A stretch of DNA of 64,000 nucleotides from Plantimonas leprariae (GTDB lineage Bacteria; Pseudomonadota; Alphaproteobacteria; Rhizobiales; Rhizobiaceae): the NCBI RefSeq assembly GCF_008802405.1, contig NZ_VZDO01000008.1, positions 62,001 through 126,000 of the forward strand, written 5' to 3'. The first letter of the stretch is position 1, and every line of letters begins with the position of its first letter. The notes beneath the pieces are model-generated. The model was given only the letters and a program-made list of their open reading frames with translations. It was not told the origin of the DNA and searched no databases. Positions 1-64,000 of this stretch are shown here, piece after piece. The translations under genes were made by a program, and so were the position numbers.

Positions 1-1309
1 CCTGCGGCACGATGGCGATCTGCCGGCGCAGCGAGCACTGCGTCGCGAGGCGGATGTCCTCGCCGTCGATCGTGACGCGGCCGCCCGACACGTCGTAGAG
101 CCGCTGCACCAGCTTGACGAAGGTGGTCTTGCCCGAGCCCGAGCGGCCGACCAGCCCCACCCGCTGCCCCGCCTCGATCGTCACGTCGAGGTCGTCGTAG
201 AGCGGCGTCGCGTGGTGGCCGTAGCGGAAGTCGACGTGTTCGAAGCGCACCTCGCCGCGCCGGATCGCGATCGGCCGCGCTTGCGGGTCGTCGCGCACCG
301 CCGGCACCTCGCCGAGCAGCGCGATCATCTCCTCCATCTCGTTCACCGACTTCTGCAAGTCCCTGACATGCATGCCGATATCGCGCAGGTAGCCGTGGAT
401 GACGAAATAGGTCGTCAGCACGTAGGCGACGTCGCCCGGCGTCGCCTGCCCGCGCGACCAGAAGAACAGCGCCCCGCCCGCAATGGCGATCCGCACCGCC
501 CAGAGGATCGCCGTCTGCGCCGTCTGGTTCAGCGTCGCGCGCCGCCACGTCACGGCTGTGCGCGCCTGCCACCTCGCCATGGTCTGCGCCAGCCGCCCTT
601 CCTCCCGGTCTTCGGCACCAAATGCCTTCACCACGGCGTTGCAGCCGAGCGCGTCGGCGAGCGTGCCGCTGACGCGGCTGTCCTCCGCATTCGAGACCCG
701 CGCCGCCGGCGCGACCCAGCGCGTCGAAAGCAGAACGGTGACAACCACATAGACGAACGCGCCGATGCCGAGCATCAGGTCGAGCGCCGGCCATTGCAGG
801 CCGAGGAGCGCGATCGTTCCCGCCAGCACGAAGGCGGACGGCAGCAGTGCCATCAGCAGCGTGTCGTGCATCAGGTCGAGCGCCCAGGCGCCGCGGGTGA
901 TCTGCCGGACGACCGATCCCGAGAAGGCGTTGGCGTGCCAGTCCGTCGACAGGTGCTGCACGCGCGCGAAGGCGCGCTGCGTCACCCCCGACATGATGCG
1001 CAGCGTCAGGACGCAGACGGCGGCGATGCCGAGCCAGCGCAGCGCCACCGCCGACAGGCCGAGCCCCGCCATCGCGCCGAGCGGCGCCAGCGCGGCGGCC
1101 AGCCCCTCCTCCCGCCGATCGCCGTAGGTCGCGACCGCGTCGATCAGTTGCCCGGCGAACAGCGGCACGAACACGTCGGCCAGCGTCGCAGCGCACATCG
1201 ACAGGCAGGCCGCCGCCGCGTATCGCCGTTCGCCGCGCCAGTTCTCGAACGTGAAGCGGAACGCGTTCCGGAGCGCCGACTCGCGCCCGATCTCGTCAAG
1301 TGTCGTCAT
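1..1309 (-). CDS. ABC exporter, fused membrane and ATPase domains (partial, C-terminus off left edge)
   Basis: This is the 5' part of a half-transporter that would work as a dimer in the inner membrane; the substrate cannot be read. Translating the minus strand from the ATG at 1307-1309 gives an N-terminus MTTLDEIGRESALRNAF, about 300 residues of hydrophobic membrane domain, then an ATPase domain with a clear Walker A motif (GRSGSGKTT) and the Q-loop (IAIVPQ). The sequence ends there, so the signature motif and Walker B lie outside the window. No good ribosome site precedes the ATG, but a 6-bp hairpin sits directly before it and a tiny ORF with a strong ribosome site lies 125 nt further upstream. 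It lacks the N-terminal FE..VDPF motif of the other three exporters here, so it belongs to a different subgroup. Confidence 0.88.
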   Translation of the reverse strand, partial: MTTLDEIGRESALRNAFRFTFENWRGERRYAAAACLSMCAATLADVFVPLFAGQLIDAVATYGDRREEGLAAALAPLGAMAGLGLSAVALRWLGIAAVCVLTLRIMSGVTQRAFARVQHLSTDWHANAFSGSVVRQITRGAWALDLMHDTLLMALLPSAFVLAGTIALLGLQWPALDLMLGIGAFVYVVVTVLLSTRWVAPAARVSNAEDSRVSGTLADALGCNAVVKAFGAEDREEGRLAQTMARWQARTAVTWRRATLNQTAQTAILWAVRIAIAGGALFFWSRGQATPGDVAYVLTTYFVIHGYLRDIGMHVRDLQKSVNEMEEMIALLGEVPAVRDDPQARPIAIRRGEVRFEHVDFRYGHHATPLYDDLDVTIEAGQRVGLVGRSGSGKTTFVKLVQRLYDVSGGRVTIDGEDIRLATQCSLRRQIAIVPQ

Positions 1310-1433
1310 GGAGATGCGACGCCGAACGGCGTCTCGCCTTCGATCCCCGCGACCGGACCGTCTCTATCGTGCGCGGATGCCGGGGATTGCCTCGATCAAC
1401 CCGGCGAACCGGGACGGAACGCTCGCGGGCCGA

Positions 1434-1499
1434 CTAGCGTCGGGCGACGAGCGGCGCGTGGTCGGAGCCACGCTTCGGGGAGTTCGCGATGTCGGTCAT
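1434..1499 (-). CDS. Possible 21-residue leader ORF upstream of the ABC exporter
   Basis: The reading frame starts at the ATG complementary to 1497-1499 and ends with TAG at 1434. It would encode MTDIANSPKRGSDHAPLVARR. The reason to list it is a near-perfect ribosome binding site, AAGGAGG, six bases upstream. The larger gene that follows on the same strand has no such site. No family is recognised. It could be a leader peptide, a small regulatory protein, or a chance ORF; codon statistics on 21 codons cannot decide. Ribosome profiling or conservation in relatives would. Confidence 0.3.
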   Translation of the reverse strand: MTDIANSPKRGSDHAPLVARR

Positions 1500-1505
1500 C
1501 CACGC

Positions 1506-1512
1506 CCTCCTT
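1506..1512 (-). promoter_or_regulatory. Strong ribosome binding site for the 21-residue ORF
   Basis: The minus strand reads AAGGAGG followed by GCGTGG and then ATG. This is a full match to the anti-Shine-Dalgarno sequence at ideal spacing, which is rare by chance and is the main support for translation here. Confidence 0.45.
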
Positions 1513-1700
1513 CCGTTCGCATCGTGTCGAAGGCAGCCGCAAAATGCCCGACGACGTGACCCGACGCAACCCGTAAAGCATCGCAGGACAGAGCTGTGAC
1601 TTGTCGGCAACGCCCGCTTGTCGCCTGCCCGGCCCTCGACTATTGAATCGTGGTTCGTCCGCTGCCAACTGCGGAGCATCGAGATTCCACCGAGGCGGCC

Positions 1701-2672
1701 ATGACCGAACGCCACGTTCCCCTAGCGATCATCGGCTCCGGGCCGGCAGGCTATACCGCGGCGATCTACGCCGCCCGCGCCATGCTGAAGCCCCTGATGA
1801 TCGCCGGTCTGCAGGAAGGCGGTCAGCTCACCATCACCACCGATGTCGAGAACTATCCGGGCTTCGCCGATCCGATCCAGGGTCCATGGCTGATGGAGCA
1901 GATGAAGGCGCAGGCCCTTCATGTCGGCGCGGAGATCGTCAACGACCTCGTGGTGAAGGCCGAGCTTTCGGCCCGGCCGTTCCGCTTGACCCTCGACGGC
2001 GGCACGACCGTCGTCGCCGACGCCGTGATCGTCGCGACGGGCGCGCAGGCGAAATGGCTCGGCATCCCCTCCGAACAAACCTTCCAGGGCTTCGGCGTCT
2101 CGGCCTGCGCCACCTGCGACGGCTTCTTCTATCGCAACAAGGACGTGGTCGTGGTCGGCGGCGGCAACACCGCCGTCGAGGAGGCGCTGTACCTGTCGCA
2201 CATCGCGAAGAGCGTCACCGTCGTCCACCGCCGCGACGAGTTCCGGGCCGAACGCATCCTGCGCAACCGCCTCGAAGCGCAGCCGAACGTCGAGGTGGTG
2301 TGGAACACCGAGATCGACGAGATTCTCGGCAACACCAAGCCGATGAAGTCGGTCACCGGCGTGCGGCTGACGAACCGCCTCACCGGCGAGACGAGCGAGC
2401 GGGCGGTCGACGGCGTCTTCGTCGCGATCGGCCATGCGCCGGCGGTGGAGCTGTTCACCGGCCAGCTCCGGCAGAAGCCGTCCGGCTATCTCTGGGTCGA
2501 GCCGGGCACCGTGCAGACCTCGGTTCCGGGCGTCTTCGCGGCCGGCGACGTCGCGGACGACGTCTACCGGCAGGCGGTCACCGCCGCCGGCCTCGGCTGC
2601 ATGGCGGCGCTGGAGGCGGAGCGCTGGCTGGCGGCCACCGAGATGCAAGAGCTGCGCGAAGCGGCCGAATAA
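1701..2672 (+). CDS. trxB: Thioredoxin-disulfide reductase
   Basis: This flavoprotein passes electrons from NADPH to thioredoxin in the cytoplasm. The FAD-binding motif IIGSGPAGYTAAIYAAR lies near the N-terminus, the redox-active CATC (Cys136 and Cys139) in the middle, the NADPH-binding GGGNTAVEEAL after it, and the C-terminal GDV motif (AAGDVADD) completes the second FAD segment. At 323 residues it matches the family. The frame is open further upstream, but the ATG at 1701 (MTERHVPLAIIGSGP) places the first beta strand correctly and is preferred over 1650. The LysR gene follows after 42 bp on the same strand, which is the arrangement of vtlR/lsrB in Rhizobium and Brucella relatives. Confidence 0.96.
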   Translation: MTERHVPLAIIGSGPAGYTAAIYAARAMLKPLMIAGLQEGGQLTITTDVENYPGFADPIQGPWLMEQMKAQALHVGAEIVNDLVVKAELSARPFRLTLDGGTTVVADAVIVATGAQAKWLGIPSEQTFQGFGVSACATCDGFFYRNKDVVVVGGGNTAVEEALYLSHIAKSVTVVHRRDEFRAERILRNRLEAQPNVEVVWNTEIDEILGNTKPMKSVTGVRLTNRLTGETSERAVDGVFVAIGHAPAVELFTGQLRQKPSGYLWVEPGTVQTSVPGVFAAGDVADDVYRQAVTAAGLGCMAALEAERWLAATEMQELREAAE

Positions 2673-2714
2673 CGAGGCGACGCTCCCGAACCGTCGGGAG
2701 GGCGGAGGGGGGAC

Positions 2715-3614
2715 ATGGCGCTCGACTGGGACAAGCTGCGCATATTCCACGCAGCCGCCGAAGCGGGCTCGTTCACGCATGCCGCCAACGCCCTGAATCT
2801 CAGCCAGTCGGCGATCAGCCGGCAGGTCTCGGCGCTGGAGCAGGAGATCGGCGCACCGCTCTTCCATCGCCACGCGCGCGGCCTCGTCCTCTCGGAACAG
2901 GGCGAGATCCTCTACCAGACCGCGACCGACGTGATGAAGCGGCTGGAGATGGTGCGCGCCCAGCTCACCGAGACGCGCGAGAAGCCGACCGGCAAGCTGC
3001 GCGTCACGACCACGGTCGGCCTCGGCTCCGGCTGGCTCACCGAGCGCGCCAAGGAGTTCCTCGAACTCTACCCCGAGCTCGAACTGCAGCTCGTCTTCGA
3101 CGATCACGGCGAGATCGACCTCACCATGGGACGCGCCGACGCCGCGATCCGCCTGCGCCAGCCGCAGCAGCCCGAGCTGATCCAGCGCCGGCTGTTCACC
3201 GTGCACCTGCACGTCTACGCCTCGCCGGGCTACATTCAGCGCTTCGGCACGCCGGAAACGATCGGGGAACTCGACCGCCACAGGCTGATCACCTTCGGCG
3301 AGCCGGCACCGCCCTATCTGCGCGGACTCAACGCCCTGGAGACGATCGGGCGGGCCGACGGGCACGCCCGCAACTCGATTCTGCAGATTAACAACCTCAT
3401 GTCGATCCGCTCGGCGATCGAGCGCGGCATCGGCGTCGGCCTCCTCCCCGACTACATGATCGACAAGGCCTCGAAGCTCGTGCAGGTGCTGCCCGAGATC
3501 GACTTGCCCACCTTCGACACCTACCTCTGCTACTCCGAGCAGCTCCGCAACGCCGCCAAGCTCAAGGTCTTCCGCGACTTCCTGATCTCGAAGGCGCGCA
3601 CCTGGTCGTTCTAG
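2715..3614 (+). CDS. vtlR: LysR-type regulator of the VtlR/LsrB family
   Basis: This is a 299-residue LysR-type regulator. The winged helix-turn-helix occupies about residues 5-64 (the helix region includes LSQSAISRQVSALE) and the ligand-binding domain the rest. The start MALDWDKLRIFHAAAEAGSF, its place directly after trxB, and the sRNA that follows all point to the VtlR (Brucella, Agrobacterium) / LsrB (Sinorhizobium) group. In those organisms the group controls small RNAs of the AbcR family, small proteins and redox or envelope genes. A strong ribosome site (GGAGG with further G) precedes the ATG. Unlike what I recall of characterised LsrB, which has several cysteines, this protein has one, in DTYLCYSE near the C-terminus; the ADCAIRL position reads ADAAIRL. 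Family placement is strong; target genes are inferred. Confidence 0.9.
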   Translation: MALDWDKLRIFHAAAEAGSFTHAANALNLSQSAISRQVSALEQEIGAPLFHRHARGLVLSEQGEILYQTATDVMKRLEMVRAQLTETREKPTGKLRVTTTVGLGSGWLTERAKEFLELYPELELQLVFDDHGEIDLTMGRADAAIRLRQPQQPELIQRRLFTVHLHVYASPGYIQRFGTPETIGELDRHRLITFGEPAPPYLRGLNALETIGRADGHARNSILQINNLMSIRSAIERGIGVGLLPDYMIDKASKLVQVLPEIDLPTFDTYLCYSEQLRNAAKLKVFRDFLISKARTWSF

Positions 3615-3694
3615 AAGCCATGCGCCTCACGCATGCCTGTCATGCTGCATCGCACATGGTTCGAGCCGTCCGGGATGTTAAGTTAAAGTGCAGT

Positions 3695-3800
3695 CGGATC
3701 GCGGGCGAATACCTCCTCCCATTCGTCCGTCCCGACCGTTTCCTCCCAAGGACGTCCCTGACGTCCTACTCAGCCGGGCCCCGCGCCCGGCTTTTTTTTT
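3695..3800 (+). ncRNA. Candidate AbcR / alpha-r15-type trans-acting small RNA
   Basis: No protein frame fits here, but the stretch has the anatomy of a trans-acting sRNA. A pyrimidine-rich segment carries two anti-Shine-Dalgarno motifs, CCTCCTCCCA at 3712-3721 and TTCCTCCCA at 3740-3748. A perfect 7-bp stem-loop follows (AGGACGT at 3749-3755, loop CCCTG, ACGTCCT at 3761-3767). It ends in an intrinsic terminator. In Sinorhizobium and Agrobacterium the AbcR RNAs, which repress many ABC-transporter mRNAs by pairing near the ribosome site, lie directly downstream of lsrB/vtlR, exactly this position. The 5' end is approximate: a weak TTCGAG/TTAAAG pair at 3660 and 3683 would start transcription near 3695. 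Only one copy is seen, where many rhizobia have two. Family assignment is from memory of structure and synteny, not a covariance search. Confidence 0.72.
3773..3800 (+). terminator. Intrinsic terminator of the AbcR-like RNA
   Basis: A perfect 7-bp GC stem (GCCGGGC at 3773-3779, GCCCGGC at 3785-3791) with a 5-nt loop is followed by nine T residues. It is the strongest intrinsic terminator in the window. Confidence 0.93.
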
Positions 3801-3883
3801 GCCGTAGCTTTCCTCGCAATACGATTCGCGCCAATCCCGAGCGTCCGGGTTGGGTCGTTTGCGGATTTGGAGGCTGTCGTTGC

Positions 3884-3911
3884 TTGAATGTGCTGGTGAC
3901 GTAGGCGTTCT
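3884..3911 (+). repeat. Imperfect direct repeat, copy A
   Basis: This segment matches 4520-4547 at about 22 of 28 positions without gaps, with a shared core TGGTGA and GGCGTTCT. It ends at the stop codon of the AT-richer membrane-protein gene, so the two copies bracket that gene. They may be decayed ends of one insertion sequence or a footprint of insertion. Confidence 0.4.
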
Positions 3912-4516
3912 TAGGCACGGCGTAGGGTTTTTGTCTCGTTTAGACCTGCAACGACAAACCCCCATGTAATCAGGAAGGTAATCAAACCGCTCATGAGACC
4001 AATGCGCAAACCAGAGCCATCACGTTCATTGAATGGCCTTTGAATAATATCCATACGATTTTTGCTGAGAATGACGGGAGCAAAACTTCCGACAATCTGC
4101 TTGTTTGGAAAGTAGTACGATTTATAATCCACAAATCTTCCTTCTGGCCAAGACGGCAATCGTAGTTTAAGATAAGTATATTCGTAAACGTGCCATGTCC
4201 GATCGGGATGCTGTGATTTGACTGATTCCGCCTGATCGCAAGGATAGACGCCGACAACAAGCGGAGGTCGCTTGTATCGTTCATAGCTTATTTCGCATTT
4301 CTGAACGATTCTGCTAACCAGAGCTTCGCCGTGTGGCCAGTAACTGTCTACCGCGTAGTGCAGGAGATCGTCTCCGAACGGTGAGGAGAAGAAGTAGAGT
4401 AGCGTGATTGCACCCGCGATTGCCGCCGATCTTTTGACGTATCTCATGGGCATGAAAGTATTTGGCAGACATGAACGGAGTTTTGCGAAAATACCTTCAG
4501 CATATAGGGATATCAT
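3911..4516 (-). CDS. Unrecognised two-segment membrane protein, probably acquired
   Basis: I do not recognise this protein. From the ATG at 4514-4516 it has 201 residues. A hydrophobic segment lies at about residues 30-50 (AAIAGAITLLYFF), followed by a roughly 120-residue hydrophilic domain rich in Tyr, Lys and Arg, and a second segment near the C-terminus (GLMSGLITFLITWGFVVAGL). Base composition is visibly AT-richer than both flanks and codon use is unlike the neighbours. The gene sits between two imperfect 28-bp direct repeats and next to a transposase remnant, so horizontal acquisition is likely. The start is uncertain: the frame is open to 4633, inside the IS remnant, and ATGs at 4453 or 4447 are also possible. 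None has a clear ribosome site. It is convergent with the sRNA. Confidence 0.55.
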   Translation of the reverse strand: MISLYAEGIFAKLRSCLPNTFMPMRYVKRSAAIAGAITLLYFFSSPFGDDLLHYAVDSYWPHGEALVSRIVQKCEISYERYKRPPLVVGVYPCDQAESVKSQHPDRTWHVYEYTYLKLRLPSWPEGRFVDYKSYYFPNKQIVGSFAPVILSKNRMDIIQRPFNERDGSGLRIGLMSGLITFLITWGFVVAGLNETKTLRRA

Positions 4517-4519
4517 CGT

Positions 4520-4547
4520 TTTAACGTGTTGGTGAACTTGGCGTTCT
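4520..4547 (+). repeat. Imperfect direct repeat, copy B
   Basis: This is the partner of 3884-3911 in the same orientation. It lies between the start of the membrane-protein gene and the transposase remnant. Confidence 0.4.
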
Positions 4548-4568
4548 CTCTGTTTTCGAAGGAACGGC

Positions 4569-5111
4569 ATGCAGACCGGTGAGCAATGGATGGTGCTGGC
4601 GCCTTTGATTGAGCCCTGTCGGCCTACCGGCAAGGCTCCGCCGCAGGATGTGCGGCGAACATCGAGTGCGATTCTTTGGCGGCACTAGAACGGCGCAACG
4701 TGGCGAGCGATCCCAGCCGAACTCGGACCGTGGCCGCGTGCCGCGCAGGTTCATCCGCTGGGCGCGGTTCGGCGTCTGAGAGAAGTTGCTGAACCTCGTC
4801 CAGACAACGGTGTCCGGTTCTAGACCGCCTGCCGGGCATACCGAAATGGGTCGTTACGGACCGCGGCTACACCAGCCACAGCTTCCGCCATCATGTTTGG
4901 AACATGGGCGCCCGGCCCGCCATCCCATCGCTGCGCCATGAGGCACCGGTCGCCTGCCCGGACTCGATCTACAACAATCGCAACCGGTTCGAGCGCCTCT
5001 GGGCGCGACTGAAGGGATGGCGAGCTATCGCCATTCGCTAAGAGAAAAATGCCATCAGCTTTCTCGGCGGTCCTCTGCCTCGCCGCAGCCCTCGATTGGC
5101 TCAAGCAATGA
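4569..5111 (+). pseudogene. Decayed IS5-type transposase
   Basis: Fragments of an IS5-family (DDE) transposase are readable in several frames. The N-terminus MQTGEQWMVLAPLIEP... runs into an early stop after the segment ending AILWRH. An internal piece follows (RFIRWARFGV). The conserved C-terminal block reads DRGYTSHSFRHHVWNMGARP and then YNNRNRFERLWARLKGWRA, and after another frameshift it ends AVLCLAAALDWLKQ with the stop at 5109-5111. The middle, with the catalytic aspartates, is shortened. Several frameshifts and stops make it inactive. Terminal inverted repeats were not recognised. Confidence 0.85.
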
Positions 5112-5128
5112 CAGGCCCTAGTTTCTTC

Positions 5129-5800
5129 CTAGCCGGCCACCTTTGTCTCGTAACCCTCCAGCCGCCATTCGGCTGGTTCCTGTTCGGCTTCCGCGAACCA
5201 GCGGCGCACCAGCGGATGGTCGTGGACTTGGCCGACGTAGGCCGCCGCCTGCGCCGGCACGTCGAGCGCCCAGGTGCGAAAGCGCACGGCCACAGGTGCG
5301 AACATCGCGTCCGCGATGCCCATGAACGGCCCGTGCAGGAACGGTCCGCCGCTGGCCTTCAGCAATTCGTCCCACAGCGCGACGATGCGGGCGATGTCGG
5401 CGCGCGCCTCGTCCGTCATCTGCCGGTCGCGGGCCGCGGCGCTCGCCACCGGGCCAGCGATGTGGGGGAATGCCTTCCGCAGGCCTGCGAAGCCGCTGTG
5501 CATCTCGGCCGAGGCGCTGCGCAGGAGTGCGCGGTGCGCGCGGTCCTCCGGCCAGAGCCCCGGCGCGAACTCGGCACAGTATTCGCAGATCGCCAGCGAA
5601 TCCCAGATGTGTGCGCCGTCGTGCTCGAGATACGGCACGAAGCCGGCGGGGGTCTTCGCCTTCACTTCCGGCGTCGCGCCGCCCGCCAGCGGGATCACCA
5701 CCTCTTCCACATCGAGGCCGGCGAAATGCACCGCCAGCCAGCCGCGTAGCGACCAGGACGAATAACGCTTCGTCCCGATGAACAGCGTCCCGTCCGCCAT
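5129..5800 (-). CDS. Glutathione S-transferase family protein
   Basis: This cytoplasmic protein of 223 residues has the glutathione S-transferase fold. The N-terminal thioredoxin-like domain shows TKRYSSWSLRGWLAVHFAGL, the cis-proline region FVPYLEHDG and the glutathione gamma-glutamyl contact DSLAICEY. The helical C-terminal domain follows. The serine-rich N-terminal motif (SSWSLR) suggests serine chemistry rather than a tyrosine class. The substrate is unknown. The gene lies 7 bp behind the aspartate aminotransferase on the same strand and is probably co-transcribed. It is one of two glutathione transferases in this 3-kb stretch; the other, at 7196, is of a different subfamily. Confidence 0.88.
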   Translation of the reverse strand: MADGTLFIGTKRYSSWSLRGWLAVHFAGLDVEEVVIPLAGGATPEVKAKTPAGFVPYLEHDGAHIWDSLAICEYCAEFAPGLWPEDRAHRALLRSASAEMHSGFAGLRKAFPHIAGPVASAAARDRQMTDEARADIARIVALWDELLKASGGPFLHGPFMGIADAMFAPVAVRFRTWALDVPAQAAAYVGQVHDHPLVRRWFAEAEQEPAEWRLEGYETKVAG

Positions 5801-5807
5801 CGCCGCC

Positions 5808-7802
<1,995 letters not shown>

Positions 7803-7816
<14 letters not shown>

Positions 7817-8402
7817 ACACGACGCCGCAGGCTACCCGCTCGCCGGCCATGCCGGCCGGGGCCGACTTGTAGTCGTCGGCCATGCCGTGGATCATGATCA
7901 CCGTCCCGTCCGTGTCGTTCAAAGGCGCCTCGCCGCCGGTCATCCGCACCATCGGGTTGAACACGGCGAAGCGCGCCGTGCCGTCATCGGCCAGGACGAA
8001 GTTCGGCATGTCGCCCGCATGCGGGCCGTTGGCGGACAGGTAGCCGTGCTCCTTGTTCGTCGGGTTGTAGTGGCCGCCGGCCGATTCGAAGTTCCCCTCG
8101 CACTTCCCCGTCTGGTGGAAATGGAAGCCGTGGATGCGGTCGCCCGTGCCCTTGCCGAAACCGCTGAGGTTGGCTTCGAGCAGGAGCCCGTTCGGCGTCG
8201 GGGTGATCTTCACGGTGCCGCGGCTGGAGCCGTCCTGCGCCTTCATCTCCACCGTCACGGCCTCGCCCATCCCGGCGGCCGGCGCCGACGGCGCAGCGGC
8301 GGGCTTGTCCGCCGGCACGGGCGGGCTCGCCTCCTGCGAACGGGCGGCGGATGCAGCGGCGATGGCGGCGGTGAGGCAGGCCGTGGCCAGAAGTCGTCGC
8401 AT
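7803..8402 (-). CDS. sodC: Periplasmic Cu/Zn superoxide dismutase
   Basis: This enzyme dismutates superoxide to oxygen and peroxide outside the cytoplasm. The N-terminus MRRLLATACLTAAIAAASAA is a signal peptide, followed by an Ala/Pro linker. The fold shows the copper ligands in GFHFHQTG, the shared-histidine region AGGHYNP, zinc ligands in GPHAGDMPN, the copper-site IHGMADDY, the disulfide cysteines (GKCEG and VACGV) and the active-site Arg in GERVACG. The start at 8402 is chosen over the ATG at 8429 because it begins the signal peptide and has AGGGA upstream. It is divergent from the DMT exporter, and its end overlaps the glutathione transferase gene. Confidence 0.95.
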
Positions 8403-8530
8403 GAAATTCCCTTCCCAGTCTGCGGGCACACGAGCCCGTCGCCGATCCTCCTTCCCGAACGGCGCGACGGGTCCGGCGTTCCCGGACGCCTTGCTTCGGA
8501 CCCGGCACTCCCGGTAGTCGGAGCCCCGTC

Positions 8531-9460
8531 ATGACCCGCATCCAGGCAAACCTCGTCCTTCTCCTCACCGGCGCCGTCTGGGGCATGGGCTTCGTCGCGC
8601 AATCGACGGCGATGGCGTCGGTCGGCCCGTGGACCTTCACCGCAATGCGCTTCGTCCTGGCGGCGCTGACCCTCCTCCCCTTCGCCGTCTGGGAGAACCG
8701 ACGGCGGGGCGGCGCGCCAGCGGGCGCCGAGCTCGGCGGCTTCGCGCTGTGCGGTGCGGCGCTGTTCGCCGGCTCGATCCTGCAGCAGTTCGGCATGCTG
8801 ACGACGAGCGTCACCAATTCCGGCTTCCTCACCGGCCTCTACGTGGTGATGACGCCGGCCGTCGCCTTCGTTCTGTTCCGGCAGCACCCGCACTGGGTGG
8901 TCTGGCTGGCCGCGCCCGTCGCGCTCGTCGGCCTGCTCCTCGCCGGCGGCGGGCGGCTGGAGGCCATCGGCCGCGGCGACTGGCTGACGGTCGTCGCGGC
9001 CGCCACCTTCGCGGTGCAGATCGTTCTCGTCGGCCTGTTCGCCGCGCGCAGCCACCGGCCGTTCGCCCTGTCCTTCGCGCAGTTCGCCGTCTGCGCCGTG
9101 GCGGGCCTCGCCGGCATGCTCGCATTCGAGATCGTCGACTGGACCGCGATCCTCCGGGTCTGGCCGAACATCCTCTACGGCGGCTGCGTCTCGGCCGGCC
9201 TCGCCTTCACGCTCCAGACGATCGGCCAGCGCTGGACGACCGCGTCGCAGGCCGCCATCTTCCTGTCGTCGGAAGCGGTGTTCGCGGCGCTGTTCGGCGC
9301 GATCTTCCTCGGCGAGCGCATCCCGCCGGTCGGCTATCTCGGCTGCGTGCTGATCTTCGCCGCCATGCTCGTGGTCGAACTCGTGCCGGCCCGCTGGCCC
9401 TCGCCCCGGCGCGGCGTGCATAACCAAGCCGCGAGCAGCGAAGGAGCGGCGGGACGATGA
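8531..9460 (+). CDS. EamA-family (DMT) membrane exporter
   Basis: This 309-residue inner-membrane protein has ten predicted helices in two EamA repeats. The first begins LVLLLTGAVWGMGFVAQ and the second follows the short loop after ARSHRPFALS. The C-terminus is cytoplasmic and polar. The family exports metabolites, amino acids or related small molecules; the substrate cannot be inferred. Its stop codon overlaps the start of the thioesterase gene (ATGA), which points to translational coupling. A second, distant family member lies at 40680. Confidence 0.88.
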   Translation: MTRIQANLVLLLTGAVWGMGFVAQSTAMASVGPWTFTAMRFVLAALTLLPFAVWENRRRGGAPAGAELGGFALCGAALFAGSILQQFGMLTTSVTNSGFLTGLYVVMTPAVAFVLFRQHPHWVVWLAAPVALVGLLLAGGGRLEAIGRGDWLTVVAAATFAVQIVLVGLFAARSHRPFALSFAQFAVCAVAGLAGMLAFEIVDWTAILRVWPNILYGGCVSAGLAFTLQTIGQRWTTASQAAIFLSSEAVFAALFGAIFLGERIPPVGYLGCVLIFAAMLVVELVPARWPSPRRGVHNQAASSEGAAGR

Positions 9461-9849
9461 TCGACGAGAATGGCGAGCGCCCGAAGGGCGACCTGACCGT
9501 CCGGGTGCCGGCCATGCCGGCCGACGCCAACCCCGCGGGCGACGTGTTCGGCGGTTGGGTGATGGCGCAGATGGACCTCTCCGCCGGCATCCGGGGCGCG
9601 GAGCGGGCCGGCGGCCGCGTCGCGACCGTCGCCGTGCAGTCGCTCGTCTTCAAGAAGCCGGTGAAGATCGGCGACGTCCTCTCGGTCTATACGCGGATCG
9701 AGAAGGTCGGCCGCACCTCGGTCACGCTCAACGTCGAGGCCTGGGCCGAGCGCTATCGCTCGCGCGCGGCCGTGAAGGTAACGGAGGCCGTCTTCGTCAT
9801 GGTGGCGCTCGACGGCGACGGGCGTCCGACGCCGGTGCCGGAAGGCTGA
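9457..9849 (+). CDS. Acyl-CoA thioesterase, hotdog fold (YciA-like)
   Basis: This cytoplasmic 130-residue protein hydrolyses acyl-CoA thioesters. It shows the YciA/BACH pattern: the catalytic Asp region PADANPAGDVFGGWVMAQMD, the central helix and VQSLVFKKPVKIGDVL, which contributes to the CoA pocket. It works as a multimer in characterised relatives. The start overlaps the DMT exporter stop by four bases, so the two are probably co-expressed. The acyl preference is unknown. Confidence 0.9.
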   Translation: MIDENGERPKGDLTVRVPAMPADANPAGDVFGGWVMAQMDLSAGIRGAERAGGRVATVAVQSLVFKKPVKIGDVLSVYTRIEKVGRTSVTLNVEAWAERYRSRAAVKVTEAVFVMVALDGDGRPTPVPEG

Positions 9850-9874
9850 CCGGCGGCAGGCCCGCCCGGTCCGG

Positions 9875-10912
9875 CTACTTGATCAGCCGGACCACGTCCT
9901 GCCCCACCGTTTCCAGCTTCGGGCAGGCGATGATGATGCGGATGTCGTCGTAGTCCTGGTCGGTCCAGCCGTTGCCCGGCGGCCGGTCCTCCCAGCCGTA
10001 GTACATGTACTTGCCCGGCGAGCAGGTGCCCGTCGCGTGCTCCGGCGTCCGGTTCTTGCCTTCCGGGATGATGCCGCCCTGGCTTTTCGGCTTGCAGGAC
10101 TCGAGCGACGGACAGAGCACCGTTTCGAGGATCGACCAGCCGCCGAGATTGTACTTCTCCGACATCACGCCGTTCGCATCCGCAGAGAACTCGGTATCGG
10201 TATAGTAGCTGTAGTTCTCGTTGCTCGCCTTGTCCCAGTTCGACGGGTTCCCTCGCGCCCCGCGCGAGTTGAAGAGCTGGAAGCTCAGCGTCTCGCCGGC
10301 CGCGCAGGTCGGCATCGGGTTCGTATAGGTCGTGGCGGCGTTGTCGGCGATGGCGACGCTCTGGCTGCGGCCGTACTTGTCGTTGTCGCTCTTGGCGTTC
10401 TTCTTGACCTGATCGCTGATCTTCTTGTCCTTGTTGAAGCAGTAGGCGTAGACGCGGTTGTAGTCGCCGGCCTCCGGATCGAGGAAGGTCTTCTCGGGCG
10501 GCGTGTAGATCAGCTTCGCCTGCTTGTAGCGCGCGACCGAGCGGGCGGAGATGCTGAACGAGCGGGTCGACAGCGGCAGCACGTTGGACAGGGTCAGCGG
10601 CAGCTTGCCGGACATCTCGACCGTGGCCTCGTTCAGGCCCGTCCAGCGGCCGTCGACCGCGATGCCGGTCAGTCCCGTCTCGCTCGCCAGCCCGGCCTTG
10701 ATGTGGTCGAACACGGTTCGGTCGGTGCCGGCGGGTCCCTGCCGCGCCAGGGCGATCACCGCTTCGTCGGCCCGGTCCTGCAGCGTGATGCGGGCGGAGG
10801 TGCCGCGGGCGTAGTCCAGCCCGAGACCCGCCGCGCCGAAAAGCGGGATGGCCGCCAACCCCGTCACCACGGCGAAGTTGCCGCGTTTGTCGTTGAGGAA
10901 ACGGCGCAGCAT
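9875..10912 (-). CDS. TadG-like pilus assembly / surface protein
   Basis: This 345-residue envelope protein has an N-terminal TadE/TadG-type segment: a charged start (MLRRFLNDKRGNFAVVTG) and then one hydrophobic helix with a pseudopilin-like boundary. The remaining 300 residues are a large periplasmic or secreted domain with several paired cysteines and a C-terminal ASP-rich segment. The usual TadG von Willebrand A motif (DxSxS) is not seen, so it is TadG-like only. The ATG at 10910-10912 is preferred over the open frame up to 11044, since it starts the pilin-like segment. It is divergent from two further TadE-like genes. Confidence 0.78.
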   Translation of the reverse strand: MLRRFLNDKRGNFAVVTGLAAIPLFGAAGLGLDYARGTSARITLQDRADEAVIALARQGPAGTDRTVFDHIKAGLASETGLTGIAVDGRWTGLNEATVEMSGKLPLTLSNVLPLSTRSFSISARSVARYKQAKLIYTPPEKTFLDPEAGDYNRVYAYCFNKDKKISDQVKKNAKSDNDKYGRSQSVAIADNAATTYTNPMPTCAAGETLSFQLFNSRGARGNPSNWDKASNENYSYYTDTEFSADANGVMSEKYNLGGWSILETVLCPSLESCKPKSQGGIIPEGKNRTPEHATGTCSPGKYMYYGWEDRPPGNGWTDQDYDDIRIIIACPKLETVGQDVVRLIK

Positions 10913-11131
10913 CGGAATCTCCTTTACGAATGCACCGAAGATGGGGGAGGAAACTGAATTCCAGCCGAAGCGAAAGGCTCGAATTCTAATTGACGCGACC
11001 GAAATGCATGAAAGGCGCAACATGATGAAAGTCGCGGAAACCATATTCGGCGACGATATTCTCTCTTAATACTTGCTTCACTGCCGTCGAACCACTCTGC
11101 CGCATTCGCCTGCGAGGGCTGCAAGGGTTCC

Positions 11132-11695
11132 ATGCGCACATTCCGACCGGCAGGCAGAAAGGCCTTGGCGACGGCACGCAGCTTCGCTCGCGACCGTCTG
11201 GGCATGACGGCGATCGAGTTCTCGATCCTCTGCTTCCCGTTCTTCCTGCTGCTCTTCGCCGTCTTCGGCACTGCGAGCGCCTATATCGGCGAGCTTGCGA
11301 TGGACAATGCCGTCGCCAAGCTGTCGCGCCAGCTCAGCACTGGCCAGGCGTCGAACACCTCGATGAGCGCGGCCGATTTCCGCAAGGCGCTCTGCGCCGA
11401 AACCTACGGCCTCTTCACCTGCTCGAAACTGCAGATCGATGTGAAGAGCTACGCGAAGTACGCCGACTTGCCGAAGGGCGCGCCGCTGGCAGGTTCCGGA
11501 AACAGCAAGACGCTGGATACGTCCGGTTTCGGCTATCAGGTCGGCGCGGCGAACAGCATCATGGCCGTGCGGGTCTATTACGAGTGGCCGATCCTGATTT
11601 CGCCGCTGCAGGCCTATTTCTCGCCGATGAGCAACGGCTCGTACCTCGTCGGCTCGATGGTGGCATTCAAGACGGAGCCGTACGATGCGAACTGA
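11132..11695 (+). CDS. TadE-like pseudopilin
   Basis: This 187-residue protein has a cytoplasmic basic tail followed by DRLGMTAIEFSILCFPFFLL, the TadE motif in which a glycine precedes the cleavage region and a glutamate sits at position 5 of the mature helix. Pseudopilins of this kind are processed by TadV-type peptidase and act in Flp/Tad pilus assembly. The C-terminal domain is predicted periplasmic. Its end overlaps the next gene by 11 bp. No tadABC or flp gene lies in the window. Confidence 0.85.
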   Translation: MRTFRPAGRKALATARSFARDRLGMTAIEFSILCFPFFLLLFAVFGTASAYIGELAMDNAVAKLSRQLSTGQASNTSMSAADFRKALCAETYGLFTCSKLQIDVKSYAKYADLPKGAPLAGSGNSKTLDTSGFGYQVGAANSIMAVRVYYEWPILISPLQAYFSPMSNGSYLVGSMVAFKTEPYDAN

Positions 11696-12242
11696 GCGTC
11701 TGCGCGCCCTAGACACCACCCGGCGATGGCGGCGGGACATCGGCGGCGTCGCCGCCATCGAGTTCGCCCTGATCATGCCGGCCCTGGTTTTCCTCTATCT
11801 CGGCTCGGTCGATCTGACGACGGGCTGGACCATCAAGCGAAAGGTGTCGCATTCGGTCAGCGCGATGAGCGATCTGGTCACGCGCATCAACACCCTGACG
11901 AAGAGCGACCTCGACGACATCTTCAAGATCGGCGACGCGACGATGACGCCGCGCGCCGCGGCACTCGGCACCGCCAAGATCACGGCAATCGGCGTCGATG
12001 GCACGGGCAAGGCGAAGGTGACCTGGTCCTACGCCCGAAACACCACGAAGGATACGGTCGGAACTCTCGTCACGCTCCCGTCCGATCTGGCGGGCCTGAA
12101 GAACGTCAGCCTTGTGAGAACCAGCGCGAGCTACGACTACACGCCGCCCGGCGCGTCGCGGGTGATCGGCACGGTGAAGCTCGAAAAGCAGATCTACGGC
12201 CAGACGCGGACGGGAACCGCGGTCGCCTGCACCGACTGCTGA
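11685..12242 (+). CDS. TadE/TadG-like pseudopilin
   Basis: This 185-residue protein overlaps the preceding pseudopilin gene. It has the same plan: RRDIGGVAAIEFALIMPALV, with the conserved Glu of the mature helix, one transmembrane segment, then a periplasmic domain. The C-terminus has two cysteines (ACTDC). The overlap and shared fold suggest both proteins are made together as minor pseudopilins. The target system is inferred, not shown. Confidence 0.83.
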   Translation: MRTERLRALDTTRRWRRDIGGVAAIEFALIMPALVFLYLGSVDLTTGWTIKRKVSHSVSAMSDLVTRINTLTKSDLDDIFKIGDATMTPRAAALGTAKITAIGVDGTGKAKVTWSYARNTTKDTVGTLVTLPSDLAGLKNVSLVRTSASYDYTPPGASRVIGTVKLEKQIYGQTRTGTAVACTDC

Positions 12243-12261
12243 GATAGTCGCGACGGCGGCT

Positions 12262-13464
12262 CTACTTGCACACGGCGCGCCGGCGCTGCTTCAGGTCGAG
12301 ATGCAGGTGGTCGGCATGGTCGCGGTTGTAGCCGGGGCCGAGCACGGTGCCGAAGTAGCGGCAGGCCGAGCGTCGCACCGTCTGCTGGAAGTTCTTCTCG
12401 CCGAACGCGAACATGCCCTTCTTGCGCACGTCGAAGTTCGAGCCGTCCGCCAGTTGGAAGCCCGCCACGTCGAGCGCGTTGCCCGAAGCGTGCTCGCTGA
12501 TCGTGCGCGAGCCGGCGATGCGCGAGCAACGGTAGGACGAGGCGTTGAACAGCGTCGTCGGCTGCGTCCAGAGGTTCTTCTTCGCCGCCGGCTTCACCTC
12601 GTTCGACACCCATTGCGAGACGCGAAGCGCCGTCATGCAGTTCAGGACGCCGGCCGGCTTCATCGCGACGCCGGGCGAAATCTCCGTGACCTTCACCGGA
12701 TAGTCGACGCCGCAGCTTCGCCCGCGCGAGATCGTGGAGACGTCGACGAAACGGACACCGAGCTTCGCGAGGGCCCGGCGACACATCATCTCGTTCTTCG
12801 GCATGAGCTGGTAGCCGGTCGGCGTTTCCGCTTCCAGCGCGCCCCGCCCCGGCAGGTCGCTCGCATCCGTGCGGCTGCGGGCGGACGGCGCCGGCTCCAG
12901 CGAGGCATAACTCGGCAGGTCGCGCGCGGCGGCCTTGCGCTTTTCCCGCGCGCCCGGCGTCACGGTCTTCAAGCCTTCCCACGGGTCCGTTTCGGCCGGT
13001 GCATAGGCGACGGCGGGGTCCGGCTCGTCGACCGCGCGTGGCGCGGCGAGCGGCGCCGGGATCGCGGGAGCGGCCTTGGCGAGTTCCGTGTCGGGCTTCG
13101 CGTCCGGCTCCGCCGCACCGTCCTCGCCGGCCGACTCGCGCCCTTCGCCTTCTTCCACGTCCTCGCCGGGCTCCACCAGCTTCGCCGCGTGCGGCTTCGG
13201 CGGCTCGATGCCGGCGACGTAAGGCGCCTGCACGATGTCCTGCACCTGCGGCACAGGAGCCGCGCCGTCGAGGCCGACCGAGGGAACGTAGACGACCTTC
13301 TCGCCCGGCTTGCCAAGCTGCGGCACCGGACCGCCCCAGACGTATTTCGTCGAGCCGGTCGTGATCGGATCGATGTCCTGCGCCGCGGCGACCAGCGCGC
13401 CCGCCACCGCGATACAGGCGGCGACGGACGCAGTCACCGGCCATCCACCGAAACGCAAAACCAT
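12262..13464 (-). CDS. Extensin-like C-terminal domain protein, secreted
   Basis: This 400-residue protein has a signal peptide (ITSVAACIAVAGALVAA-like region after MVLRFGGW), a long Pro/Ala/Glu-rich linker of about 180 residues, and a C-terminal extensin-like domain of about 190 residues. That domain carries SEHASGNALDVAGF and, near the end, RDHADHLHLDL. The His, Asp and His in these motifs match the zinc ligand layout of the LAS/M15 peptidoglycan peptidases, so a cell-wall role is plausible. Seven cysteines in the domain suggest disulfides. The ATG at 13462-13464 is preferred over the frame open to 13674, as it begins the signal peptide. It is divergent from the SUOX-fold gene. Confidence 0.85.
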   Translation of the reverse strand: MVLRFGGWPVTASVAACIAVAGALVAAAQDIDPITTGSTKYVWGGPVPQLGKPGEKVVYVPSVGLDGAAPVPQVQDIVQAPYVAGIEPPKPHAAKLVEPGEDVEEGEGRESAGEDGAAEPDAKPDTELAKAAPAIPAPLAAPRAVDEPDPAVAYAPAETDPWEGLKTVTPGAREKRKAAARDLPSYASLEPAPSARSRTDASDLPGRGALEAETPTGYQLMPKNEMMCRRALAKLGVRFVDVSTISRGRSCGVDYPVKVTEISPGVAMKPAGVLNCMTALRVSQWVSNEVKPAAKKNLWTQPTTLFNASSYRCSRIAGSRTISEHASGNALDVAGFQLADGSNFDVRKKGMFAFGEKNFQQTVRRSACRYFGTVLGPGYNRDHADHLHLDLKQRRRAVCK

Positions 13465-13829
13465 GTGGAGGCCCTTCGTCTCCGCGACACTCGAGCGGAC
13501 AATTCGAAGATACTGGCAAGATGGTAAGCGAAGGATGAACGCCCCGTTCGGGAACCGGTAAGAATCCGTTCCAGAGCTCCTCGACAGCGGACCGAGGAAT
13601 CGTCCGACTCCCGGGCGCTGGCAGATGCCGTCGATACCGGCGGTCCGGCAGGCGGCCGAGACGCGTAAGGGCACGTCCCGAACCGAAAGACCGGGCCTCC
13701 TGTCGCGTGGTGTACGTGACTGGTGTTATAAGTTCACTGACTTTTAAGCGTCCCGGCGGATGAGGTGTTCGTTTCCGGCTTGTCGCGACCATCCGGTGCG
13801 GCACCGTTAAGCAGTAGGATCGTAGGCAG
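13465..13829. other. Divergent intergenic region, extensin-like gene and SUOX-fold gene
   Basis: This 365-bp region has no supported gene. It is more AT-rich near 13700-13745, where TGACTG and TTATAAG occur; these may belong to the rightward promoter, but spacing is not convincing. Confidence 0.4.
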
Positions 13830-14360
13830 ATGCCCGACCACAACAGGGTATCGGCCGTGCTCTATCGCAGATCCGTTTTGAAGGCCTTCGGCGCGATGCC
13901 GCTGGCCTGGCTGGCTGGCGTTTCGATGACGTCCGCCGCCGCTCCCATCCTCACGCTTCGCGGCAGCTTCGCGAAGGCCGGTCCGGGCGGCTTTGCCGCC
14001 TGCGATCTCGCCTCGCTGGACGCGCTGCCGCAGACGGCGTTCGAGACCACGACGCCTTGGCACAAGGGGGCGGTGCGGTTTTCCGGCGTCTCGCTGCAGG
14101 ACTACCTCGGGGCATTCGGCGCCGCCCCGACGAAAATCCGCCTCGTCGCGTTGAACGACTACGTCGTCGACGCGGACGTCGCCGAACTCCTGGCCGGCGA
14201 CGCCCTGCTCGCGACGCGCCAGGACGGCGAGCCCATGCCGGTCAGCGACAAGGGCCCGGTGTTCCTCGTCTTCCCGTTCGACAGCCGCAGCGAGTTGCAG
14301 CACCAGACGTATTACAGCCGCGCCGTCTGGCAGCTTACCGAGATCGATATCGTCGCATGA
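13830..14360 (+). CDS. SUOX-fold (molybdopterin-binding-like) protein, exported
   Basis: This 176-residue protein has a twin-arginine-like export signal ([19 protein letters not shown]) and then a single domain resembling the oxidoreductase molybdopterin-binding fold: [16 protein letters not shown], followed by [11 protein letters not shown] and the C-terminal YYSRAVWQL. The cysteine that binds molybdenum in true sulfite oxidases is not at the expected place; the segment before the GVSL motif reads [12 protein letters not shown]. It is therefore more likely a ligand-binding or sensor protein than an enzyme. Its stop codon overlaps the start of the GGDEF/EAL gene, so they are probably a functional pair. 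Confidence 0.78.
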
Positions 14361-16279
14361 TCGTTCGGACGAGCGGCGAACTCCCCTCCAGGTTCCGGCG
14401 CCTCCGCGTCGTTCTCGTGACCGTCACGGCGCTGCTCGCCGTTTCGGCGGTGGCGTGCTCGCTGCTCGCCGTCCGCTACCAGGAACGCATCATCGAGGCG
14501 TCGCGCTACAACGGCGCCTTCGACTTCTCCCAGACGGCGGCCGAGTTGCTGCGGTTGCAGGTCGCGTTGCAGGACTGTCTGACCGGCGGCGACCGTTCGG
14601 CTGTGGAGATGCGCTTCGGCATCCTGCAGAACCGCCTCAACGTCATCGAAAGCAACGATCTCCTCGACGATCGGAGCCGCGACAGTCTTCTGCAGAACCT
14701 GCGGACGGCGGTCCGGGAGATCGGTCCTCTGCTCCCGAGGCTGCCCGAGGCCCCCGTGGTGCAGACGGCGATCGCCGAGTTGCGGCCGTTCATCACGCCG
14801 ACCTTGCAACTGGCGTCCCGCGCGCATTCGGAAGCGGGCGATCGCATCCTGCACAACCAGCGCGACCTGAAGCTCATCTTCGCCGGCATCTGCGCCGTGA
14901 CGCTGACCCTCGTCCTCTTCGGCGCGGCGCTCGTCGCGTTCATCCTCAACCAGAACCGCAACCTCGACCGGGTGGTGCGCATCGATGCGCTGACCGGGCT
15001 CGCCAACCGGCTGGCGTTCAACGCCATCCTCGACAAGGTGGACGGTCCGCGAACCGCCGTCCTGCTCGTCGACGTCGACCACTTCAAGGCGTTGAACGAC
15101 ACGCTCGGTCACGACGCCGGCGACCGCTTCCTCGTGCAGCTCTCCCGCCGGCTGCAGACGACGGCCGGCGACGCGGCGGCGATCGCTCGCATCGGCGGCG
15201 ACGAGTTCGCGATCCTCTACGCGAGCGTCGACGCCGAACGCCGGAGTCTCGACGCCGCCGGACGGATCGTCGCCGACATGCTGCAGCCCTTCGCGATCGA
15301 CGGGCGGGAAGTGAAGGCCAGCGTCACGATCGGCGCCAGCTTCGACAAGAGCGGCCGGGCGACGGGCTCGCTCTTCAACGACGCCGACATCGCCCTTTAC
15401 GCGGCCAAGCTCGCGGGCCGGGGGCGCTACATCGCCTTCCAGCCGACGATGAAACGCGACTTCCTGCGTCGCCAGCGCCTGATCGACGATCTCAGGCGCT
15501 CGATCGGGAACGACGAGCTGTTCCTGCTCTACCAGCCGATCGTCGACATCCGCACGGCTCGCACGAAGGGCTTCGAGGCCTTGCTGCGCTGGCGCCATCC
15601 GGAGCTCGGGCTGATCTCGCCGGGGGAATTCATCCCCCTGGCCGAGACGAGCGGCCAGATCGCCGCCATCGGCGCGTGGGTGATCGAGACGGCCTGCCGG
15701 CAGGCCGCGACCTGGCCGGGCCACCTCTTCGTCGCCGTGAACGTCTCGGCGCGCCAGTTCGCGGACGCCTCGCTTCTCGAACATGTCCGCGCCCGCCTCG
15801 TCGCCAACGGTCTCGAAGGGCGCCGGCTCGCGATCGAGATCACGGAAAGCATGCTGATCGACAACGACTCGACGGCGCTGTCCGTCCTGCACGAGCTGAA
15901 GGCGCTCGGCTGCCGGATCGCGCTCGACGACTTCGGCACCGGCTATGCCTCGCTGAGCTATCTCACGCGGTTTCCGTTCGACAAGCTGAAGATCGACCAG
16001 TCCTTCATCCGCGCGCAGAACGACAAGGACAGTGCGGCGATCGTCTCCATGATTTGCGCGCTGGGAACCCGGCTCGGTCTCGAAATCGTCGCGGAAGGCA
16101 TCGAGACCGAAGCGCAGCGGCTTCTCGTGGAAGCGATGGGCTGCCAGCTCGGCCAGGGCTACATGTTCGATCGTCCGCTGGCGATCGGCGCCACCCATGC
16201 GCGCTTGGCGCGGGAAGAGGAGGCGCAGGCGGCCGGGCGGACCGGCCCGTTCTTCGCGCCGAAGCTGCTGGCGTCGTAG
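14357..16279 (+). CDS. Membrane GGDEF/EAL cyclic di-GMP protein
   Basis: This 640-residue inner-membrane protein has a helix at about residues 19-40, a periplasmic region of about 130 residues, and a second helix ([20 protein letters not shown]). A GGDEF domain follows, with intact GGDEF at about residues 280-284, then an EAL domain with intact EALLRW at about residue 407 and [13 protein letters not shown]. Both cyclase and phosphodiesterase motifs look usable; the net activity is unknown. The ATG at 14357 overlaps the preceding stop (ATGA), which supports coupling to the exported SUOX-fold protein, perhaps its periplasmic input. The frame is open further 5', but that part is the shadow of the upstream gene. 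Confidence 0.93.
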
Positions 16280-16353
16280 CCGGGCGCTCCGGCCGGGGCG
16301 ATAGGAGGCGGCCGGGGCTTCCTCATTCGCGTTCCGTTCTCCATATTGGGTGC

Positions 16354-19266
16354 ATGCCCAAGTCCGCGAACAAGGCGCCCCGGCGCTCGCCGATCCTCGA
16401 CTATTCCGACGCCTCCGAACGCCTCGCGCCGGAGGGCTTCGGCGAAGCGCCGCAGGCCGATTTCGAAGGCGCGCCGCTCGACGGCCCGGTCAGCGGCTGG
16501 GCCGACCAGATCGCGCAGGACCTCGAAGTCCAAGCCGAAAAGACCGCAGCCCGACCGAAGCTGCCGAAGAAGCCGAACGAGAAGAACCTGAAGTCCGCCC
16601 GCGGCACCTCGATGGGCGCGGCGACCGATCCCAAGCAGCGTGCCAAGGCCGGCCTCAACCCCGTCGCCGGCATGAACGTCTCGCTGGAGGAGGCGTCCGC
16701 CCTGCCCCCGTCCGGCGTCACCGCCACCGTCGAAGCCCTGTCCGCGCTGATCGAATCGGGCAATCCGCTGTTCAAGAACGGCGAGATGTGGCTGCCGCAT
16801 CGCCCCGCCCGGCCGGAGAAGTCCGAGGGCGGCATCGCCTTCCGCATCGAGTCCGACTTCGCCCCCGCCGGCGACCAGCCGACCGCCATCGGCGACCTCG
16901 TCAGCGGCATCGCCGACCACGACCAGACGCAGGTGCTGCTCGGCGTCACCGGCTCCGGCAAGACCTTCACCGTCGCGCAGGTGATCGAGAAGACGCAGCG
17001 CCCCGCCCTGATCCTCGCGCCGAACAAGACGCTCGCCGCCCAGCTCTACGGCGAATACAAGAACTTCTTCCCGAACAACGCGGTCGAGTACTTCGTCTCC
17101 TACTACGACTACTACCAGCCGGAAGCCTACGTCCCGCGCTCGGACACCTATATCGAGAAGGAGTCCTCGATCAACGAGCAGATCGACCGGATGCGCCACG
17201 CCGCCACCCGCGCCCTGCTCGAACGCGACGACGTGATCATCGTCGCCTCCGTGTCCTGCATCTACGGCATCGGCTCGGTCGAGACCTACACGGCGATGAC
17301 CTTCGCCATGACCGTCGGCGACCGGCTGAACCAGCGCCAGCTCCTCGCCGATCTCGTCGCCCAGCAGTACAAGCGTCGCGACGCCGACTTCCAGCGCGGC
17401 AGCTTCCGCGTGCGCGGCGACACGATCGAGATCTTCCCCGCCCACCTGGAGGACCGCGCCTGGCGCATCTCGATGTTCGGCGACGAGATCGAGACCATCC
17501 ACGAGTTCGACCCGCTCACCGGCAAGAAGACCGACGACCTGAAGTCGGTGAAGATCTACGCCAACTCGCACTACGTCACGCCCCGCCCGACGCTGCAGCA
17601 GGCGGTGAAGTCGATCAAGGAGGAGCTCCGCCTCCGCCTCGCCGAGCTGGAAAAGGCCGGCCGCCTCCTCGAAGCGCAGCGGCTCGAACAGCGCGTCACC
17701 TTCGATGTCGAGATGATCGAGGCGACGGGCTCCTGCAACGGCATCGAGAACTATTCGCGCTACCTCACCGGCCGCCAGCCCGGCCACCCGCCGCCGACGC
17801 TGTTCGAGTACCTGCCCGACAACGCCCTCGTCTTCATCGACGAGAGTCACGTCACCATCCCGCAGATCGGCGCGATGTATCGCGGCGACTTCCGCCGTAA
17901 GGCGACGCTGGCGGAATACGGCTTCCGCCTCCCCTCCTGCATGGACAACCGCCCGCTTCGCTTCGAGGAGTGGAACGCCATGCGCCCGCAGACGGTGGCC
18001 GTTTCCGCCACCCCCGGCCCGTGGGAGCTCGGGCAGAGCGGCGGCGTCTTCGCCGAGCAGGTGATCCGCCCGACCGGCCTCACCGATCCGCCGGTCGAGG
18101 TGCGCCCCGCCCGCTCGCAGGTCGACGACCTCCTCGGCGAGATCCGCGAGACCACGGCCAAGGGCTACCGCGTCCTCTGCACGGTCTTGACGAAGCGCAT
18201 GGCCGAGGACCTCACCGAATACCTGCACGAGCAGGGCATCCGCGTCCGCTACATGCATAGCGACATCGACACGCTGGAGCGGATCGAGATCATCCGCGAT
18301 CTCCGCCTCGGCGCCTTCGACGTGCTGGTCGGCATCAACCTCCTGCGTGAGGGCCTCGACATCCCGGAATGCGGGCTCGTCGCCATTCTCGACGCCGACA
18401 AGGAAGGGTTCCTCCGCTCCGAGACCTCGCTGATCCAGACCATCGGCCGCGCCGCGCGCAACGTCGACGGCAAGGTGATCCTCTACGCCGACAACCGCAC
18501 CGGCTCGATGGAGCGCGCGATGGCGGAGACCGACCGCCGCCGCGACAAGCAGGAGGCCTACAACCTCCAGCACGGCATCACGCCGCAGAGCGTCAAGGCG
18601 AAGATCGCCGACATCCTCGACAGCTACTACGAGAAGGACCACGTCCGGGTCGACACCAAGGGCTTCGCCGACGAAGGCGCACTCGTCGGCAACAACATGC
18701 GCTCCCACCTCGAACATCTGGAGAAGGAGATGCGCAACGCCGCCGCCGATCTCGATTTCGAGCGCGCCGCGCGGCTGCGCGACGAGATCAAGCGCCTGCA
18801 GGCGACGGAGCTTGCCATCGGCGCCGACCCGATGGCGCGCGAGCGCGACGTCGCGATGTTCGTCGACGACCAGACCGGCACCGCCGGCCGTCCGGTCCGC
18901 ACCAGCGGCGGCAAGGCCCCCCGCGCCCGCTCCTCCGGCGGCCCCAACCGCCAGAACCCCCGCTTCGGCCCCAACGGCGAACCCCTCGCCGCCCGCCTCC
19001 AGCCGGACGGGGGGAAATCGCTGTTCAGCAAACTCTCGCTGGACGACATGGGCCCCGGCACCGACCTGCCGCAACCGAACCGCCCGTCCCTGTTCCGCAA
19101 GAACACGCTGGACGAGATGACGGTGCGCCGCACGGAGAAGCCGTCCGCTTCGGACGACCCAAAGCCGATCCGCCGCGAGCGCGCCGGCCTCGGCTCCTAC
19201 GAGGACGCCGGCGACGAAAAGCGCCGCAAACGCCGCCCCTCCAAAACCGGTCGCCCCGGCCGGTAA
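16354..19266 (+). CDS. uvrB: Excinuclease ABC subunit B, with N- and C-terminal extensions
   Basis: This is the helicase-like damage-verification subunit of nucleotide excision repair. The core shows Walker A GVTGSGKT from residue 197, the beta-hairpin region [12 protein letters not shown], the DEAD-like box [11 protein letters not shown] and the C-terminal UVR domain around residue 790 ([18 protein letters not shown]) that binds UvrA or UvrC. At 970 residues it is about 300 longer than the E. coli protein. There is about 155 residues before the core, Lys/Pro-rich and low in complexity, and about 145 after the UVR domain, rich in Arg, Pro, Gly and Lys. Alphaproteobacterial UvrBs often have such tails. 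The ATG at 16354 lies 74 bp after the GGDEF/EAL gene. Confidence 0.96.
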
Positions 19267-19295
19267 TCCCCGCCGCCCCTTATCCTGCTACCCTC

Positions 19296-19324
19296 TGTCA
19301 TCCTCGACCCCACGCCAAGGATCC
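19296..19324. repeat. Possible fragment of a dispersed intergenic repeat
   Basis: The segment TGTCATCCTCG followed shortly by AAGGATCC resembles the palindromic intergenic unit (GTCATCCTCGGGC...GAGGATCC) that is scattered in several alphaproteobacterial genomes. The centre differs, so it may be a decayed copy. A search of the whole genome for this motif would settle it. Confidence 0.3.
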
Positions 19325-19345
19325 TGTCCTCGGAGGCCAACACGA

Positions 19346-19546
19346 ATGACAAACCTCAAACCCATCAAACGCGCTATCGCGGGGCTATCGGACGTAGAGA
19401 TCGCTGGTCTCCGCGATTGGATTGAAGCCTATGACGCGCGGCGGTGGGAGCGGCAAGTCAGAGCGGGCCTCGCCGCAGGCAAGCTGGACGAAATTGCTGA
19501 CGCCGCCCTCGTCCGGTTCCGAGCGGGTCGTGCGTCTTGGTTTTGA
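19346..19546 (+). CDS. Small antitoxin-like protein without an adjacent toxin
   Basis: This 66-residue protein shows the pattern LSDVEIAGLRDWIEAYDARR, then AGKLDEIADAALVRFRAGRA. The 'WxEpfDarrW ... GkLd ... eAl..fraGr' layout recalls small antitoxins that usually precede a RelE/ParE-type toxin gene. A GGAGG site lies upstream. The following 296 bp hold no toxin frame, so the gene looks orphaned. It opens an accessory patch between uvrB and an ABC exporter. The assignment rests on remembered family pattern; no toxin partner backs it up. Confidence 0.6.
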   Translation: MTNLKPIKRAIAGLSDVEIAGLRDWIEAYDARRWERQVRAGLAAGKLDEIADAALVRFRAGRASWF

Positions 19547-19842
19547 GTAGCAATACTATGCGATATCACGAACCGCATTCTACACCTCCATAACTCAGTC
19601 GGCATCTGAGTGGATCAATCTCGAAGGTGCAACACACCCATTCGCCCGGAATTGCGCAAGCAAAAGCATATAAGAGTTTTGGGAAGAAACCGCTCGCGCA
19701 GAAAATGGAAACGGGTAGGCTACCTGCGCGCTGCCTTCACTTACGACATAGGATAAGTATTTTGTAATATTCCTAAATCGAACAATACAAGCTTTGGGAC
19801 GAGCGCCCCCCGCATAAAAAGAGTTTGGACGAGGATATATAG
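19547..19842. other. AT-rich leader region of the P-loop ATPase gene
   Basis: No gene is supported here. Composition shifts from about genome average to clearly AT-rich. A 6-bp inverted repeat (ACTCAG at 19593, CTGAGT at 19606) follows the antitoxin-like gene and may be a weak terminator. Closer to the ATPase, TTGTA at 19762-19766 and TACAA at 19786-19790 form inverted half-sites that could be an operator. No toxin gene was found on either strand. Confidence 0.4.
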
Positions 19843-21291
19843 ATGACTGTTCACTTACGGGAAATTGGATCGTTTGGCGATGTGGCGGCAGAAGATGATG
19901 CTGTATTGGACTATTTTCTATCGACTAACGTTGTCGGGAAAATTAGTGACCATAGCGCAATGCTTGTCCTTGGCCGCAAGGGCACAGGCAAGACTGCAAT
20001 TGTTAGATATTTTACTGAATCTGAGGATAACAGCACGGCGCGTTCGCTAAATCTACGCGGCTATCCGTGGAACGTACATTCCACTCGCATAGATCGAGGA
20101 GCATCAGAGATTGAAGCCTACGTTTCATCTTGGAGATATCTTATCGCAGTACAACTTTGCAGTCTAATATTAGCTCATCCGAATAGTTCTCGTTCATATA
20201 AATCTGAAAATCTGCATAATTTTCTCGTGGACAACTATGGGGACCCGCAGCCGGAGCTTGCGAAAGTCCTCCGGCCGCAAAAAATACGTTTCAGCAAAGT
20301 TTCAATTACGCCCTCCGTCATGGGCAATCAACTCGGCGGCTTCGAATTCGAGCGTAAAAGTGGCGATTACGATTTTGGCTTAGAGTTGAATGCATTGAGT
20401 TCCGCGCTCATGGATGCGGTGTGCGAAGTGGCACATGCAATAGGCGTTGACAGTCTTGGTCTACACTTTGACGAGTTAGACCAAGGCCTCTCTCGCTTAG
20501 ATGATAAACGAAAGCATATGCTTATAGGCCTCGTAATTGCCGCGCGTGATTTGAAGCGCCAATACACTACTGATGTGTTAGCGATTGACCCTATCGTTTA
20601 TCTGCGGACAGACATATGGGATGAAATACAATTTTCAGATAAAAACAAGATCTCAGAGACCCTTGCAATTCGGTTGAACTGGGACGGAGAGGAACTCAAG
20701 CAATTGGTGGAGACGCGCCTGCGAGTTAAACTGGGTAAAACTACTAATTGGGATGAAATAGCAACAACGGACTTAATGAGGGGTTCGCAGACAAAATGGA
20801 ACCATATAGTTTCGCGAACCTTTTTGCGACCGCGCGATGTTATCAAGTTTTTGAACCAGTTACTCGTGGAAGCAAGACAAAGGGATGACGATACTGTAGC
20901 ATTCGAAAATCCGGATATTATCGCTGCAAGAGACACTTATTCATCCTATTTGAAAAGTGAACTTGATGATGAGGTGCGACCTCATTGGCCGGAATGGGAA
21001 GAAGCTTTGCAGGCAATTACAGCTATAGGTTCGCAGAATTTTGAAAAAGCCGAATTCGAACGTGAATTTAATGCGCGCCGTTCAAAGTCTAATCTGTTGT
21101 CATCCCAAGAAGCTTTAGCTCAGTTATATAGATTTTCAGTTCTAGGATACGAACGAAGAAGTGGCTATGGCGGTTCGTCATGGGCGTTCGCCTATACTGA
21201 TCCCGCAGCGGGATGGGATAGCGTGGCAACCCGCTTTAAAGTTCATCCTGGCTTGAAGGAATATACAAAAGTGCGAGAGTCTCGCACCTAG
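19843..21291 (+). CDS. AT-rich P-loop ATPase of the Sll1717-like type, function unknown
   Basis: This 482-residue protein has a Walker A motif GRKGTGKT at residues 44-51 and a Walker B-like LHFDELDQG at about 207-215, where Asp210 and Glu211 would coordinate magnesium and activate water. The regions beyond are mixed alpha/beta with no recognised domain; a helix-rich part with charged residues lies near residues 370-440. It resembles the P-loop ATPases that public annotation names after Sll1717, which are usually uncharacterised and often lie in accessory or defence-type regions. Base composition is far more AT-rich than the surroundings, so it is likely acquired. The ATG has an AGGA site. No effector partner is adjacent, and substrate and role are not known. 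Confidence 0.7.
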   Translation: MTVHLREIGSFGDVAAEDDAVLDYFLSTNVVGKISDHSAMLVLGRKGTGKTAIVRYFTESEDNSTARSLNLRGYPWNVHSTRIDRGASEIEAYVSSWRYLIAVQLCSLILAHPNSSRSYKSENLHNFLVDNYGDPQPELAKVLRPQKIRFSKVSITPSVMGNQLGGFEFERKSGDYDFGLELNALSSALMDAVCEVAHAIGVDSLGLHFDELDQGLSRLDDKRKHMLIGLVIAARDLKRQYTTDVLAIDPIVYLRTDIWDEIQFSDKNKISETLAIRLNWDGEELKQLVETRLRVKLGKTTNWDEIATTDLMRGSQTKWNHIVSRTFLRPRDVIKFLNQLLVEARQRDDDTVAFENPDIIAARDTYSSYLKSELDDEVRPHWPEWEEALQAITAIGSQNFEKAEFEREFNARRSKSNLLSSQEALAQLYRFSVLGYERRSGYGGSSWAFAYTDPAAGWDSVATRFKVHPGLKEYTKVRESRT

Positions 21292-21997
21292 TTCATCGTA
21301 ACACCGTGACGGAGTCCGCGCTCGTTACTGACGTTGATAGAATCGAATGCTCGTACTCTCGTTATGGAAAAACTTATCCCCTCTTCTCAATCTTCCCTTA
21401 CCCTGTTCGTCACCGCCGCTCTTATCGAGGGAGCGCGAATGATCACCGGGATCGTTCGGTGGGGTGGCGGGCGGGTCCGGGTTGCTGATCCTTTCCGGAA
21501 GGGTCGGAAGCCCGGTCGACGCGCAACCCGTGCCGGCCGTTGGCGACAGCGGCCGGGAGCAAGCCGAGGAACCCGAACGGCTGTGTAGCCGAGGACAATG
21601 TTCGGATCACGCCCTTGAGGCCGGAGACGCTATCCGGCCGAAGGCATGGGGGACCGCCGGGTGACGCACCGGCGGGAGAAGCGTCGGAAGAAGCTCGCGC
21701 GGGCGCCGAAGGCAGGCCGCATTGACGAGTAGCATACGTCGGAGGGCTCTGCCCTCGGCGCCCGCCGCTCTCCTGACCGGGACGGCCACGAACGGACCAC
21801 CGGCACACCCCGGCCGCTTCGCGGCGCGGGATCGCGCAAGCGCGTCCGGCACGCGGCGTCTGGCCGCTTTCCATCCGGCGGAAAACTTCGCGCCCGGCCC
21901 TGTTCCCGCCCCAAAGCGGGCCTAGCTCCGCCGCTATCCCCTCGCCCGCGATTCGGTTCCTTCGGGTCGCCTGCATCTTGCTGCCCGGAGCAGACCC
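21292..21997. other. 706-bp gap at the right border of the acquired patch
   Basis: Composition returns to high GC from about 21380. Frames seen here are short and Arg/Pro-rich, with no recognisable family on either strand. It probably holds the promoter of the following ABC exporter and may contain the border of the inserted segment. No repeat matching the left border was recognised by eye. Confidence 0.4.
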
Positions 21998-23830
<1,833 letters not shown>

Positions 23831-24502
23831 TCAGAGCGCGGCGATTGCCTCGGCGACATCGCGCAGCGTCTCGCCAGCGACGTCCGGCGCGTCGAAATGC
23901 GCCGGCCAAGGCTGCCCGCGCCGGACGAAGCCGGTCGGCATGCCGATCTGCTTCGCGCCGTGGCAGTCCCAGGCATGCGTCGCGACGAGCATCACGTCGC
24001 CGGGCTCCGTCCGCATCTGCTCGACGGCGGACATGTAGGCCGAACGCTGCGGCTTATAGCGCCGTGCCAGTTCCACCGAATGCACGCCGTCGAAGAAGCC
24101 CGCGAAGCCAGCCCGCTCGATCAACCCCTCCGTCGCGCTCGCCGCGCCGTTCGACAGCGCATGCACCCGAAAGCCCGCATCCTTCAGCGTCCGGAAACAG
24201 GCACCGGCATCGTCGTGCGGCGGCAGCTGCTTCATCGCCTCGGCCACCGCCTCGCGGGCCGGATCGCTCGGCGGCAGGCCGCGTTTCGCTCGAAGCTGAC
24301 CCAGCGCGCCGGCCATCACCTCCGGCAGCGGCGCATAGGAACCGGCGAGGCTCAAGGCCATCGCGTCGCGCAGCATGCCGGCGTAAAGCGTCTCGGCGTC
24401 GCTCGCCGCCAGTCCGTGCGCGGCGACCGCCGGACCCAGCGCGTCGATGCGGAAGACCGTATCGATGATGTCGAGGGCGACGATGCGCGGACGCTGCGCC
24501 AT
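23831..24502 (-). CDS. HAD-superfamily hydrolase, haloacid dehalogenase type II-like
   Basis: This 223-residue cytoplasmic protein has the HAD fold. The nucleophile Asp lies in VALDIIDTVFRI at residue 10, motif II in ALSNGA, a conserved Lys in RRYKPQRSAY and the acidic motif around MLVATHAWDCHGAKQIG. The last motif resembles L-2-haloacid dehalogenases, which have VAxHxWD. The second residue of the DxDxT box is Ile, so the phosphatase activity of many HADs is unlikely, fitting dehalogenase chemistry. Four bases separate it from the upstream lipoprotein gene, so the two form one operon. Confidence 0.86.
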   Translation of the reverse strand: MAQRPRIVALDIIDTVFRIDALGPAVAAHGLAASDAETLYAGMLRDAMALSLAGSYAPLPEVMAGALGQLRAKRGLPPSDPAREAVAEAMKQLPPHDDAGACFRTLKDAGFRVHALSNGAASATEGLIERAGFAGFFDGVHSVELARRYKPQRSAYMSAVEQMRTEPGDVMLVATHAWDCHGAKQIGMPTGFVRRGQPWPAHFDAPDVAGETLRDVAEAIAAL

Positions 24503-24506
24503 GATC

Positions 24507-24650
24507 TCAGTTCAGCGTCGTCGGCCGGCTGAGCTGTTCGCTGGTCTGCCGCCAGTGCGCGTCGTTGGCGCGCTGCTCCGGCGGCACCTTCGACAAGCAG
24601 GCGGTCAGCGCAAGCGTCGCGACGAGGAGAACGAGGGCGGTGCGTTTCAT
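24507..24650 (-). CDS. Small lipoprotein
   Basis: This 47-residue protein begins MKRTALVLLVATLALTACLS, a short lipoprotein signal with the lipobox LTAC, so Cys18 would carry lipid. The mature part is only about 30 residues and hydrophilic. The ATG at 24648-24650 is preferred over the frame open to 24710, as it starts the signal. It lies 4 bp before the HAD gene on the same strand. The function is unknown. Confidence 0.7.
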   Translation of the reverse strand: MKRTALVLLVATLALTACLSKVPPEQRANDAHWRQTSEQLSRPTTLN

Positions 24651-24876
24651 GCGAGGGCTGATCCGGTCGAAGTTGGCATCTGTAACCTCATAGCTGCCGC
24701 CCGCCATCATTTGAAGCCGACCGCTCTCGCCACAAAGCGCAAGCTTCGCGTCAGCGTGCTGTCACAGAGTGGCGTTAAGGATGGCTCGTACGGGAGCCGT
24801 CGAGCCGACCACGGATGGACTGGCGGTTCGATGCTTCCGTGCCTTCGCCCGAGAGACAGCCGGGTCGAGCCGCGAT
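24651..24876. other. Gap containing a candidate plus-strand transcript
   Basis: No protein gene is supported in the gap 24651-24988. Frames crossing it are shadows, since they run through a plus-strand terminator at 24877. The stretch upstream includes a GGCTC/GAGCC stem-loop near 24783-24798. A promoter is not certain. Confidence 0.4.
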
Positions 24877-24914
24877 GACCTCGCTCCCATCAGGGACGCG
24901 AGGTCTTTCGTTTT
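24760..24914 (+). ncRNA. Candidate small RNA ending at an orphan terminator
   Basis: A strong intrinsic terminator on the plus strand (24877-24914) lies in a region where all annotated genes for 1 kb upstream are on the minus strand. Something must be transcribed rightward into it. A stem-loop at about 24783-24798 (GGCTC, loop, GAGCC) precedes it. The 5' end given is a guess; there is no clear promoter. No known sRNA family is recognised. Confidence 0.35.
24877..24914 (+). terminator. Orphan intrinsic terminator (plus strand)
   Basis: A 12-bp stem, GACCTCGCTCCC paired with GGGACGCGAGGTC (one bulged C), has a 4-nt loop ATCA and is followed by TTTCGTTTT. On the minus strand there is no T-run, so the orientation is clear. 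Confidence 0.75.
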
Positions 24915-24927
24915 CCGCCGTCAGCCC

Positions 24928-24967
24928 AAACGAAAAGCCCGGCCCGGCGGATGCCGAACCGGGCCGG
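24928..24967 (-). terminator. Intrinsic terminator of the secreted-protein gene at 24989
   Basis: On the minus strand, CCGGCCCGG and CCGGGCCGG form a 9-bp GC stem, followed by CTTTTCGTTT. It lies 22 bp after the stop codon of the 111-residue gene and faces the plus-strand terminator 14 bp away. Confidence 0.75.
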
Positions 24968-24988
24968 AAAGCTGCGGTTTCGTCGCCG

Positions 24989-25324
24989 TCAGTCGATGTC
25001 GCGGCGGGGCGACGACAGCGGGAAGCCGATGCCGTTGCCCTGATCGTTGAGGATCTGGCCGTTCGAGCTCGACGAGTTCGGCATCATCGTGCCGTAGCCG
25101 CCGACGCCGTTCGAAAGGCCGCCAGGGCCGCTCGGCCGCTCGGTAGTCTGCGTGGCGTCGAGCGCGACGCCCGGCAGACCCGGCGCGTAGATCTGATCGC
25201 CGATCGGTCCATAGTTCGACGCGACCCGCTCCGATTCGGCAACGACACGGCGATGACCGCTCTGCGCCGCAGCCGGCAGGACCACGGCGCAGGACAGGGC
25301 GGCGGCGAGAAGAACGCGGATCAT
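24989..25324 (-). CDS. Small secreted protein, unknown
   Basis: This 111-residue protein begins MIRVLLAAALSCAVVLPAAA, a clear signal peptide with cleavage after AAA or AQ. The mature region is about 90 residues, Gly/Asn/Ser-rich, including a run of serines (NSSSSN), with no recognised domain. The ATG at 25322-25324 has GAAGG upstream. A terminator follows. The frame is open to 25693 because it is antisense to nothing but shadows of the next gene; the signal peptide fixes the start. The function is unknown. Confidence 0.72.
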   Translation of the reverse strand: MIRVLLAAALSCAVVLPAAAQSGHRRVVAESERVASNYGPIGDQIYAPGLPGVALDATQTTERPSGPGGLSNGVGGYGTMMPNSSSSNGQILNDQGNGIGFPLSSPRRDID

Positions 25325-25449
25325 GACGGAAATCCCTTCGAAGACGAATCGGTCGCCCGATTCCAGTCTCATTTCTGCCATGTTAACGCTTGCGGCGTCC
25401 CTACGTTCCTGCCCGTCGTCGAAAAGAAACGCGGACAGATGCCTATTCG

Positions 25450-26142
25450 CTACGCCGTCGGCATCGGCGATCGTTCGGCTTCTTGTGCCAGCGCCCACGC
25501 CAGACAGTTCAGCACCGTCTCGGTCATCGAGCGCAACTCGGAGGATCGGACCGTTCGCCGTACTTCCTTCGGCCGACCGCTCCGCTCGGCATCGGTGACG
25601 CATTCGTCGGTCAGCGGCGTATGGATGAAGCCGTAGTAGCGCACGCCCAGTTCGTCGCCGTTGAGGCAGAGATGGAACAGCGTCTCGTTGCACAGGTATC
25701 GACCGGGATCGCTCGAACGTTCGAAGTCGATGCCCACCGCCGCGAGGTCGCGTTCCAGTGCGTCGAACGGTAACCTGACCTCGATGCTTGCGGGTCCCGC
25801 GCCGATGTCCGGCGCCGGGGCGAGACGCCCTGCCGCATCCGGCCGATCAAGGGCACGCTCGTTGAAGGCCAGCGTCTCGATGCGAAAGCGTTTCGCCCTG
25901 GCATGCAGGCCGACGAGGAGCACGGCCACCGGCGCCGTCCGCCGGATCGCCGCCTCGAGCACGCGCCAGCTCCGCTTCCACTCGACGGGCAGGACGAGGC
26001 GTTCGATACATGCGCCTTCCGCAAAGGCGACGGCGTCGAATTCTCTGACGAGGCGTTCCGACGGGTTCTCCGGCGCGCCGGGAAAGGCGGAAAAGCCTGC
26101 GAGCAGCAACTTCAAAGGACGGTCATTCCTCACGATTTCCAC
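25450..26142 (-). CDS. Peptidase C15-like protein (pyroglutamyl peptidase fold)
   Basis: This 230-residue cytoplasmic protein matches the pyrrolidone-carboxyl peptidase layout: the N-terminal LLLAGFSAFPGAPENPSERL, a middle segment RIETLAFNERALDRPDAAG, the catalytic cysteine in GRYLCNETLF and the catalytic histidine in YGFIHTPL. The usual catalytic glutamate region (ERVAIN in Pcp) reads RIETLAFNE, which may still supply it. True enzymes remove N-terminal pyroglutamate from peptides; this is a divergent member. It lies upstream of the secreted 111-residue gene with about 125 bp between them. Confidence 0.8.
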   Translation of the reverse strand: MEIVRNDRPLKLLLAGFSAFPGAPENPSERLVREFDAVAFAEGACIERLVLPVEWKRSWRVLEAAIRRTAPVAVLLVGLHARAKRFRIETLAFNERALDRPDAAGRLAPAPDIGAGPASIEVRLPFDALERDLAAVGIDFERSSDPGRYLCNETLFHLCLNGDELGVRYYGFIHTPLTDECVTDAERSGRPKEVRRTVRSSELRSMTETVLNCLAWALAQEAERSPMPTA

Positions 26143-26204
26143 TTAGTTTTCCTGCAATTACACTGAGCTGGAGGCGTTCGAAAGAAACGTCGGCGAAAAG
26201 CTGC

Positions 26205-26233
26205 TTGCAAATCCTACCCGTCGACTGCATTAA
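26205..26233 (+). promoter_or_regulatory. Possible promoter of the cold-shock gene
   Basis: TTGCAA (26205-26210), a 17-bp spacer and CATTAA (26228-26233) form a fair sigma-70-like match. It would give a leader of about 180 nt, in line with the long untranslated leaders of cold-shock genes. This is inference only. Confidence 0.3.
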
Positions 26234-26418
26234 TTCCGATGTTCGGGCAATTTCGTGAACACAATGGGACTGGGCGGAATGCGTATCGGAGACGCTTACT
26301 CCGAGCGGGACCTGGGGGGACACAGGCTCTGCGATGTATCGCTTCCTATTCTTGAAGTTCGAGACTTGCCTGCGAATGCCGACAAGGCGAACCGAACAGC
26401 CAGGAACAGGAAATCGAG

Positions 26419-26634
26419 ATGGCGCAGACTGGTACCGTAAAGTTCTTCAACACCGAGAAGGGGTTCGGCTTCATCAAGCCGGATAACGGCGGACCGGACA
26501 TCTTCGTCCACATCTCCGCCGTCCAGGCCTCCGGCCTGCCGGGCCTGACCGAGAATCAGAAGGTCTCCTACGACACCGAGCCGGACAAGCGCGGCAAGGG
26601 TCCGAAGGCCGTCAACCTGATGACGTCGGGCTGA
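26419..26634 (+). CDS. Cold-shock protein (CspA family)
   Basis: This 71-residue OB-fold protein binds single-stranded RNA or DNA and acts as an RNA chaperone in the cytoplasm. RNP1 is GFGFIKP, and RNP2 is DIFVHIS. The start [19 protein letters not shown] is typical. The longer rhizobial form with the insert [11 protein letters not shown] is seen. The leader is about 200 nt and could include a cold-responsive structure. A terminator follows. Confidence 0.95.
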
Positions 26635-26698
26635 GCCGCAGCACCGATCGATCGCGACGCCGCTTCCAGCCGTCGCCTTGAAAGGAAGTGACCTGCCT

Positions 26699-26729
26699 GT
26701 CCCGCAACGGGACGGGCTGGACCCGTTTT
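26699..26729 (+). terminator. Probable terminator of the cold-shock gene
   Basis: Two overlapping GC stems are seen: GTCCCG/CGGGAC with loop CAA, and ACGGG/CCCGT with loop CTGGA followed by TTT. It lies about 65 bp past the stop codon. The T-run is short. Confidence 0.5.
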
Positions 26730-26854
26730 CGCCCTCGCCTGCTCCGGCCTCACTGCTCCCGACGCTGATCGTGCCATTCTGAAACGGAATCGGCTGGCAC
26801 GCCGCATGCTCGAAGTTTCCCAAGAGGCCATCCGGCCGGTACGGGAAGCATGCG

Positions 26855-27553
26855 ATGCGAATTTTCAGCTTCAGGACATTCGGTCTGGCGGCCCTTGTCG
26901 CCGTGTCCGGATGCATCTTGGGACATGTCGGCGAGGCGGCGGCGCTGGACCGGCACCCGGCGGTCGGCGGCGTCGTCGGCAGCGGCTCGCGTGGCTACGG
27001 CGCGGAGCGTCCGGGTTATGGATCCGAGCGCGAATATTACGGCGCATCCAACCTGCGCTCGTCGGCGGATCGACACCGCGGCCACGGGCGGGATCGTTAC
27101 CGCTCGCACGGATCGGTGATCGAGTTCGACGATAGCCCCTACGACATCGATGGCGAATATCCCGACGATTCCGAAGGCGGATCGAGGGCCGGCGTCTACC
27201 CGGGCTACGGATCGAACAGCTTCATCGACTTCGGCGACGAGGACGCCGACCGCGATGCCGACACGGAGCGGGCATATCCGACCGGCGCGAAGATCATCGA
27301 TGTCGCTTCGGAACGGCTCGACCGCTACCGCGCGCCGAAGGGCAGCGTCAGCATCACCTATGTCGGCAACACCAAGATCATGCGGATCGGCTCCGGCTTC
27401 GGCGAGCCGGAGCGGCCGGCGGCAAAACCCGCCCTCGCCCCGTGGTCGGACTCCTGGCAGCGCTATTGCAGCCGCGCCTTCCTGAACTTCGATCCCGAGC
27501 GGGGAACCTACACGGCCGAGGACGGCTCGACCCGCTTCTGCACCGGCGACTGA
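26855..27553 (+). CDS. Secreted protein with a C-terminal BA14K-like domain
   Basis: This 232-residue protein has a signal peptide (RTFGLAALVAVSGCILG), a low-complexity Gly/Tyr/Arg/Asp-rich middle of about 130 residues, and a C-terminal segment WQRYCSRAFLNFDPERGTY ending FCTGD. That pattern, W..YC..R...FDP.TGTY...DG...C, is the BA14K domain known from a Brucella immunogenic protein and common in Rhizobiales envelope proteins. The two cysteines may form a disulfide. The role is unknown, perhaps sugar-binding. It is convergent with the hydrolase gene that follows. Confidence 0.8.
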   Translation: MRIFSFRTFGLAALVAVSGCILGHVGEAAALDRHPAVGGVVGSGSRGYGAERPGYGSEREYYGASNLRSSADRHRGHGRDRYRSHGSVIEFDDSPYDIDGEYPDDSEGGSRAGVYPGYGSNSFIDFGDEDADRDADTERAYPTGAKIIDVASERLDRYRAPKGSVSITYVGNTKIMRIGSGFGEPERPAAKPALAPWSDSWQRYCSRAFLNFDPERGTYTAEDGSTRFCTGD

Positions 27554-27605
27554 GCCGTCGGCGCGACCTCTTCCGGCCTTGCGTATCGAGTGGCCGGAGA
27601 AAGGG

Positions 27606-27635
27606 CCGGCCGGGCGTCTTCGGGCGTCCGGCCGG
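27606..27635. terminator. Hairpin between convergent genes
   Basis: A long GC-rich hairpin (CCGGCCGG at 27606 and 27628, continued inward to a TTCG-type loop) lies between the ends of two convergent genes. It could end transcription in both directions, although neither side has a long T-run. Confidence 0.5.
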
Positions 27636-27665
27636 ACCGATTCAAAGACGTGGGCAGCCTGGCTG

Positions 27666-28331
27666 TCAGTTCAGGAACGGGTTCGTCAGCCGTTCCTGCC
27701 CGAGCGTGCCGCCTGGGCCGTGCCCGCAGATGAAGTCCACGTCGTCACCGAGCGGAAGAAGCTTGGTCTTGATCGACCGGATCAGGGCGGCATGGTCGCC
27801 GCCCCAGAGATCGGTCCGCCCGACCGAACCGCGGAAGAGCACGTCGCCCGCGTGGAGGAAGCGGGCCTTCCGCTCGAAAAAAACGACATGGCCCGGCGCG
27901 TGACCGGGACAATGCAGCACTTCGAACCGGTGCCGCCCGAGGCTCAGCACCTCGCCCTCGACGAGAAAGCGGTCCGGCACGACGTCGCGGAAGGCCCCTG
28001 GCACGCCGAACATGCGCGCCTGATTCTGGATGGCTTCCAGCAACGGCCTGTCGGCTTCGTGCGGTCCGACCAGCGGCACGCGAAGCTTGTCCTTCAGCTC
28101 CATCGCGCCGCCGGCATGATCGATATGTCCATGCGTCAGCCAGATGGCGGCGACGGTCACGCCGAGCCGAGCGACGGCGGCGACGATGCGCTCGACGTCG
28201 CCGCCGGGGTCGACGACCGCGCCCTCCATCGAATCGCCGTCGTAGAGGATGGCGCAGTTCTGGGCGAACGGCGTGACCGGCACGATCTCGACACGCGGCC
28301 GGATCGCTTCCGACGGGCGGGACGAACTCAT
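27666..28331 (-). CDS. Metallo-beta-lactamase-fold hydrolase (glyoxalase II-like)
   Basis: This 221-residue cytoplasmic hydrolase has the two-metal site motif LTHGHIDHAGG (HxHxDH), with further ligands in HCPGHAPGHVVFF, HAGDVLFRGSVGRTDL and ICGHGPGG. It resembles the YcbL-type glyoxalase II-like group, which cleaves thioesters such as S-lactoylglutathione. It begins with MSSSRPSEAIRP, and the ATG at 28329-28331 overlaps the ilvE stop codon by four bases (ATGA), so translation is coupled. The exact substrate is not shown. Confidence 0.9.
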   Translation of the reverse strand: MSSSRPSEAIRPRVEIVPVTPFAQNCAILYDGDSMEGAVVDPGGDVERIVAAVARLGVTVAAIWLTHGHIDHAGGAMELKDKLRVPLVGPHEADRPLLEAIQNQARMFGVPGAFRDVVPDRFLVEGEVLSLGRHRFEVLHCPGHAPGHVVFFERKARFLHAGDVLFRGSVGRTDLWGGDHAALIRSIKTKLLPLGDDVDFICGHGPGGTLGQERLTNPFLN

Positions 28332-29218
28332 TCCGCCGCGAGCCGCTTCGGCGTCACCTCGGCGGCGTAGTCCTCGACGAGGCGGCGGCAGAGCTCGCCG
28401 GGCGTGAAGCGATACGGGCCGATCTCGGTCACCGGCGCCACTTCCGCGGCCGTGCCGCACAGGAAACATTCGGAGAAGGTTGCCATCTCCTCCGGCATGA
28501 TCGCACGCTCGTGCACCGCGATACCGCGCCGGCGCGCCAGATCGATGATCGTGCGGCGCGTGATCCCGTCGAGGAAGCAGTCGGCGAGCGGCGTGTGCAG
28601 CGCGCCGTCCCTGGCGAAGAACACGTTCGCGCCCGTCGCCTCCGCCACCTGCCCGCGCCAGTCCAGCATCAGCGCGTCCGCGTAACCCTTGGCCTCGGCG
28701 ATGTGCTTCGAGATGGTGCAGATCATGTAAAGGCCGCTCGCCTTGGCGCGCGAGGGCGCGGTGCGCGGATCGGGCCGGCGGTATTCCGCCATGTCGAGCC
28801 GGATGCCCCGCATGCGCTGGGCCGGATCGAAATAGCTCGGCCACTGCCAGATCGCGACCGCGACGTTGATGCGGGTGTTCTGGGCCGCGACGCCCAGCAT
28901 CTCGCTGCCGCGCCACGCGATCGGTCGCACATAGGCGTCGCCGAGGCCTTGCCGGTGCAGCAGCGCCGTGCAGGCATCGTCGATCTCGTCGGCCGAATAA
29001 GGAACCGCGAAGCCGAGGATGCGCCCGGATTCGATGAGCCGTTCGGTGTGCTCGCGCAGCTTGAAGATCTCGCCGCCATAGGCACGCTCGCCCTCGAATA
29101 CCGCGCTCGCGTAGTGCAGGCCGTGCGTCAGCACATGCACCTTCGCGTCCTGCCAGGCGACGAACTCGCCGTTGAACCAGATTTCGCCATCACGCTGGTC
29201 GAAAGGAATTGCGCTCAT
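28328..29218 (-). CDS. ilvE: Branched-chain amino acid aminotransferase
   Basis: This 296-residue PLP enzyme (fold type IV) catalyses the last step of Leu, Ile and Val synthesis, or the first step of breakdown. Seen are GLHYASAVFEGERAY, RPIAWRG, the conserved lysine region SRAKASGLYM, and VAEATGANVFF, plus SECFLCGTAAEV near the C-terminus. The ATG at 29216-29218 (MSAIPFDQRDGEIWFNG) is preferred over the open frame to 29383. It is followed by the coupled hydrolase, and lies divergent to the MarR gene 203 bp away. Confidence 0.94.
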   Translation of the reverse strand: MSAIPFDQRDGEIWFNGEFVAWQDAKVHVLTHGLHYASAVFEGERAYGGEIFKLREHTERLIESGRILGFAVPYSADEIDDACTALLHRQGLGDAYVRPIAWRGSEMLGVAAQNTRINVAVAIWQWPSYFDPAQRMRGIRLDMAEYRRPDPRTAPSRAKASGLYMICTISKHIAEAKGYADALMLDWRGQVAEATGANVFFARDGALHTPLADCFLDGITRRTIIDLARRRGIAVHERAIMPEEMATFSECFLCGTAAEVAPVTEIGPYRFTPGELCRRLVEDYAAEVTPKRLAAE

Positions 29219-29420
29219 GATCGGTCGAATGCCGGACGGCATCTCCTCGAAGCTGGTTGCCGAAATGGGCCGGGGGCCGGGCATACGACTATCGCCGCCA
29301 CGACCGCCTGCCGAGAACCTCCGCTTCGAACCGCCTATCGAACGGGCGACGGCGGTTCTCCGAGGACGATGGATATGTAACAATGCGATGCAGATACGTC
29401 AATAGTGCTGACCTAATTTG

Positions 29421-29975
29421 ATGGACACCGCCGTTTTGCAGCCAGCGAAGGGAAAGTCCGCCGCGCGCAACGTCGTGACGGACGGGCTCGCGACGCGCGG
29501 CGAGGTCGATTTCCGCATCATCGAACTGTTCTTCTTCGCCTATCGGCAGTTCACGGCGGATGCCGACGTGGTGCTGGAGCAGTACGGTTTCGGCCGGGCG
29601 CATCACCGCGTCCTGCATTTCGTCAACCGCGCGCCGGGCATGACGGTTGCCGACATCCTCGAGCTGCTGCAGATAACCAAGCAGTCGCTGTCGCGCGTGT
29701 TGCGGCAACTGCTCGACGGCGGCTTCCTGGAGCAGGTGCCCGGCGAGGAGGATCGCCGCCAGCGCCGGCTCTACCCGACGAAGCGCGGGCGGGAGCTGAC
29801 GCTCGAACTGTCCCGCGCGCAGGCGATGCGCATCGAGGCCGCGCTCGGAGCGGCGGATACGGGCGACCCGCGGTCGATCACGCGCTTCCTCCTCGGCATG
29901 GCCGGCGAACGGGAGGCGACGATGGCGTGGTTCGACCGGCAGGGCATCGGCGAGGATTGCGAGCTGAAGCGATGA
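29421..29975 (+). CDS. petP: MarR-family regulator, PetP-like
   Basis: This 184-residue protein has a winged helix-turn-helix of the MarR type: VADILELLQITKQSLSRVLR, then the wing DRRQRRLYPTKRG. The order MarR, OmpR-type response regulator, with ATGA overlap, matches petP and petR, which in Rhodobacter capsulatus control cytochrome synthesis. The ATG at 29421 is preferred over the TTG three bases earlier; there is no clear ribosome site, so the message may be leaderless or start close by. It is divergent to ilvE. The name is by synteny and family, not by shown function. Confidence 0.8.
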   Translation: MDTAVLQPAKGKSAARNVVTDGLATRGEVDFRIIELFFFAYRQFTADADVVLEQYGFGRAHHRVLHFVNRAPGMTVADILELLQITKQSLSRVLRQLLDGGFLEQVPGEEDRRQRRLYPTKRGRELTLELSRAQAMRIEAALGAADTGDPRSITRFLLGMAGEREATMAWFDRQGIGEDCELKR

Positions 29976-30700
29976 GCACCACGGCTGAAAGCGCGGAAAG
30001 CGCCCGGAAGGCGACGCCGCAGGACGACGCTCCCCATATCATGGTGGTGGACGACGACCGGCGCATCCGTGGCCTCCTTTCGCGCTTCCTGTCCGAGCGG
30101 GGTTTTCGCGTGTCGAGCGCCGCCGACGCGGCGGAGGCGCGCACGATCCTGTCCGGCCTCGACTTCGACCTTCTGGTGGTGGACGTGATGATGCCCGGCG
30201 AGAGCGGCCTCGATCTGGTGCGCAGTTTCTCGGCCGAGCGCGACACGCCGATCCTGATGCTGACGGCCCGCTCCGAAACGGAGAACCGCATCGAGGGGCT
30301 GGAGGCCGGCGCCGACGACTACCTGGCGAAGCCCTTCGACCCGCGGGAACTCGTGCTGCGCATCAACAACATCCTGAAGCGCGGCACGCCGACGCCGGTG
30401 CTGAAGGTCGACAACGTCCGCTTCGGCCCCTTCACCTTCTCGCTGGCGCGGCGCGAGTTGAAGCGCGGCGCGGACGTGATCCGCCTGACGGAACGCGAGC
30501 AGGAGATCATGACGCAGTTCGCCGGCAAGGCGGGCGAGACGATCCAGCGCCAGGAACTGCTCGGCGACGAAACCGAGGTCGGCGAGCGCACGGTCGACGT
30601 CCAGATCAACCGGCTGCGGCGCAAGATCGAGAGCGATCCCGCCAACCCGCTCTGGCTGCAGACCGTGCGCGGCATCGGCTACCGGCTCAACGTGGATTGA
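29972..30700 (+). CDS. petR: OmpR-family response regulator, PetR-like
   Basis: This 242-residue response regulator has the acidic triad (MVVDDDRR), the phospho-acceptor aspartate in LLVVDVMMPGESGLDL, the conserved Thr in LTARSE and the Lys in LAKPFDPREL. A C-terminal winged helix of the OmpR type ends GERTVDVQINRLRRKIE and GIGYRLNVD. The start overlaps the MarR stop by four bases. A histidine kinase follows after 7 bp. The three form an operon, so phosphorelay from that kinase is expected. Confidence 0.92.
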   Translation: MSTTAESAESARKATPQDDAPHIMVVDDDRRIRGLLSRFLSERGFRVSSAADAAEARTILSGLDFDLLVVDVMMPGESGLDLVRSFSAERDTPILMLTARSETENRIEGLEAGADDYLAKPFDPRELVLRINNILKRGTPTPVLKVDNVRFGPFTFSLARRELKRGADVIRLTEREQEIMTQFAGKAGETIQRQELLGDETEVGERTVDVQINRLRRKIESDPANPLWLQTVRGIGYRLNVD

Positions 30701-30707
30701 CGGCGCG

Positions 30708-32138
30708 ATGACGGTGATCGACACCCAGGGCAAGCCCGAGGCCGGCGGCTGGAGCCGGATCGGCAGCCTGATCTACGGCGCCCTCGTCATGCCGTGGCGG
30801 CGCGGACCGCTCCGCCCGATCCCGCGGTTCTTCGCGCGCAGCATGCCGAAGGGCATCTTCCCCCGCTCGCTGATCATTATCATCGCGCCGATGGTGCTGC
30901 TCCAGTCGGTGCTGGCCTTCGTGTTCATGGAACGGCACTGGCAGATGGTGACGCAGCGCCTGTCGGCGGCCGTCGTGCGCGACGTCGCGTCGATCATCGA
31001 CATGATCGAGACCTTTCCGCAGGATGCGCGGATGTCGCAGGTGATCCGCATCGCCGACCAGGACATGGACCTTGACCTGACGGTACTGCCGCCTTCTGCC
31101 CTGCCGGCGCCGGTGCGCAGCCCGATCTTCGACATCCTGAACGGCATCCTCGGCAGCGAGATGGCCGACGAGGTGAAACGGCCGTTTTGGCTCGACACCA
31201 CCAGCAATCCGAACTCGGTCGAGATCCGCGTCCAAATCCCCGACCACGTCCTGAAGATCGTCGCCAAGCGCAAGTCGGTCTACGCCTCGAAGACCTACAT
31301 CTTCTGGATCTGGATGGTCGGCACGTCGCTCGTCTTGATCGTGATCGCGATCCTGTTCCTGCGCAACCAGATCCGGCCGATCCAGGCGCTCGCGGAAGCC
31401 GCCGACAACTTCGGGCGCGGCCAGCAGACGCCCGCCGACTTCCGGCCGGCCGGCGCCTCGGAGGTGCGACGCGCCTCGCTCGCCTTCATCCAGATGCGCG
31501 ACCGCATCGAGCGGCAGATCGAGCAGCGCACGCAGATGCTGAACGGCGTCAGCCACGATCTCCGGACGATCCTGACGCGGTTCCGGCTGCAACTCGAGTT
31601 CATGGACGAGTCCGAGGACAAGCGCGAGCTGCAGCGGGACGTCGAGGAGATGCAGCGGATGCTGGAAGGCTATCTCGCCTTCGCCAAGGACGAGCAGGGC
31701 GAGGATGTCGGCGAGCTCGACCTCGAGCAGATGATGCAGCGCCTGCAGTCCGACGCTGACCGCAAGGGCAAGTCCGTCGAGACGGATGTCGACGGCGACC
31801 CGCTGATCACGGTGCGGCCGGACAGCTTCACGCGCCTCGTCACGAACCTCGTCGCGAACGCGGTGCGGCACGCGAACCGGATCAGCGTGCGGGCCCGGCA
31901 CGAAGGGCGCTGGCTCACCGTCGCCGTCGAGGACGACGGCCCAGGCATCCCGGCCGAGAAGCGCGACGAAGTGTTCAAGCCGTTCGTGCGGCTCGACACG
32001 GCGCGCAATATCGACGCGGGCGGCACCGGTCTCGGCCTGTCGATCGCGCGCGACATCGCCCGCAGCCACGGCGGAGACATCCTCCTGTCGGACTCGTCGA
32101 TGGGGGGATTGAGGGCGTTGGTGCGGATTCCGGCCTAG
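30708..32138 (+). CDS. Sensor histidine kinase, EnvZ-like
   Basis: This 476-residue inner-membrane kinase has one helix near residues 52-75 (SLIIIIAPMVLLQSVLAFVF), a periplasmic region of about 130 residues, a second helix (IFWIWMVGTSLVLIVIAILF), a HAMP region and then the kinase. The H-box is VSHDLRTILTRF, the N-box NLVANAVRHA, G1 DDGPGIP and G2 GTGLGLSI. It is the probable partner of the response regulator 7 bp upstream. Its end overlaps csaA by 4 bp on the opposite strand. Confidence 0.93.
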   Translation: MTVIDTQGKPEAGGWSRIGSLIYGALVMPWRRGPLRPIPRFFARSMPKGIFPRSLIIIIAPMVLLQSVLAFVFMERHWQMVTQRLSAAVVRDVASIIDMIETFPQDARMSQVIRIADQDMDLDLTVLPPSALPAPVRSPIFDILNGILGSEMADEVKRPFWLDTTSNPNSVEIRVQIPDHVLKIVAKRKSVYASKTYIFWIWMVGTSLVLIVIAILFLRNQIRPIQALAEAADNFGRGQQTPADFRPAGASEVRRASLAFIQMRDRIERQIEQRTQMLNGVSHDLRTILTRFRLQLEFMDESEDKRELQRDVEEMQRMLEGYLAFAKDEQGEDVGELDLEQMMQRLQSDADRKGKSVETDVDGDPLITVRPDSFTRLVTNLVANAVRHANRISVRARHEGRWLTVAVEDDGPGIPAEKRDEVFKPFVRLDTARNIDAGGTGLGLSIARDIARSHGGDILLSDSSMGGLRALVRIPA

Positions 32139-32494
32139 AACAGCCGGCCGCCGTTCGGCACGGCGTGGCCGGGGCCGAGCAGAACGACCTCGCCCGCCTC
32201 GTCGGGCACGCCCAGCGTCAGAACTTCGGAGCGCATCGGCCCGATCTGCCGCGGCGGGAAGTTGACGACCGCGATCACCTGCCGCCCGACCAGTTCGTCC
32301 GGCTCGTAGTGGACGGTAATCTGCGCGGAGGACTTCTTCACGCCGATCGCCTCGCCGAAATCGATCATCAGCCTGATCGCCGGCTTGCGCGCTTCCGGGA
32401 AGGGCTCGGCGGAGACGATGGTGCCGACGCGGATGTCGACGCGCATGAAGTCGTCGAACGCGATCTGCGGTTCGGGCGCGGTTCCCGCGGTCAT
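32135..32494 (-). CDS. csaA: CsaA-type tRNA-binding domain protein
   Basis: This 119-residue OB-fold protein has the Trbp111/CsaA pattern: DDFMRVDIRVGTIVSAEPF, followed by RKPAIRLMIDFG, GRQVIAVVNFPPRQIG and the C-terminal GHAVPNGGRLF. Bacillus CsaA acts as an export-related chaperone; the fold also binds tRNA. It lies 3 bp downstream of proC's neighbour on the same strand. It is convergent with the kinase gene, with a 4-bp overlap. Confidence 0.92.
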   Translation of the reverse strand: MTAGTAPEPQIAFDDFMRVDIRVGTIVSAEPFPEARKPAIRLMIDFGEAIGVKKSSAQITVHYEPDELVGRQVIAVVNFPPRQIGPMRSEVLTLGVPDEAGEVVLLGPGHAVPNGGRLF

Positions 32495-32497
32495 CGA

Positions 32498-33322
32498 TCA
32501 GCCTTCGGAGAGTTCGGCGGCGCGACGCTTCGCAGCTTCCACGGCCCTTCGCATCAGCGGCGCGAGACCGCCCTCGCCCATCAGCACATCGAGGGCCGCC
32601 TGCGTCGTGCCGTTCGGCGACGTGACATTGCGCCGAAGCACGGCCGGCGCGTCTTCGGATCGGACCATCAACTCGCCAGCGCCGGCCACCGTATGGCGCG
32701 CCAGCGTCATCGCGAGTTCCGGTGTGAGGCCCGCCGCCTCGCCGGCGGCCGCCAGCGTCTCGGCGAGGAGGAACACGTAGGCGGGACCGCTGCCGGAGAC
32801 GGCCGTCACCACGTCGATGTCGGCTTCCTTCGCGACCCAGACGACCGGTCCGCAGGCGGACAGCAACGATTCCGCGAGGTCGCGCACCTGCTGCGACACG
32901 TTCTCGCCCGCGAAGCATCCGGTGATGCCGCGGCCTATCAGGGCGGGCGTGTTCGGCATGGCGCGCACGATGGCGACCCCGTCGCCGAGATGGTCGGCGA
33001 TGGTCTTCGTGGTGGTTCCGGCCGCGACGGAGATGACGATCGTCTGCGGGCCGACGGCGGCGCGAACCGGCGGCAGCGCCGTGGCCATCGTCTGCGGCTT
33101 CACCGCGAGGACGACTACGTCGAAGCGCTCGTCCGGCACGGCGGTCGAATGGGTCAGGCGGCCGGCCTCGATCGATGCGCGAAGCGCTTCGCCCGGCTGC
33201 GGATCGACCACGTGGATGGCGCCGGCGCTGCCCTGCTCCGCCCAGCCGCGCGCCATGGCGCCGCCCATGTTGCCGCCGCCGAGCAGGAGGACGCGGCCGG
33301 CAGTTCGAGGCTTGTCGCTCAT
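32498..33322 (-). CDS. proC: Pyrroline-5-carboxylate reductase
   Basis: This 274-residue enzyme catalyses the last step of proline synthesis, reducing pyrroline-5-carboxylate with NAD(P)H. The Rossmann motif is LLLGGGNMGGAMARGW; then AVKPQ, the conserved AMPNTPALIGRGITG, and the C-terminal substrate domain VTAVSGSGPAYVF and SPNGTTQAAL. The ATG at 33320-33322 overlaps the stop of the YbjN-domain gene by four bases, so these are coupled. csaA lies directly downstream. Confidence 0.95.
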   Translation of the reverse strand: MSDKPRTAGRVLLLGGGNMGGAMARGWAEQGSAGAIHVVDPQPGEALRASIEAGRLTHSTAVPDERFDVVVLAVKPQTMATALPPVRAAVGPQTIVISVAAGTTTKTIADHLGDGVAIVRAMPNTPALIGRGITGCFAGENVSQQVRDLAESLLSACGPVVWVAKEADIDVVTAVSGSGPAYVFLLAETLAAAGEAAGLTPELAMTLARHTVAGAGELMVRSEDAPAVLRRNVTSPNGTTQAALDVLMGEGGLAPLMRRAVEAAKRRAAELSEG

Positions 33323-33894
33323 GCGTTGCCGACGGTCTCGAACAGCGAGCAGGCCAGCGCGTCGGCGGCCGACTTGCCGCTCCAGGCGACGAACTGGAAC
33401 GCCTGATGGAAGCGCTCGCAATTCTCGACCGCCGAGGCCAGCAGCCGCTCGGCCTGCTGCGAGGTCGCGTCCGCCCCGCCGGCCAGCAGCAGGGCGTGGC
33501 GGAACATGATCGCCCCTTCCTTCGCCCAGAGGTCGAAGTGGCCGAAGATGAGCTGCTCGTTGATCCGCGACAGCAGCTTCAGGACTTCCGTCTCGCGGTG
33601 GGTCGGAACGGCGAGGTCGAAAGCGCAGCCGAGATGCAGTGCCTCGCACGCCTCGATCCAGGCGAACGACACCGAATACTGCGTCCAGCGTCCGGCGACC
33701 GAGAGCGCGAGTTCGTCGTCCCCCGCCCGTTCGAACGCCCATTCGCGCGACGACGCGACGAACTCCACCATGTCGACGGGGTTGTCGCGCCGCTGCTCGA
33801 TGTCCGTGTCCTCGATCGTCCGCAAGGCGAGGCCTTCTCCGCAAGATGGGCGGATGGTCGCCGCCGACGCGGAGCGCGGTCGCGAATCATCCAT
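33319..33894 (-). CDS. YbjN-domain protein
   Basis: This 191-residue cytoplasmic protein has a YbjN-type (type III secretion chaperone-like) domain: NPVDMVEFVASSREWAFERA, then a segment WTQYSVSFAWIEACEALHLG, and the helices EVLKLLSRINEQLIFGHFDLW. The first 30 residues are variable, and the true start may be one of the codons between 33894 and 33775. The gene overlaps proC by four bases, a pairing that is common in Rhizobiales. The function is unknown; E. coli YbjN is linked to motility and stress. Confidence 0.88.
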   Translation of the reverse strand: MDDSRPRSASAATIRPSCGEGLALRTIEDTDIEQRRDNPVDMVEFVASSREWAFERAGDDELALSVAGRWTQYSVSFAWIEACEALHLGCAFDLAVPTHRETEVLKLLSRINEQLIFGHFDLWAKEGAIMFRHALLLAGGADATSQQAERLLASAVENCERFHQAFQFVAWSGKSAADALACSLFETVGNA

Positions 33895-34103
33895 AGGAAT
33901 CAGTCTACAGATGCGGATTCTTCGACCGAAGGGGGCAATCGAGATATTAAGAGATTCGTCGCGAAGCGGCCTCGCGGAGCGCTTCCGGCCGAACGCCTAA
34001 GCGACTCAAGCGACTCCGGTTTCGCGGGTCGGCGCGCCGGTGGAAAACGGCGCGCATTTCTGTGGGCAACCTGTGGATAACCGGTTTGCCGCTAACGAAC
34101 GCC
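33895..34103. other. Intergenic region between the YbjN gene and ubiK
   Basis: No gene is supported. Both flanking genes are on the minus strand, so this is the promoter region of the YbjN-proC-csaA operon and the 3' region of ubiK. Confidence 0.4.
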
Positions 34104-34460
34104 TTACGGTCCGGGCGCGACGGGCGGCTCCTGCCCCGACATCGGCTCCGTTCCGGCGGACGGCATCGAGGACGCCGACATCGTCGGCCCGGGGTTCGGA
34201 TGGACACCGCCGAATCGCGCTTCCAGCTCGGCGAGGCGACGCTTCAGCGCCTCGTTCTCGGTGCGGGCCTTCGCCGCCATGTCGCGTACCGCCTCGAACT
34301 CCTCGCGCTGTACGAGGTCCATCTGGCCGACGAGGCGCTCGCCCTGCGCGCGGAAGAAGGTCTCCATCTCGCGCCGCATGCCCTGCGCGGCGCCGGCGGC
34401 GTCGGTCATCATGCGGGCGAAATCGTCCAGGACGCGGTTCGGGCCTCGGGGGGATACCAT
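34104..34460 (-). CDS. ubiK: Accessory factor UbiK family protein
   Basis: This 118-residue protein has the BMFP/UbiK pattern: an amphipathic N-terminal helix (NRVLDDFARMMTDAAGAAQG), then QMDLVQREEFEAVRDMAAKA and a leucine-rich coiled coil (ENEALKRRLAELEARFG). A Pro/Met/Ser tail of about 35 residues follows. In E. coli UbiK aids ubiquinone synthesis and binds membrane lipid. It is divergent to lgt, the usual arrangement in Rhizobiales. Confidence 0.88.
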   Translation of the reverse strand: MVSPRGPNRVLDDFARMMTDAAGAAQGMRREMETFFRAQGERLVGQMDLVQREEFEAVRDMAAKARTENEALKRRLAELEARFGGVHPNPGPTMSASSMPSAGTEPMSGQEPPVAPGP

Positions 34461-34555
34461 GGACGGAGCTCCGGTTCGGGAATGAAAAGCCTGCTTTTGA
34501 ACTAGGCATGGCCGTTGCCCTTGGCAATGCCGCGCTTTGGCAGCAAAAGGCGCGC

Positions 34556-35437
34556 ATGCTTTCGCTTCCCGCAGCCGGCCTGCTCGCCTATCCGCGTATC
34601 GATCCGGTGATCCTCCATATCGGTCCGATCGCCCTCCACTGGTACGGCGTCGCCTATGTCGCCGGCATCGTCTGCGGCTGGCTCTACGGCCGCCACCTCG
34701 TCGGCAATCCGAGGCTTTGGCCGGGCGGCGTCTCGCCGATCACGAAGGAGCAGATCGACGACTTCATCCTCTGGATCACGCTCGGCATCATCCTCGGCGG
34801 AAGGCTCGGCTCGGTCTTCTTCTACGATCTCGACCGCTACATCGCGAACCCGTTCGCCGTCTTCGCCGTCTGGGACGGCGGCATGGCCTTCCACGGCGGG
34901 TTGATCGGCGTCGTCCTCGCGATCGTCGGCTTCACCTGGAAGAACCGGGTGCCGGTCTTCTCGCTGATCGACGTGGTCGCGGCCGCCGTGCCCTTCGGCC
35001 TGTTCTTCGGCCGCATCGCCAACTTCGTGAACGGCGAACTCTGGGGCGCGCCGACCGACGTGCCCTGGGCGATGGTGTTCCCGACCGGCGGCGACGTTCC
35101 GCGCCATCCGAGCCAGCTCTACGAGGCGGCGCTGGAAGGCGTCATGCTCTGGCTCGTCCTGCGGGTGCTGACCCATCGTCTCGGGGCGCTCGGGCGACCG
35201 CGCCTCGTCGGCAGCGTCTTCATCGGCCTCTACGGCTGCATGCGGATCTTCGTCGAGTTCTTCCGCATGCCGGACGCGCAGCTCGGCTATCTCTACGGCA
35301 CGGACTGGTTCACGCGCGGCATGGAACTCTCGATCCCGATGCTGCTCGTGGCCGCGTGGGGCATCGCGACGGCGAAGCCGCGCAGCTACGCACCGCCTGC
35401 GGTCGCGAATGTCGGCGAGGTACCCGCGCGGCCATGA
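34556..35437 (+). CDS. lgt: Phosphatidylglycerol-prolipoprotein diacylglyceryl transferase
   Basis: This 293-residue inner-membrane enzyme attaches diacylglycerol to the lipobox cysteine of prolipoproteins. It shows HIGPIALHWYGVAYVAG, the conserved MAFHGGLIG and the Lgt signature GRIANFVNGELWG, followed by HPSQLYEA. Seven helices are expected. The frame is open to 34040, and an ATG at 34508 is possible, but that at 34556 has AAAGG six bases upstream and gives the usual short N-terminus. Its stop overlaps the next start (ATGA). Confidence 0.95.
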   Translation: MLSLPAAGLLAYPRIDPVILHIGPIALHWYGVAYVAGIVCGWLYGRHLVGNPRLWPGGVSPITKEQIDDFILWITLGIILGGRLGSVFFYDLDRYIANPFAVFAVWDGGMAFHGGLIGVVLAIVGFTWKNRVPVFSLIDVVAAAVPFGLFFGRIANFVNGELWGAPTDVPWAMVFPTGGDVPRHPSQLYEAALEGVMLWLVLRVLTHRLGALGRPRLVGSVFIGLYGCMRIFVEFFRMPDAQLGYLYGTDWFTRGMELSIPMLLVAAWGIATAKPRSYAPPAVANVGEVPARP

Positions 35438-36522
35438 CGCCGCTCGGCGAGCGCATCGCGGCTCTCATAAGCCGCGAAGGACCGATCACGGTCGAGCGCT
35501 ACTGGAAGATGGCGCTGTTCGACCCCGACCACGGCTACTACGCGACGCGCGACCCGTTCGGACGCGGCGGCGACTTCACCACCGCACCGGAGATCAGCCA
35601 GATGTTCGGCGAGCTGGTCGCGGCATGGCTGCTGGCGGCATGGCGGGCACTCGGCACCCCGCGCCCCTTCGTCCTTGCCGAGATCGGGCCCGGGCGCGCT
35701 ACCCTGATGGTCGATATCCTCCGTACCCTTCGCCGGCTGGACACCGGCTGCCTCGGCGCGGCGCGGATCGCGCTGGTCGAAACCAGTGATCGACTGGCGA
35801 TGCTGCAATCCGAACGTCTGGCACCCTTCGACCTGCCGATCCGGCATACGAAGCGGATCGAAGACGTCGAGGCCCTGCCGCTGCTCCTTGTCGCCAACGA
35901 GCTCTTCGACGCTGTCGCCATCCGCCAGTTCGTCGCCGGCGCGGACGGGTGGCGGGAGCGCCGCGTGGCCGTTCGCGACGAACGCCTCGCATTCGTCGAT
36001 GCCGCGCCGGAACCGGAGGCGCTGCCCTTCCTCGCCCGGCTCGGATCGCCACCGGACGGCAGCGTGTTCGAAGCCTCGCCGCTTCGCGTGCGGATCGCGG
36101 GCACGATCGCGGAGCGGATCGTGCGCCACGGCGGCGCGGCGCTGATGATCGACTACGGCCATGCCGAGCCCGGCTTCGGCGACACGCTGCAGGCGGTGCG
36201 CGCCCATGCCTATTCCGATCCGCTCGCCGAGCCGGGCTTGGCCGACATCACCAGCCATGTCGATTTCGCCGCGCTTGCCGCGCGCTTCCGGCATGCCGGG
36301 GCGTCGGTCGCGCCGATCGCGACGCAGGGCGATTTCCTCCTCGCGCTGGGGCTCCGCGAACGCGCCGCGGCGCTGGGGCGGGCCGCGAGCAAGGCCGAGC
36401 GCGAGACAATCGTCGCGGCGGCCCGCCGCCTCGCCGGAAGCGGGGACGGCGAGATGGGGGAACTGTTCAAGGTCCTCGTCGCGGCCTCGCAACCCCTGCC
36501 GCTACCGCCGTTCCCGGTCTGA
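35434..36522 (+). CDS. MidA/NDUFAF7-like SAM-dependent methyltransferase
   Basis: This 362-residue protein has the DUF185 pattern: PITVERYWKMALFDPDHGYY, then GGDFTTAPEISQMFGELVA, the SAM-binding VLAEIGPGRATLMVDILR and VANELFDAVAIRQF, plus DYGH and DITSHVDFAAL. Its mitochondrial relative NDUFAF7 methylates an arginine of complex I subunit NDUFS2, so the bacterial protein may act in complex I assembly. The start overlaps the lgt stop by four bases. The gene lies 62 bp before pgeF. Confidence 0.92.
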   Translation: MTPLGERIAALISREGPITVERYWKMALFDPDHGYYATRDPFGRGGDFTTAPEISQMFGELVAAWLLAAWRALGTPRPFVLAEIGPGRATLMVDILRTLRRLDTGCLGAARIALVETSDRLAMLQSERLAPFDLPIRHTKRIEDVEALPLLLVANELFDAVAIRQFVAGADGWRERRVAVRDERLAFVDAAPEPEALPFLARLGSPPDGSVFEASPLRVRIAGTIAERIVRHGGAALMIDYGHAEPGFGDTLQAVRAHAYSDPLAEPGLADITSHVDFAALAARFRHAGASVAPIATQGDFLLALGLRERAAALGRAASKAERETIVAAARRLAGSGDGEMGELFKVLVAASQPLPLPPFPV

Positions 36523-36584
36523 GCCGGCCGCTGCCGGCAGAGTTCCGATTGACTTCAACTGCCGCCTGAACCACCCTCCGGCGC

Positions 36585-37394
36585 ATGTCGGACCATCGCA
36601 TGATAGAAACCTCCGGCATCCGCGATGCGGATGTCGTGCGGGACGAAACCCTTTCGCGCCTTTCCGGCATCCGGCACGCCTTCTTCACGCGCAGCGGCGG
36701 CGCGTCCGGCGGCATCTACGAGAGCCTGAACGCCGGCATCGGCTCGAAGGACGATTCGGACGCCGTGGCCGAGAACCGGCGGCGGATGACCGCTTGGCTC
36801 GGCATCGCCGATGCCGACATCGCGACGCCGTGGCAGGTGCATTCCGCCGAGGCCGTCGTGGTCGAAGCACCGTTCGACGGCGAGCGACCGCGGGTCGACG
36901 GCATCGCGACCGCGCGGCGCGGCCTCGCGGTCGGCGTCGTCACGGCGGACTGCGGCCCCGTGCTCTTCGCGGACGCGGAAAACGGCGTCGTCGGCGCGGC
37001 GCATGCCGGCTGGCGCGGCGCGACCGGCGGGGTGCTGGAGGCGACGATCGAGGCGATGGAGCGCTGCGGCGCGAAGCGGCCGCGCATCGTCGCCGTGCTC
37101 GGCCCGACGATCATGCAAGCGAACTACGAGGTGGACGCCGCGATGGCCGAAGGCATCGTCGAGGGCGACCTCGAGGCGGAGCGGTTCTTCGCGGCCGGCC
37201 GCTCGGCCGACAAGCGGCAGTTCGACCTGCCAGGCCTGATCGTGCGCCGTCTGGAGCGGGCGGGGGTCGCATCCGCGGGCTTCGTCGGGCGCTGCACCTA
37301 TGGCGCGGAGGCCGACTTCTTCTCCTACCGGCGCACGACGCACCGGGGCGAGCCGGACTACGGCCGGCAGCTATCCGCGATCGTGCTCGAATAG
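36585..37394 (+). CDS. pgeF: PgeF/YfiH-type laccase-domain protein
   Basis: This 269-residue cytoplasmic protein has the CNF1/YfiH fold: RHAFFTRSGGASGGIYESLN, then the metal ligands in PWQVHSAEAV, TADCGPVLF and AAHAGWRG, a His-Cys-His site. E. coli PgeF hydrolyses a misplaced L-Ser from UDP-MurNAc peptides and so keeps peptidoglycan precursors correct; others act as purine nucleosidases. Start codons at 36585 and 36600 are both possible. Co-directional with the methyltransferase and the M24-fold gene. Confidence 0.9.
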   Translation: MSDHRMIETSGIRDADVVRDETLSRLSGIRHAFFTRSGGASGGIYESLNAGIGSKDDSDAVAENRRRMTAWLGIADADIATPWQVHSAEAVVVEAPFDGERPRVDGIATARRGLAVGVVTADCGPVLFADAENGVVGAAHAGWRGATGGVLEATIEAMERCGAKRPRIVAVLGPTIMQANYEVDAAMAEGIVEGDLEAERFFAAGRSADKRQFDLPGLIVRRLERAGVASAGFVGRCTYGAEADFFSYRRTTHRGEPDYGRQLSAIVLE

Positions 37395-37411
37395 CGGAGG
37401 CTCGAGGGACG

Positions 37412-38563
37412 ATGCTGCACTTCACGCGCGAGGAGTTCGACTCCCGCAAGAATCGCCTCCTTGCCGAGATGGCGGAGCGCAAGCTCGACGCGATGCTGCT
37501 CTTCGCGCAGGAGTCGATGTATTGGCTCACCGGCTACGACACGTTCGGCTTCTGCTTCTTCCAGTGCCTCGCGGTGAAGGCGGACGGCGAGATGCGCCTC
37601 CTCACCCGCTCGGCGGACCTCCGGCAGGCGCGGCACACCTCGGTGCTGGAGACCGTGACCGTCTGGCGTGACCGCGGGCAGGCCGATCCGACGATCGATC
37701 TCCGAGACATGCTGGACGAGATGGGCCTGCTCGGCGCGCGGATCGGCGTCGAATGGGCGACGCATGGCCTGACCGCGGCGAACGGGCGGCTCTTGGAAGC
37801 ACGGCTCGGTTCCTTCGCCTCGCTGAAGGAGGCCTCCGACCTCGTGCCGGCCTTACGCGTGATCAAGAGCCCGGCGGAGATCGACTACGTGCGCGAGGCG
37901 GCGCGGCTTGCCGACGACGCGTTCGACGAGATGCTGCCGCTGGTGAAGTCGGGGGCGGACGAGGCCGAACTGCTTTACGCGCTGCAAGGCTCGATCCTCC
38001 GGGCGGGCGGCGACTATCCCGGCAACTCCTTCATCCTCGGCTCCGGCGAGGATGCGCTGCTCTGCCGCTACAAATCCGGTCGCAGAAAGCTCGACGCGCA
38101 GGACCAGCTCACCGTCGAATGGGCCGGCGTCAAGGCGCAGTACCATGCCGCCGTAATGCGCACCGTCGTCGTCGGCCAACCGACGCCGCGCCATCTGGAG
38201 CTTCACGCGGCGGCACGGGAAGCGCTCGCGGCGGTGGAGGAGGCGATGCGCCCCGGCCGCACCTTCGGTGAGGTGTTCGACGCCCATGCGGGCGTGATGG
38301 AGGCGCACGACCTCGTGCGACATCGCCTCGGCGCCTGCGGCTATTCGCTCGGCGCCCGCTACGCGCCGTCCTGGATGGAGCCGCAGATGTTCTATTCGGG
38401 CAATGCCGACCCGATCCAGCCGGCGATGACGCTTTTCGCGCACATGATCATCATGGATTCCGACAGCGGGACCGCGATGACGCTGGGGCGCACCTATCTC
38501 ACCACCGACGGCGCGCCCGACCCCCTGTCGCGGCTGACGCTCGACCTGCCCGTGGCGGATTGA
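37412..38563 (+). CDS. M24-fold (pita-bread) hydrolase lacking the usual metal ligands
   Basis: This 383-residue protein has a creatinase N-domain (FDSRKNRLLAEMAERKLDAM, YWLTGYDTFGF) and a C-terminal M24 pita-bread domain from about residue 155 (RVIKSPAEIDYVREAARLAD). In metal-dependent aminopeptidases P and prolidases two Asp, one His and two Glu bind metal. Here the first Asp block reads LTVEWAGVKAQYHAAVMRT and the usual GHGIG reads GYSLGARY, so the Asp pair and the His are absent. It is closer to metal-independent members such as creatinase or ectoine hydrolase. The substrate is not known. It lies 17 bp after pgeF. Confidence 0.85.
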   Translation: MLHFTREEFDSRKNRLLAEMAERKLDAMLLFAQESMYWLTGYDTFGFCFFQCLAVKADGEMRLLTRSADLRQARHTSVLETVTVWRDRGQADPTIDLRDMLDEMGLLGARIGVEWATHGLTAANGRLLEARLGSFASLKEASDLVPALRVIKSPAEIDYVREAARLADDAFDEMLPLVKSGADEAELLYALQGSILRAGGDYPGNSFILGSGEDALLCRYKSGRRKLDAQDQLTVEWAGVKAQYHAAVMRTVVVGQPTPRHLELHAAAREALAAVEEAMRPGRTFGEVFDAHAGVMEAHDLVRHRLGACGYSLGARYAPSWMEPQMFYSGNADPIQPAMTLFAHMIIMDSDSGTAMTLGRTYLTTDGAPDPLSRLTLDLPVAD

Positions 38564-38725
38564 GAAGTCTCCGCTTTACCGCACCGCAAAATAATTCGCG
38601 GCGCGAGCGGCTTACGCGGGGCGGACGTGATTTGCTTCCGCCGGCTTTGTTGATATCAGCCCGCCGAAACGAAACCTGGTGCGGTTCCAAACTGCGCCGG
38701 GACGCTTGAGACGGCGGGCGCAACG

Positions 38726-39658
38726 ATGAAACTATTCGTCGGCAATTCCAACCGGCAGCTCGCCGAGGCGATCGCGAAATACCTGGAGAAGCCGCTCGGT
38801 CTCGCGACCGTCCGGCGCTTCGCCGATCAGGAGATTTTCGTCGAGATCCAGGAAAACGTGCGCGGCGAGGACTGCTTCGTCATCCAGTCGACGTCGTACC
38901 CTGCCAACGATCACCTGATGGAACTCCTCATCATGATCGATGCGCTGCGCCGGTCTTCCGCGAAGCGCATCACCGCCGTCCTGCCCTATTTCGGCTACGC
39001 CCGGCAGGACCGGAAGGCGGGCGGCCGCACCCCGATCTCGGCCAAGCTCGTGGCGAACCTCATCACCGAGGCTGGGGCCGACCGCGTGATGACGCTCGAT
39101 CTCCATGCCGGTCAGATCCAGGGCTTCTTCGACATCCCGACCGACAACCTGTTCTCCGTGCCGCTGATGGCGCGCGACATCAAGGAACATCAGGACCTGT
39201 CGAACACCATGGTCGTCTCGCCGGATGTCGGCGGCGTGGTGCGGGCCCGGGCGCTCGCCAAGCGCATCGACGCGCAGCTCGCCATCGTCGACAAGCGGCG
39301 CGAGCGGCCGGGCGAGTCCGAAGTGATGAACGTCATCGGCGATGTGCGCGGCCGCGATTGTCTGCTCGTCGACGACATCATCGATTCCGGCGGCACATTG
39401 TGCAACGCCGCCGACGCGCTGCTCGCCATCGGGGCGAAGAGCGTCAAGGCCTACATCACCCACGGCGTCCTGTCCGGCGGGGCCGTATCCCGCATCGCCG
39501 CCTCGAAGCTGCAGGAACTGGTGATCTCCGACTCGATCCAGCCGACGAGCGCGATCCTGAACGCGCCGAACATCCGCGTCGTCACCACTGCCAACCTCCT
39601 CGGCGAAGCGATCGCCCGCACCACGACGGAACAATCCGTCTCCAGCCTGTTCGACTGA
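38726..39658 (+). CDS. prs: Ribose-phosphate pyrophosphokinase
   Basis: This 310-residue cytoplasmic enzyme makes PRPP from ribose 5-phosphate and ATP, feeding nucleotide, histidine and tryptophan synthesis. The conserved blocks are [75 protein letters not shown] and the PRPP loop [17 protein letters not shown]. The start [16 protein letters not shown] is standard. The upstream 162-bp gap contains TTGCTT and ATATCA, a possible but poorly spaced promoter. Confidence 0.97.
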
Positions 39659-39668
39659 GACCGCTGCG

Positions 39669-40637
39669 ATGACCGTGGTCGCCGCCTACGCCTACGCGAA
39701 CGGCAAGCGCGCCCGCGAGGTCTCGATCGCGCGGCCCGAGGACGTCAGGATCGGCGACAAGGAATTCGTATGGATCGGCATCGTCGATCCGACCGACGAC
39801 GAGCTGGACCAGCTCAAGACCTGCTTCGACCTGCACCCGCTGGCGCTGGAGGACGCGGCGCAGGATCACCTCCGGCCGAAGCTCGACGTCTACGGCGACG
39901 AGCTGTTCATCGTCGCCCGCACGGCACGGCTGGAGGAAGGCGAGATCGCCTACGGCAAGACCGCCATCTTCGTCGGCGACCGGCACATCATCACGGTGCG
40001 CACCGGTTCCTTGCGCGACCATACCAAGCTGCGCGCGCATCTGGAGGAGTCGCCGCACCTCCTGAAATACGGCGTCGATTACGTGCTCTGGGGCATCCTC
40101 GACTTCGTGGTCGACTGCTACCTGCCGATCGTCGAGTCCTTCGAGGAAGAGATTCTCGACACCGAGCGGCGCGCGCTCGACGCCTTCCTGTCGCGCGCCG
40201 AGATCAACCGCATCTTCACCATCCGCCGCGAATTGATCCGCTTCCGCCGCATCATGGGGCCGATGGAGGACGTGATGTCGAAGCTCGGGCATCTCGAGCT
40301 CGACTTCCTCGACGCCGAGGCGCGGCCCTACTACCGCGACGTCTACGACCAGGTGCAGCGGGCCGCGAGCCGCGTCGACGGCGCGCGCGAAGTCATCTCC
40401 TCGGTGCTGGAAGCCTCGAGCCTCCTCGAACAGCAGCGGCAGGGCGAGATCACCCGCCAGCTCGCGGCGTGGGCCGCGATCCTCGCCGTGCCGACCGCGA
40501 TCGCCGGCATCTACGGCATGAACTTCGACGTCATGCCGGAACTGCATTGGCGATACGGCTACCCGTTCGCGGTGAGCCTGATCGTCGGGATCGGCGGCAT
40601 CCTGTTCTGGCGGTTCCGCAAGGCCGGCTGGCTCTGA
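39669..40637 (+). CDS. corA: CorA-family magnesium transporter
   Basis: This 322-residue inner-membrane channel imports magnesium, and other divalent ions in some members. The large cytoplasmic domain is at the N-terminus, and two helices at the C-terminus: the first ends at the selectivity motif YGMNF (within AGIYGMNFDVMPEL), the second is SLIVGIGGILFWRF. It forms a pentamer. The ATG lies 10 bp after prs on the same strand. Its C-terminus has the usual short basic tail. Confidence 0.93.
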   Translation: MTVVAAYAYANGKRAREVSIARPEDVRIGDKEFVWIGIVDPTDDELDQLKTCFDLHPLALEDAAQDHLRPKLDVYGDELFIVARTARLEEGEIAYGKTAIFVGDRHIITVRTGSLRDHTKLRAHLEESPHLLKYGVDYVLWGILDFVVDCYLPIVESFEEEILDTERRALDAFLSRAEINRIFTIRRELIRFRRIMGPMEDVMSKLGHLELDFLDAEARPYYRDVYDQVQRAASRVDGAREVISSVLEASSLLEQQRQGEITRQLAAWAAILAVPTAIAGIYGMNFDVMPELHWRYGYPFAVSLIVGIGGILFWRFRKAGWL

Positions 40638-40679
40638 GATCGCTTCTCGAGTGTCTCCCAATCTGAAACAAGCGCCGGC

Positions 40680-41609
40680 ATGAATTCCACCCTCCCCCTT
40701 CGCCACATCCTCCTTGCCGTCGCGGTCGTCGCGGTGTGGGGCACGAACTTCGTGGTAATCCGCGTCGCGCTGGATCACCTGCCGCCGTTCCTGTTCGGCG
40801 CGCTGCGCTTCACCCTCGCCTGCCTGCCGGGCATCTTTCTTGTCCGTAAGCCGGAGGTCCGCTGGCGCAGCCTCGCCGCCTATGGGCTGCTGATCGGTTC
40901 CGGTCAGTTCGGCCTGCTCTACTACGCGATGCGCGCTGACATTTCGCCCGGTCTCGCCTCGCTCGTGCTGCAGACGCAGGTGTTCTTCACCATCGGCCTC
41001 GCGCTCCTCATCGCCAAGGAGCGGGTCAGGTCCTACCAGGTGGCCGGCCTAGTGCTCGCGGCGCTCGGCATCGCGACGATCGCGCTCCACACCGGCGGCT
41101 CGACTACGCCCTTCGGCCTGTTTCTCGCGCTGACGGCTGCCCTCAGCTGGGCCTGCGGCAACATCGTCGCCAAGCAAAGCGGGGTGCGCTCGATGCTGCC
41201 CTTCGTGATCTGGGCGAGCCTGTTCTCCGCGCCGCCGCTCTTCGCGCTCAGCTTCGCGTTCGAAGGCTGGGACGCGATCCGCGCCGGCATCGCGAATGCC
41301 GACGTCGGCACCTGGGCGACGGTCGTCTGGCAGACGGTCGGCAACACGCTCTTCGGCTACGCCGCCTGGGGCTTCCTCCTGTCGCGCTACCCGGCGGCGT
41401 CCGTCACCCCGATGGCGCTGCTCGTGCCGATCTTCGGCATGGCGGCCTCGACCTTCTGGCTCGGCGAACCGCTGCCGGCCTGGAAGCTCGCCGCGGCGGC
41501 TCTCGTCATCGGCGGCCTCGCGCTCGGCATGCTGGCCGGGCGCTGGCAGGACCGGCGGCTTCTCGCCCGTGCGGCGCAGGCCGCGCCGCCGCCCGGATCC
41601 AGCGCCTGA
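40680..41609 (+). CDS. EamA-family (DMT) membrane exporter
   Basis: This 309-residue protein has ten predicted helices in two repeats. It begins ILLAVAVVAVWGTNFVVIRV, then GALRFTLACLPGIF, and the second repeat LTAALSWACGNIVAKQ, typical of the O-acetylserine/cysteine exporter-type EamA group (YdcZ/EamA). The substrate is not defined. It lies 42 bp after corA and is followed by a terminator-like hairpin. It is distinct from the member at 8531. Confidence 0.88.
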   Translation: MNSTLPLRHILLAVAVVAVWGTNFVVIRVALDHLPPFLFGALRFTLACLPGIFLVRKPEVRWRSLAAYGLLIGSGQFGLLYYAMRADISPGLASLVLQTQVFFTIGLALLIAKERVRSYQVAGLVLAALGIATIALHTGGSTTPFGLFLALTAALSWACGNIVAKQSGVRSMLPFVIWASLFSAPPLFALSFAFEGWDAIRAGIANADVGTWATVVWQTVGNTLFGYAAWGFLLSRYPAASVTPMALLVPIFGMAASTFWLGEPLPAWKLAAAALVIGGLALGMLAGRWQDRRLLARAAQAAPPPGSSA

Positions 41610-41692
41610 CCGCCGGCCGCCTTGCGCGAATTTCCGCTTGCCGGTATAGCCCGCTTGCCCGCGCGGACACCCTTGGAGGCAGCGCGGGCGTG

Positions 41693-41714
41693 AAGCGGCC
41701 GCGAGGCCGCTTTT
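41693..41714 (+). terminator. Terminator-like hairpin before rplY
   Basis: AAGCGGCC, loop GCGA, GGCCGC followed by TTTT forms a perfect 8-bp stem when the first Ts are counted. It would separate the DMT exporter from the ribosomal-protein operon. The T-run is short (TTTTCG). Confidence 0.55.
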
Positions 41715-41778
41715 CGTCGTTTCGGTCCGGCCTCGCCGGATACCGGCGGCAGCTCCGAAAACGAAAAGGACTTCAGCC

Positions 41779-42447
41779 ATGAGCGAGACCTACACGGTCA
41801 AGGCCGAAGCGCGCGAAAAGGTCGGCAAGGGGGCCGCCCGAGCGCTTCGTCTCAAAGGACTAGTGCCCGCCGTCATCTACGGCGACAAACAGGAACCCCT
41901 TCCGATCGCGGTCCCCTACAAGGAGACGTTCCTGAAGCTTCATGCCGGCGGCTTCAAGACGACCGTCGCGAACATCGAGGTCGGCGGACAGACCATCAAG
42001 GTCCTGCCGAAGGACTTCCAGCTCGATCCGGTCAGGGACACCCTCATCCACGTCGACTTCCTGCGCGTTTCGGACCGCACGATCGTGACGGTCGCCGTCG
42101 CGGTGCATTTCGAGAACGAGGACGACGCGCCCGGCATCAAGGCCGACAACGGCACGCTGAACATCGCGCATCACACCGTCGAGGTGGAGTGCCCGGCGCA
42201 GTCGATTCCGGACGGCTTCACCATCGACCTGACCGGCAAGAAGATCGGCGACGCGATCCATGCGAGCGACCTCACGCTGCCGGCGAACGTCAAGCTGACC
42301 GAGGGCGCGGAAATGGTGATCGCCACCATCGTGCCGCCGATGGCGGAAGAGGTGGACGAGCTCGACGCCGAGGCGCCGGTCACCGAGGTTTCGGAACAGG
42401 AGCCGATCCCCGGCGAGGGTTCCGAAGGCGAGACCGACGACAAGTAG
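41779..42447 (+). CDS. rplY: Ribosomal protein bL25 (Ctc-type)
   Basis: This 222-residue protein has the N-terminal 5S rRNA-binding L25 domain (VGKGAARALRLKGLVPAVIYG) and the C-terminal TL5/Ctc extension, with an acidic tail rich in Glu and Asp. Length and tail match the long CTC form rather than the short E. coli form. A GAAAAGGA ribosome site precedes the ATG. pth follows after 21 bp, as in most bacteria. Confidence 0.95.
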   Translation: MSETYTVKAEAREKVGKGAARALRLKGLVPAVIYGDKQEPLPIAVPYKETFLKLHAGGFKTTVANIEVGGQTIKVLPKDFQLDPVRDTLIHVDFLRVSDRTIVTVAVAVHFENEDDAPGIKADNGTLNIAHHTVEVECPAQSIPDGFTIDLTGKKIGDAIHASDLTLPANVKLTEGAEMVIATIVPPMAEEVDELDAEAPVTEVSEQEPIPGEGSEGETDDK

Positions 42448-42468
42448 TCGTCAGGCAGGGAGTCCGGC

Positions 42469-43191
42469 ATGCTCCTCTTGGTTGGGCTCGGCAATCCGGG
42501 CCCGCAATATGCCGGACACCGCCACAACATTGGCTTCATGGCGCTGGACGAGATCCAGCGCCATCCCGGCTTCTCGCCCTGGAGCCGCAAGTTCAAGGGC
42601 GAGATTTCCGAGGGCCAGATCGGCGGCGAAAAGGTGCTGCTCCTCAAGCCGCTGACGTTCATGAACGTTTCCGGCGAGTCGGTCGGCGATGCAGCGCGGT
42701 TCTACAAGCTGGAGCCCGACCGGATCGTCGTGATCCACGACGAGCTCGACCTCGCCCCCGGCAAGGTGCGGGTGAAGACCGGCGGCGGCAACGGCGGCCA
42801 TAACGGCCTGAAATCCATCGACGCGCATCTCGGCAAGGACTACCGCCGGGTCCGGCTCGGCATCGGGCATCCTGGCTCGAAGGAACGGGTGAACGGCCAC
42901 GTGCTGTCGGACTTCCACAAGACGGATCGCGACTGGCTGGAGCCGCTGCTGGAAGCGGTCGGGCGCAACGCGGAAGCGCTTGTCCGGGGCGAGGATGCGC
43001 AGTTCATGAACCGCGTCCACGTGGCGACGAGCGGCGGCGACGAGCCGGTGTCGGCCAAGGGCTCGGCCGCGCCGGCAAAGGCCAAGGGACAGAGCCATAT
43101 CCGGCAGGCGCGGTCCGGCGGCAAGCCCGCGCTTCCGGTCACCGGACCGATGGCCGACATGCTGAAACGGATGTTCGGCCGCAAGGATTGA
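42469..43191 (+). CDS. pth: Peptidyl-tRNA hydrolase
   Basis: This 240-residue enzyme frees tRNA from peptidyl-tRNA that drops off the ribosome. Conserved are [20 protein letters not shown] with the catalytic histidine, [30 protein letters not shown] and [15 protein letters not shown]-terminal extension of about 50 residues, rich in Lys, Ala and Gly, is usual in Rhizobiales. It lies between rplY and ychF. Confidence 0.96.
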
Positions 43192-43274
43192 CACGCCCCG
43201 TGCCGTTGACCCGGCGGCGATCGCGTACGAAACAGCCCTGAACGGGCGAGAACATACCGAAGGACGAGAACCCG

Positions 43275-44378
43275 ATGGGTTTCAGATGCGGCATCGTCGG
43301 CCTGCCGAACGTCGGCAAGTCGACGCTCTTCAACGCGTTGACCAAGACGGCCGCCGCGCAGGCCGCGAACTATCCGTTCTGCACGATCGAGCCGAACACC
43401 GGCGACGTCGCCGTGCCGGACGAGCGGCTGACGAGGCTCGCCACCATCGGCAAGTCGGCGCAGGTCATCCCGACGCGCATCACCTTCGTCGACATCGCGG
43501 GCCTTGTCCGCGGCGCGTCGAAGGGCGAAGGGCTCGGCAACCAGTTCCTCGCCAACATCCGCGAGGTAGACGCGGTGGCGCACGTGCTGCGCTGTTTCGA
43601 GAACGACGACATCACGCATGTCGAGGGCCGCATCGATCCGGTTTCCGACGCCGAGACGGTCGAAACCGAACTGATGCTGAGCGACCTCGAATCCACCGAG
43701 CGGCGCATCGTGCAGGTGCGGAAGCGCGCGCAGGGCAAGGAGAAGGAGGCGCTGACGCTCCTGCCCGTCATGGAGGCGGTGCTGGCGAAGCTGCAGAACG
43801 GCGAGCCGGCGCGGGTGCTGCTGAAGGGCATGGCGGCGGAAGAGACCGCTGTCCTGAAGGGGCTGAACCTCCTGACCTCGAAGCCGGTCCTCTACGTCTG
43901 CAACGTCGCGGAAACCGACGCCGCGAGCGGAAACGACTATTCGAAGGCGGTCGAGGCGATGGCGGAGCGCCAGGGCGCGGCCAGCGTCGTCATCTCCGCC
44001 GCGATCGAGGCCGAGGTCGCGCAGCTACCGGACGAGGAGGTGCCGGACTATCTGGAGGCGCTCGGCCTCGCCGAGCCCGGCCTCGACCGGCTGATCCGCG
44101 CCGGCTACGGCCTGCTCGGCCTCATCACCTATTTCACCGTCGGCCCGAAGGAGACGCGCGCCTGGACGGTGCGGCGCGGCTCGAAGGCGCCCCAGGCGGC
44201 GGGCGTCATCCACACCGACTTCGAGAAGGGCTTCATCCGGGCCCAGACCATCGCCTATGCCGATTTCGTCGGCCTCGGCGGCGAGGTCGCGGCGAAGGAA
44301 GCCGGCAAGGCGCGCGACGAAGGCAAGGAATACGTCGTTTCCGACGGCGACGTGATGATGTTCAAGTTCAACAACTGA
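43275..44378 (+). CDS. ychF: Ribosome-associated ATPase YchF
   Basis: This 367-residue Obg-family P-loop protein binds ATP rather than GTP in characterised members. The G1 motif is GLPNVGKSTLFNALT, G2 lies in the region before DIAG, G3 is DIAGLVRGASKGEGLG, and the G4 position reads CNVAETD where Obg GTPases have NKxD. The C-terminal TGS-like domain includes TYFTVGPKETRAWTVRRG and the end VMMFKFNN. It binds ribosomes and modulates oxidative stress response in E. coli. Confidence 0.96.
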   Translation: MGFRCGIVGLPNVGKSTLFNALTKTAAAQAANYPFCTIEPNTGDVAVPDERLTRLATIGKSAQVIPTRITFVDIAGLVRGASKGEGLGNQFLANIREVDAVAHVLRCFENDDITHVEGRIDPVSDAETVETELMLSDLESTERRIVQVRKRAQGKEKEALTLLPVMEAVLAKLQNGEPARVLLKGMAAEETAVLKGLNLLTSKPVLYVCNVAETDAASGNDYSKAVEAMAERQGAASVVISAAIEAEVAQLPDEEVPDYLEALGLAEPGLDRLIRAGYGLLGLITYFTVGPKETRAWTVRRGSKAPQAAGVIHTDFEKGFIRAQTIAYADFVGLGGEVAAKEAGKARDEGKEYVVSDGDVMMFKFNN

Positions 44379-44458
44379 TTCGACCCCTCGCGCGGAGCGA
44401 TGGCGATGCCATCGGGACTGCCCTTCGATAGCGCCGGAGACGCGCGCGACGCGCCCGC

Positions 44459-45922
44459 ATGAGCGGCGGCGCCGGCGATCTGCGCCGCACCGCCGTTCGT
44501 GCCTTCCTTTGGTCGCTGGTGCAGAACTGGGGCGGCCGCGCCGTTGCGATGCTGGTCTTCCTGGTTCTCGGCCGCCTGCTGTCGCCGGGCGAGTTCGGCC
44601 TTGCCGCCTCGGCGATCCTGGTCTTCAGCGTCGTATCGCTCGTCTCCGAACTCGGCTTCGGCGACGCCGTGATCCAAAACAAGAAGCTGGAGCCGGAAGA
44701 CGCGAACGCGCCGTTCTTCCTCGCCCTCGGACTGTCGGCCCTCCTCTCGCTGGTCGCCGCGCTCCTGGCCGATCGCATCGCGGCGCTGATGGGAAACCCG
44801 CAGCTCGCGCCGCTGCTGATGGTCACGTGCGCCGCCGTCCCGTTCGCGGTCGCGACGGGTTTTCAGGAAGCGATGCTGAAGCGCGCGCTGGAATTCCGGC
44901 GGCTCGCGCTGCGCACCCTCGCCTGCGGCGTCGCGGCCGGCTTCGTCGGCATCGGCATGGCGTTCGCCGGCTTCGGCGGATGGGCGCTCGTCGGTCAGTT
45001 CGTGGCGCAAATCCTCCTCGGCTTCGTCTGGCTATGGGCGCGTCCGGTCTGGCGGCCGAACTTGCGGATCAACCTCGTCGCCCTGCGCACGATCGGCACG
45101 TTCGGGTCCAACCTCATCGCGTCGCGCCTCGTGGATTTCGCTGCGCAGCGGACGGTCGATTTCCTCATCGTGACGCAACTCGGAACCGCGTCCTACGGGG
45201 TCTTCGCGCTGTCGAACCGGCTCTACCAGTTCCTGATGCAGCTCTTTCAGAACAGCGTCTCGAGCGTCGGCCTTACCGTGCTCTCGGAAGTGTCCGACGA
45301 TCGCGACCGCATACGCCGTCTTTTCGTTCGCACGACCTCGATCTCGGCCATGCTGGGAGCCCCTCCGTTCTTCCTGCTCGCCGGACTCGCGCCGGAACTG
45401 CGGGAACTGGCCTTCGGGCCCCGCTGGACCGGAGCCGAGGCCGTCATGACGCCGCTCCTGCTCGTCGGCGGCGTCCACAGCATCCTGTTCGGCGCCGGCT
45501 CCTACCTGAACGCCGCGGGGCGCCCCGATCTGCTGCTGCGCCTGATGCTACTGAAGGCAGGTCTCGTCCTGCTGCCCATCCTCCTTATCCGGCCCGCGCA
45601 GCCGGATACGCTGGCCGTCGTCTACGCGGCCGGGCTCATCGCCGAAGCGCCGTTCACCATCCACGCCACGCTGCGAACGCTTAGCCTGCCCTGGATGGCG
45701 CTGGCCCGGCCCGTCGGCGGACCGATGCTCGCCGGGGTTGCAGCGTTCGCCGCGTTGCGCTCTGTGGATACATACGTTACATTCCGTGACGGAATGTGGC
45801 TGGACGGCGGGTGTAAGACAGCAGTGTTCGCCGGCGTTCATCTTATCGTTGTGACATCTCTGGCTCGGGGGCCGATGGGAGAGAATGTCGCCTTCCTGAG
45901 AGGCGCATTGCTTCGGCGCTGA
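44459..45922 (+). CDS. Polysaccharide flippase-type protein (Wzx/MviN-like)
   Basis: This 487-residue inner-membrane protein has about 12 helices and the polysaccharide-biosynthesis pattern: AVRAFLWSLVQNWGGRAVAM, then GEFGLAASAILVFSVVSLVSELG with the charged loop, and NRLYQFLMQLFQNSVSSVGL in the middle. It is closest in feel to the WzxC/oligosaccharide flippase group that moves lipid-linked sugars across the membrane. The glycosyltransferase that follows supports a role in surface polysaccharide. The ATG lies 80 bp after ychF. Confidence 0.88.
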   Translation: MSGGAGDLRRTAVRAFLWSLVQNWGGRAVAMLVFLVLGRLLSPGEFGLAASAILVFSVVSLVSELGFGDAVIQNKKLEPEDANAPFFLALGLSALLSLVAALLADRIAALMGNPQLAPLLMVTCAAVPFAVATGFQEAMLKRALEFRRLALRTLACGVAAGFVGIGMAFAGFGGWALVGQFVAQILLGFVWLWARPVWRPNLRINLVALRTIGTFGSNLIASRLVDFAAQRTVDFLIVTQLGTASYGVFALSNRLYQFLMQLFQNSVSSVGLTVLSEVSDDRDRIRRLFVRTTSISAMLGAPPFFLLAGLAPELRELAFGPRWTGAEAVMTPLLLVGGVHSILFGAGSYLNAAGRPDLLLRLMLLKAGLVLLPILLIRPAQPDTLAVVYAAGLIAEAPFTIHATLRTLSLPWMALARPVGGPMLAGVAAFAALRSVDTYVTFRDGMWLDGGCKTAVFAGVHLIVVTSLARGPMGENVAFLRGALLRR

Positions 45923-46088
45923 GCCCGCGAAACCGCGAGGGACGGGGGGAAAAGCGTCTGATCTCGACCGAATCTGGGCCGTACCGGTGTATCGGCGCGT
46001 GCGATCGTCTCCTTCACGCCGGATGCGTCCGCCTCGCCCGTACCGGGAGTGGCGGGCCATTGAGGCTCGGTTCGCCGAACGTCTCAGA

Positions 46089-47045
46089 ATGCGCAAGCTG
46101 ACGATCTGCATGCCGGCCTTCGAGCGGCCGCACCTCATCGGCGAGGCGATCGAGAGCTGCTTCCGGCAACGCTTCCGGCCAATCGAGATCATCGTGGGCG
46201 ACGACTCCGTTTCCGACGAAGTGGAACGTGTCGCGGTCTCCATGCAGCCGCCCCCCGGAGTGGAGCTGCATTATCGCCGCAACCCCGAAACGCTCGGCCA
46301 ATCGCGCAACGTCAACAGCCTGATCGAGCAGGCAACCGGGTCGCACCTGATGCTCCTGCACGACGACGACCTGCTGTGCGACGGCGGCGTGGATATTCTG
46401 GCGAGCCAACTCGAGGCCCACCCGAACGCGACATGCCTCTACGGCCTGCAGTACATCGTGGAAGAGGACGGGACGATCGTCGCCGAGTCGACTAGCAGCT
46501 GGAACCAGCGCGACCGGCGGGTCCCGCCTTGGGCGGGCGTTCAGGCGTCGCCGCTGCGGGCGGCACTCTGGCATCAGGTGCCGAACAACGGCTACCTTCT
46601 CGACGCGCAGGCCGCGAAGGCCTCGCCCCTCCGCAGCGAGGAACTCGTCGGACACGCCGTCGATGCGGATTTCATCATCGGCATCGCGAAGAAGGCGGAA
46701 GCCGGCAGTTTCGTCTTCGTTCCGGAATACGTCTCGAAGTACCGGCTCACCCGGAACTCGATCGCGCGATCCAGAGCCATCAACACGCGCGAGGACCTTT
46801 TCTTCGACTCCGTCCTGGCCGATCAGGAGCTCGAGCGCGAGGACGACGCCCGCGACGACCTCCTGCGGCGCATAGCGGTGGGAGCGGCGCTCGACGCCGC
46901 CATGGCCGGTAGGCGCATGGAAGCGCTGCGCATCATGGGATCCAGATACTACGGCGCACCGTGGCTGAGCCGCTGGACCGGGTATCGACTGATGGCGGTC
47001 GCAACCCCCGGCGTGGCCGAAAAGATCAAGCAGTTCTTCGTCTGA
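46089..47045 (+). CDS. Family 2 glycosyltransferase
   Basis: This 318-residue enzyme has the GT-A fold: RKLTICMPAFERPHLIGEAI, then the nucleotide-binding IIVGDDSVS, and the metal-binding DXD motif in LMLLHDDDLL. No transmembrane segment is evident. It would transfer a sugar from a nucleotide donor to a growing polysaccharide; donor and acceptor are not readable. The ATG at 46089 is preferred over the frame open from 45987, as it begins the first beta strand. It follows the flippase by 166 bp. Confidence 0.88.
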   Translation: MRKLTICMPAFERPHLIGEAIESCFRQRFRPIEIIVGDDSVSDEVERVAVSMQPPPGVELHYRRNPETLGQSRNVNSLIEQATGSHLMLLHDDDLLCDGGVDILASQLEAHPNATCLYGLQYIVEEDGTIVAESTSSWNQRDRRVPPWAGVQASPLRAALWHQVPNNGYLLDAQAAKASPLRSEELVGHAVDADFIIGIAKKAEAGSFVFVPEYVSKYRLTRNSIARSRAINTREDLFFDSVLADQELEREDDARDDLLRRIAVGAALDAAMAGRRMEALRIMGSRYYGAPWLSRWTGYRLMAVATPGVAEKIKQFFV

Positions 47046-47120
47046 GGCTGCGGCCGGCGGCAGCGCGAGAGCGATCGTGACACCGATCCGGGAGCGGCGC
47101 GCACGGGGCCGGAAACGACG

Positions 47121-47140
47121 AAGGGGCCTTTCGGCCCCTC
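47121..47140 (-). terminator. Hairpin terminator at the end of petABC
   Basis: GGGGCC, loop of four and GGCCCC form a perfect stem 34-50 bp after the petC stop. On the minus strand it is followed by TTCGTCGTTT; on the plus strand by a weaker run. It lies between the convergent glycosyltransferase and petC and may serve both. Confidence 0.6.
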
Positions 47141-47171
47141 CATCCCATCCCGTTCCGGCGCGCCAACCCGT

Positions 47172-48176
47172 TCAGTGCGGCGTGTCGGACCAGACGCGGC
47201 GCTTCACCAGCGCCAGCAGCACCGAGAAGGAGATGAGGAACACGATCACGACCATGCCGGTCGCCTTGCGCTCGACGAGATGCGGCTCGGCGGTCCACAT
47301 CAGGAAGGCCGCGACATCGCGGGCGTACTGATCGAGCTTCTGCGGCGTGCCGTCGTCGTAGGTGACCTGATCGTCCTGGATCGGCTGCGGCATGGCCAGC
47401 GCCGGTCCGGCGATGAAATGCGGGTTGTAGTGGGTACCCGGCTGCACCACGACACCTTCCGGCGGGGTGCGGCCGTAGCCGGTCAGCAGCCCGTGGATGT
47501 AGTCCGGTCCGCCTTCCTGGTACTGCGACCAGGGGAAGATATCGAGAAGGAAGGTCGGGAAGCCGCGCTCCACCGCCCTCGCCTTCGCCATCAGCGACAG
47601 GTCCGGCGGCGCCGCGCCGTTGTTCGCGGCGGCCGCGGCTTCCGAATTCGGATAGGGCGACGGGAAGTAGTCGGACGGGATGCCCTTGCGCGTTACCATC
47701 TCGCCGTCCGCGTTCGGCGTCGGGTCCTGGATGTCGTATTCGGCGGCGAAGGCCTTCACCTGGCCTTCGTTGTAGCCGAGCGCGCGGAGATCGCGGAACG
47801 CCACGAGCTCCAGCGAATGGCAGGCCGAGCAGACCTCCTTGTAGATCTTCAGGCCGCGCTGGAGCTGGGCGACGTCCCAGTGGCCGAACGGCCCCGCGAA
47901 GGACCAGTTCAGCGTTGGCGGATGCTCCAGCGGGTAGTGCGGCGTATCGGAATGCGCCTCGGCCTCCGGCGTGTCGTGCGACGGGCCGTTGCCGAAGCCG
48001 GTGCCCTCGCCGGATGTCGCCGCGCCCGGATTGCGCGCCTGCGTATCGCCCGGCGTCGTCGCGGGCGAAACCTTCTCGGAGGTCGGCACCGCCGGCTTCG
48101 GCGCGTCCTGCGCCAGGGCGGGCGCTGCCAGGAAGGCCGCCGCGCAGGCGGCGGCCAGAAGCGTCTTCATGGTCAT
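47172..48176 (-). CDS. petC: Cytochrome c1
   Basis: This 334-residue subunit of ubiquinol-cytochrome c reductase carries haem c1 on the periplasmic side. A signal peptide (MKTLLAAACAAAFLAAPALA) is followed by a Pro/Thr/Gly-rich linker, then the haem site EVCSACHSLELVAFRDL. The Met ligand region GPALAMPQPIQ and a C-terminal anchor helix ATGMVVIVFLISFSVLLALV complete it. Two ATGs are in frame; the one at 48176 (MTMKTLL) has GAGGGGA at good spacing and is preferred to that at 48170. It is a separate gene, not fused to cytochrome b. Confidence 0.96.
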   Translation of the reverse strand: MTMKTLLAAACAAAFLAAPALAQDAPKPAVPTSEKVSPATTPGDTQARNPGAATSGEGTGFGNGPSHDTPEAEAHSDTPHYPLEHPPTLNWSFAGPFGHWDVAQLQRGLKIYKEVCSACHSLELVAFRDLRALGYNEGQVKAFAAEYDIQDPTPNADGEMVTRKGIPSDYFPSPYPNSEAAAAANNGAAPPDLSLMAKARAVERGFPTFLLDIFPWSQYQEGGPDYIHGLLTGYGRTPPEGVVVQPGTHYNPHFIAGPALAMPQPIQDDQVTYDDGTPQKLDQYARDVAAFLMWTAEPHLVERKATGMVVIVFLISFSVLLALVKRRVWSDTPH

Positions 48177-48196
48177 GGTTCCCCTCGGCCGCCCCA

Positions 48197-49492
48197 TCAG
48201 CCCTTGGTTTCCGGCGAAGCCGCCGCGGCGCTCGGCATGGCATGTCCCGCATGCCGCCCGAGCACCGCCTCGGTAATCGAGGCCGGCAGCTTGCGCGGTG
48301 TCTCGATCAGCCCGAGCACCGGCAGGACGATCAGGAAGTGCGCGAAGTAGTAGATCGTGCCGATCAGCGCGAGCGTCGGATAGATGCCCTCCGCCGGACG
48401 CGAACCCAGCCAGCCGAGGACGACCGCGTCGGCCGCGAAGATCCAGAAGAAGATCTTGTAGAGCGGCCGGTAGGCGGTCGAGCGCACGCGGCTGGTGTCG
48501 AGCCAGGGCAGGAAGAACAGGACGATGATCGAGCCGAACATCACCAGCACGCCACCGAGCTTCGAGTCGATTGGACCGATGTTGAAGGTGATGGCGCGCA
48601 GCATCGCGTAGAACGGCAGGAAGTACCATTCCGGCACGATATGCGCCGGCGTCTTCAGCGAGTTTGCCGCGATGTAGTTGTCCGGGTGGCCGAGATAGTT
48701 CGGCAGGTAGAACACGAAGTAGGCGAAGAGCGCGAGGAACACGACCATCGCCAACCCGTCCTTCACCGTCGCGTGCGGGGTGAAGGGGACGGTGTCCTTC
48801 GACGCCTTGACCTCGACGCCGGTCGGGTTGGTCTGGCCGACGACGTGCAGCGCCCAGACGTGCAGCACGACGACGCCGGCGATCATGAACGGCAGGAGGT
48901 AGTGCAGCGAGAAGAAGCGGTTGAGGGTCGCGTTGTCCACCGCGAAGCCGCCGAGCAGAAGCTGCTGGATCGGGTCGCCGATCAGCGGAAAGGCGGTGAA
49001 GAAGCCGGTGATCACGGTCGCGCCCCAGAAGCTCATCTGGCCCCACGGCAGGACGTAGCCCATGAAGGCGGTCGCCATCATCAGGAGGAAGATCACGACG
49101 CCGAGGATCCAGAGCACCTCGCGCGGCGCCTTATAGGAGCCGTAGTAGAGGCCGCGGAAGATGTGGCAGTAGACGGCGATGAAGAAGAACGAGGCGCCGT
49201 TGGCGTGCATGTAGCGGAGCAGCCAGCCCCAGTTCACGTCGCGCACGATGCGCTCGACCGAATGGAAGGCCAGCGCCGAAGAGGCGGCATAATGCATGGC
49301 GAGGACGACGCCGGTGAGGATCTGCAGCCCGAGAAACAGCGCCAGGATGCCGCCGAACGTGTAGGCGTAGTTCAGGTTGCGCGGCACCGGGTAGGCGATG
49401 AACGAGTCGTAGACGAGCCGGGGCAGCGGCAGGCGGGCATCGAGCCAGCGCATGACGCCGTTCTGCGGGACGTAGGATGAATGGCCACTCAT
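48197..49492 (-). CDS. petB: Cytochrome b of the bc1 complex
   Basis: This 431-residue protein has eight helices and the two haem b sites. Visible are [61 protein letters not shown] and the Qo-site [14 protein letters not shown] (PEWY). The haem His residues are in the second and fourth helices. The C-terminal region is Ala/Pro-rich. It lies 28 bp after petA and 20 bp before petC. Confidence 0.97.
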
Positions 49493-49520
49493 GGGTCTTG
49501 CGCTCTCCCCTTCCCGGATC

Positions 49521-50081
49521 TCAACCGATCCGGACGGTCGTGTCGGAGATGAATTCGAACGGCGGGATCGCCATGTTCTGCGGCGCGGGTCCCTGCCGGA
49601 TGCGGCCGGCCGTGTCGTAGGCGGAGCCGTGGCACGGGCAGAACCAGCCGTTGAATGGGCCGGACTGGCCGAGGGGGATGCAGCCGAGATGGGTGCAGAC
49701 GCCGACCATCACGAGCCACTGCTCCTTGCCCTTGGCGGTACGGTTGGCATCCGTCGCGTCCGCGTCGGAAGCGAGGTTCTCGTTGCGGGCGACGGGGTCC
49801 TTCAGGTCGGCGAGCGGCACCTGCTTGGCGGCCTCGACCTCTTCGGGGGTCCGCTGCCGGATAAACACCGGCTTGCCGCGCCACTTCGCGGTGATCGACT
49901 GGCCGGCGGCGACGGACGAGACGTTGACCTCGATCGCGGCGAGAGCCAGCGTGCCGGCGTCCGGGTTCATCTGATCGATGAACGGCCAGACGGCAGCCGC
50001 CGCGCCGACGGCTCCAGCGGCGCCCGTCGCGATGTACAGGAAGTCGCGGCGGGTCGGCTCTGCAGTCTCGTTCACGCTCAC
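49521..50081 (-). CDS. petA: Rieske iron-sulfur subunit of the bc1 complex
   Basis: This 186-residue protein has a twin-arginine signal and anchor ([21 protein letters not shown]) and the Rieske cluster motifs CTHLGC and CPCHGS, which bind the 2Fe-2S cluster via two Cys and two His. A disulfide pair completes the site. The start is a GTG at 50081: AAGGAG lies nine bases upstream, and this gives [15 protein letters not shown], the usual rhizobial N-terminus. The ATG at 50153 would add 24 residues with no family match. First gene of petABC. Confidence 0.95.
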
Positions 50082-50090
50082 GCTCGGGCG

Positions 50091-50096
50091 CTCCTT
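50091..50096 (-). promoter_or_regulatory. Ribosome binding site deciding the petA GTG start
   Basis: The minus strand has AAGGAG nine bases before GTG at 50081. No comparable site precedes the ATG at 50153. Confidence 0.7.
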
Positions 50097-50304
50097 GTCG
50101 ATTCCGATGCTTCCGGACGCGGCATTTCTGACGGGAACCGGATGCTTCCGCAAGCGATCGGGAAGCTCGTGGCAGCTTTCCCGTACTTTCAGATTGGACG
50201 CGTTCTAGGCGGCAGGTTTTCGCTTGTCCAGCGCATATGGGCAACGCCAGCCACCATGTCGCTGCGACAGGAAGGCTCCGGGCAAGCGAGCGGGCGCGAG
50301 ACCG

Positions 50305-52184
50305 CTATTCCGCCGCTTCGCCGGCGAGGAAGCCGCCGGACTGGCGGGACCAGAGGTCGGCATAAAGGCCACCGCGCCGGATCAGGTCGGCATGCGCCCC
50401 CTCTTCGACGATCCGGCCCTTGTCGAGCACGATCAGCCGGTCGAGCGCCGCGATGGTCGACAGGCGGTGCGCGATGGCGATGACGGTCTTGCCGGCCATC
50501 ATCGCGGCGAGGTTCTCCTGGATCGCGGCCTCCACCTCGGAATCGAGCGCCGAGGTCGCCTCGTCCAGGACGAGGATCGGCGCGTTCTTCAGAAGCACCC
50601 GCGCGATGGCGATGCGCTGACGCTGCCCGCCGGAGAGCTTGATGCCGCGCTCGCCGACATGCGCGTCGTAGCCTTCCCGGTCGCGCAGGTCCTTCAGGCC
50701 CTCGATGAAGTCCTCGGCGTTGGCGCGGCGTGCCGCGGCGACGATCTCGTCTTCCGGGGCGTCTGGGCGGCCGTAGGCGATGTTGTCGCGGATCGAGCGG
50801 TGCAGCAGCGACGTGTCCTGGGTGACGACGCCGATCCGCGAGCGCAGCGAGCCCTGCGTGACGCCGGCGATATCCTGCCCGTCGATCAGGATGCGCCCAC
50901 CTTCGAGATCGTAGAGCCGCAGCAGGAGGTTGACGAGCGTCGTCTTGCCGGCACCGGAGCGGCCGACGAGGCCGATCTTCTCGCCCGGCCGGACCAGCAG
51001 CGACAGGTTCTCGATGACGCCGGACCCCTTGCCGTAGTGAAACGTCACCGCCTCGAAGCGGATTTCGCCGCGCGCGACCTCAAGCGGCTTCGCGTCCGGC
51101 CGGTCGAGCAGTGCCGGCGGCGCGGAAACGGTCGCGACGGCGTCCTGCACCGTGCCGTAGTTGCGCACGAGACCGTTGATGTTGAACATCATCCAGCCCG
51201 ACATCTGGTTGAGGCGCAGGACGAGGCCGAGCGCGGTCGCGACGGCGCCCGACGTGATCGCGCCGGTCTGCCACGCATGGATGGCGAGCACGCCGATCGC
51301 CGTGATCATCAGGCCGTTCAAGACGTTGACGGCGGTTCTGACACCGGTGAGCGAACGCGTCAGCTTCCGTACGTTCTGAAGAAACTGCTCGAAGCCGTCC
51401 CGGACATAGGCGTCCTCGCTGCGCTCGGCATCGAACAGCTTCACGGAGAGGATGTTGGTGAAGGAATCGACGATCCGCCCGGAAACGACGGAGCGGGAAT
51501 CCGCCGTGGCACGGCCCCATTTGCGGATGCGTGGCAGGAGCCGCACTACGATCCAGAGATAGCCGAGCGCCCAGACGAACAGGACGAGCGCCATCCACGG
51601 ATCGATCGTGCCGAGGATCGCGACGCCGAGGATCACGAAGGTGACGAAGCTCCAGAACGTCTGCAGCAGCGTCACCACGAAGTCGCCGGCCGCCTCGCCG
51701 ACCTGGACCACCTTCTGCGCGATGCGGCCGGCGAAGTCGTTCTGGAAGAAGGTGTAGGGCTGGTCCATCAGCCGCCGGTACGACTGCCAGCGGATGCGGC
51801 TGTAGAAGCTCGGAACGATCACCTGCTCTTCGAACAGCGCGCCGGCGAAGAGCACGAGCGAGCGTACGACGAGCGTCAGCCCGAGCAGCGCCGCGAGCAG
51901 CCAGAAGTGATCCGTAAGCAGGGTTGCCGGGCTGGACGACTCCAGCGCGTCCACCACCCAGCCGACGCCGGAATAGAGCATCGCCTCGACGCCGCCGGTG
52001 AGGCCGCCAGTGACGAGCAGCCCGAGAAGCGGCAGCTTCGCCTGCCTGGCGAAGTGCCAGATGAACCGCCATGCGACGTTCGGCAGCGGCGTCAGCGCGC
52101 CGATCCGCGCGCCGCCGGCGACTTCGCGGTCCGCGTCGCCGAACGGATCGACGACGTTCTCGAACCAGCGAAGGAAGCGGTCGA

Positions 52185-52188
<4 letters not shown>
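50305..52188 (-). CDS. ABC exporter, fused membrane and ATPase domains (paralogue 2)
   Basis: This 627-residue half-transporter has a six-helix membrane domain and an ATPase domain with Walker A GRSGAGKTT, Q-loop VVTQDTSLLHRSIRDN, signature LSGGQRQR, Walker B ILVLDEATSALDS and the switch His. The start has FENVVDPFGDADR, the FE..VDPF motif shared with the exporters at 21998 and 52185. Its start overlaps the stop of the next gene by four bases (ATGA), so the two are translated together and may form a heterodimer. The substrate is unknown. Confidence 0.92.
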
Positions 52189-54065
<1,877 letters not shown>

Positions 54066-54153
54066 GAACTACCGATCGTTGCGTGCGTGTTGCGGTCGGC
54101 GCGCACGCCATGTCCGCCCGTATCGCGACCGGATATAGGAGCAGCGTCCCGAA

Positions 54154-54648
54154 TTGTCAGCCGAAGATGCCGCCGGGGAGGACCCGGCCGGCCGCCCCTC
54201 GATCGCGCTGTACCAGCCCGACATCGCCGGCAATACGGGCACGATCCTGCGCACCGCGGCCTGTCTTGGACTCGCGGTGCACCTCATCGAACCGGCGGGA
54301 TTCGACGCCTCCGACCGCGCCCTGCGCCGCGCCGGCATGGACTACCTCGAGATGGCGGCGCTGACCCGACATTCCGGTTGGGACGCGTTCGACGCGTGGA
54401 GGCGCGAGGCGCATCGGCGGCTGATCCTGTTCACGACGCAGGCCGAGACGGCGTATACGCTGGCCCGCTTCGAGGCAGGCGATATCCTGCTGTTCGGCCG
54501 TGAAAGCGCCGGCGTGCCACCCGGTGTCCACGCCGCCGCCGACCTTCGCGTCACCATCCCCATGCGGCCCGGCGCGCGCTCGTTCAACCTTGCCGTCGCC
54601 GTCGGCATAGGCGCGGCCGAAGCCCTCCGGCAAACCTCCAGCCGGTAG
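54154..54648 (+). CDS. trmL: tRNA (cytidine/uridine-34 2'-O)-methyltransferase
   Basis: This 164-residue SPOUT enzyme methylates the ribose of the wobble base in certain leucine tRNAs. Seen are IALYQPDIAGNTGTILRTAA, then LLFGRESAGVP and the knot motif IPMRPGARSFNLAVAVGIG. The frame has no suitable ATG; a TTG at 54154 preceded by AGGAG, 11 bases upstream, gives the expected length. It is divergent to the ABC pair. Confidence 0.88.
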   Translation: MSAEDAAGEDPAGRPSIALYQPDIAGNTGTILRTAACLGLAVHLIEPAGFDASDRALRRAGMDYLEMAALTRHSGWDAFDAWRREAHRRLILFTTQAETAYTLARFEAGDILLFGRESAGVPPGVHAAADLRVTIPMRPGARSFNLAVAVGIGAAEALRQTSSR

Positions 54649-54809
54649 AGTACATCTGCCGATATATAGCTAGTTAGTTTCTCGCAACTCTTGATTGATC
54701 TTCTTCACTGCTAACGATCTCGCGGAACCGAATTGGCGAACGGACAGAAAACCTTAAGCCGGGCCGAATAGAGTCCCAGCATCGCATCCGGGATCGCAGG
54801 GAGCTCGAA

Positions 54810-57800
54810 GTGCAGGGGTCGGACAGGGTTCCGGCGGAGTTGCAGGCCTTGAACCGCAACTTCGCGGTCGTGGCGTTCGACGCCGACGGGCGGATTCGCC
54901 GGGCGAACAACCTGTTCCTCCGGATGTTCGGCTATGAGCTCGACGAGATCATCGGCACCGACATCGCGACCTTCGCGCGCTCCGAAAGCGATCCAGCCGT
55001 CGGGGCCGGGCAGCGGGTCCGTCCGCCCACGGGCCGGAACGCGCCTGCGACCCTTCGCCGCCTGCGCAAGAACGGCAGCGAGATCTGGGTCGAAGCGCGG
55101 TACGCGACCATCGCCGGCGGCGAGGGCCGAGAACCGGAGACCGTCGCGATCGTCTCCGACGTCACCGCACGGAAGCTGCAGGAATGGGACGAGCGGGGCC
55201 AGATCGAGGCGATCAACCGATCGCTGGCCGTGGTGCAGTTCTCCGCCAACGGCATCGTCCTCGACGCCAACCGGATCTTCCTGAACATCATCGGGTACGA
55301 GCTCGACGAGATCGTCGGGCGCCCCTACGGCCTCTTCGTCGCGCCCGAGGAGGCGGACGGCTTGGCGCAGGCCGCGTTCTGGGAGGCGCTTGCGGCGGGG
55401 CGGCACCAGGCCGGCGAGTACCGGCGCATCGGCAAGGACGGCCGCGAGGTCTGGCTTCGGTCGAACTGCAGTCCGATCTGCGATGCGGCAGGGCAGCCGA
55501 TCAAGATCGTCGAATACGCCGTCGACGTGACCGCGGAGCGGCTGCGGCAGGCTGAATACGAGTGGCAGGTCACGGCGATCCAGAAATCGCAGGCCGTGAT
55601 CTCGTTCGACATGCACGGCTCGATCGTCCACGCGAACGAGAACTTCCTGCGGGCCATGGGCTATCGGCTCGACGAGATCGTCGGCCGGCACCATCGGCTG
55701 TTCGTCGGCCCGTCGCACGCGCACAGCGTCGAATATCTGCGCTTCTGGGACGACCTGAAGCAGGGCATGCACCGGTCCGGCCAGTACAAGCGCATCGGCA
55801 AGGACGGGCGCGAGGTCTGGCTCCAGGCGACCTACAATCCGGTCTTCGACATGGGCGGCCGTCCGACCCGCGTCGTGGAATACGCGACCGTCATCACCGC
55901 GGACAAGTTGCAGCAGGCCGAGTACGAGGGCCAGATCGCCGCAATCCACAAATCGCAGTGCGTCGTCTCCTTCGCGCTGGACGGGACGATCCTCGACGCG
56001 AACGACAACTTCCTGCAGCTGACCGGCTACCGTTACGCGGAGATCCTTGGCCGGCATCATCGCATCTTCGTGGAAGAGGCCGAGGCGAACGGCGAAAGCT
56101 ATCGGCAGTTCTGGCGGACGCTCGGGGAAGGCCAGCACCGGAGCGGCGAGTTCAAGCGCATCGGCAACGACGGGCGCGAAATCTGGCTGCAGGCCAGCTA
56201 CAACCCGATCTTCGACCCGGACGGGCGGCCGTACAAGGTCGTGAAGTTCGCCGCCGACATCTCCGCCGAAAAGCTGCGCCAAGCCGAGAACGCCGGGCAG
56301 ATCGAGGCGATCAACAAGGCGCAGGGCGTGCTCGCGATGACGCTCGACGGCATCATCCTCGAAGCGAACGAAAGCCTCCTCGCGACCTTCGGCTTCGCCG
56401 CCGCCGACGTGATCGGCCGGCATCACAGCATGCTCGTCGAACCGGGTCATGCGGCGACGGCCGAGTACCGCGAGTTCTGGAACCGCCTGCGCTCCGGCAC
56501 CTTCCACAAGGGCATGTACAAGCGTATCGGGCGCGACGGCCGCGAGCTATGGCTGCAGGCCAGCTACAACCCGATCCTCGACCTGAACGGCCGGCCGTAC
56601 AAGATCGTGAAGTACGCCACCGACGTCACGCAGAACGTCGAGATGGCCGCCGCCTTCGAGAACGCCAAGCGCCAGGCGCAGCACGACGCCGCGACCTCGC
56701 TGCCGAACCGGTCGCGGCTCGCGAGCTTCATGAGCGGCGCGCTGCCCCACGCCGCGGCGCGGCTCGCGGTGCTCTACATCGACCTCGACGACTTCAAGCC
56801 GATCAACGATGCCTTCGGCCATTCGGTCGGCGACCGGGTGCTCGGCGAGGTGGCCGACCGCTTCCGGCGCATCCTCAAGGACGATCAGATGATCGCGCGG
56901 GTCGGCGGCGACGAGTTCGTCATCGCCGCGCCGAACCTGTCGGAAGACGAGATCGACGCGCTGTGCCGGCGCCTCCTCGACGCATGTGCGGCGGCGGTGC
57001 ATCACGAGAACGGCGACCTCAAGGTCGGCGCTTCGGTCGGCGTCGCGGTCGCCCCGCAAGACGGAACGACGCCGGACGATCTCCTGCGCGCCGCCGACAC
57101 GGCGCTCGCCCGCTCGAAGCAGAACGGGCGCGGCACCTACAGCTTCTTCGGGGCCGCGATGAACGACCGCATCGCGATGCACCGCGCGCTGATTCACGAG
57201 ATGCGGCATGGCATCACGGCGGGCGAGTTCTTCCTGGAATACCAGCCGCGGTTCGACACGCGCGCCGGCACCGTGCGCAGCGTCGAGGCGCTGGTGCGCT
57301 GGTCGCACCCCGAACGCGGCCGCATCGCGCCGGGCGACTTCATCCCGCTGGCGGAACGGAGCGGGCTGATCGTTCCGCTCGGCCGATGGATCCTGGAGAC
57401 GGCCTGCCGCATGGCGGTGCTGCTGCCGCAGATCGGCATATCGGTGAACGTATCGCCGGTGCAGTTCCGCGACGACATGCTGGTCGAAACCGTGGAGGCG
57501 GCGCTCCGGCAGACCGGCCTCGCGCCGGGGAGGCTCGAACTGGAGATCACCGAGGGCGTTCTCCTCGAAGACGCGGAACGGGCCCGCGCCACGCTCGATC
57601 GGCTGAAGCAGCTCGGCGTCAAGCTCGCCATCGACGATTTCGGCACGGGGTACTCGTCGATGAGCTATCTCTGCGACTACCCGTTCGACGTCATCAAGAT
57701 CGACCGGAAGTTCATCTCCGGCATCGACGGCAGCGAGAACGGCAAAGCCGTCGTCCAGGCGATCCTCAGCCTCGGAAAGGCGCTCGGCCTCAGCACCACG

Positions 57801-57980
57801 GCGGAAGGCGTCGAGACGGACAGCCAGCTCGCCGCCCTCGCGGCCGACCATTGCCACGAGGTGCAGGGCTTCCTCCTGTCGCGGCCGGTGCCGCCGGAGC
57901 GGCTTCCGCAGATCCTGGCGAAGGCGAACGGCCTCCCTAACCGCGGCGGCGAGACGCTTTCGCCCGTCCGGGCCGCGTGA
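54810..57980 (+). CDS. Five-PAS GGDEF/EAL cyclic di-GMP protein
   Basis: This 1056-residue cytoplasmic protein has five PAS domains. The last four start at residues 131, 253, 375 and 497, an exact period of 122 residues, with repeated GRHHRLFV-like and KRIGKDGREVWLQA-like blocks; the first (residues 11-125) is more divergent. A GGDEF domain has intact GGDEF at about 699-703, and an EAL domain intact EALVRW from about 826 and DDFGTGYSSMSYL. No membrane helix is seen. PAS domains of this BdlA-like type can bind haem or flavin; no ligand is proven. A GTG start at 54810 is the only good choice. Confidence 0.93.
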   Translation: MQGSDRVPAELQALNRNFAVVAFDADGRIRRANNLFLRMFGYELDEIIGTDIATFARSESDPAVGAGQRVRPPTGRNAPATLRRLRKNGSEIWVEARYATIAGGEGREPETVAIVSDVTARKLQEWDERGQIEAINRSLAVVQFSANGIVLDANRIFLNIIGYELDEIVGRPYGLFVAPEEADGLAQAAFWEALAAGRHQAGEYRRIGKDGREVWLRSNCSPICDAAGQPIKIVEYAVDVTAERLRQAEYEWQVTAIQKSQAVISFDMHGSIVHANENFLRAMGYRLDEIVGRHHRLFVGPSHAHSVEYLRFWDDLKQGMHRSGQYKRIGKDGREVWLQATYNPVFDMGGRPTRVVEYATVITADKLQQAEYEGQIAAIHKSQCVVSFALDGTILDANDNFLQLTGYRYAEILGRHHRIFVEEAEANGESYRQFWRTLGEGQHRSGEFKRIGNDGREIWLQASYNPIFDPDGRPYKVVKFAADISAEKLRQAENAGQIEAINKAQGVLAMTLDGIILEANESLLATFGFAAADVIGRHHSMLVEPGHAATAEYREFWNRLRSGTFHKGMYKRIGRDGRELWLQASYNPILDLNGRPYKIVKYATDVTQNVEMAAAFENAKRQAQHDAATSLPNRSRLASFMSGALPHAAARLAVLYIDLDDFKPINDAFGHSVGDRVLGEVADRFRRILKDDQMIARVGGDEFVIAAPNLSEDEIDALCRRLLDACAAAVHHENGDLKVGASVGVAVAPQDGTTPDDLLRAADTALARSKQNGRGTYSFFGAAMNDRIAMHRALIHEMRHGITAGEFFLEYQPRFDTRAGTVRSVEALVRWSHPERGRIAPGDFIPLAERSGLIVPLGRWILETACRMAVLLPQIGISVNVSPVQFRDDMLVETVEAALRQTGLAPGRLELEITEGVLLEDAERARATLDRLKQLGVKLAIDDFGTGYSSMSYLCDYPFDVIKIDRKFISGIDGSENGKAVVQAILSLGKALGLSTTAEGVETDSQLAALAADHCHEVQGFLLSRPVPPERLPQILAKANGLPNRGGETLSPVRAA

Positions 57981-57984
57981 AGGG

Positions 57985-58290
57985 TCAGTCCGCCGTCGGC
58001 AGGCGGCGCATGGTGAACTCCACCTCGTCGCCCGGCAACACGCGCCAGCTTTCCACCGAGGTCCAGTAGGCGGCCTTCGGGTACCTGTCGAACCATTCGC
58101 GCGCGACGGTGCGCGCATGCCCGCGCGGCAGGACGAAGGTTTCCCGGACGAAACTGTCGGCGGGCGCGGCCACGCCGCGCCGGTCGCGGCGCAACTGCCG
58201 GGCCAGCCCGGCGAGCGGTGGGCGGGGAAAGGAGTCGGCCACGCGACGCCACCTTTCGAGGTTTGACTCTGCGTGAAGATAGCGCCGCAT
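57985..58290 (-). CDS. Unrecognised 101-residue protein, conserved-looking
   Basis: I do not recognise a named family. The protein begins MRRYLHAESNLERWRRVADS and has a basic N-terminal half and a C-terminal EWFDRYPKAAYWTSVESWRV segment. Dense aromatic residues and base composition like the neighbours suggest a real native gene. No signal or membrane segment is seen. It is convergent with the PAS-GGDEF-EAL gene, 4 bp apart, and divergent to hemF. Confidence 0.72.
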   Translation of the reverse strand: MRRYLHAESNLERWRRVADSFPRPPLAGLARQLRRDRRGVAAPADSFVRETFVLPRGHARTVAREWFDRYPKAAYWTSVESWRVLPGDEVEFTMRRLPTAD

Positions 58291-58451
58291 CGCCGGATTT
58301 GCGAATCGAAACCGATAGTTGGCGCCGCCGCGGCGGAGACTTCACCCTTTCGCGAGCATTCCCTTCCTGTTAGGCCGGCCTGCCGGCGCGAACGGGCCGG
58401 AATCCTGAGCCGGAGCGGCGTCCCTTCCGCTCATCGAGGAGACACGGTTTC

Positions 58452-59354
58452 ATGGACTTGCCCCCCCTCCCCGAAGGCCTGCCGTCCGATATCGACGCGA
58501 AGAAGGATGAGGCCCGCACCTGGTTCGAGGCGCTGCGCGACCGCTTGTGCGAGACATTCGAGGCGATCGAGTCCGAGGTCGACGTGCCGGGCGAACCCGG
58601 CCGCTTCCAGCGGACGGAATGGTCGCGCGCCGAAAACGGCGGGGGCGGCGTCATGTCGATGATGCACGGCCGCGTGTTCGAGAAGGTCGGCGTCCACACC
58701 TCCACCGTCTTCGGCGAGTTCTCGCCGGACTTCCGCGCGCAGATTCCGGGCGCCACGGACGATCCGCGCTTCTGGGCCTCTGGCATCTCGCTGATCGCGC
58801 ACATGCGGAACCCGCACGTGCCCGCCGTCCACATGAACACGCGCATGGTCGTGACGACGCGGCAATGGTTCGGCGGGGGGGCGGACCTGACGCCGGTGCT
58901 CGACCGGCGACGCACGCAGGACGATCCGGATACGGTCGCCTTCCACCGCGCGATGAAGTTCGTCTGCGACCGGCATTCGGGCGTCGCGGACCACGATCGC
59001 TTCAAGCAGTGGTGCGACGAGTACTTCTTCCTGCCGCACCGCAACGAAGCGCGCGGCGTCGGCGGCATCTTCTACGACTGGCTCCGCTCACCCGACGAAA
59101 GCGGCGGCTGGGCCGCGGATTTCGCCTTCACCCGCGACGTCGGGAAGGCGTTTCTCGTCGTCTATCCGCACATCGTCCGCCGCAACGCAGCCACCGAATT
59201 CACGGAAGCCGACCGGGAGGAGCAGCTCGTCCGGCGCGGCCGCTATGTCGAGTACAATCTTCTCTACGACCGGGGCACGCTGTTCGGCCTGAAGACGGGC
59301 GGCAACGTCGAGTCGATCCTCTCTTCCATGCCGCCGCTGGTGCGGTGGCCGTAA
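58452..59354 (+). CDS. hemF: Oxygen-dependent coproporphyrinogen III oxidase
   Basis: This 300-residue cytoplasmic enzyme decarboxylates coproporphyrinogen III to protoporphyrinogen IX, using oxygen, in haem synthesis. Seen are [49 protein letters not shown] and [20 protein letters not shown], with the conserved His. A GAGGAG site precedes the ATG. No FNR-type box was found upstream. Confidence 0.97.
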
Positions 59355-59500
59355 CGGCGGAAGCCGATTTGTCAGCTAAAATGAAGAACTTATTTTCGTG
59401 AGCCGCGACGTGATGGCTGTATTCACGCAATTTAAACGACTATCATCCATTGCGACGCGGCACGAACCCCGCGCCCGTCCGGCCACTTCGGGAGGAGTGA

Positions 59501-59677
59501 ATGTTCGAACTCGATTGCCAAGGTGTCATTCCAGGCTGCCAGCGGGTGATCCGCGCCGAGAGCCAGGCGGAGGTGTTCCGTCGCGCCGTGCAGCAGGCGC
59601 ACCAGTCGGGTGTCGAGAAGCTCACGCCTGACATGCTGGACGTCTTGCGGGAACGCACCACCGAACTGCCCAACTGA
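59501..59677 (+). CDS. Small DUF1059-like protein
   Basis: This 58-residue protein, MFELDCQGVIPGCQRVIRAE and on to LTPDMLDVLRERTTELPN, matches the DUF1059 pattern: 'C....pgC..viraes..ev...a..HA....g...l.pe'. The two cysteines and the His are conserved in the family. A GGAGGA ribosome site lies five bases before the ATG, which makes translation likely. It lies 146 bp after hemF and is followed by two hairpins. The function is unknown. Confidence 0.75.
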   Translation: MFELDCQGVIPGCQRVIRAESQAEVFRRAVQQAHQSGVEKLTPDMLDVLRERTTELPN

Positions 59678-59720
59678 GGGACCCCCGTCCCTGTAGGAAC
59701 GGGTCTCGCAACCCGTTCCT
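59678..59720 (+). terminator. Tandem hairpins after the DUF1059-like gene
   Basis: AGGGAC/GTCCCT comes just after the stop codon, then a 10-bp stem AGGAACGGGT/ACCCGTTCCT with a 6-nt loop at 59695-59720. The T-run after it is weak, so this may be a terminator or an mRNA-stabilising 3' structure. Confidence 0.5.
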
Positions 59721-59835
59721 GCTGCACCGCAGCAAAAATTCGTCCGCCGTCATCAAATCGCCAGTCCTTGGGTCTTAACCCTCGGCCGCAACGTCGTCCT
59801 TGCCCGGACGGCAGCGGCTCGAATCAAGGTACGGC

Positions 59836-62139
59836 ATGGTCTCGCGCGCTTCGATCGTCGGCTTCCTCATCGTTCTTTGCCTATCGATCGTTCCGGCCAG
59901 CGCCCAGATTCCCGGCCTCCCGAAGCTCGTCGGCTCAGAGACGCAACCGGCCGACGCGACGAAGCCGGGCGAACCCGCCGACCGCCAGGCCGACGTCCAG
60001 GCGCTCGACCGCATCATCCAGCTGTTCAAGGACGACAAGCAGCGGACCGACTTCGTCGGCTCGCTGGAGCAGATGCGCGCCGGCCTCGTCATGCAGGGGC
60101 CGCCGGCGCCGGAACAGAACTCGGCGCTCCCTGCCGAGGGGTTGATCGGCGCCCTCGCCACCAACGTCGGGAAGGCGGTCGACGAGTTTCCGACGACCGC
60201 GCTCGGCGATCCGCCGCACATCAAGCTCGCGAACGCGATGACGGAGCTGCAGGACCGGGCCGCGACGAATTTCGGCGGCGAGGAGACGCTCGGCTTCCTG
60301 TCCTGGGCGCTGCCGGGCGTCGGCGTCGTCGCCGGCGTGATGCTCTTCCTGTCGCGGAACCGCTGGATCCGGTCGCGACGCACGATCCTGCGCCGGAAGT
60401 CGCAGACCCGGCTGCAGCTCCTCCGTCGCGTTTCTCTGAAGCTTCTCTTCGACCTCCTGCCCTGGTTCGGCGGCGTGGTCGCCATCGCGCTCTGGACGAC
60501 CGCCTTCTCGCATAGCTGGCGCGACACGCAGCTCTTCCTCGGGCTGACGACGCCGTTCGTGCTGCCGGCCCTGATCCGCCAGCTCTTCGGCTTCGGCCTC
60601 CTCCTGCTCGTGCGCAGCCGCGGCTGGAAGCTGGTGAACTACGCGCGCCTCAAGCTGCTGCCCTGGATCGGCATCCTCACCTCGGCCGGCGTCGCGGCGG
60701 GTCTGATGCGCGAATTCGCCGTGCGGCTGGTGATCGGCCGCAACGTCGCCGACGTCGCCTCGCTGGCGCTCGACCTTCTCACGGCAGGCCTCACGGTCCT
60801 CTTCGTGATGCGGCACCGGCGCACGGTGCGCAGCCTGATCGTCAAGGGCCGCCAGCGGCGGGCCGAAGGCGACCACGGCACCGGCGTGCTCGCCACCGTG
60901 ATCACCGCCTTCGCCAACTTCTGGCACGTCTTCGCGATGCTGTTCGTCGTCGCGAATGTCGGGGCGCGGCTGTTCGGCATCGGCGGCGACAACTTCTTCG
61001 AGGACGCGCTGTTCGCAGTGATGTTCATCCTCGCCGGCCTGTTCTTCCTCGCCTTCGCGAACGAGACCGTATCGCGGTGGCGAGAACAGCTCGGCCGCGG
61101 CCGCTCGACGGCGCGCAACGCGCTCGGCCGGCGCTATCTCGGCCTGTTCCACATCGTCTTGCAGATCGCGACCACCATCGTCGTCGCCATCGCCTGCATC
61201 GATCTCTGGGGCTTCCAGGTGGCGGAATGGCTCACCACCGCGTCCGGCAGCCAGGTGCTGCGGCCGGCGATTTCGATCCTCTTGGTGCCGCTGGTGGTCT
61301 GGCTGATCTGGATCACCGTCGACACGCTGATCGAGCACGCGTTGGCCCCGGTCGACAATTTCGGCCGGCAGCGCCAGCAGTCGGCTCGCATCAAGACGCT
61401 GCTGCCGCTGCTCCGGAACTTCGTCTTCGCCGCGCTCTCGGTCATCACGGTGATCGCGGTTCTGGCGAATATCGGCGTCAACGTCGCGCCGCTCCTCGCC
61501 GGCGCCGGCATCATCGGCATCGCGATCTCGTTCGGCTCGCAGCAGCTCGTGCAGGACGTCATCACCGGCTTCTTCTTCCTGTTCGAGGACGCGCTGGCGA
61601 TCGGCGACACGATCTCGACCGGCACGCAGGCCGGCGTCGTGGAAGGTATCAACATCCGCACGGTGAAGATCCGCGCCGGCGACGGGGCGCTCTATTCGGT
61701 GCCGTTCAGCCAGATCAAGGCGCTGCAGAACTCGTCGCGCGGCTACGGCATCTTCCAGGTCGCGGTCACGATCGGCTTCGAATCCGACGCCGACCAGGCG
61801 ATGGACATCATGCGCGAGATCGGCGCGGAGCTCCGGAGCGACCCGAAGTTCAAGTACGACATGCTCGCCCCGATCGAGATCTGGGGCGTCGACGGCTTCA
61901 GCGCCGACGGCACGGTGCTGAAGGGCGCGATCCGCTGCCGGCCGCTGCAGCAATGGGGCGTCGGGCGCGAGTTCAACCGCCGCCTGAAGCGGCGCTTCGA
62001 CGAGGACGGCATCGTCCTGTTCCGGCCGAAGCAGGTGATCGAGATCGCCGGCAACCGGCAGGAGCCTATGCCGGAGGAGAACGAGTTGCCGCCACCGCGG
62101 CAGAGGGCGGCGAACGGCGCGATGCCGCGCCCGGCCTGA
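59836..62139 (+). CDS. MscS-type mechanosensitive channel
   Basis: This 767-residue protein has a signal peptide (MVSRASIVGFLIVLCLSIVP), a periplasmic region of about 150 residues, about nine to eleven helices, and a C-terminal MscS core. The pore helix is GIIGIAISFGSQQLVQDVIT at about residues 555-575, then FLFEDALAIGDTI and the beta domain VVEGINIRTVKIRAGDG. It is of the large MscK/YbdG type and would release solutes on osmotic downshock. The ATG at 59836 begins the signal; the one at 59800 is less likely. Confidence 0.92.
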   Translation: MVSRASIVGFLIVLCLSIVPASAQIPGLPKLVGSETQPADATKPGEPADRQADVQALDRIIQLFKDDKQRTDFVGSLEQMRAGLVMQGPPAPEQNSALPAEGLIGALATNVGKAVDEFPTTALGDPPHIKLANAMTELQDRAATNFGGEETLGFLSWALPGVGVVAGVMLFLSRNRWIRSRRTILRRKSQTRLQLLRRVSLKLLFDLLPWFGGVVAIALWTTAFSHSWRDTQLFLGLTTPFVLPALIRQLFGFGLLLLVRSRGWKLVNYARLKLLPWIGILTSAGVAAGLMREFAVRLVIGRNVADVASLALDLLTAGLTVLFVMRHRRTVRSLIVKGRQRRAEGDHGTGVLATVITAFANFWHVFAMLFVVANVGARLFGIGGDNFFEDALFAVMFILAGLFFLAFANETVSRWREQLGRGRSTARNALGRRYLGLFHIVLQIATTIVVAIACIDLWGFQVAEWLTTASGSQVLRPAISILLVPLVVWLIWITVDTLIEHALAPVDNFGRQRQQSARIKTLLPLLRNFVFAALSVITVIAVLANIGVNVAPLLAGAGIIGIAISFGSQQLVQDVITGFFFLFEDALAIGDTISTGTQAGVVEGINIRTVKIRAGDGALYSVPFSQIKALQNSSRGYGIFQVAVTIGFESDADQAMDIMREIGAELRSDPKFKYDMLAPIEIWGVDGFSADGTVLKGAIRCRPLQQWGVGREFNRRLKRRFDEDGIVLFRPKQVIEIAGNRQEPMPEENELPPPRQRAANGAMPRPA

Positions 62140-62145
62140 CCGCGA

Positions 62146-63381
62146 CTAGAAGCGGGACAGCATCGCTTCGCGCGACAGGACGAAGCCGCTCGCGACCCAG
62201 CTTCGTTTCAGGTCCTGCAGCAGCTGGCCGAGTTCCGGTCCGGGCCGCACGCCCTTCGCCGTCAGGTCGCTGCCGGTCACCGGAAAGGCCGGCGGGTCGA
62301 ACCCTTCCGCCACGCGAAGCTGCTCGCCGAGCCTCGCGGTCTCGGCGATCGCGTCCCGCTCGCTCTTCCCGTGCCGCGTTGCGAGCGCGAGCCGCAGGCG
62401 ATCGACGATCCCCGGCCGGTCGCCGAAGTAGAGGCGTTCGCGCAGCGACGCGTCGGTCTCGTCGGGACGCGCCGGTTCCGCCATCGCGTAGGCCAGCAGC
62501 CGGTCGCGCTCGGCATTCGCCATCTTCAGACGGCGCGCGAGCTCGGCGAGGCGCTCCGGATCGGGCGGCACGATGGCGAGGAGGCGCAGCAGGGCGTCGG
62601 GCTGCCAGCGGTGGACATGCTCGGCGCCGACGAGGCCGTGGATGCCGTCGATCCCCCAACGCTCGCTTTCCGGCAGGGCGGCAGACAGGACGCCGGCCTG
62701 CCGCGCCCACAGGAGGGCGCGGGACGGATCGGGCGCGGCGAGGAGCTTGCGCAGTTCCATCCAGACGCGCTCGGCCGAGAGCGAGGCGATCCCACCCTTC
62801 AGCCGCGCGCAGGCGCGCAGCCCGTCCGCGTCCGGCCGCCCCTCGCCGTACCAGGCGAAGAAGCGGAAGAAGCGCAGGATGCGGAGGCGATCCTCCTCGA
62901 TGCGCTGCGCCGGGTCGCCGATGAACCGCAGCGTCCGCGACCCGATGTCGGCGATGCCGCCGACGAGGTCGAGCACCTCGCCCGCCGCGTCGCAGTAGAG
63001 CGCGTTGACCGTGAAATCGCGCCGCTCGGCGTCGGCGCGCCAGTCGCGGCCGAAGCGGACGCGCGCATGCCGCCCGTCCGTTTCGATGTCGCGGCGCAGC
63101 GTCGTCACCTCGAACGGCGTGCCGCCCACAACGACCGTGATCGTGCCGTGCTCGGCCCCGGTCGGCACCGCCTTGAAGCCGGCGGCCTCCGCCCGGCGCG
63201 CGGTTTCCGCCGGCTCGGTCGTCGTCGCGATGTCGGTATCGGTGACGGAAAGGCCGAGCAGCGTGTTGCGCACCGCGCCGCCGACGACACGCGCTTCCTC
63301 GCCATCGGCGGACAGGACGGCGAGGAGGCGCTGCAGCCGTTCCTCGCGCAGCCATTCGGCGTCGATCCGGTGCCCGGTCAT
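62146..63381 (-). CDS. cca: CCA tRNA nucleotidyltransferase
   Basis: This 411-residue enzyme adds or repairs the CCA end of tRNAs. Its class II nucleotidyltransferase head shows RVVGGAVRNTLLG, the metal-binding VTDTDIATTT, RRDFTVNALYCD and the neck motif EEDRLRILRFFRF. The C-terminal body is helical. The ATG overlaps the end of the Nudix gene by four bases, which fits the Nudix-cca order in Rhizobiales. It is convergent with the MscS-type gene, 6 bp apart. Confidence 0.95.
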   Translation of the reverse strand: MTGHRIDAEWLREERLQRLLAVLSADGEEARVVGGAVRNTLLGLSVTDTDIATTTEPAETARRAEAAGFKAVPTGAEHGTITVVVGGTPFEVTTLRRDIETDGRHARVRFGRDWRADAERRDFTVNALYCDAAGEVLDLVGGIADIGSRTLRFIGDPAQRIEEDRLRILRFFRFFAWYGEGRPDADGLRACARLKGGIASLSAERVWMELRKLLAAPDPSRALLWARQAGVLSAALPESERWGIDGIHGLVGAEHVHRWQPDALLRLLAIVPPDPERLAELARRLKMANAERDRLLAYAMAEPARPDETDASLRERLYFGDRPGIVDRLRLALATRHGKSERDAIAETARLGEQLRVAEGFDPPAFPVTGSDLTAKGVRPGPELGQLLQDLKRSWVASGFVLSREAMLSRF

Positions 63382-64000
63382 GCGTAGAGCCTTTCGAAGA
63401 GCGTGCGGATGATGCCTGCCGTAACCCCCCAGATATACCGCTCGCCGAACGGCATCACGTAGAAGAAGCGCTCGCGCCCGTTCCAGACACGGCCTTCCTT
63501 CTGGTGGTTGGCAGCATCCATCAGGAAGGCGAGCGGCACCTCGAAGACGTCGGCGACCTCAGCCGGGTTGGGCGCGAGTTCGAAGCCAGGCCGCACCACA
63601 GCGATCACCGGCGTGATGCGGAAGCCGGTCGTCGTCGAATAGCGCGGCAGGCGGCCGACCGTCTCGATGAATTCCGGCCGGAGCCCGACCTCCTCGAAGC
63701 TCTCGCGGATCGCGGCGGCCTCCGGCGAGGCGTCGCTCGGGTCCACCGAGCCGCCCGGAAAGGCGATCTGCCCGGAATGCTTGCGCAATGCCGCGGACCG
63801 CGTCGTCAGGATCACCGTGGCGCCGTCCGTCCGGTCGACCACCGGCACTAGCACGGCGGCGTCGCGGATCGACACGCCGTCCAGCAGCGATTCGAGTTCG
63901 GGGTTCAGCACATGGTCGCCGAGATCGGGAACCGGATGATCCGGCGCCGCTAGGGAAAGGCGCTCGCGCAGGTCGCGCGCCGTGAAGTCGGACGCCGCCA
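63378..64000 (-). CDS. Nudix hydrolase, CoA pyrophosphatase-type (partial, N-terminus off right edge)
   Basis: The frame is open to the right edge, so the start is outside the window. The visible part has the Nudix box GGSVDPSDASPEAAAIRESF followed by EEVGL, preceded by HSGQIAF and followed by YIWGVTAGIIR. The layout matches NudL/YeaB-like coenzyme A pyrophosphatases, which cleave CoA to phosphopantetheine and ADP-type products. A GTG at 63911 is a possible internal start, but the upstream codons (AAPDHPVPDLGDH) look coding. It overlaps cca by four bases. Confidence 0.9.
   Translation of the reverse strand, partial: AASDFTARDLRERLSLAAPDHPVPDLGDHVLNPELESLLDGVSIRDAAVLVPVVDRTDGATVILTTRSAALRKHSGQIAFPGGSVDPSDASPEAAAIRESFEEVGLRPEFIETVGRLPRYSTTTGFRITPVIAVVRPGFELAPNPAEVADVFEVPLAFLMDAANHQKEGRVWNGRERFFYVMPFGERYIWGVTAGIIRTLFERLYA

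Follow-up and report, generated by a model that had tools for sequence, protein, structure and literature searches.

What is encoded in the intergenic stretch directly behind lsrB in Plantimonas leprariae? A sequence-only reading of the window (the whole 64,000-nt stretch of DNA analysed here, positions 62,001 to 126,000 of contig NZ_VZDO01000008.1) had placed a candidate AbcR-type small RNA (sRNA) at 3695-3800. In our analysis, positions 3690-3800 on the + strand are most probably (probability roughly 0.88) a gene in its own right that encodes a trans-acting sRNA of ~111 nt, orthologous to AbcR and representing it in the Aurantimonadaceae. The sRNA is AbcR by descent and design, and it is atypical by the formal ar15 criteria.

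Genomic context of the candidate RNA

The genome that carries the candidate comprises 4.77 Mb in 39 contigs, and a comparison with plasmid records found no match. Within the window the gene order is trxB, lsrB, candidate RNA, orphan ORF, IS remnants, GST gene and aminotransferase gene. trxB (1650-2672, + strand) encodes a thioredoxin-disulfide reductase (NCBIfam TIGR01292 above cut-off), and lsrB/vtlR (2715-3614, + strand) a LysR-type regulator (PF00126 and PF03466) that is the presumed activator of the sRNA. Its product matches PDB chain 9HH1_A across the full length in a phmmer search (E 1.3e-127), 9HH1 being the A. tumefaciens LsrB deposit according to an excerpt of PMC11975290, and the closest named LsrB proteins found were from Aureimonas (88% identity), which marks the genome as Aureimonas-like within the Aurantimonadaceae. 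Judged by the 9HH1 match and by its place behind trxB, the gene upstream of the RNA is an LsrB/VtlR orthologue. The site that the earlier reading had given, behind lsrB/vtlR, is thus borne out by the gene order and the full-length 9HH1 match.

Several features of the neighbourhood were observed in passing. The LsrB of the window has only one cysteine, at position 272. A. tumefaciens LsrB has a C144-C273 redox pair (excerpt of PMC11975290); the partner of the redox-pair cysteine is an alanine in the window, and the cysteine at position 142 is missing from LsrB in 40 of 46 Aurantimonadaceae-type loci, so that a disulfide of the C144-C273 type could not form there. The gap between trxB and lsrB holds an inverted repeat, CTCCCGAACCGTCGGGAG (2683-2700), which extends into the G-rich lsrB leader and could hide the ribosome-binding site of that gene. 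On the other side of the RNA, the orphan ORF (240 aa, 3911-4633, - strand) had no NCBIfam or Pfam match, and decayed remnants of an IS4/5-family transposase (4569-5038; PF13586 above and PF13340 below cut-off) lie between the sRNA and the GST and aminotransferase genes.

Structure and covariation of the RNA

The region 3690-3800 has a minimum free energy of -50.5 kcal/mol, compared with a mean of -29.8 for shuffled sequences (z -6.71), and none of 200 shuffles was equally stable; the interval 3695-3800 gave a z of -5.98 against shuffles. The predicted fold consists of three hairpins. Hairpin SL1 (3690-3739), both helices of which contributed compensatory changes to the count below, bears in its loop an anti-Shine-Dalgarno stretch, CCTCCTCCC (3712-3720), including the aSD1/M1 motif CUCCUCCC (3713-3720), the name aSD1 being taken from an excerpt of PMC8844928. 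The aSD2 position, TTTCCTCCC (3739-3747), which contains the lineage-specific UUUCCUCCC, lies between hairpins 1 and 2. Hairpin SL2 (3749-3767) is an internal perfect stem, and SL3 (3772-3800) is an intrinsic terminator with a stem at 3772-3792 and nine T at 3792-3800, identified by the fold, by a terminator scan and by its covarying helix; the linker that precedes it reads ACUC. The two anti-Shine-Dalgarno motifs, the perfect internal stem and the perfect nine-T terminator described in the sequence-only reading were therefore all found. Its start at 3695, in contrast, has to be moved to ~3690 so as to take in the outer pairs of hairpin 1.

RNAalifold, applied to an alignment of 21 copies, predicted 21 pairs, nine of which showed compensatory changes. 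For SL1 and the terminator taken together (17 pairs; SL2 was excluded from the count because its alignment is poor), 95.0% of the cells were paired and nine pairs had changed on both sides. None of 500 shuffles reached any of the observed values, and slid versions of the structure dropped to 20-52% paired. Such conserved and covarying stems indicate that, by comparative sequence analysis, 3690-3800 is an RNA under structural selection and more than a terminator.

This bears on two other ways of explaining the stretch. It could code for a small protein, as ORFs can be called mechanically across it on both strands (3620-3904 on +, 3678-3965 on -), an idea that is hardly credible given that the RNA is 111-129 nt long in the 21 copies with length differences that are not multiples of three, that stops occur inside it on the + strand in 6, 8 and 9 of the 21 rows for the three frames, and that its base pairing is compensatory. 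Alternatively, it might be no more than the untranslated 3′ end of the lsrB mRNA with its terminator, without an RNA of its own. The RNA does lie 75 nt behind the lsrB stop codon with no other terminator-like site in between, and read-through from lsrB probably occurs and may contribute processed copies; however, hairpin 1 and its loop, which termination does not need, are conserved and covarying. Further evidence on this point comes from the upstream region and from the copies in relatives.

Family assignment by covariance models

The check that the sequence-only reading had proposed, a covariance search with the Rfam ar15 model, failed in that the window contains no accepted Rfam match. No family reached its gathering score in the window, nor in the loci that hold 20 of the 26 sibling copies, and a search of the genome itself with RF02345 (ar15, gathering score 40 bits) found nothing even at E <= 10. 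RF00519, also tried as the family, is suhB and not ar15, and gave no match. In permissive scans the best sub-threshold match was SorX (35.4 bits; gathering score 46.6), followed by ar14 (22.6 bits) and suhB (22.1 bits), with ar15 not listed; one further unnamed match of the overlapping clan CL00108, scoring below the 22.1 bits of suhB, is omitted from this list. Since suhB shares clan CL00108 with ar15, its weak score is no argument against AbcR. The lineage has diverged from the ar15 RNAs, notably at motif 2. Across the family, RF02345 does match 45 of 61 genomes at E <= 0.001, and many of the matched sites are directly behind lsrB.

A covariance model, R3, was built from 18 Rfam-confirmed ar15 RNAs of other genera, none of them Aurantimonadaceae. 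These were taken from 26 ar15 matches, five of which were never aligned, while three Rhizobium/Mycoplana rows of the other-genus alignment (A2) were dropped because MAFFT had misaligned their terminators; the structure of R3 consists of the hairpins predicted for one member, L099. Searched against the whole 4.77 Mb genome, R3 had a sole match at E <= 1, namely window positions 3694-3801 (39.5 bits, E 1.1e-7). With filters off, the sRNA scored E 1.5e-9 in the window, where the next best match reached 8.7 bits, and R3 recovered every one of the 27 lineage copies on which it was run (E 1.6e-13 to 0.0028). An earlier AbcR model, R2, in which the automatic structure was wrong, gave 17.8 bits and E 0.019 on the window and was replaced by R3. 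The assignment to the AbcR family made from structure and location is thus supported by an independent model together with synteny.

A further model, R1, was built from Aureimonas-type RNAs with the window copy included, so that its match on the window is not independent. Of 34 loci from other genera, 29 gave an R1 match at E <= 0.01 that lies on the lsrB side and no more than 1.5 kb behind the gene. Rfam was run on 20 of these 34 loci, all picked for having R1 matches, and all 20 carry ar15 above cut-off behind lsrB (26 matches in all). In genomes searched by both models, R1 hits at E <= 1e-5 coincided with RF02345 matches in 12 of 12 cases, a count that leaves out the same-lineage genomes G025, G027, G028 and G032; most R1 matches near E 1 across genomes look like chance. 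That the genome has a single copy, as had been claimed, agrees with the whole-genome searches, in which R1 (trained with the window copy) and R3 (independent of it) each gave one match at E <= 1.

The sub-threshold scores raise the question of whether the RNA could belong to another family with anti-Shine-Dalgarno motifs (SorX, ar14 or suhB/MmgR) and lie behind lsrB by chance. SorX is the best Rfam match below threshold, ar14 and suhB also score, and the near-identical pair of motifs is reminiscent of NfeR1. However, the SorX match is limited to 3743-3798 and deletes linker positions of the model, whereas R3 covers the whole RNA as the sole match of the genome, and synteny and box spacing are AbcR-like. 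We therefore regard membership of another such family as very unlikely, and an AbcR origin as the preferred reading.

Copies in related genomes

Among the 46 Aurantimonadaceae-type loci examined (L043-L088), a similar RNA is found 88-231 nt behind lsrB in 20, namely in 19 of the 20 loci labelled Aureimonas and in Consotaella, and in one more (L049) it lies 1.76 kb behind lsrB. R3 searches of the remaining 25 loci, covering up to 3 kb on each side (less in L057 and L061), yielded three matches at E <= 1, the best of 20.2 bits. This one is a weak second AbcR-like match in Jiella mangrovi (L053:6258-6380, - strand), ~2.4 kb past lsrB, whereas the main copy is on a different contig. Among the six genomes placed in the window's own genus, R1 gave a match below E 1e-20 in five and none in the sixth (G002, 65% complete). 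In the same-lineage genomes G025, G027, G028 and G032 the RNA is placed elsewhere, away from lsrB; as judged by eye, it directly adjoins in two of them the aminotransferase gene found close to the RNA in the window as well, and in a third it lies 1.3 kb from that gene. No literature on an AbcR of Aureimonas or Aurantimonas was among the matches listed, and Aureimonas is named in a conservation table excerpted from a paper on Paracoccus sRNAs.

The predicted VtlR/LsrB box and promoter region

The VtlR box consensus is GCAT-N3-TG-N3-T (excerpt of PMC7486931). An exact match to it, the palindrome GCATGCCTGTCATGC, is present at 3631-3645 on the + strand and starts 59 nt before the sRNA. Between box and RNA, an A/T-rich stretch at 3678-3689, delimited from the upstream sequences, would be the likely -10 and transcription start zone; a sigma-70 promoter scan ahead of the sRNA found no consensus match. 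Across the 27 lineage copies, a box at -75 to -49 is exact in 14 and within one mismatch in 24, as compared with a mean of 0.04 exact and 0.87 within one mismatch (maximum 5) after base shuffling of the same upstream sequences; the three copies that have none within one mismatch are L083, L085 and L148. Of 18 AbcRs of other genera, 17 have a box with no more than one mismatch, at -59 or -60. The suggested control of the sRNA by VtlR/LsrB is thereby backed by a predicted box that is conserved in position and that the sequence-only reading had not named.

The pattern GCATNNNWGNNATG has 27 matches in the window's own genome, as opposed to seven for a control pattern. One of the seven match contexts inspected is a palindromic VtlR-like site that starts 114 nt upstream of the start codon in a 47-aa DUF1127 gene (L171:1501-1758; G000:C22). 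In Brucella, VtlR controls AbcR2 and three DUF1127 proteins (excerpt of PMC12595884), so that, with one box before the sRNA and another before a DUF1127 gene, the predicted regulon shares both kinds of members with that of Brucella VtlR.

The upstream data also bear on the view that the stretch is nothing other than the tail of the lsrB mRNA. The missing sigma-70 consensus would fit it, whereas the distance from lsrB to the RNA varies from 75 nt (the window) to 231 nt over 21 copies with the box mostly kept ~59 nt before the RNA. Moreover, six relatives have the RNA apart from lsrB (0.8 kb and 1.8 kb behind it in two, elsewhere in four), and five of these six separated copies retain the box within one mismatch. 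We consider the untranslated-region explanation improbable, and the preferred reading remains a separate sRNA gene.

Change of the second anti-Shine-Dalgarno motif

In excerpts of PMC8844928, the AbcR aSD1 motif CUCCUCCC is in the SL1 loop, and aSD2, UUCCCCUC, lies between SL1 and SL2 in a stretch described as 'ultraconserved'. The aSD1 motif is kept in 20 of the 21 rows of our alignment, L044 being the one that differs. Motif 2, in contrast, reads UUUCCUCCC in the window where S. meliloti AbcR has UUCCCCUC. As a consequence of this change, CUCCCA (the M1 hexamer) occurs twice and GUUCCC (M2) has been lost in the lineage. The altered sequence is constant in these copies: UUCCUCCCA (3740-3748) is invariant in all 21 rows and in six of six further copies, that is, in 27 of 27 lineage copies. 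UUCCCCUCU, for its part, is kept in all 21 other-genus rows of A2 and, as judged by eye, in 22 of 23 further loci, the exception (L141) not resembling AbcR. In L030, which belongs to another family, the RNA behind lsrB reads UUCCUCUCU, and the motif is hence not wholly fixed outside the lineage; a swap of CUCCCA for GUUCCC was not seen in the sampled loci outside the lineage. Most targets of Brucella AbcR are under M2 (GUUCCC) or both motifs according to an excerpt of PMC5461406. With UUUCCUCCC in place of UUCCCCUC as motif 2, the sRNA probably has a set of targets different from the rhizobial one.

Proposed mechanism and possible targets

Carrying over the AbcR model with its aSD1 and aSD2 motifs (excerpt of PMC8844928), LsrB would bind the predicted box at 3631-3645 and activate transcription from ~3690. 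The transcript would end at the terminator and be bound by Hfq, for which the genome encodes a gene (hfq). The exposed CUCCUCCC of the SL1 loop and UUUCCUCCC of the linker could then base-pair at the ribosome-binding sites of mRNAs, mostly those for transporters and metabolism, and this pairing would block translation and speed mRNA decay.

Predicted pairing with leaders gave a mixed picture. The leaders of 24 periplasmic binding-protein genes paired no better with the motifs than those of 22 LysR genes (p 0.37), nor did they relative to 16S pairing (p 0.70), a comparison that is weak because start codons had to be guessed, with a bias towards those having a good Shine-Dalgarno sequence. It includes lsrB itself among the 22 LysR leaders and omits L157 (internal stop) and L158 (below cut-off) of PF13458 as well as L220 and L221 of PF00126. 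The lsrB leader ranked third among these 46 leaders for predicted pairing with the sRNA. Over the 46 loci, predicted pairing of the lsrB leader had a median of -17.4 kcal/mol where the RNA is adjacent (n=20) versus -10.5 kcal/mol elsewhere (n=26; p 1e-6), a difference confounded in that the two groups are different clades and a strong Shine-Dalgarno sequence pairs with any anti-Shine-Dalgarno motif. Pairing of the sRNA with the leader of lsrB is, at the level of these predictions, suggestive. As a tentative and rather doubtful extension, the second seed of AbcR, highly conserved elsewhere, might have been rewritten in Aurantimonadaceae as a copy of the first, together with a single gene copy, giving an RNA with two identical seeds and an altered regulon that includes lsrB, with negative feedback where the two are adjacent. 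This idea draws on the changed motif 2, seen in all 27 copies, and on the lsrB-leader pairing, which may only reflect phylogeny or Shine-Dalgarno strength.

Comparison with known systems

SorX (RF02784), which is of Rhodobacter origin, has a similar terminator and a CUCCC stretch in common with the window sRNA; however, only the 3′ half of the window RNA is matched, at a score under the gathering threshold, and SorX is not known to be syntenic with lsrB. NfeR1 is presumably an ar14 member, and the ar14 model gives the window sRNA 22.6 bits only. In excerpts of PMC8844928, NfeR1 of S. meliloti has several near-identical anti-Shine-Dalgarno motifs, as does the window sRNA, but there are three of them, and, unlike for AbcR, no Hfq interaction is stated there.

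The closest counterparts are AbcR1 and AbcR2 of S. meliloti, A. tumefaciens and Brucella (RF02345, ar15). AbcR follows lsrB/vtlR in A. tumefaciens, and in S. meliloti it is a neighbour of lsrB (excerpts of PMC7486931 and PMC3712013), and the locus by lsrB is common to the window sRNA. So are the three hairpins, aSD1 CUCCUCCC in the SL1 loop, a second anti-Shine-Dalgarno motif between SL1 and SL2, the intrinsic terminator and the upstream VtlR box, which stands ~59 nt ahead in the measured AbcRs of other genera. The window RNA also agrees with the ar15 definition of three hairpins with UCCUCCC in the 5′ loop (PMC3712013). It differs from AbcR in its score under the Rfam gathering threshold, in its motif 2 (UUUCCUCCC, with CUCCCA twice, instead of the GUUCCC-bearing UUCCCCUC) and in a short linker before the terminator. 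That is, the A/U-rich single strand before the terminator, well conserved in ar15 (PMC3712013) and likely the Hfq site, is reduced to ACUC in the window, whereas several siblings appear A/U-rich by eye. Finally, ar15 is present in multiple copies per genome in Rhizobiaceae and Brucellaceae (PMC3712013), AbcR forming a tandem pair, whereas there is one copy here, as in many of the genomes searched with RF02345. On account of its Rfam score, motif 2, A/U patch and copy number, we treat the sRNA as a variant form instead of an ordinary member of ar15.

The comparison adds Aurantimonadaceae, in which AbcR goes undetected by the Rfam models, to the predicted range of the LsrB-AbcR circuit. It also points to a natural seed swap, in which promoter logic and locus are unchanged and the sequence of motif 2 is different. 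As the swapped motif is the one serving most known Brucella targets, a change of the sRNA regulon could be tested by comparison between genera, in a single-copy system that is free of the redundancy of AbcR1 and AbcR2.
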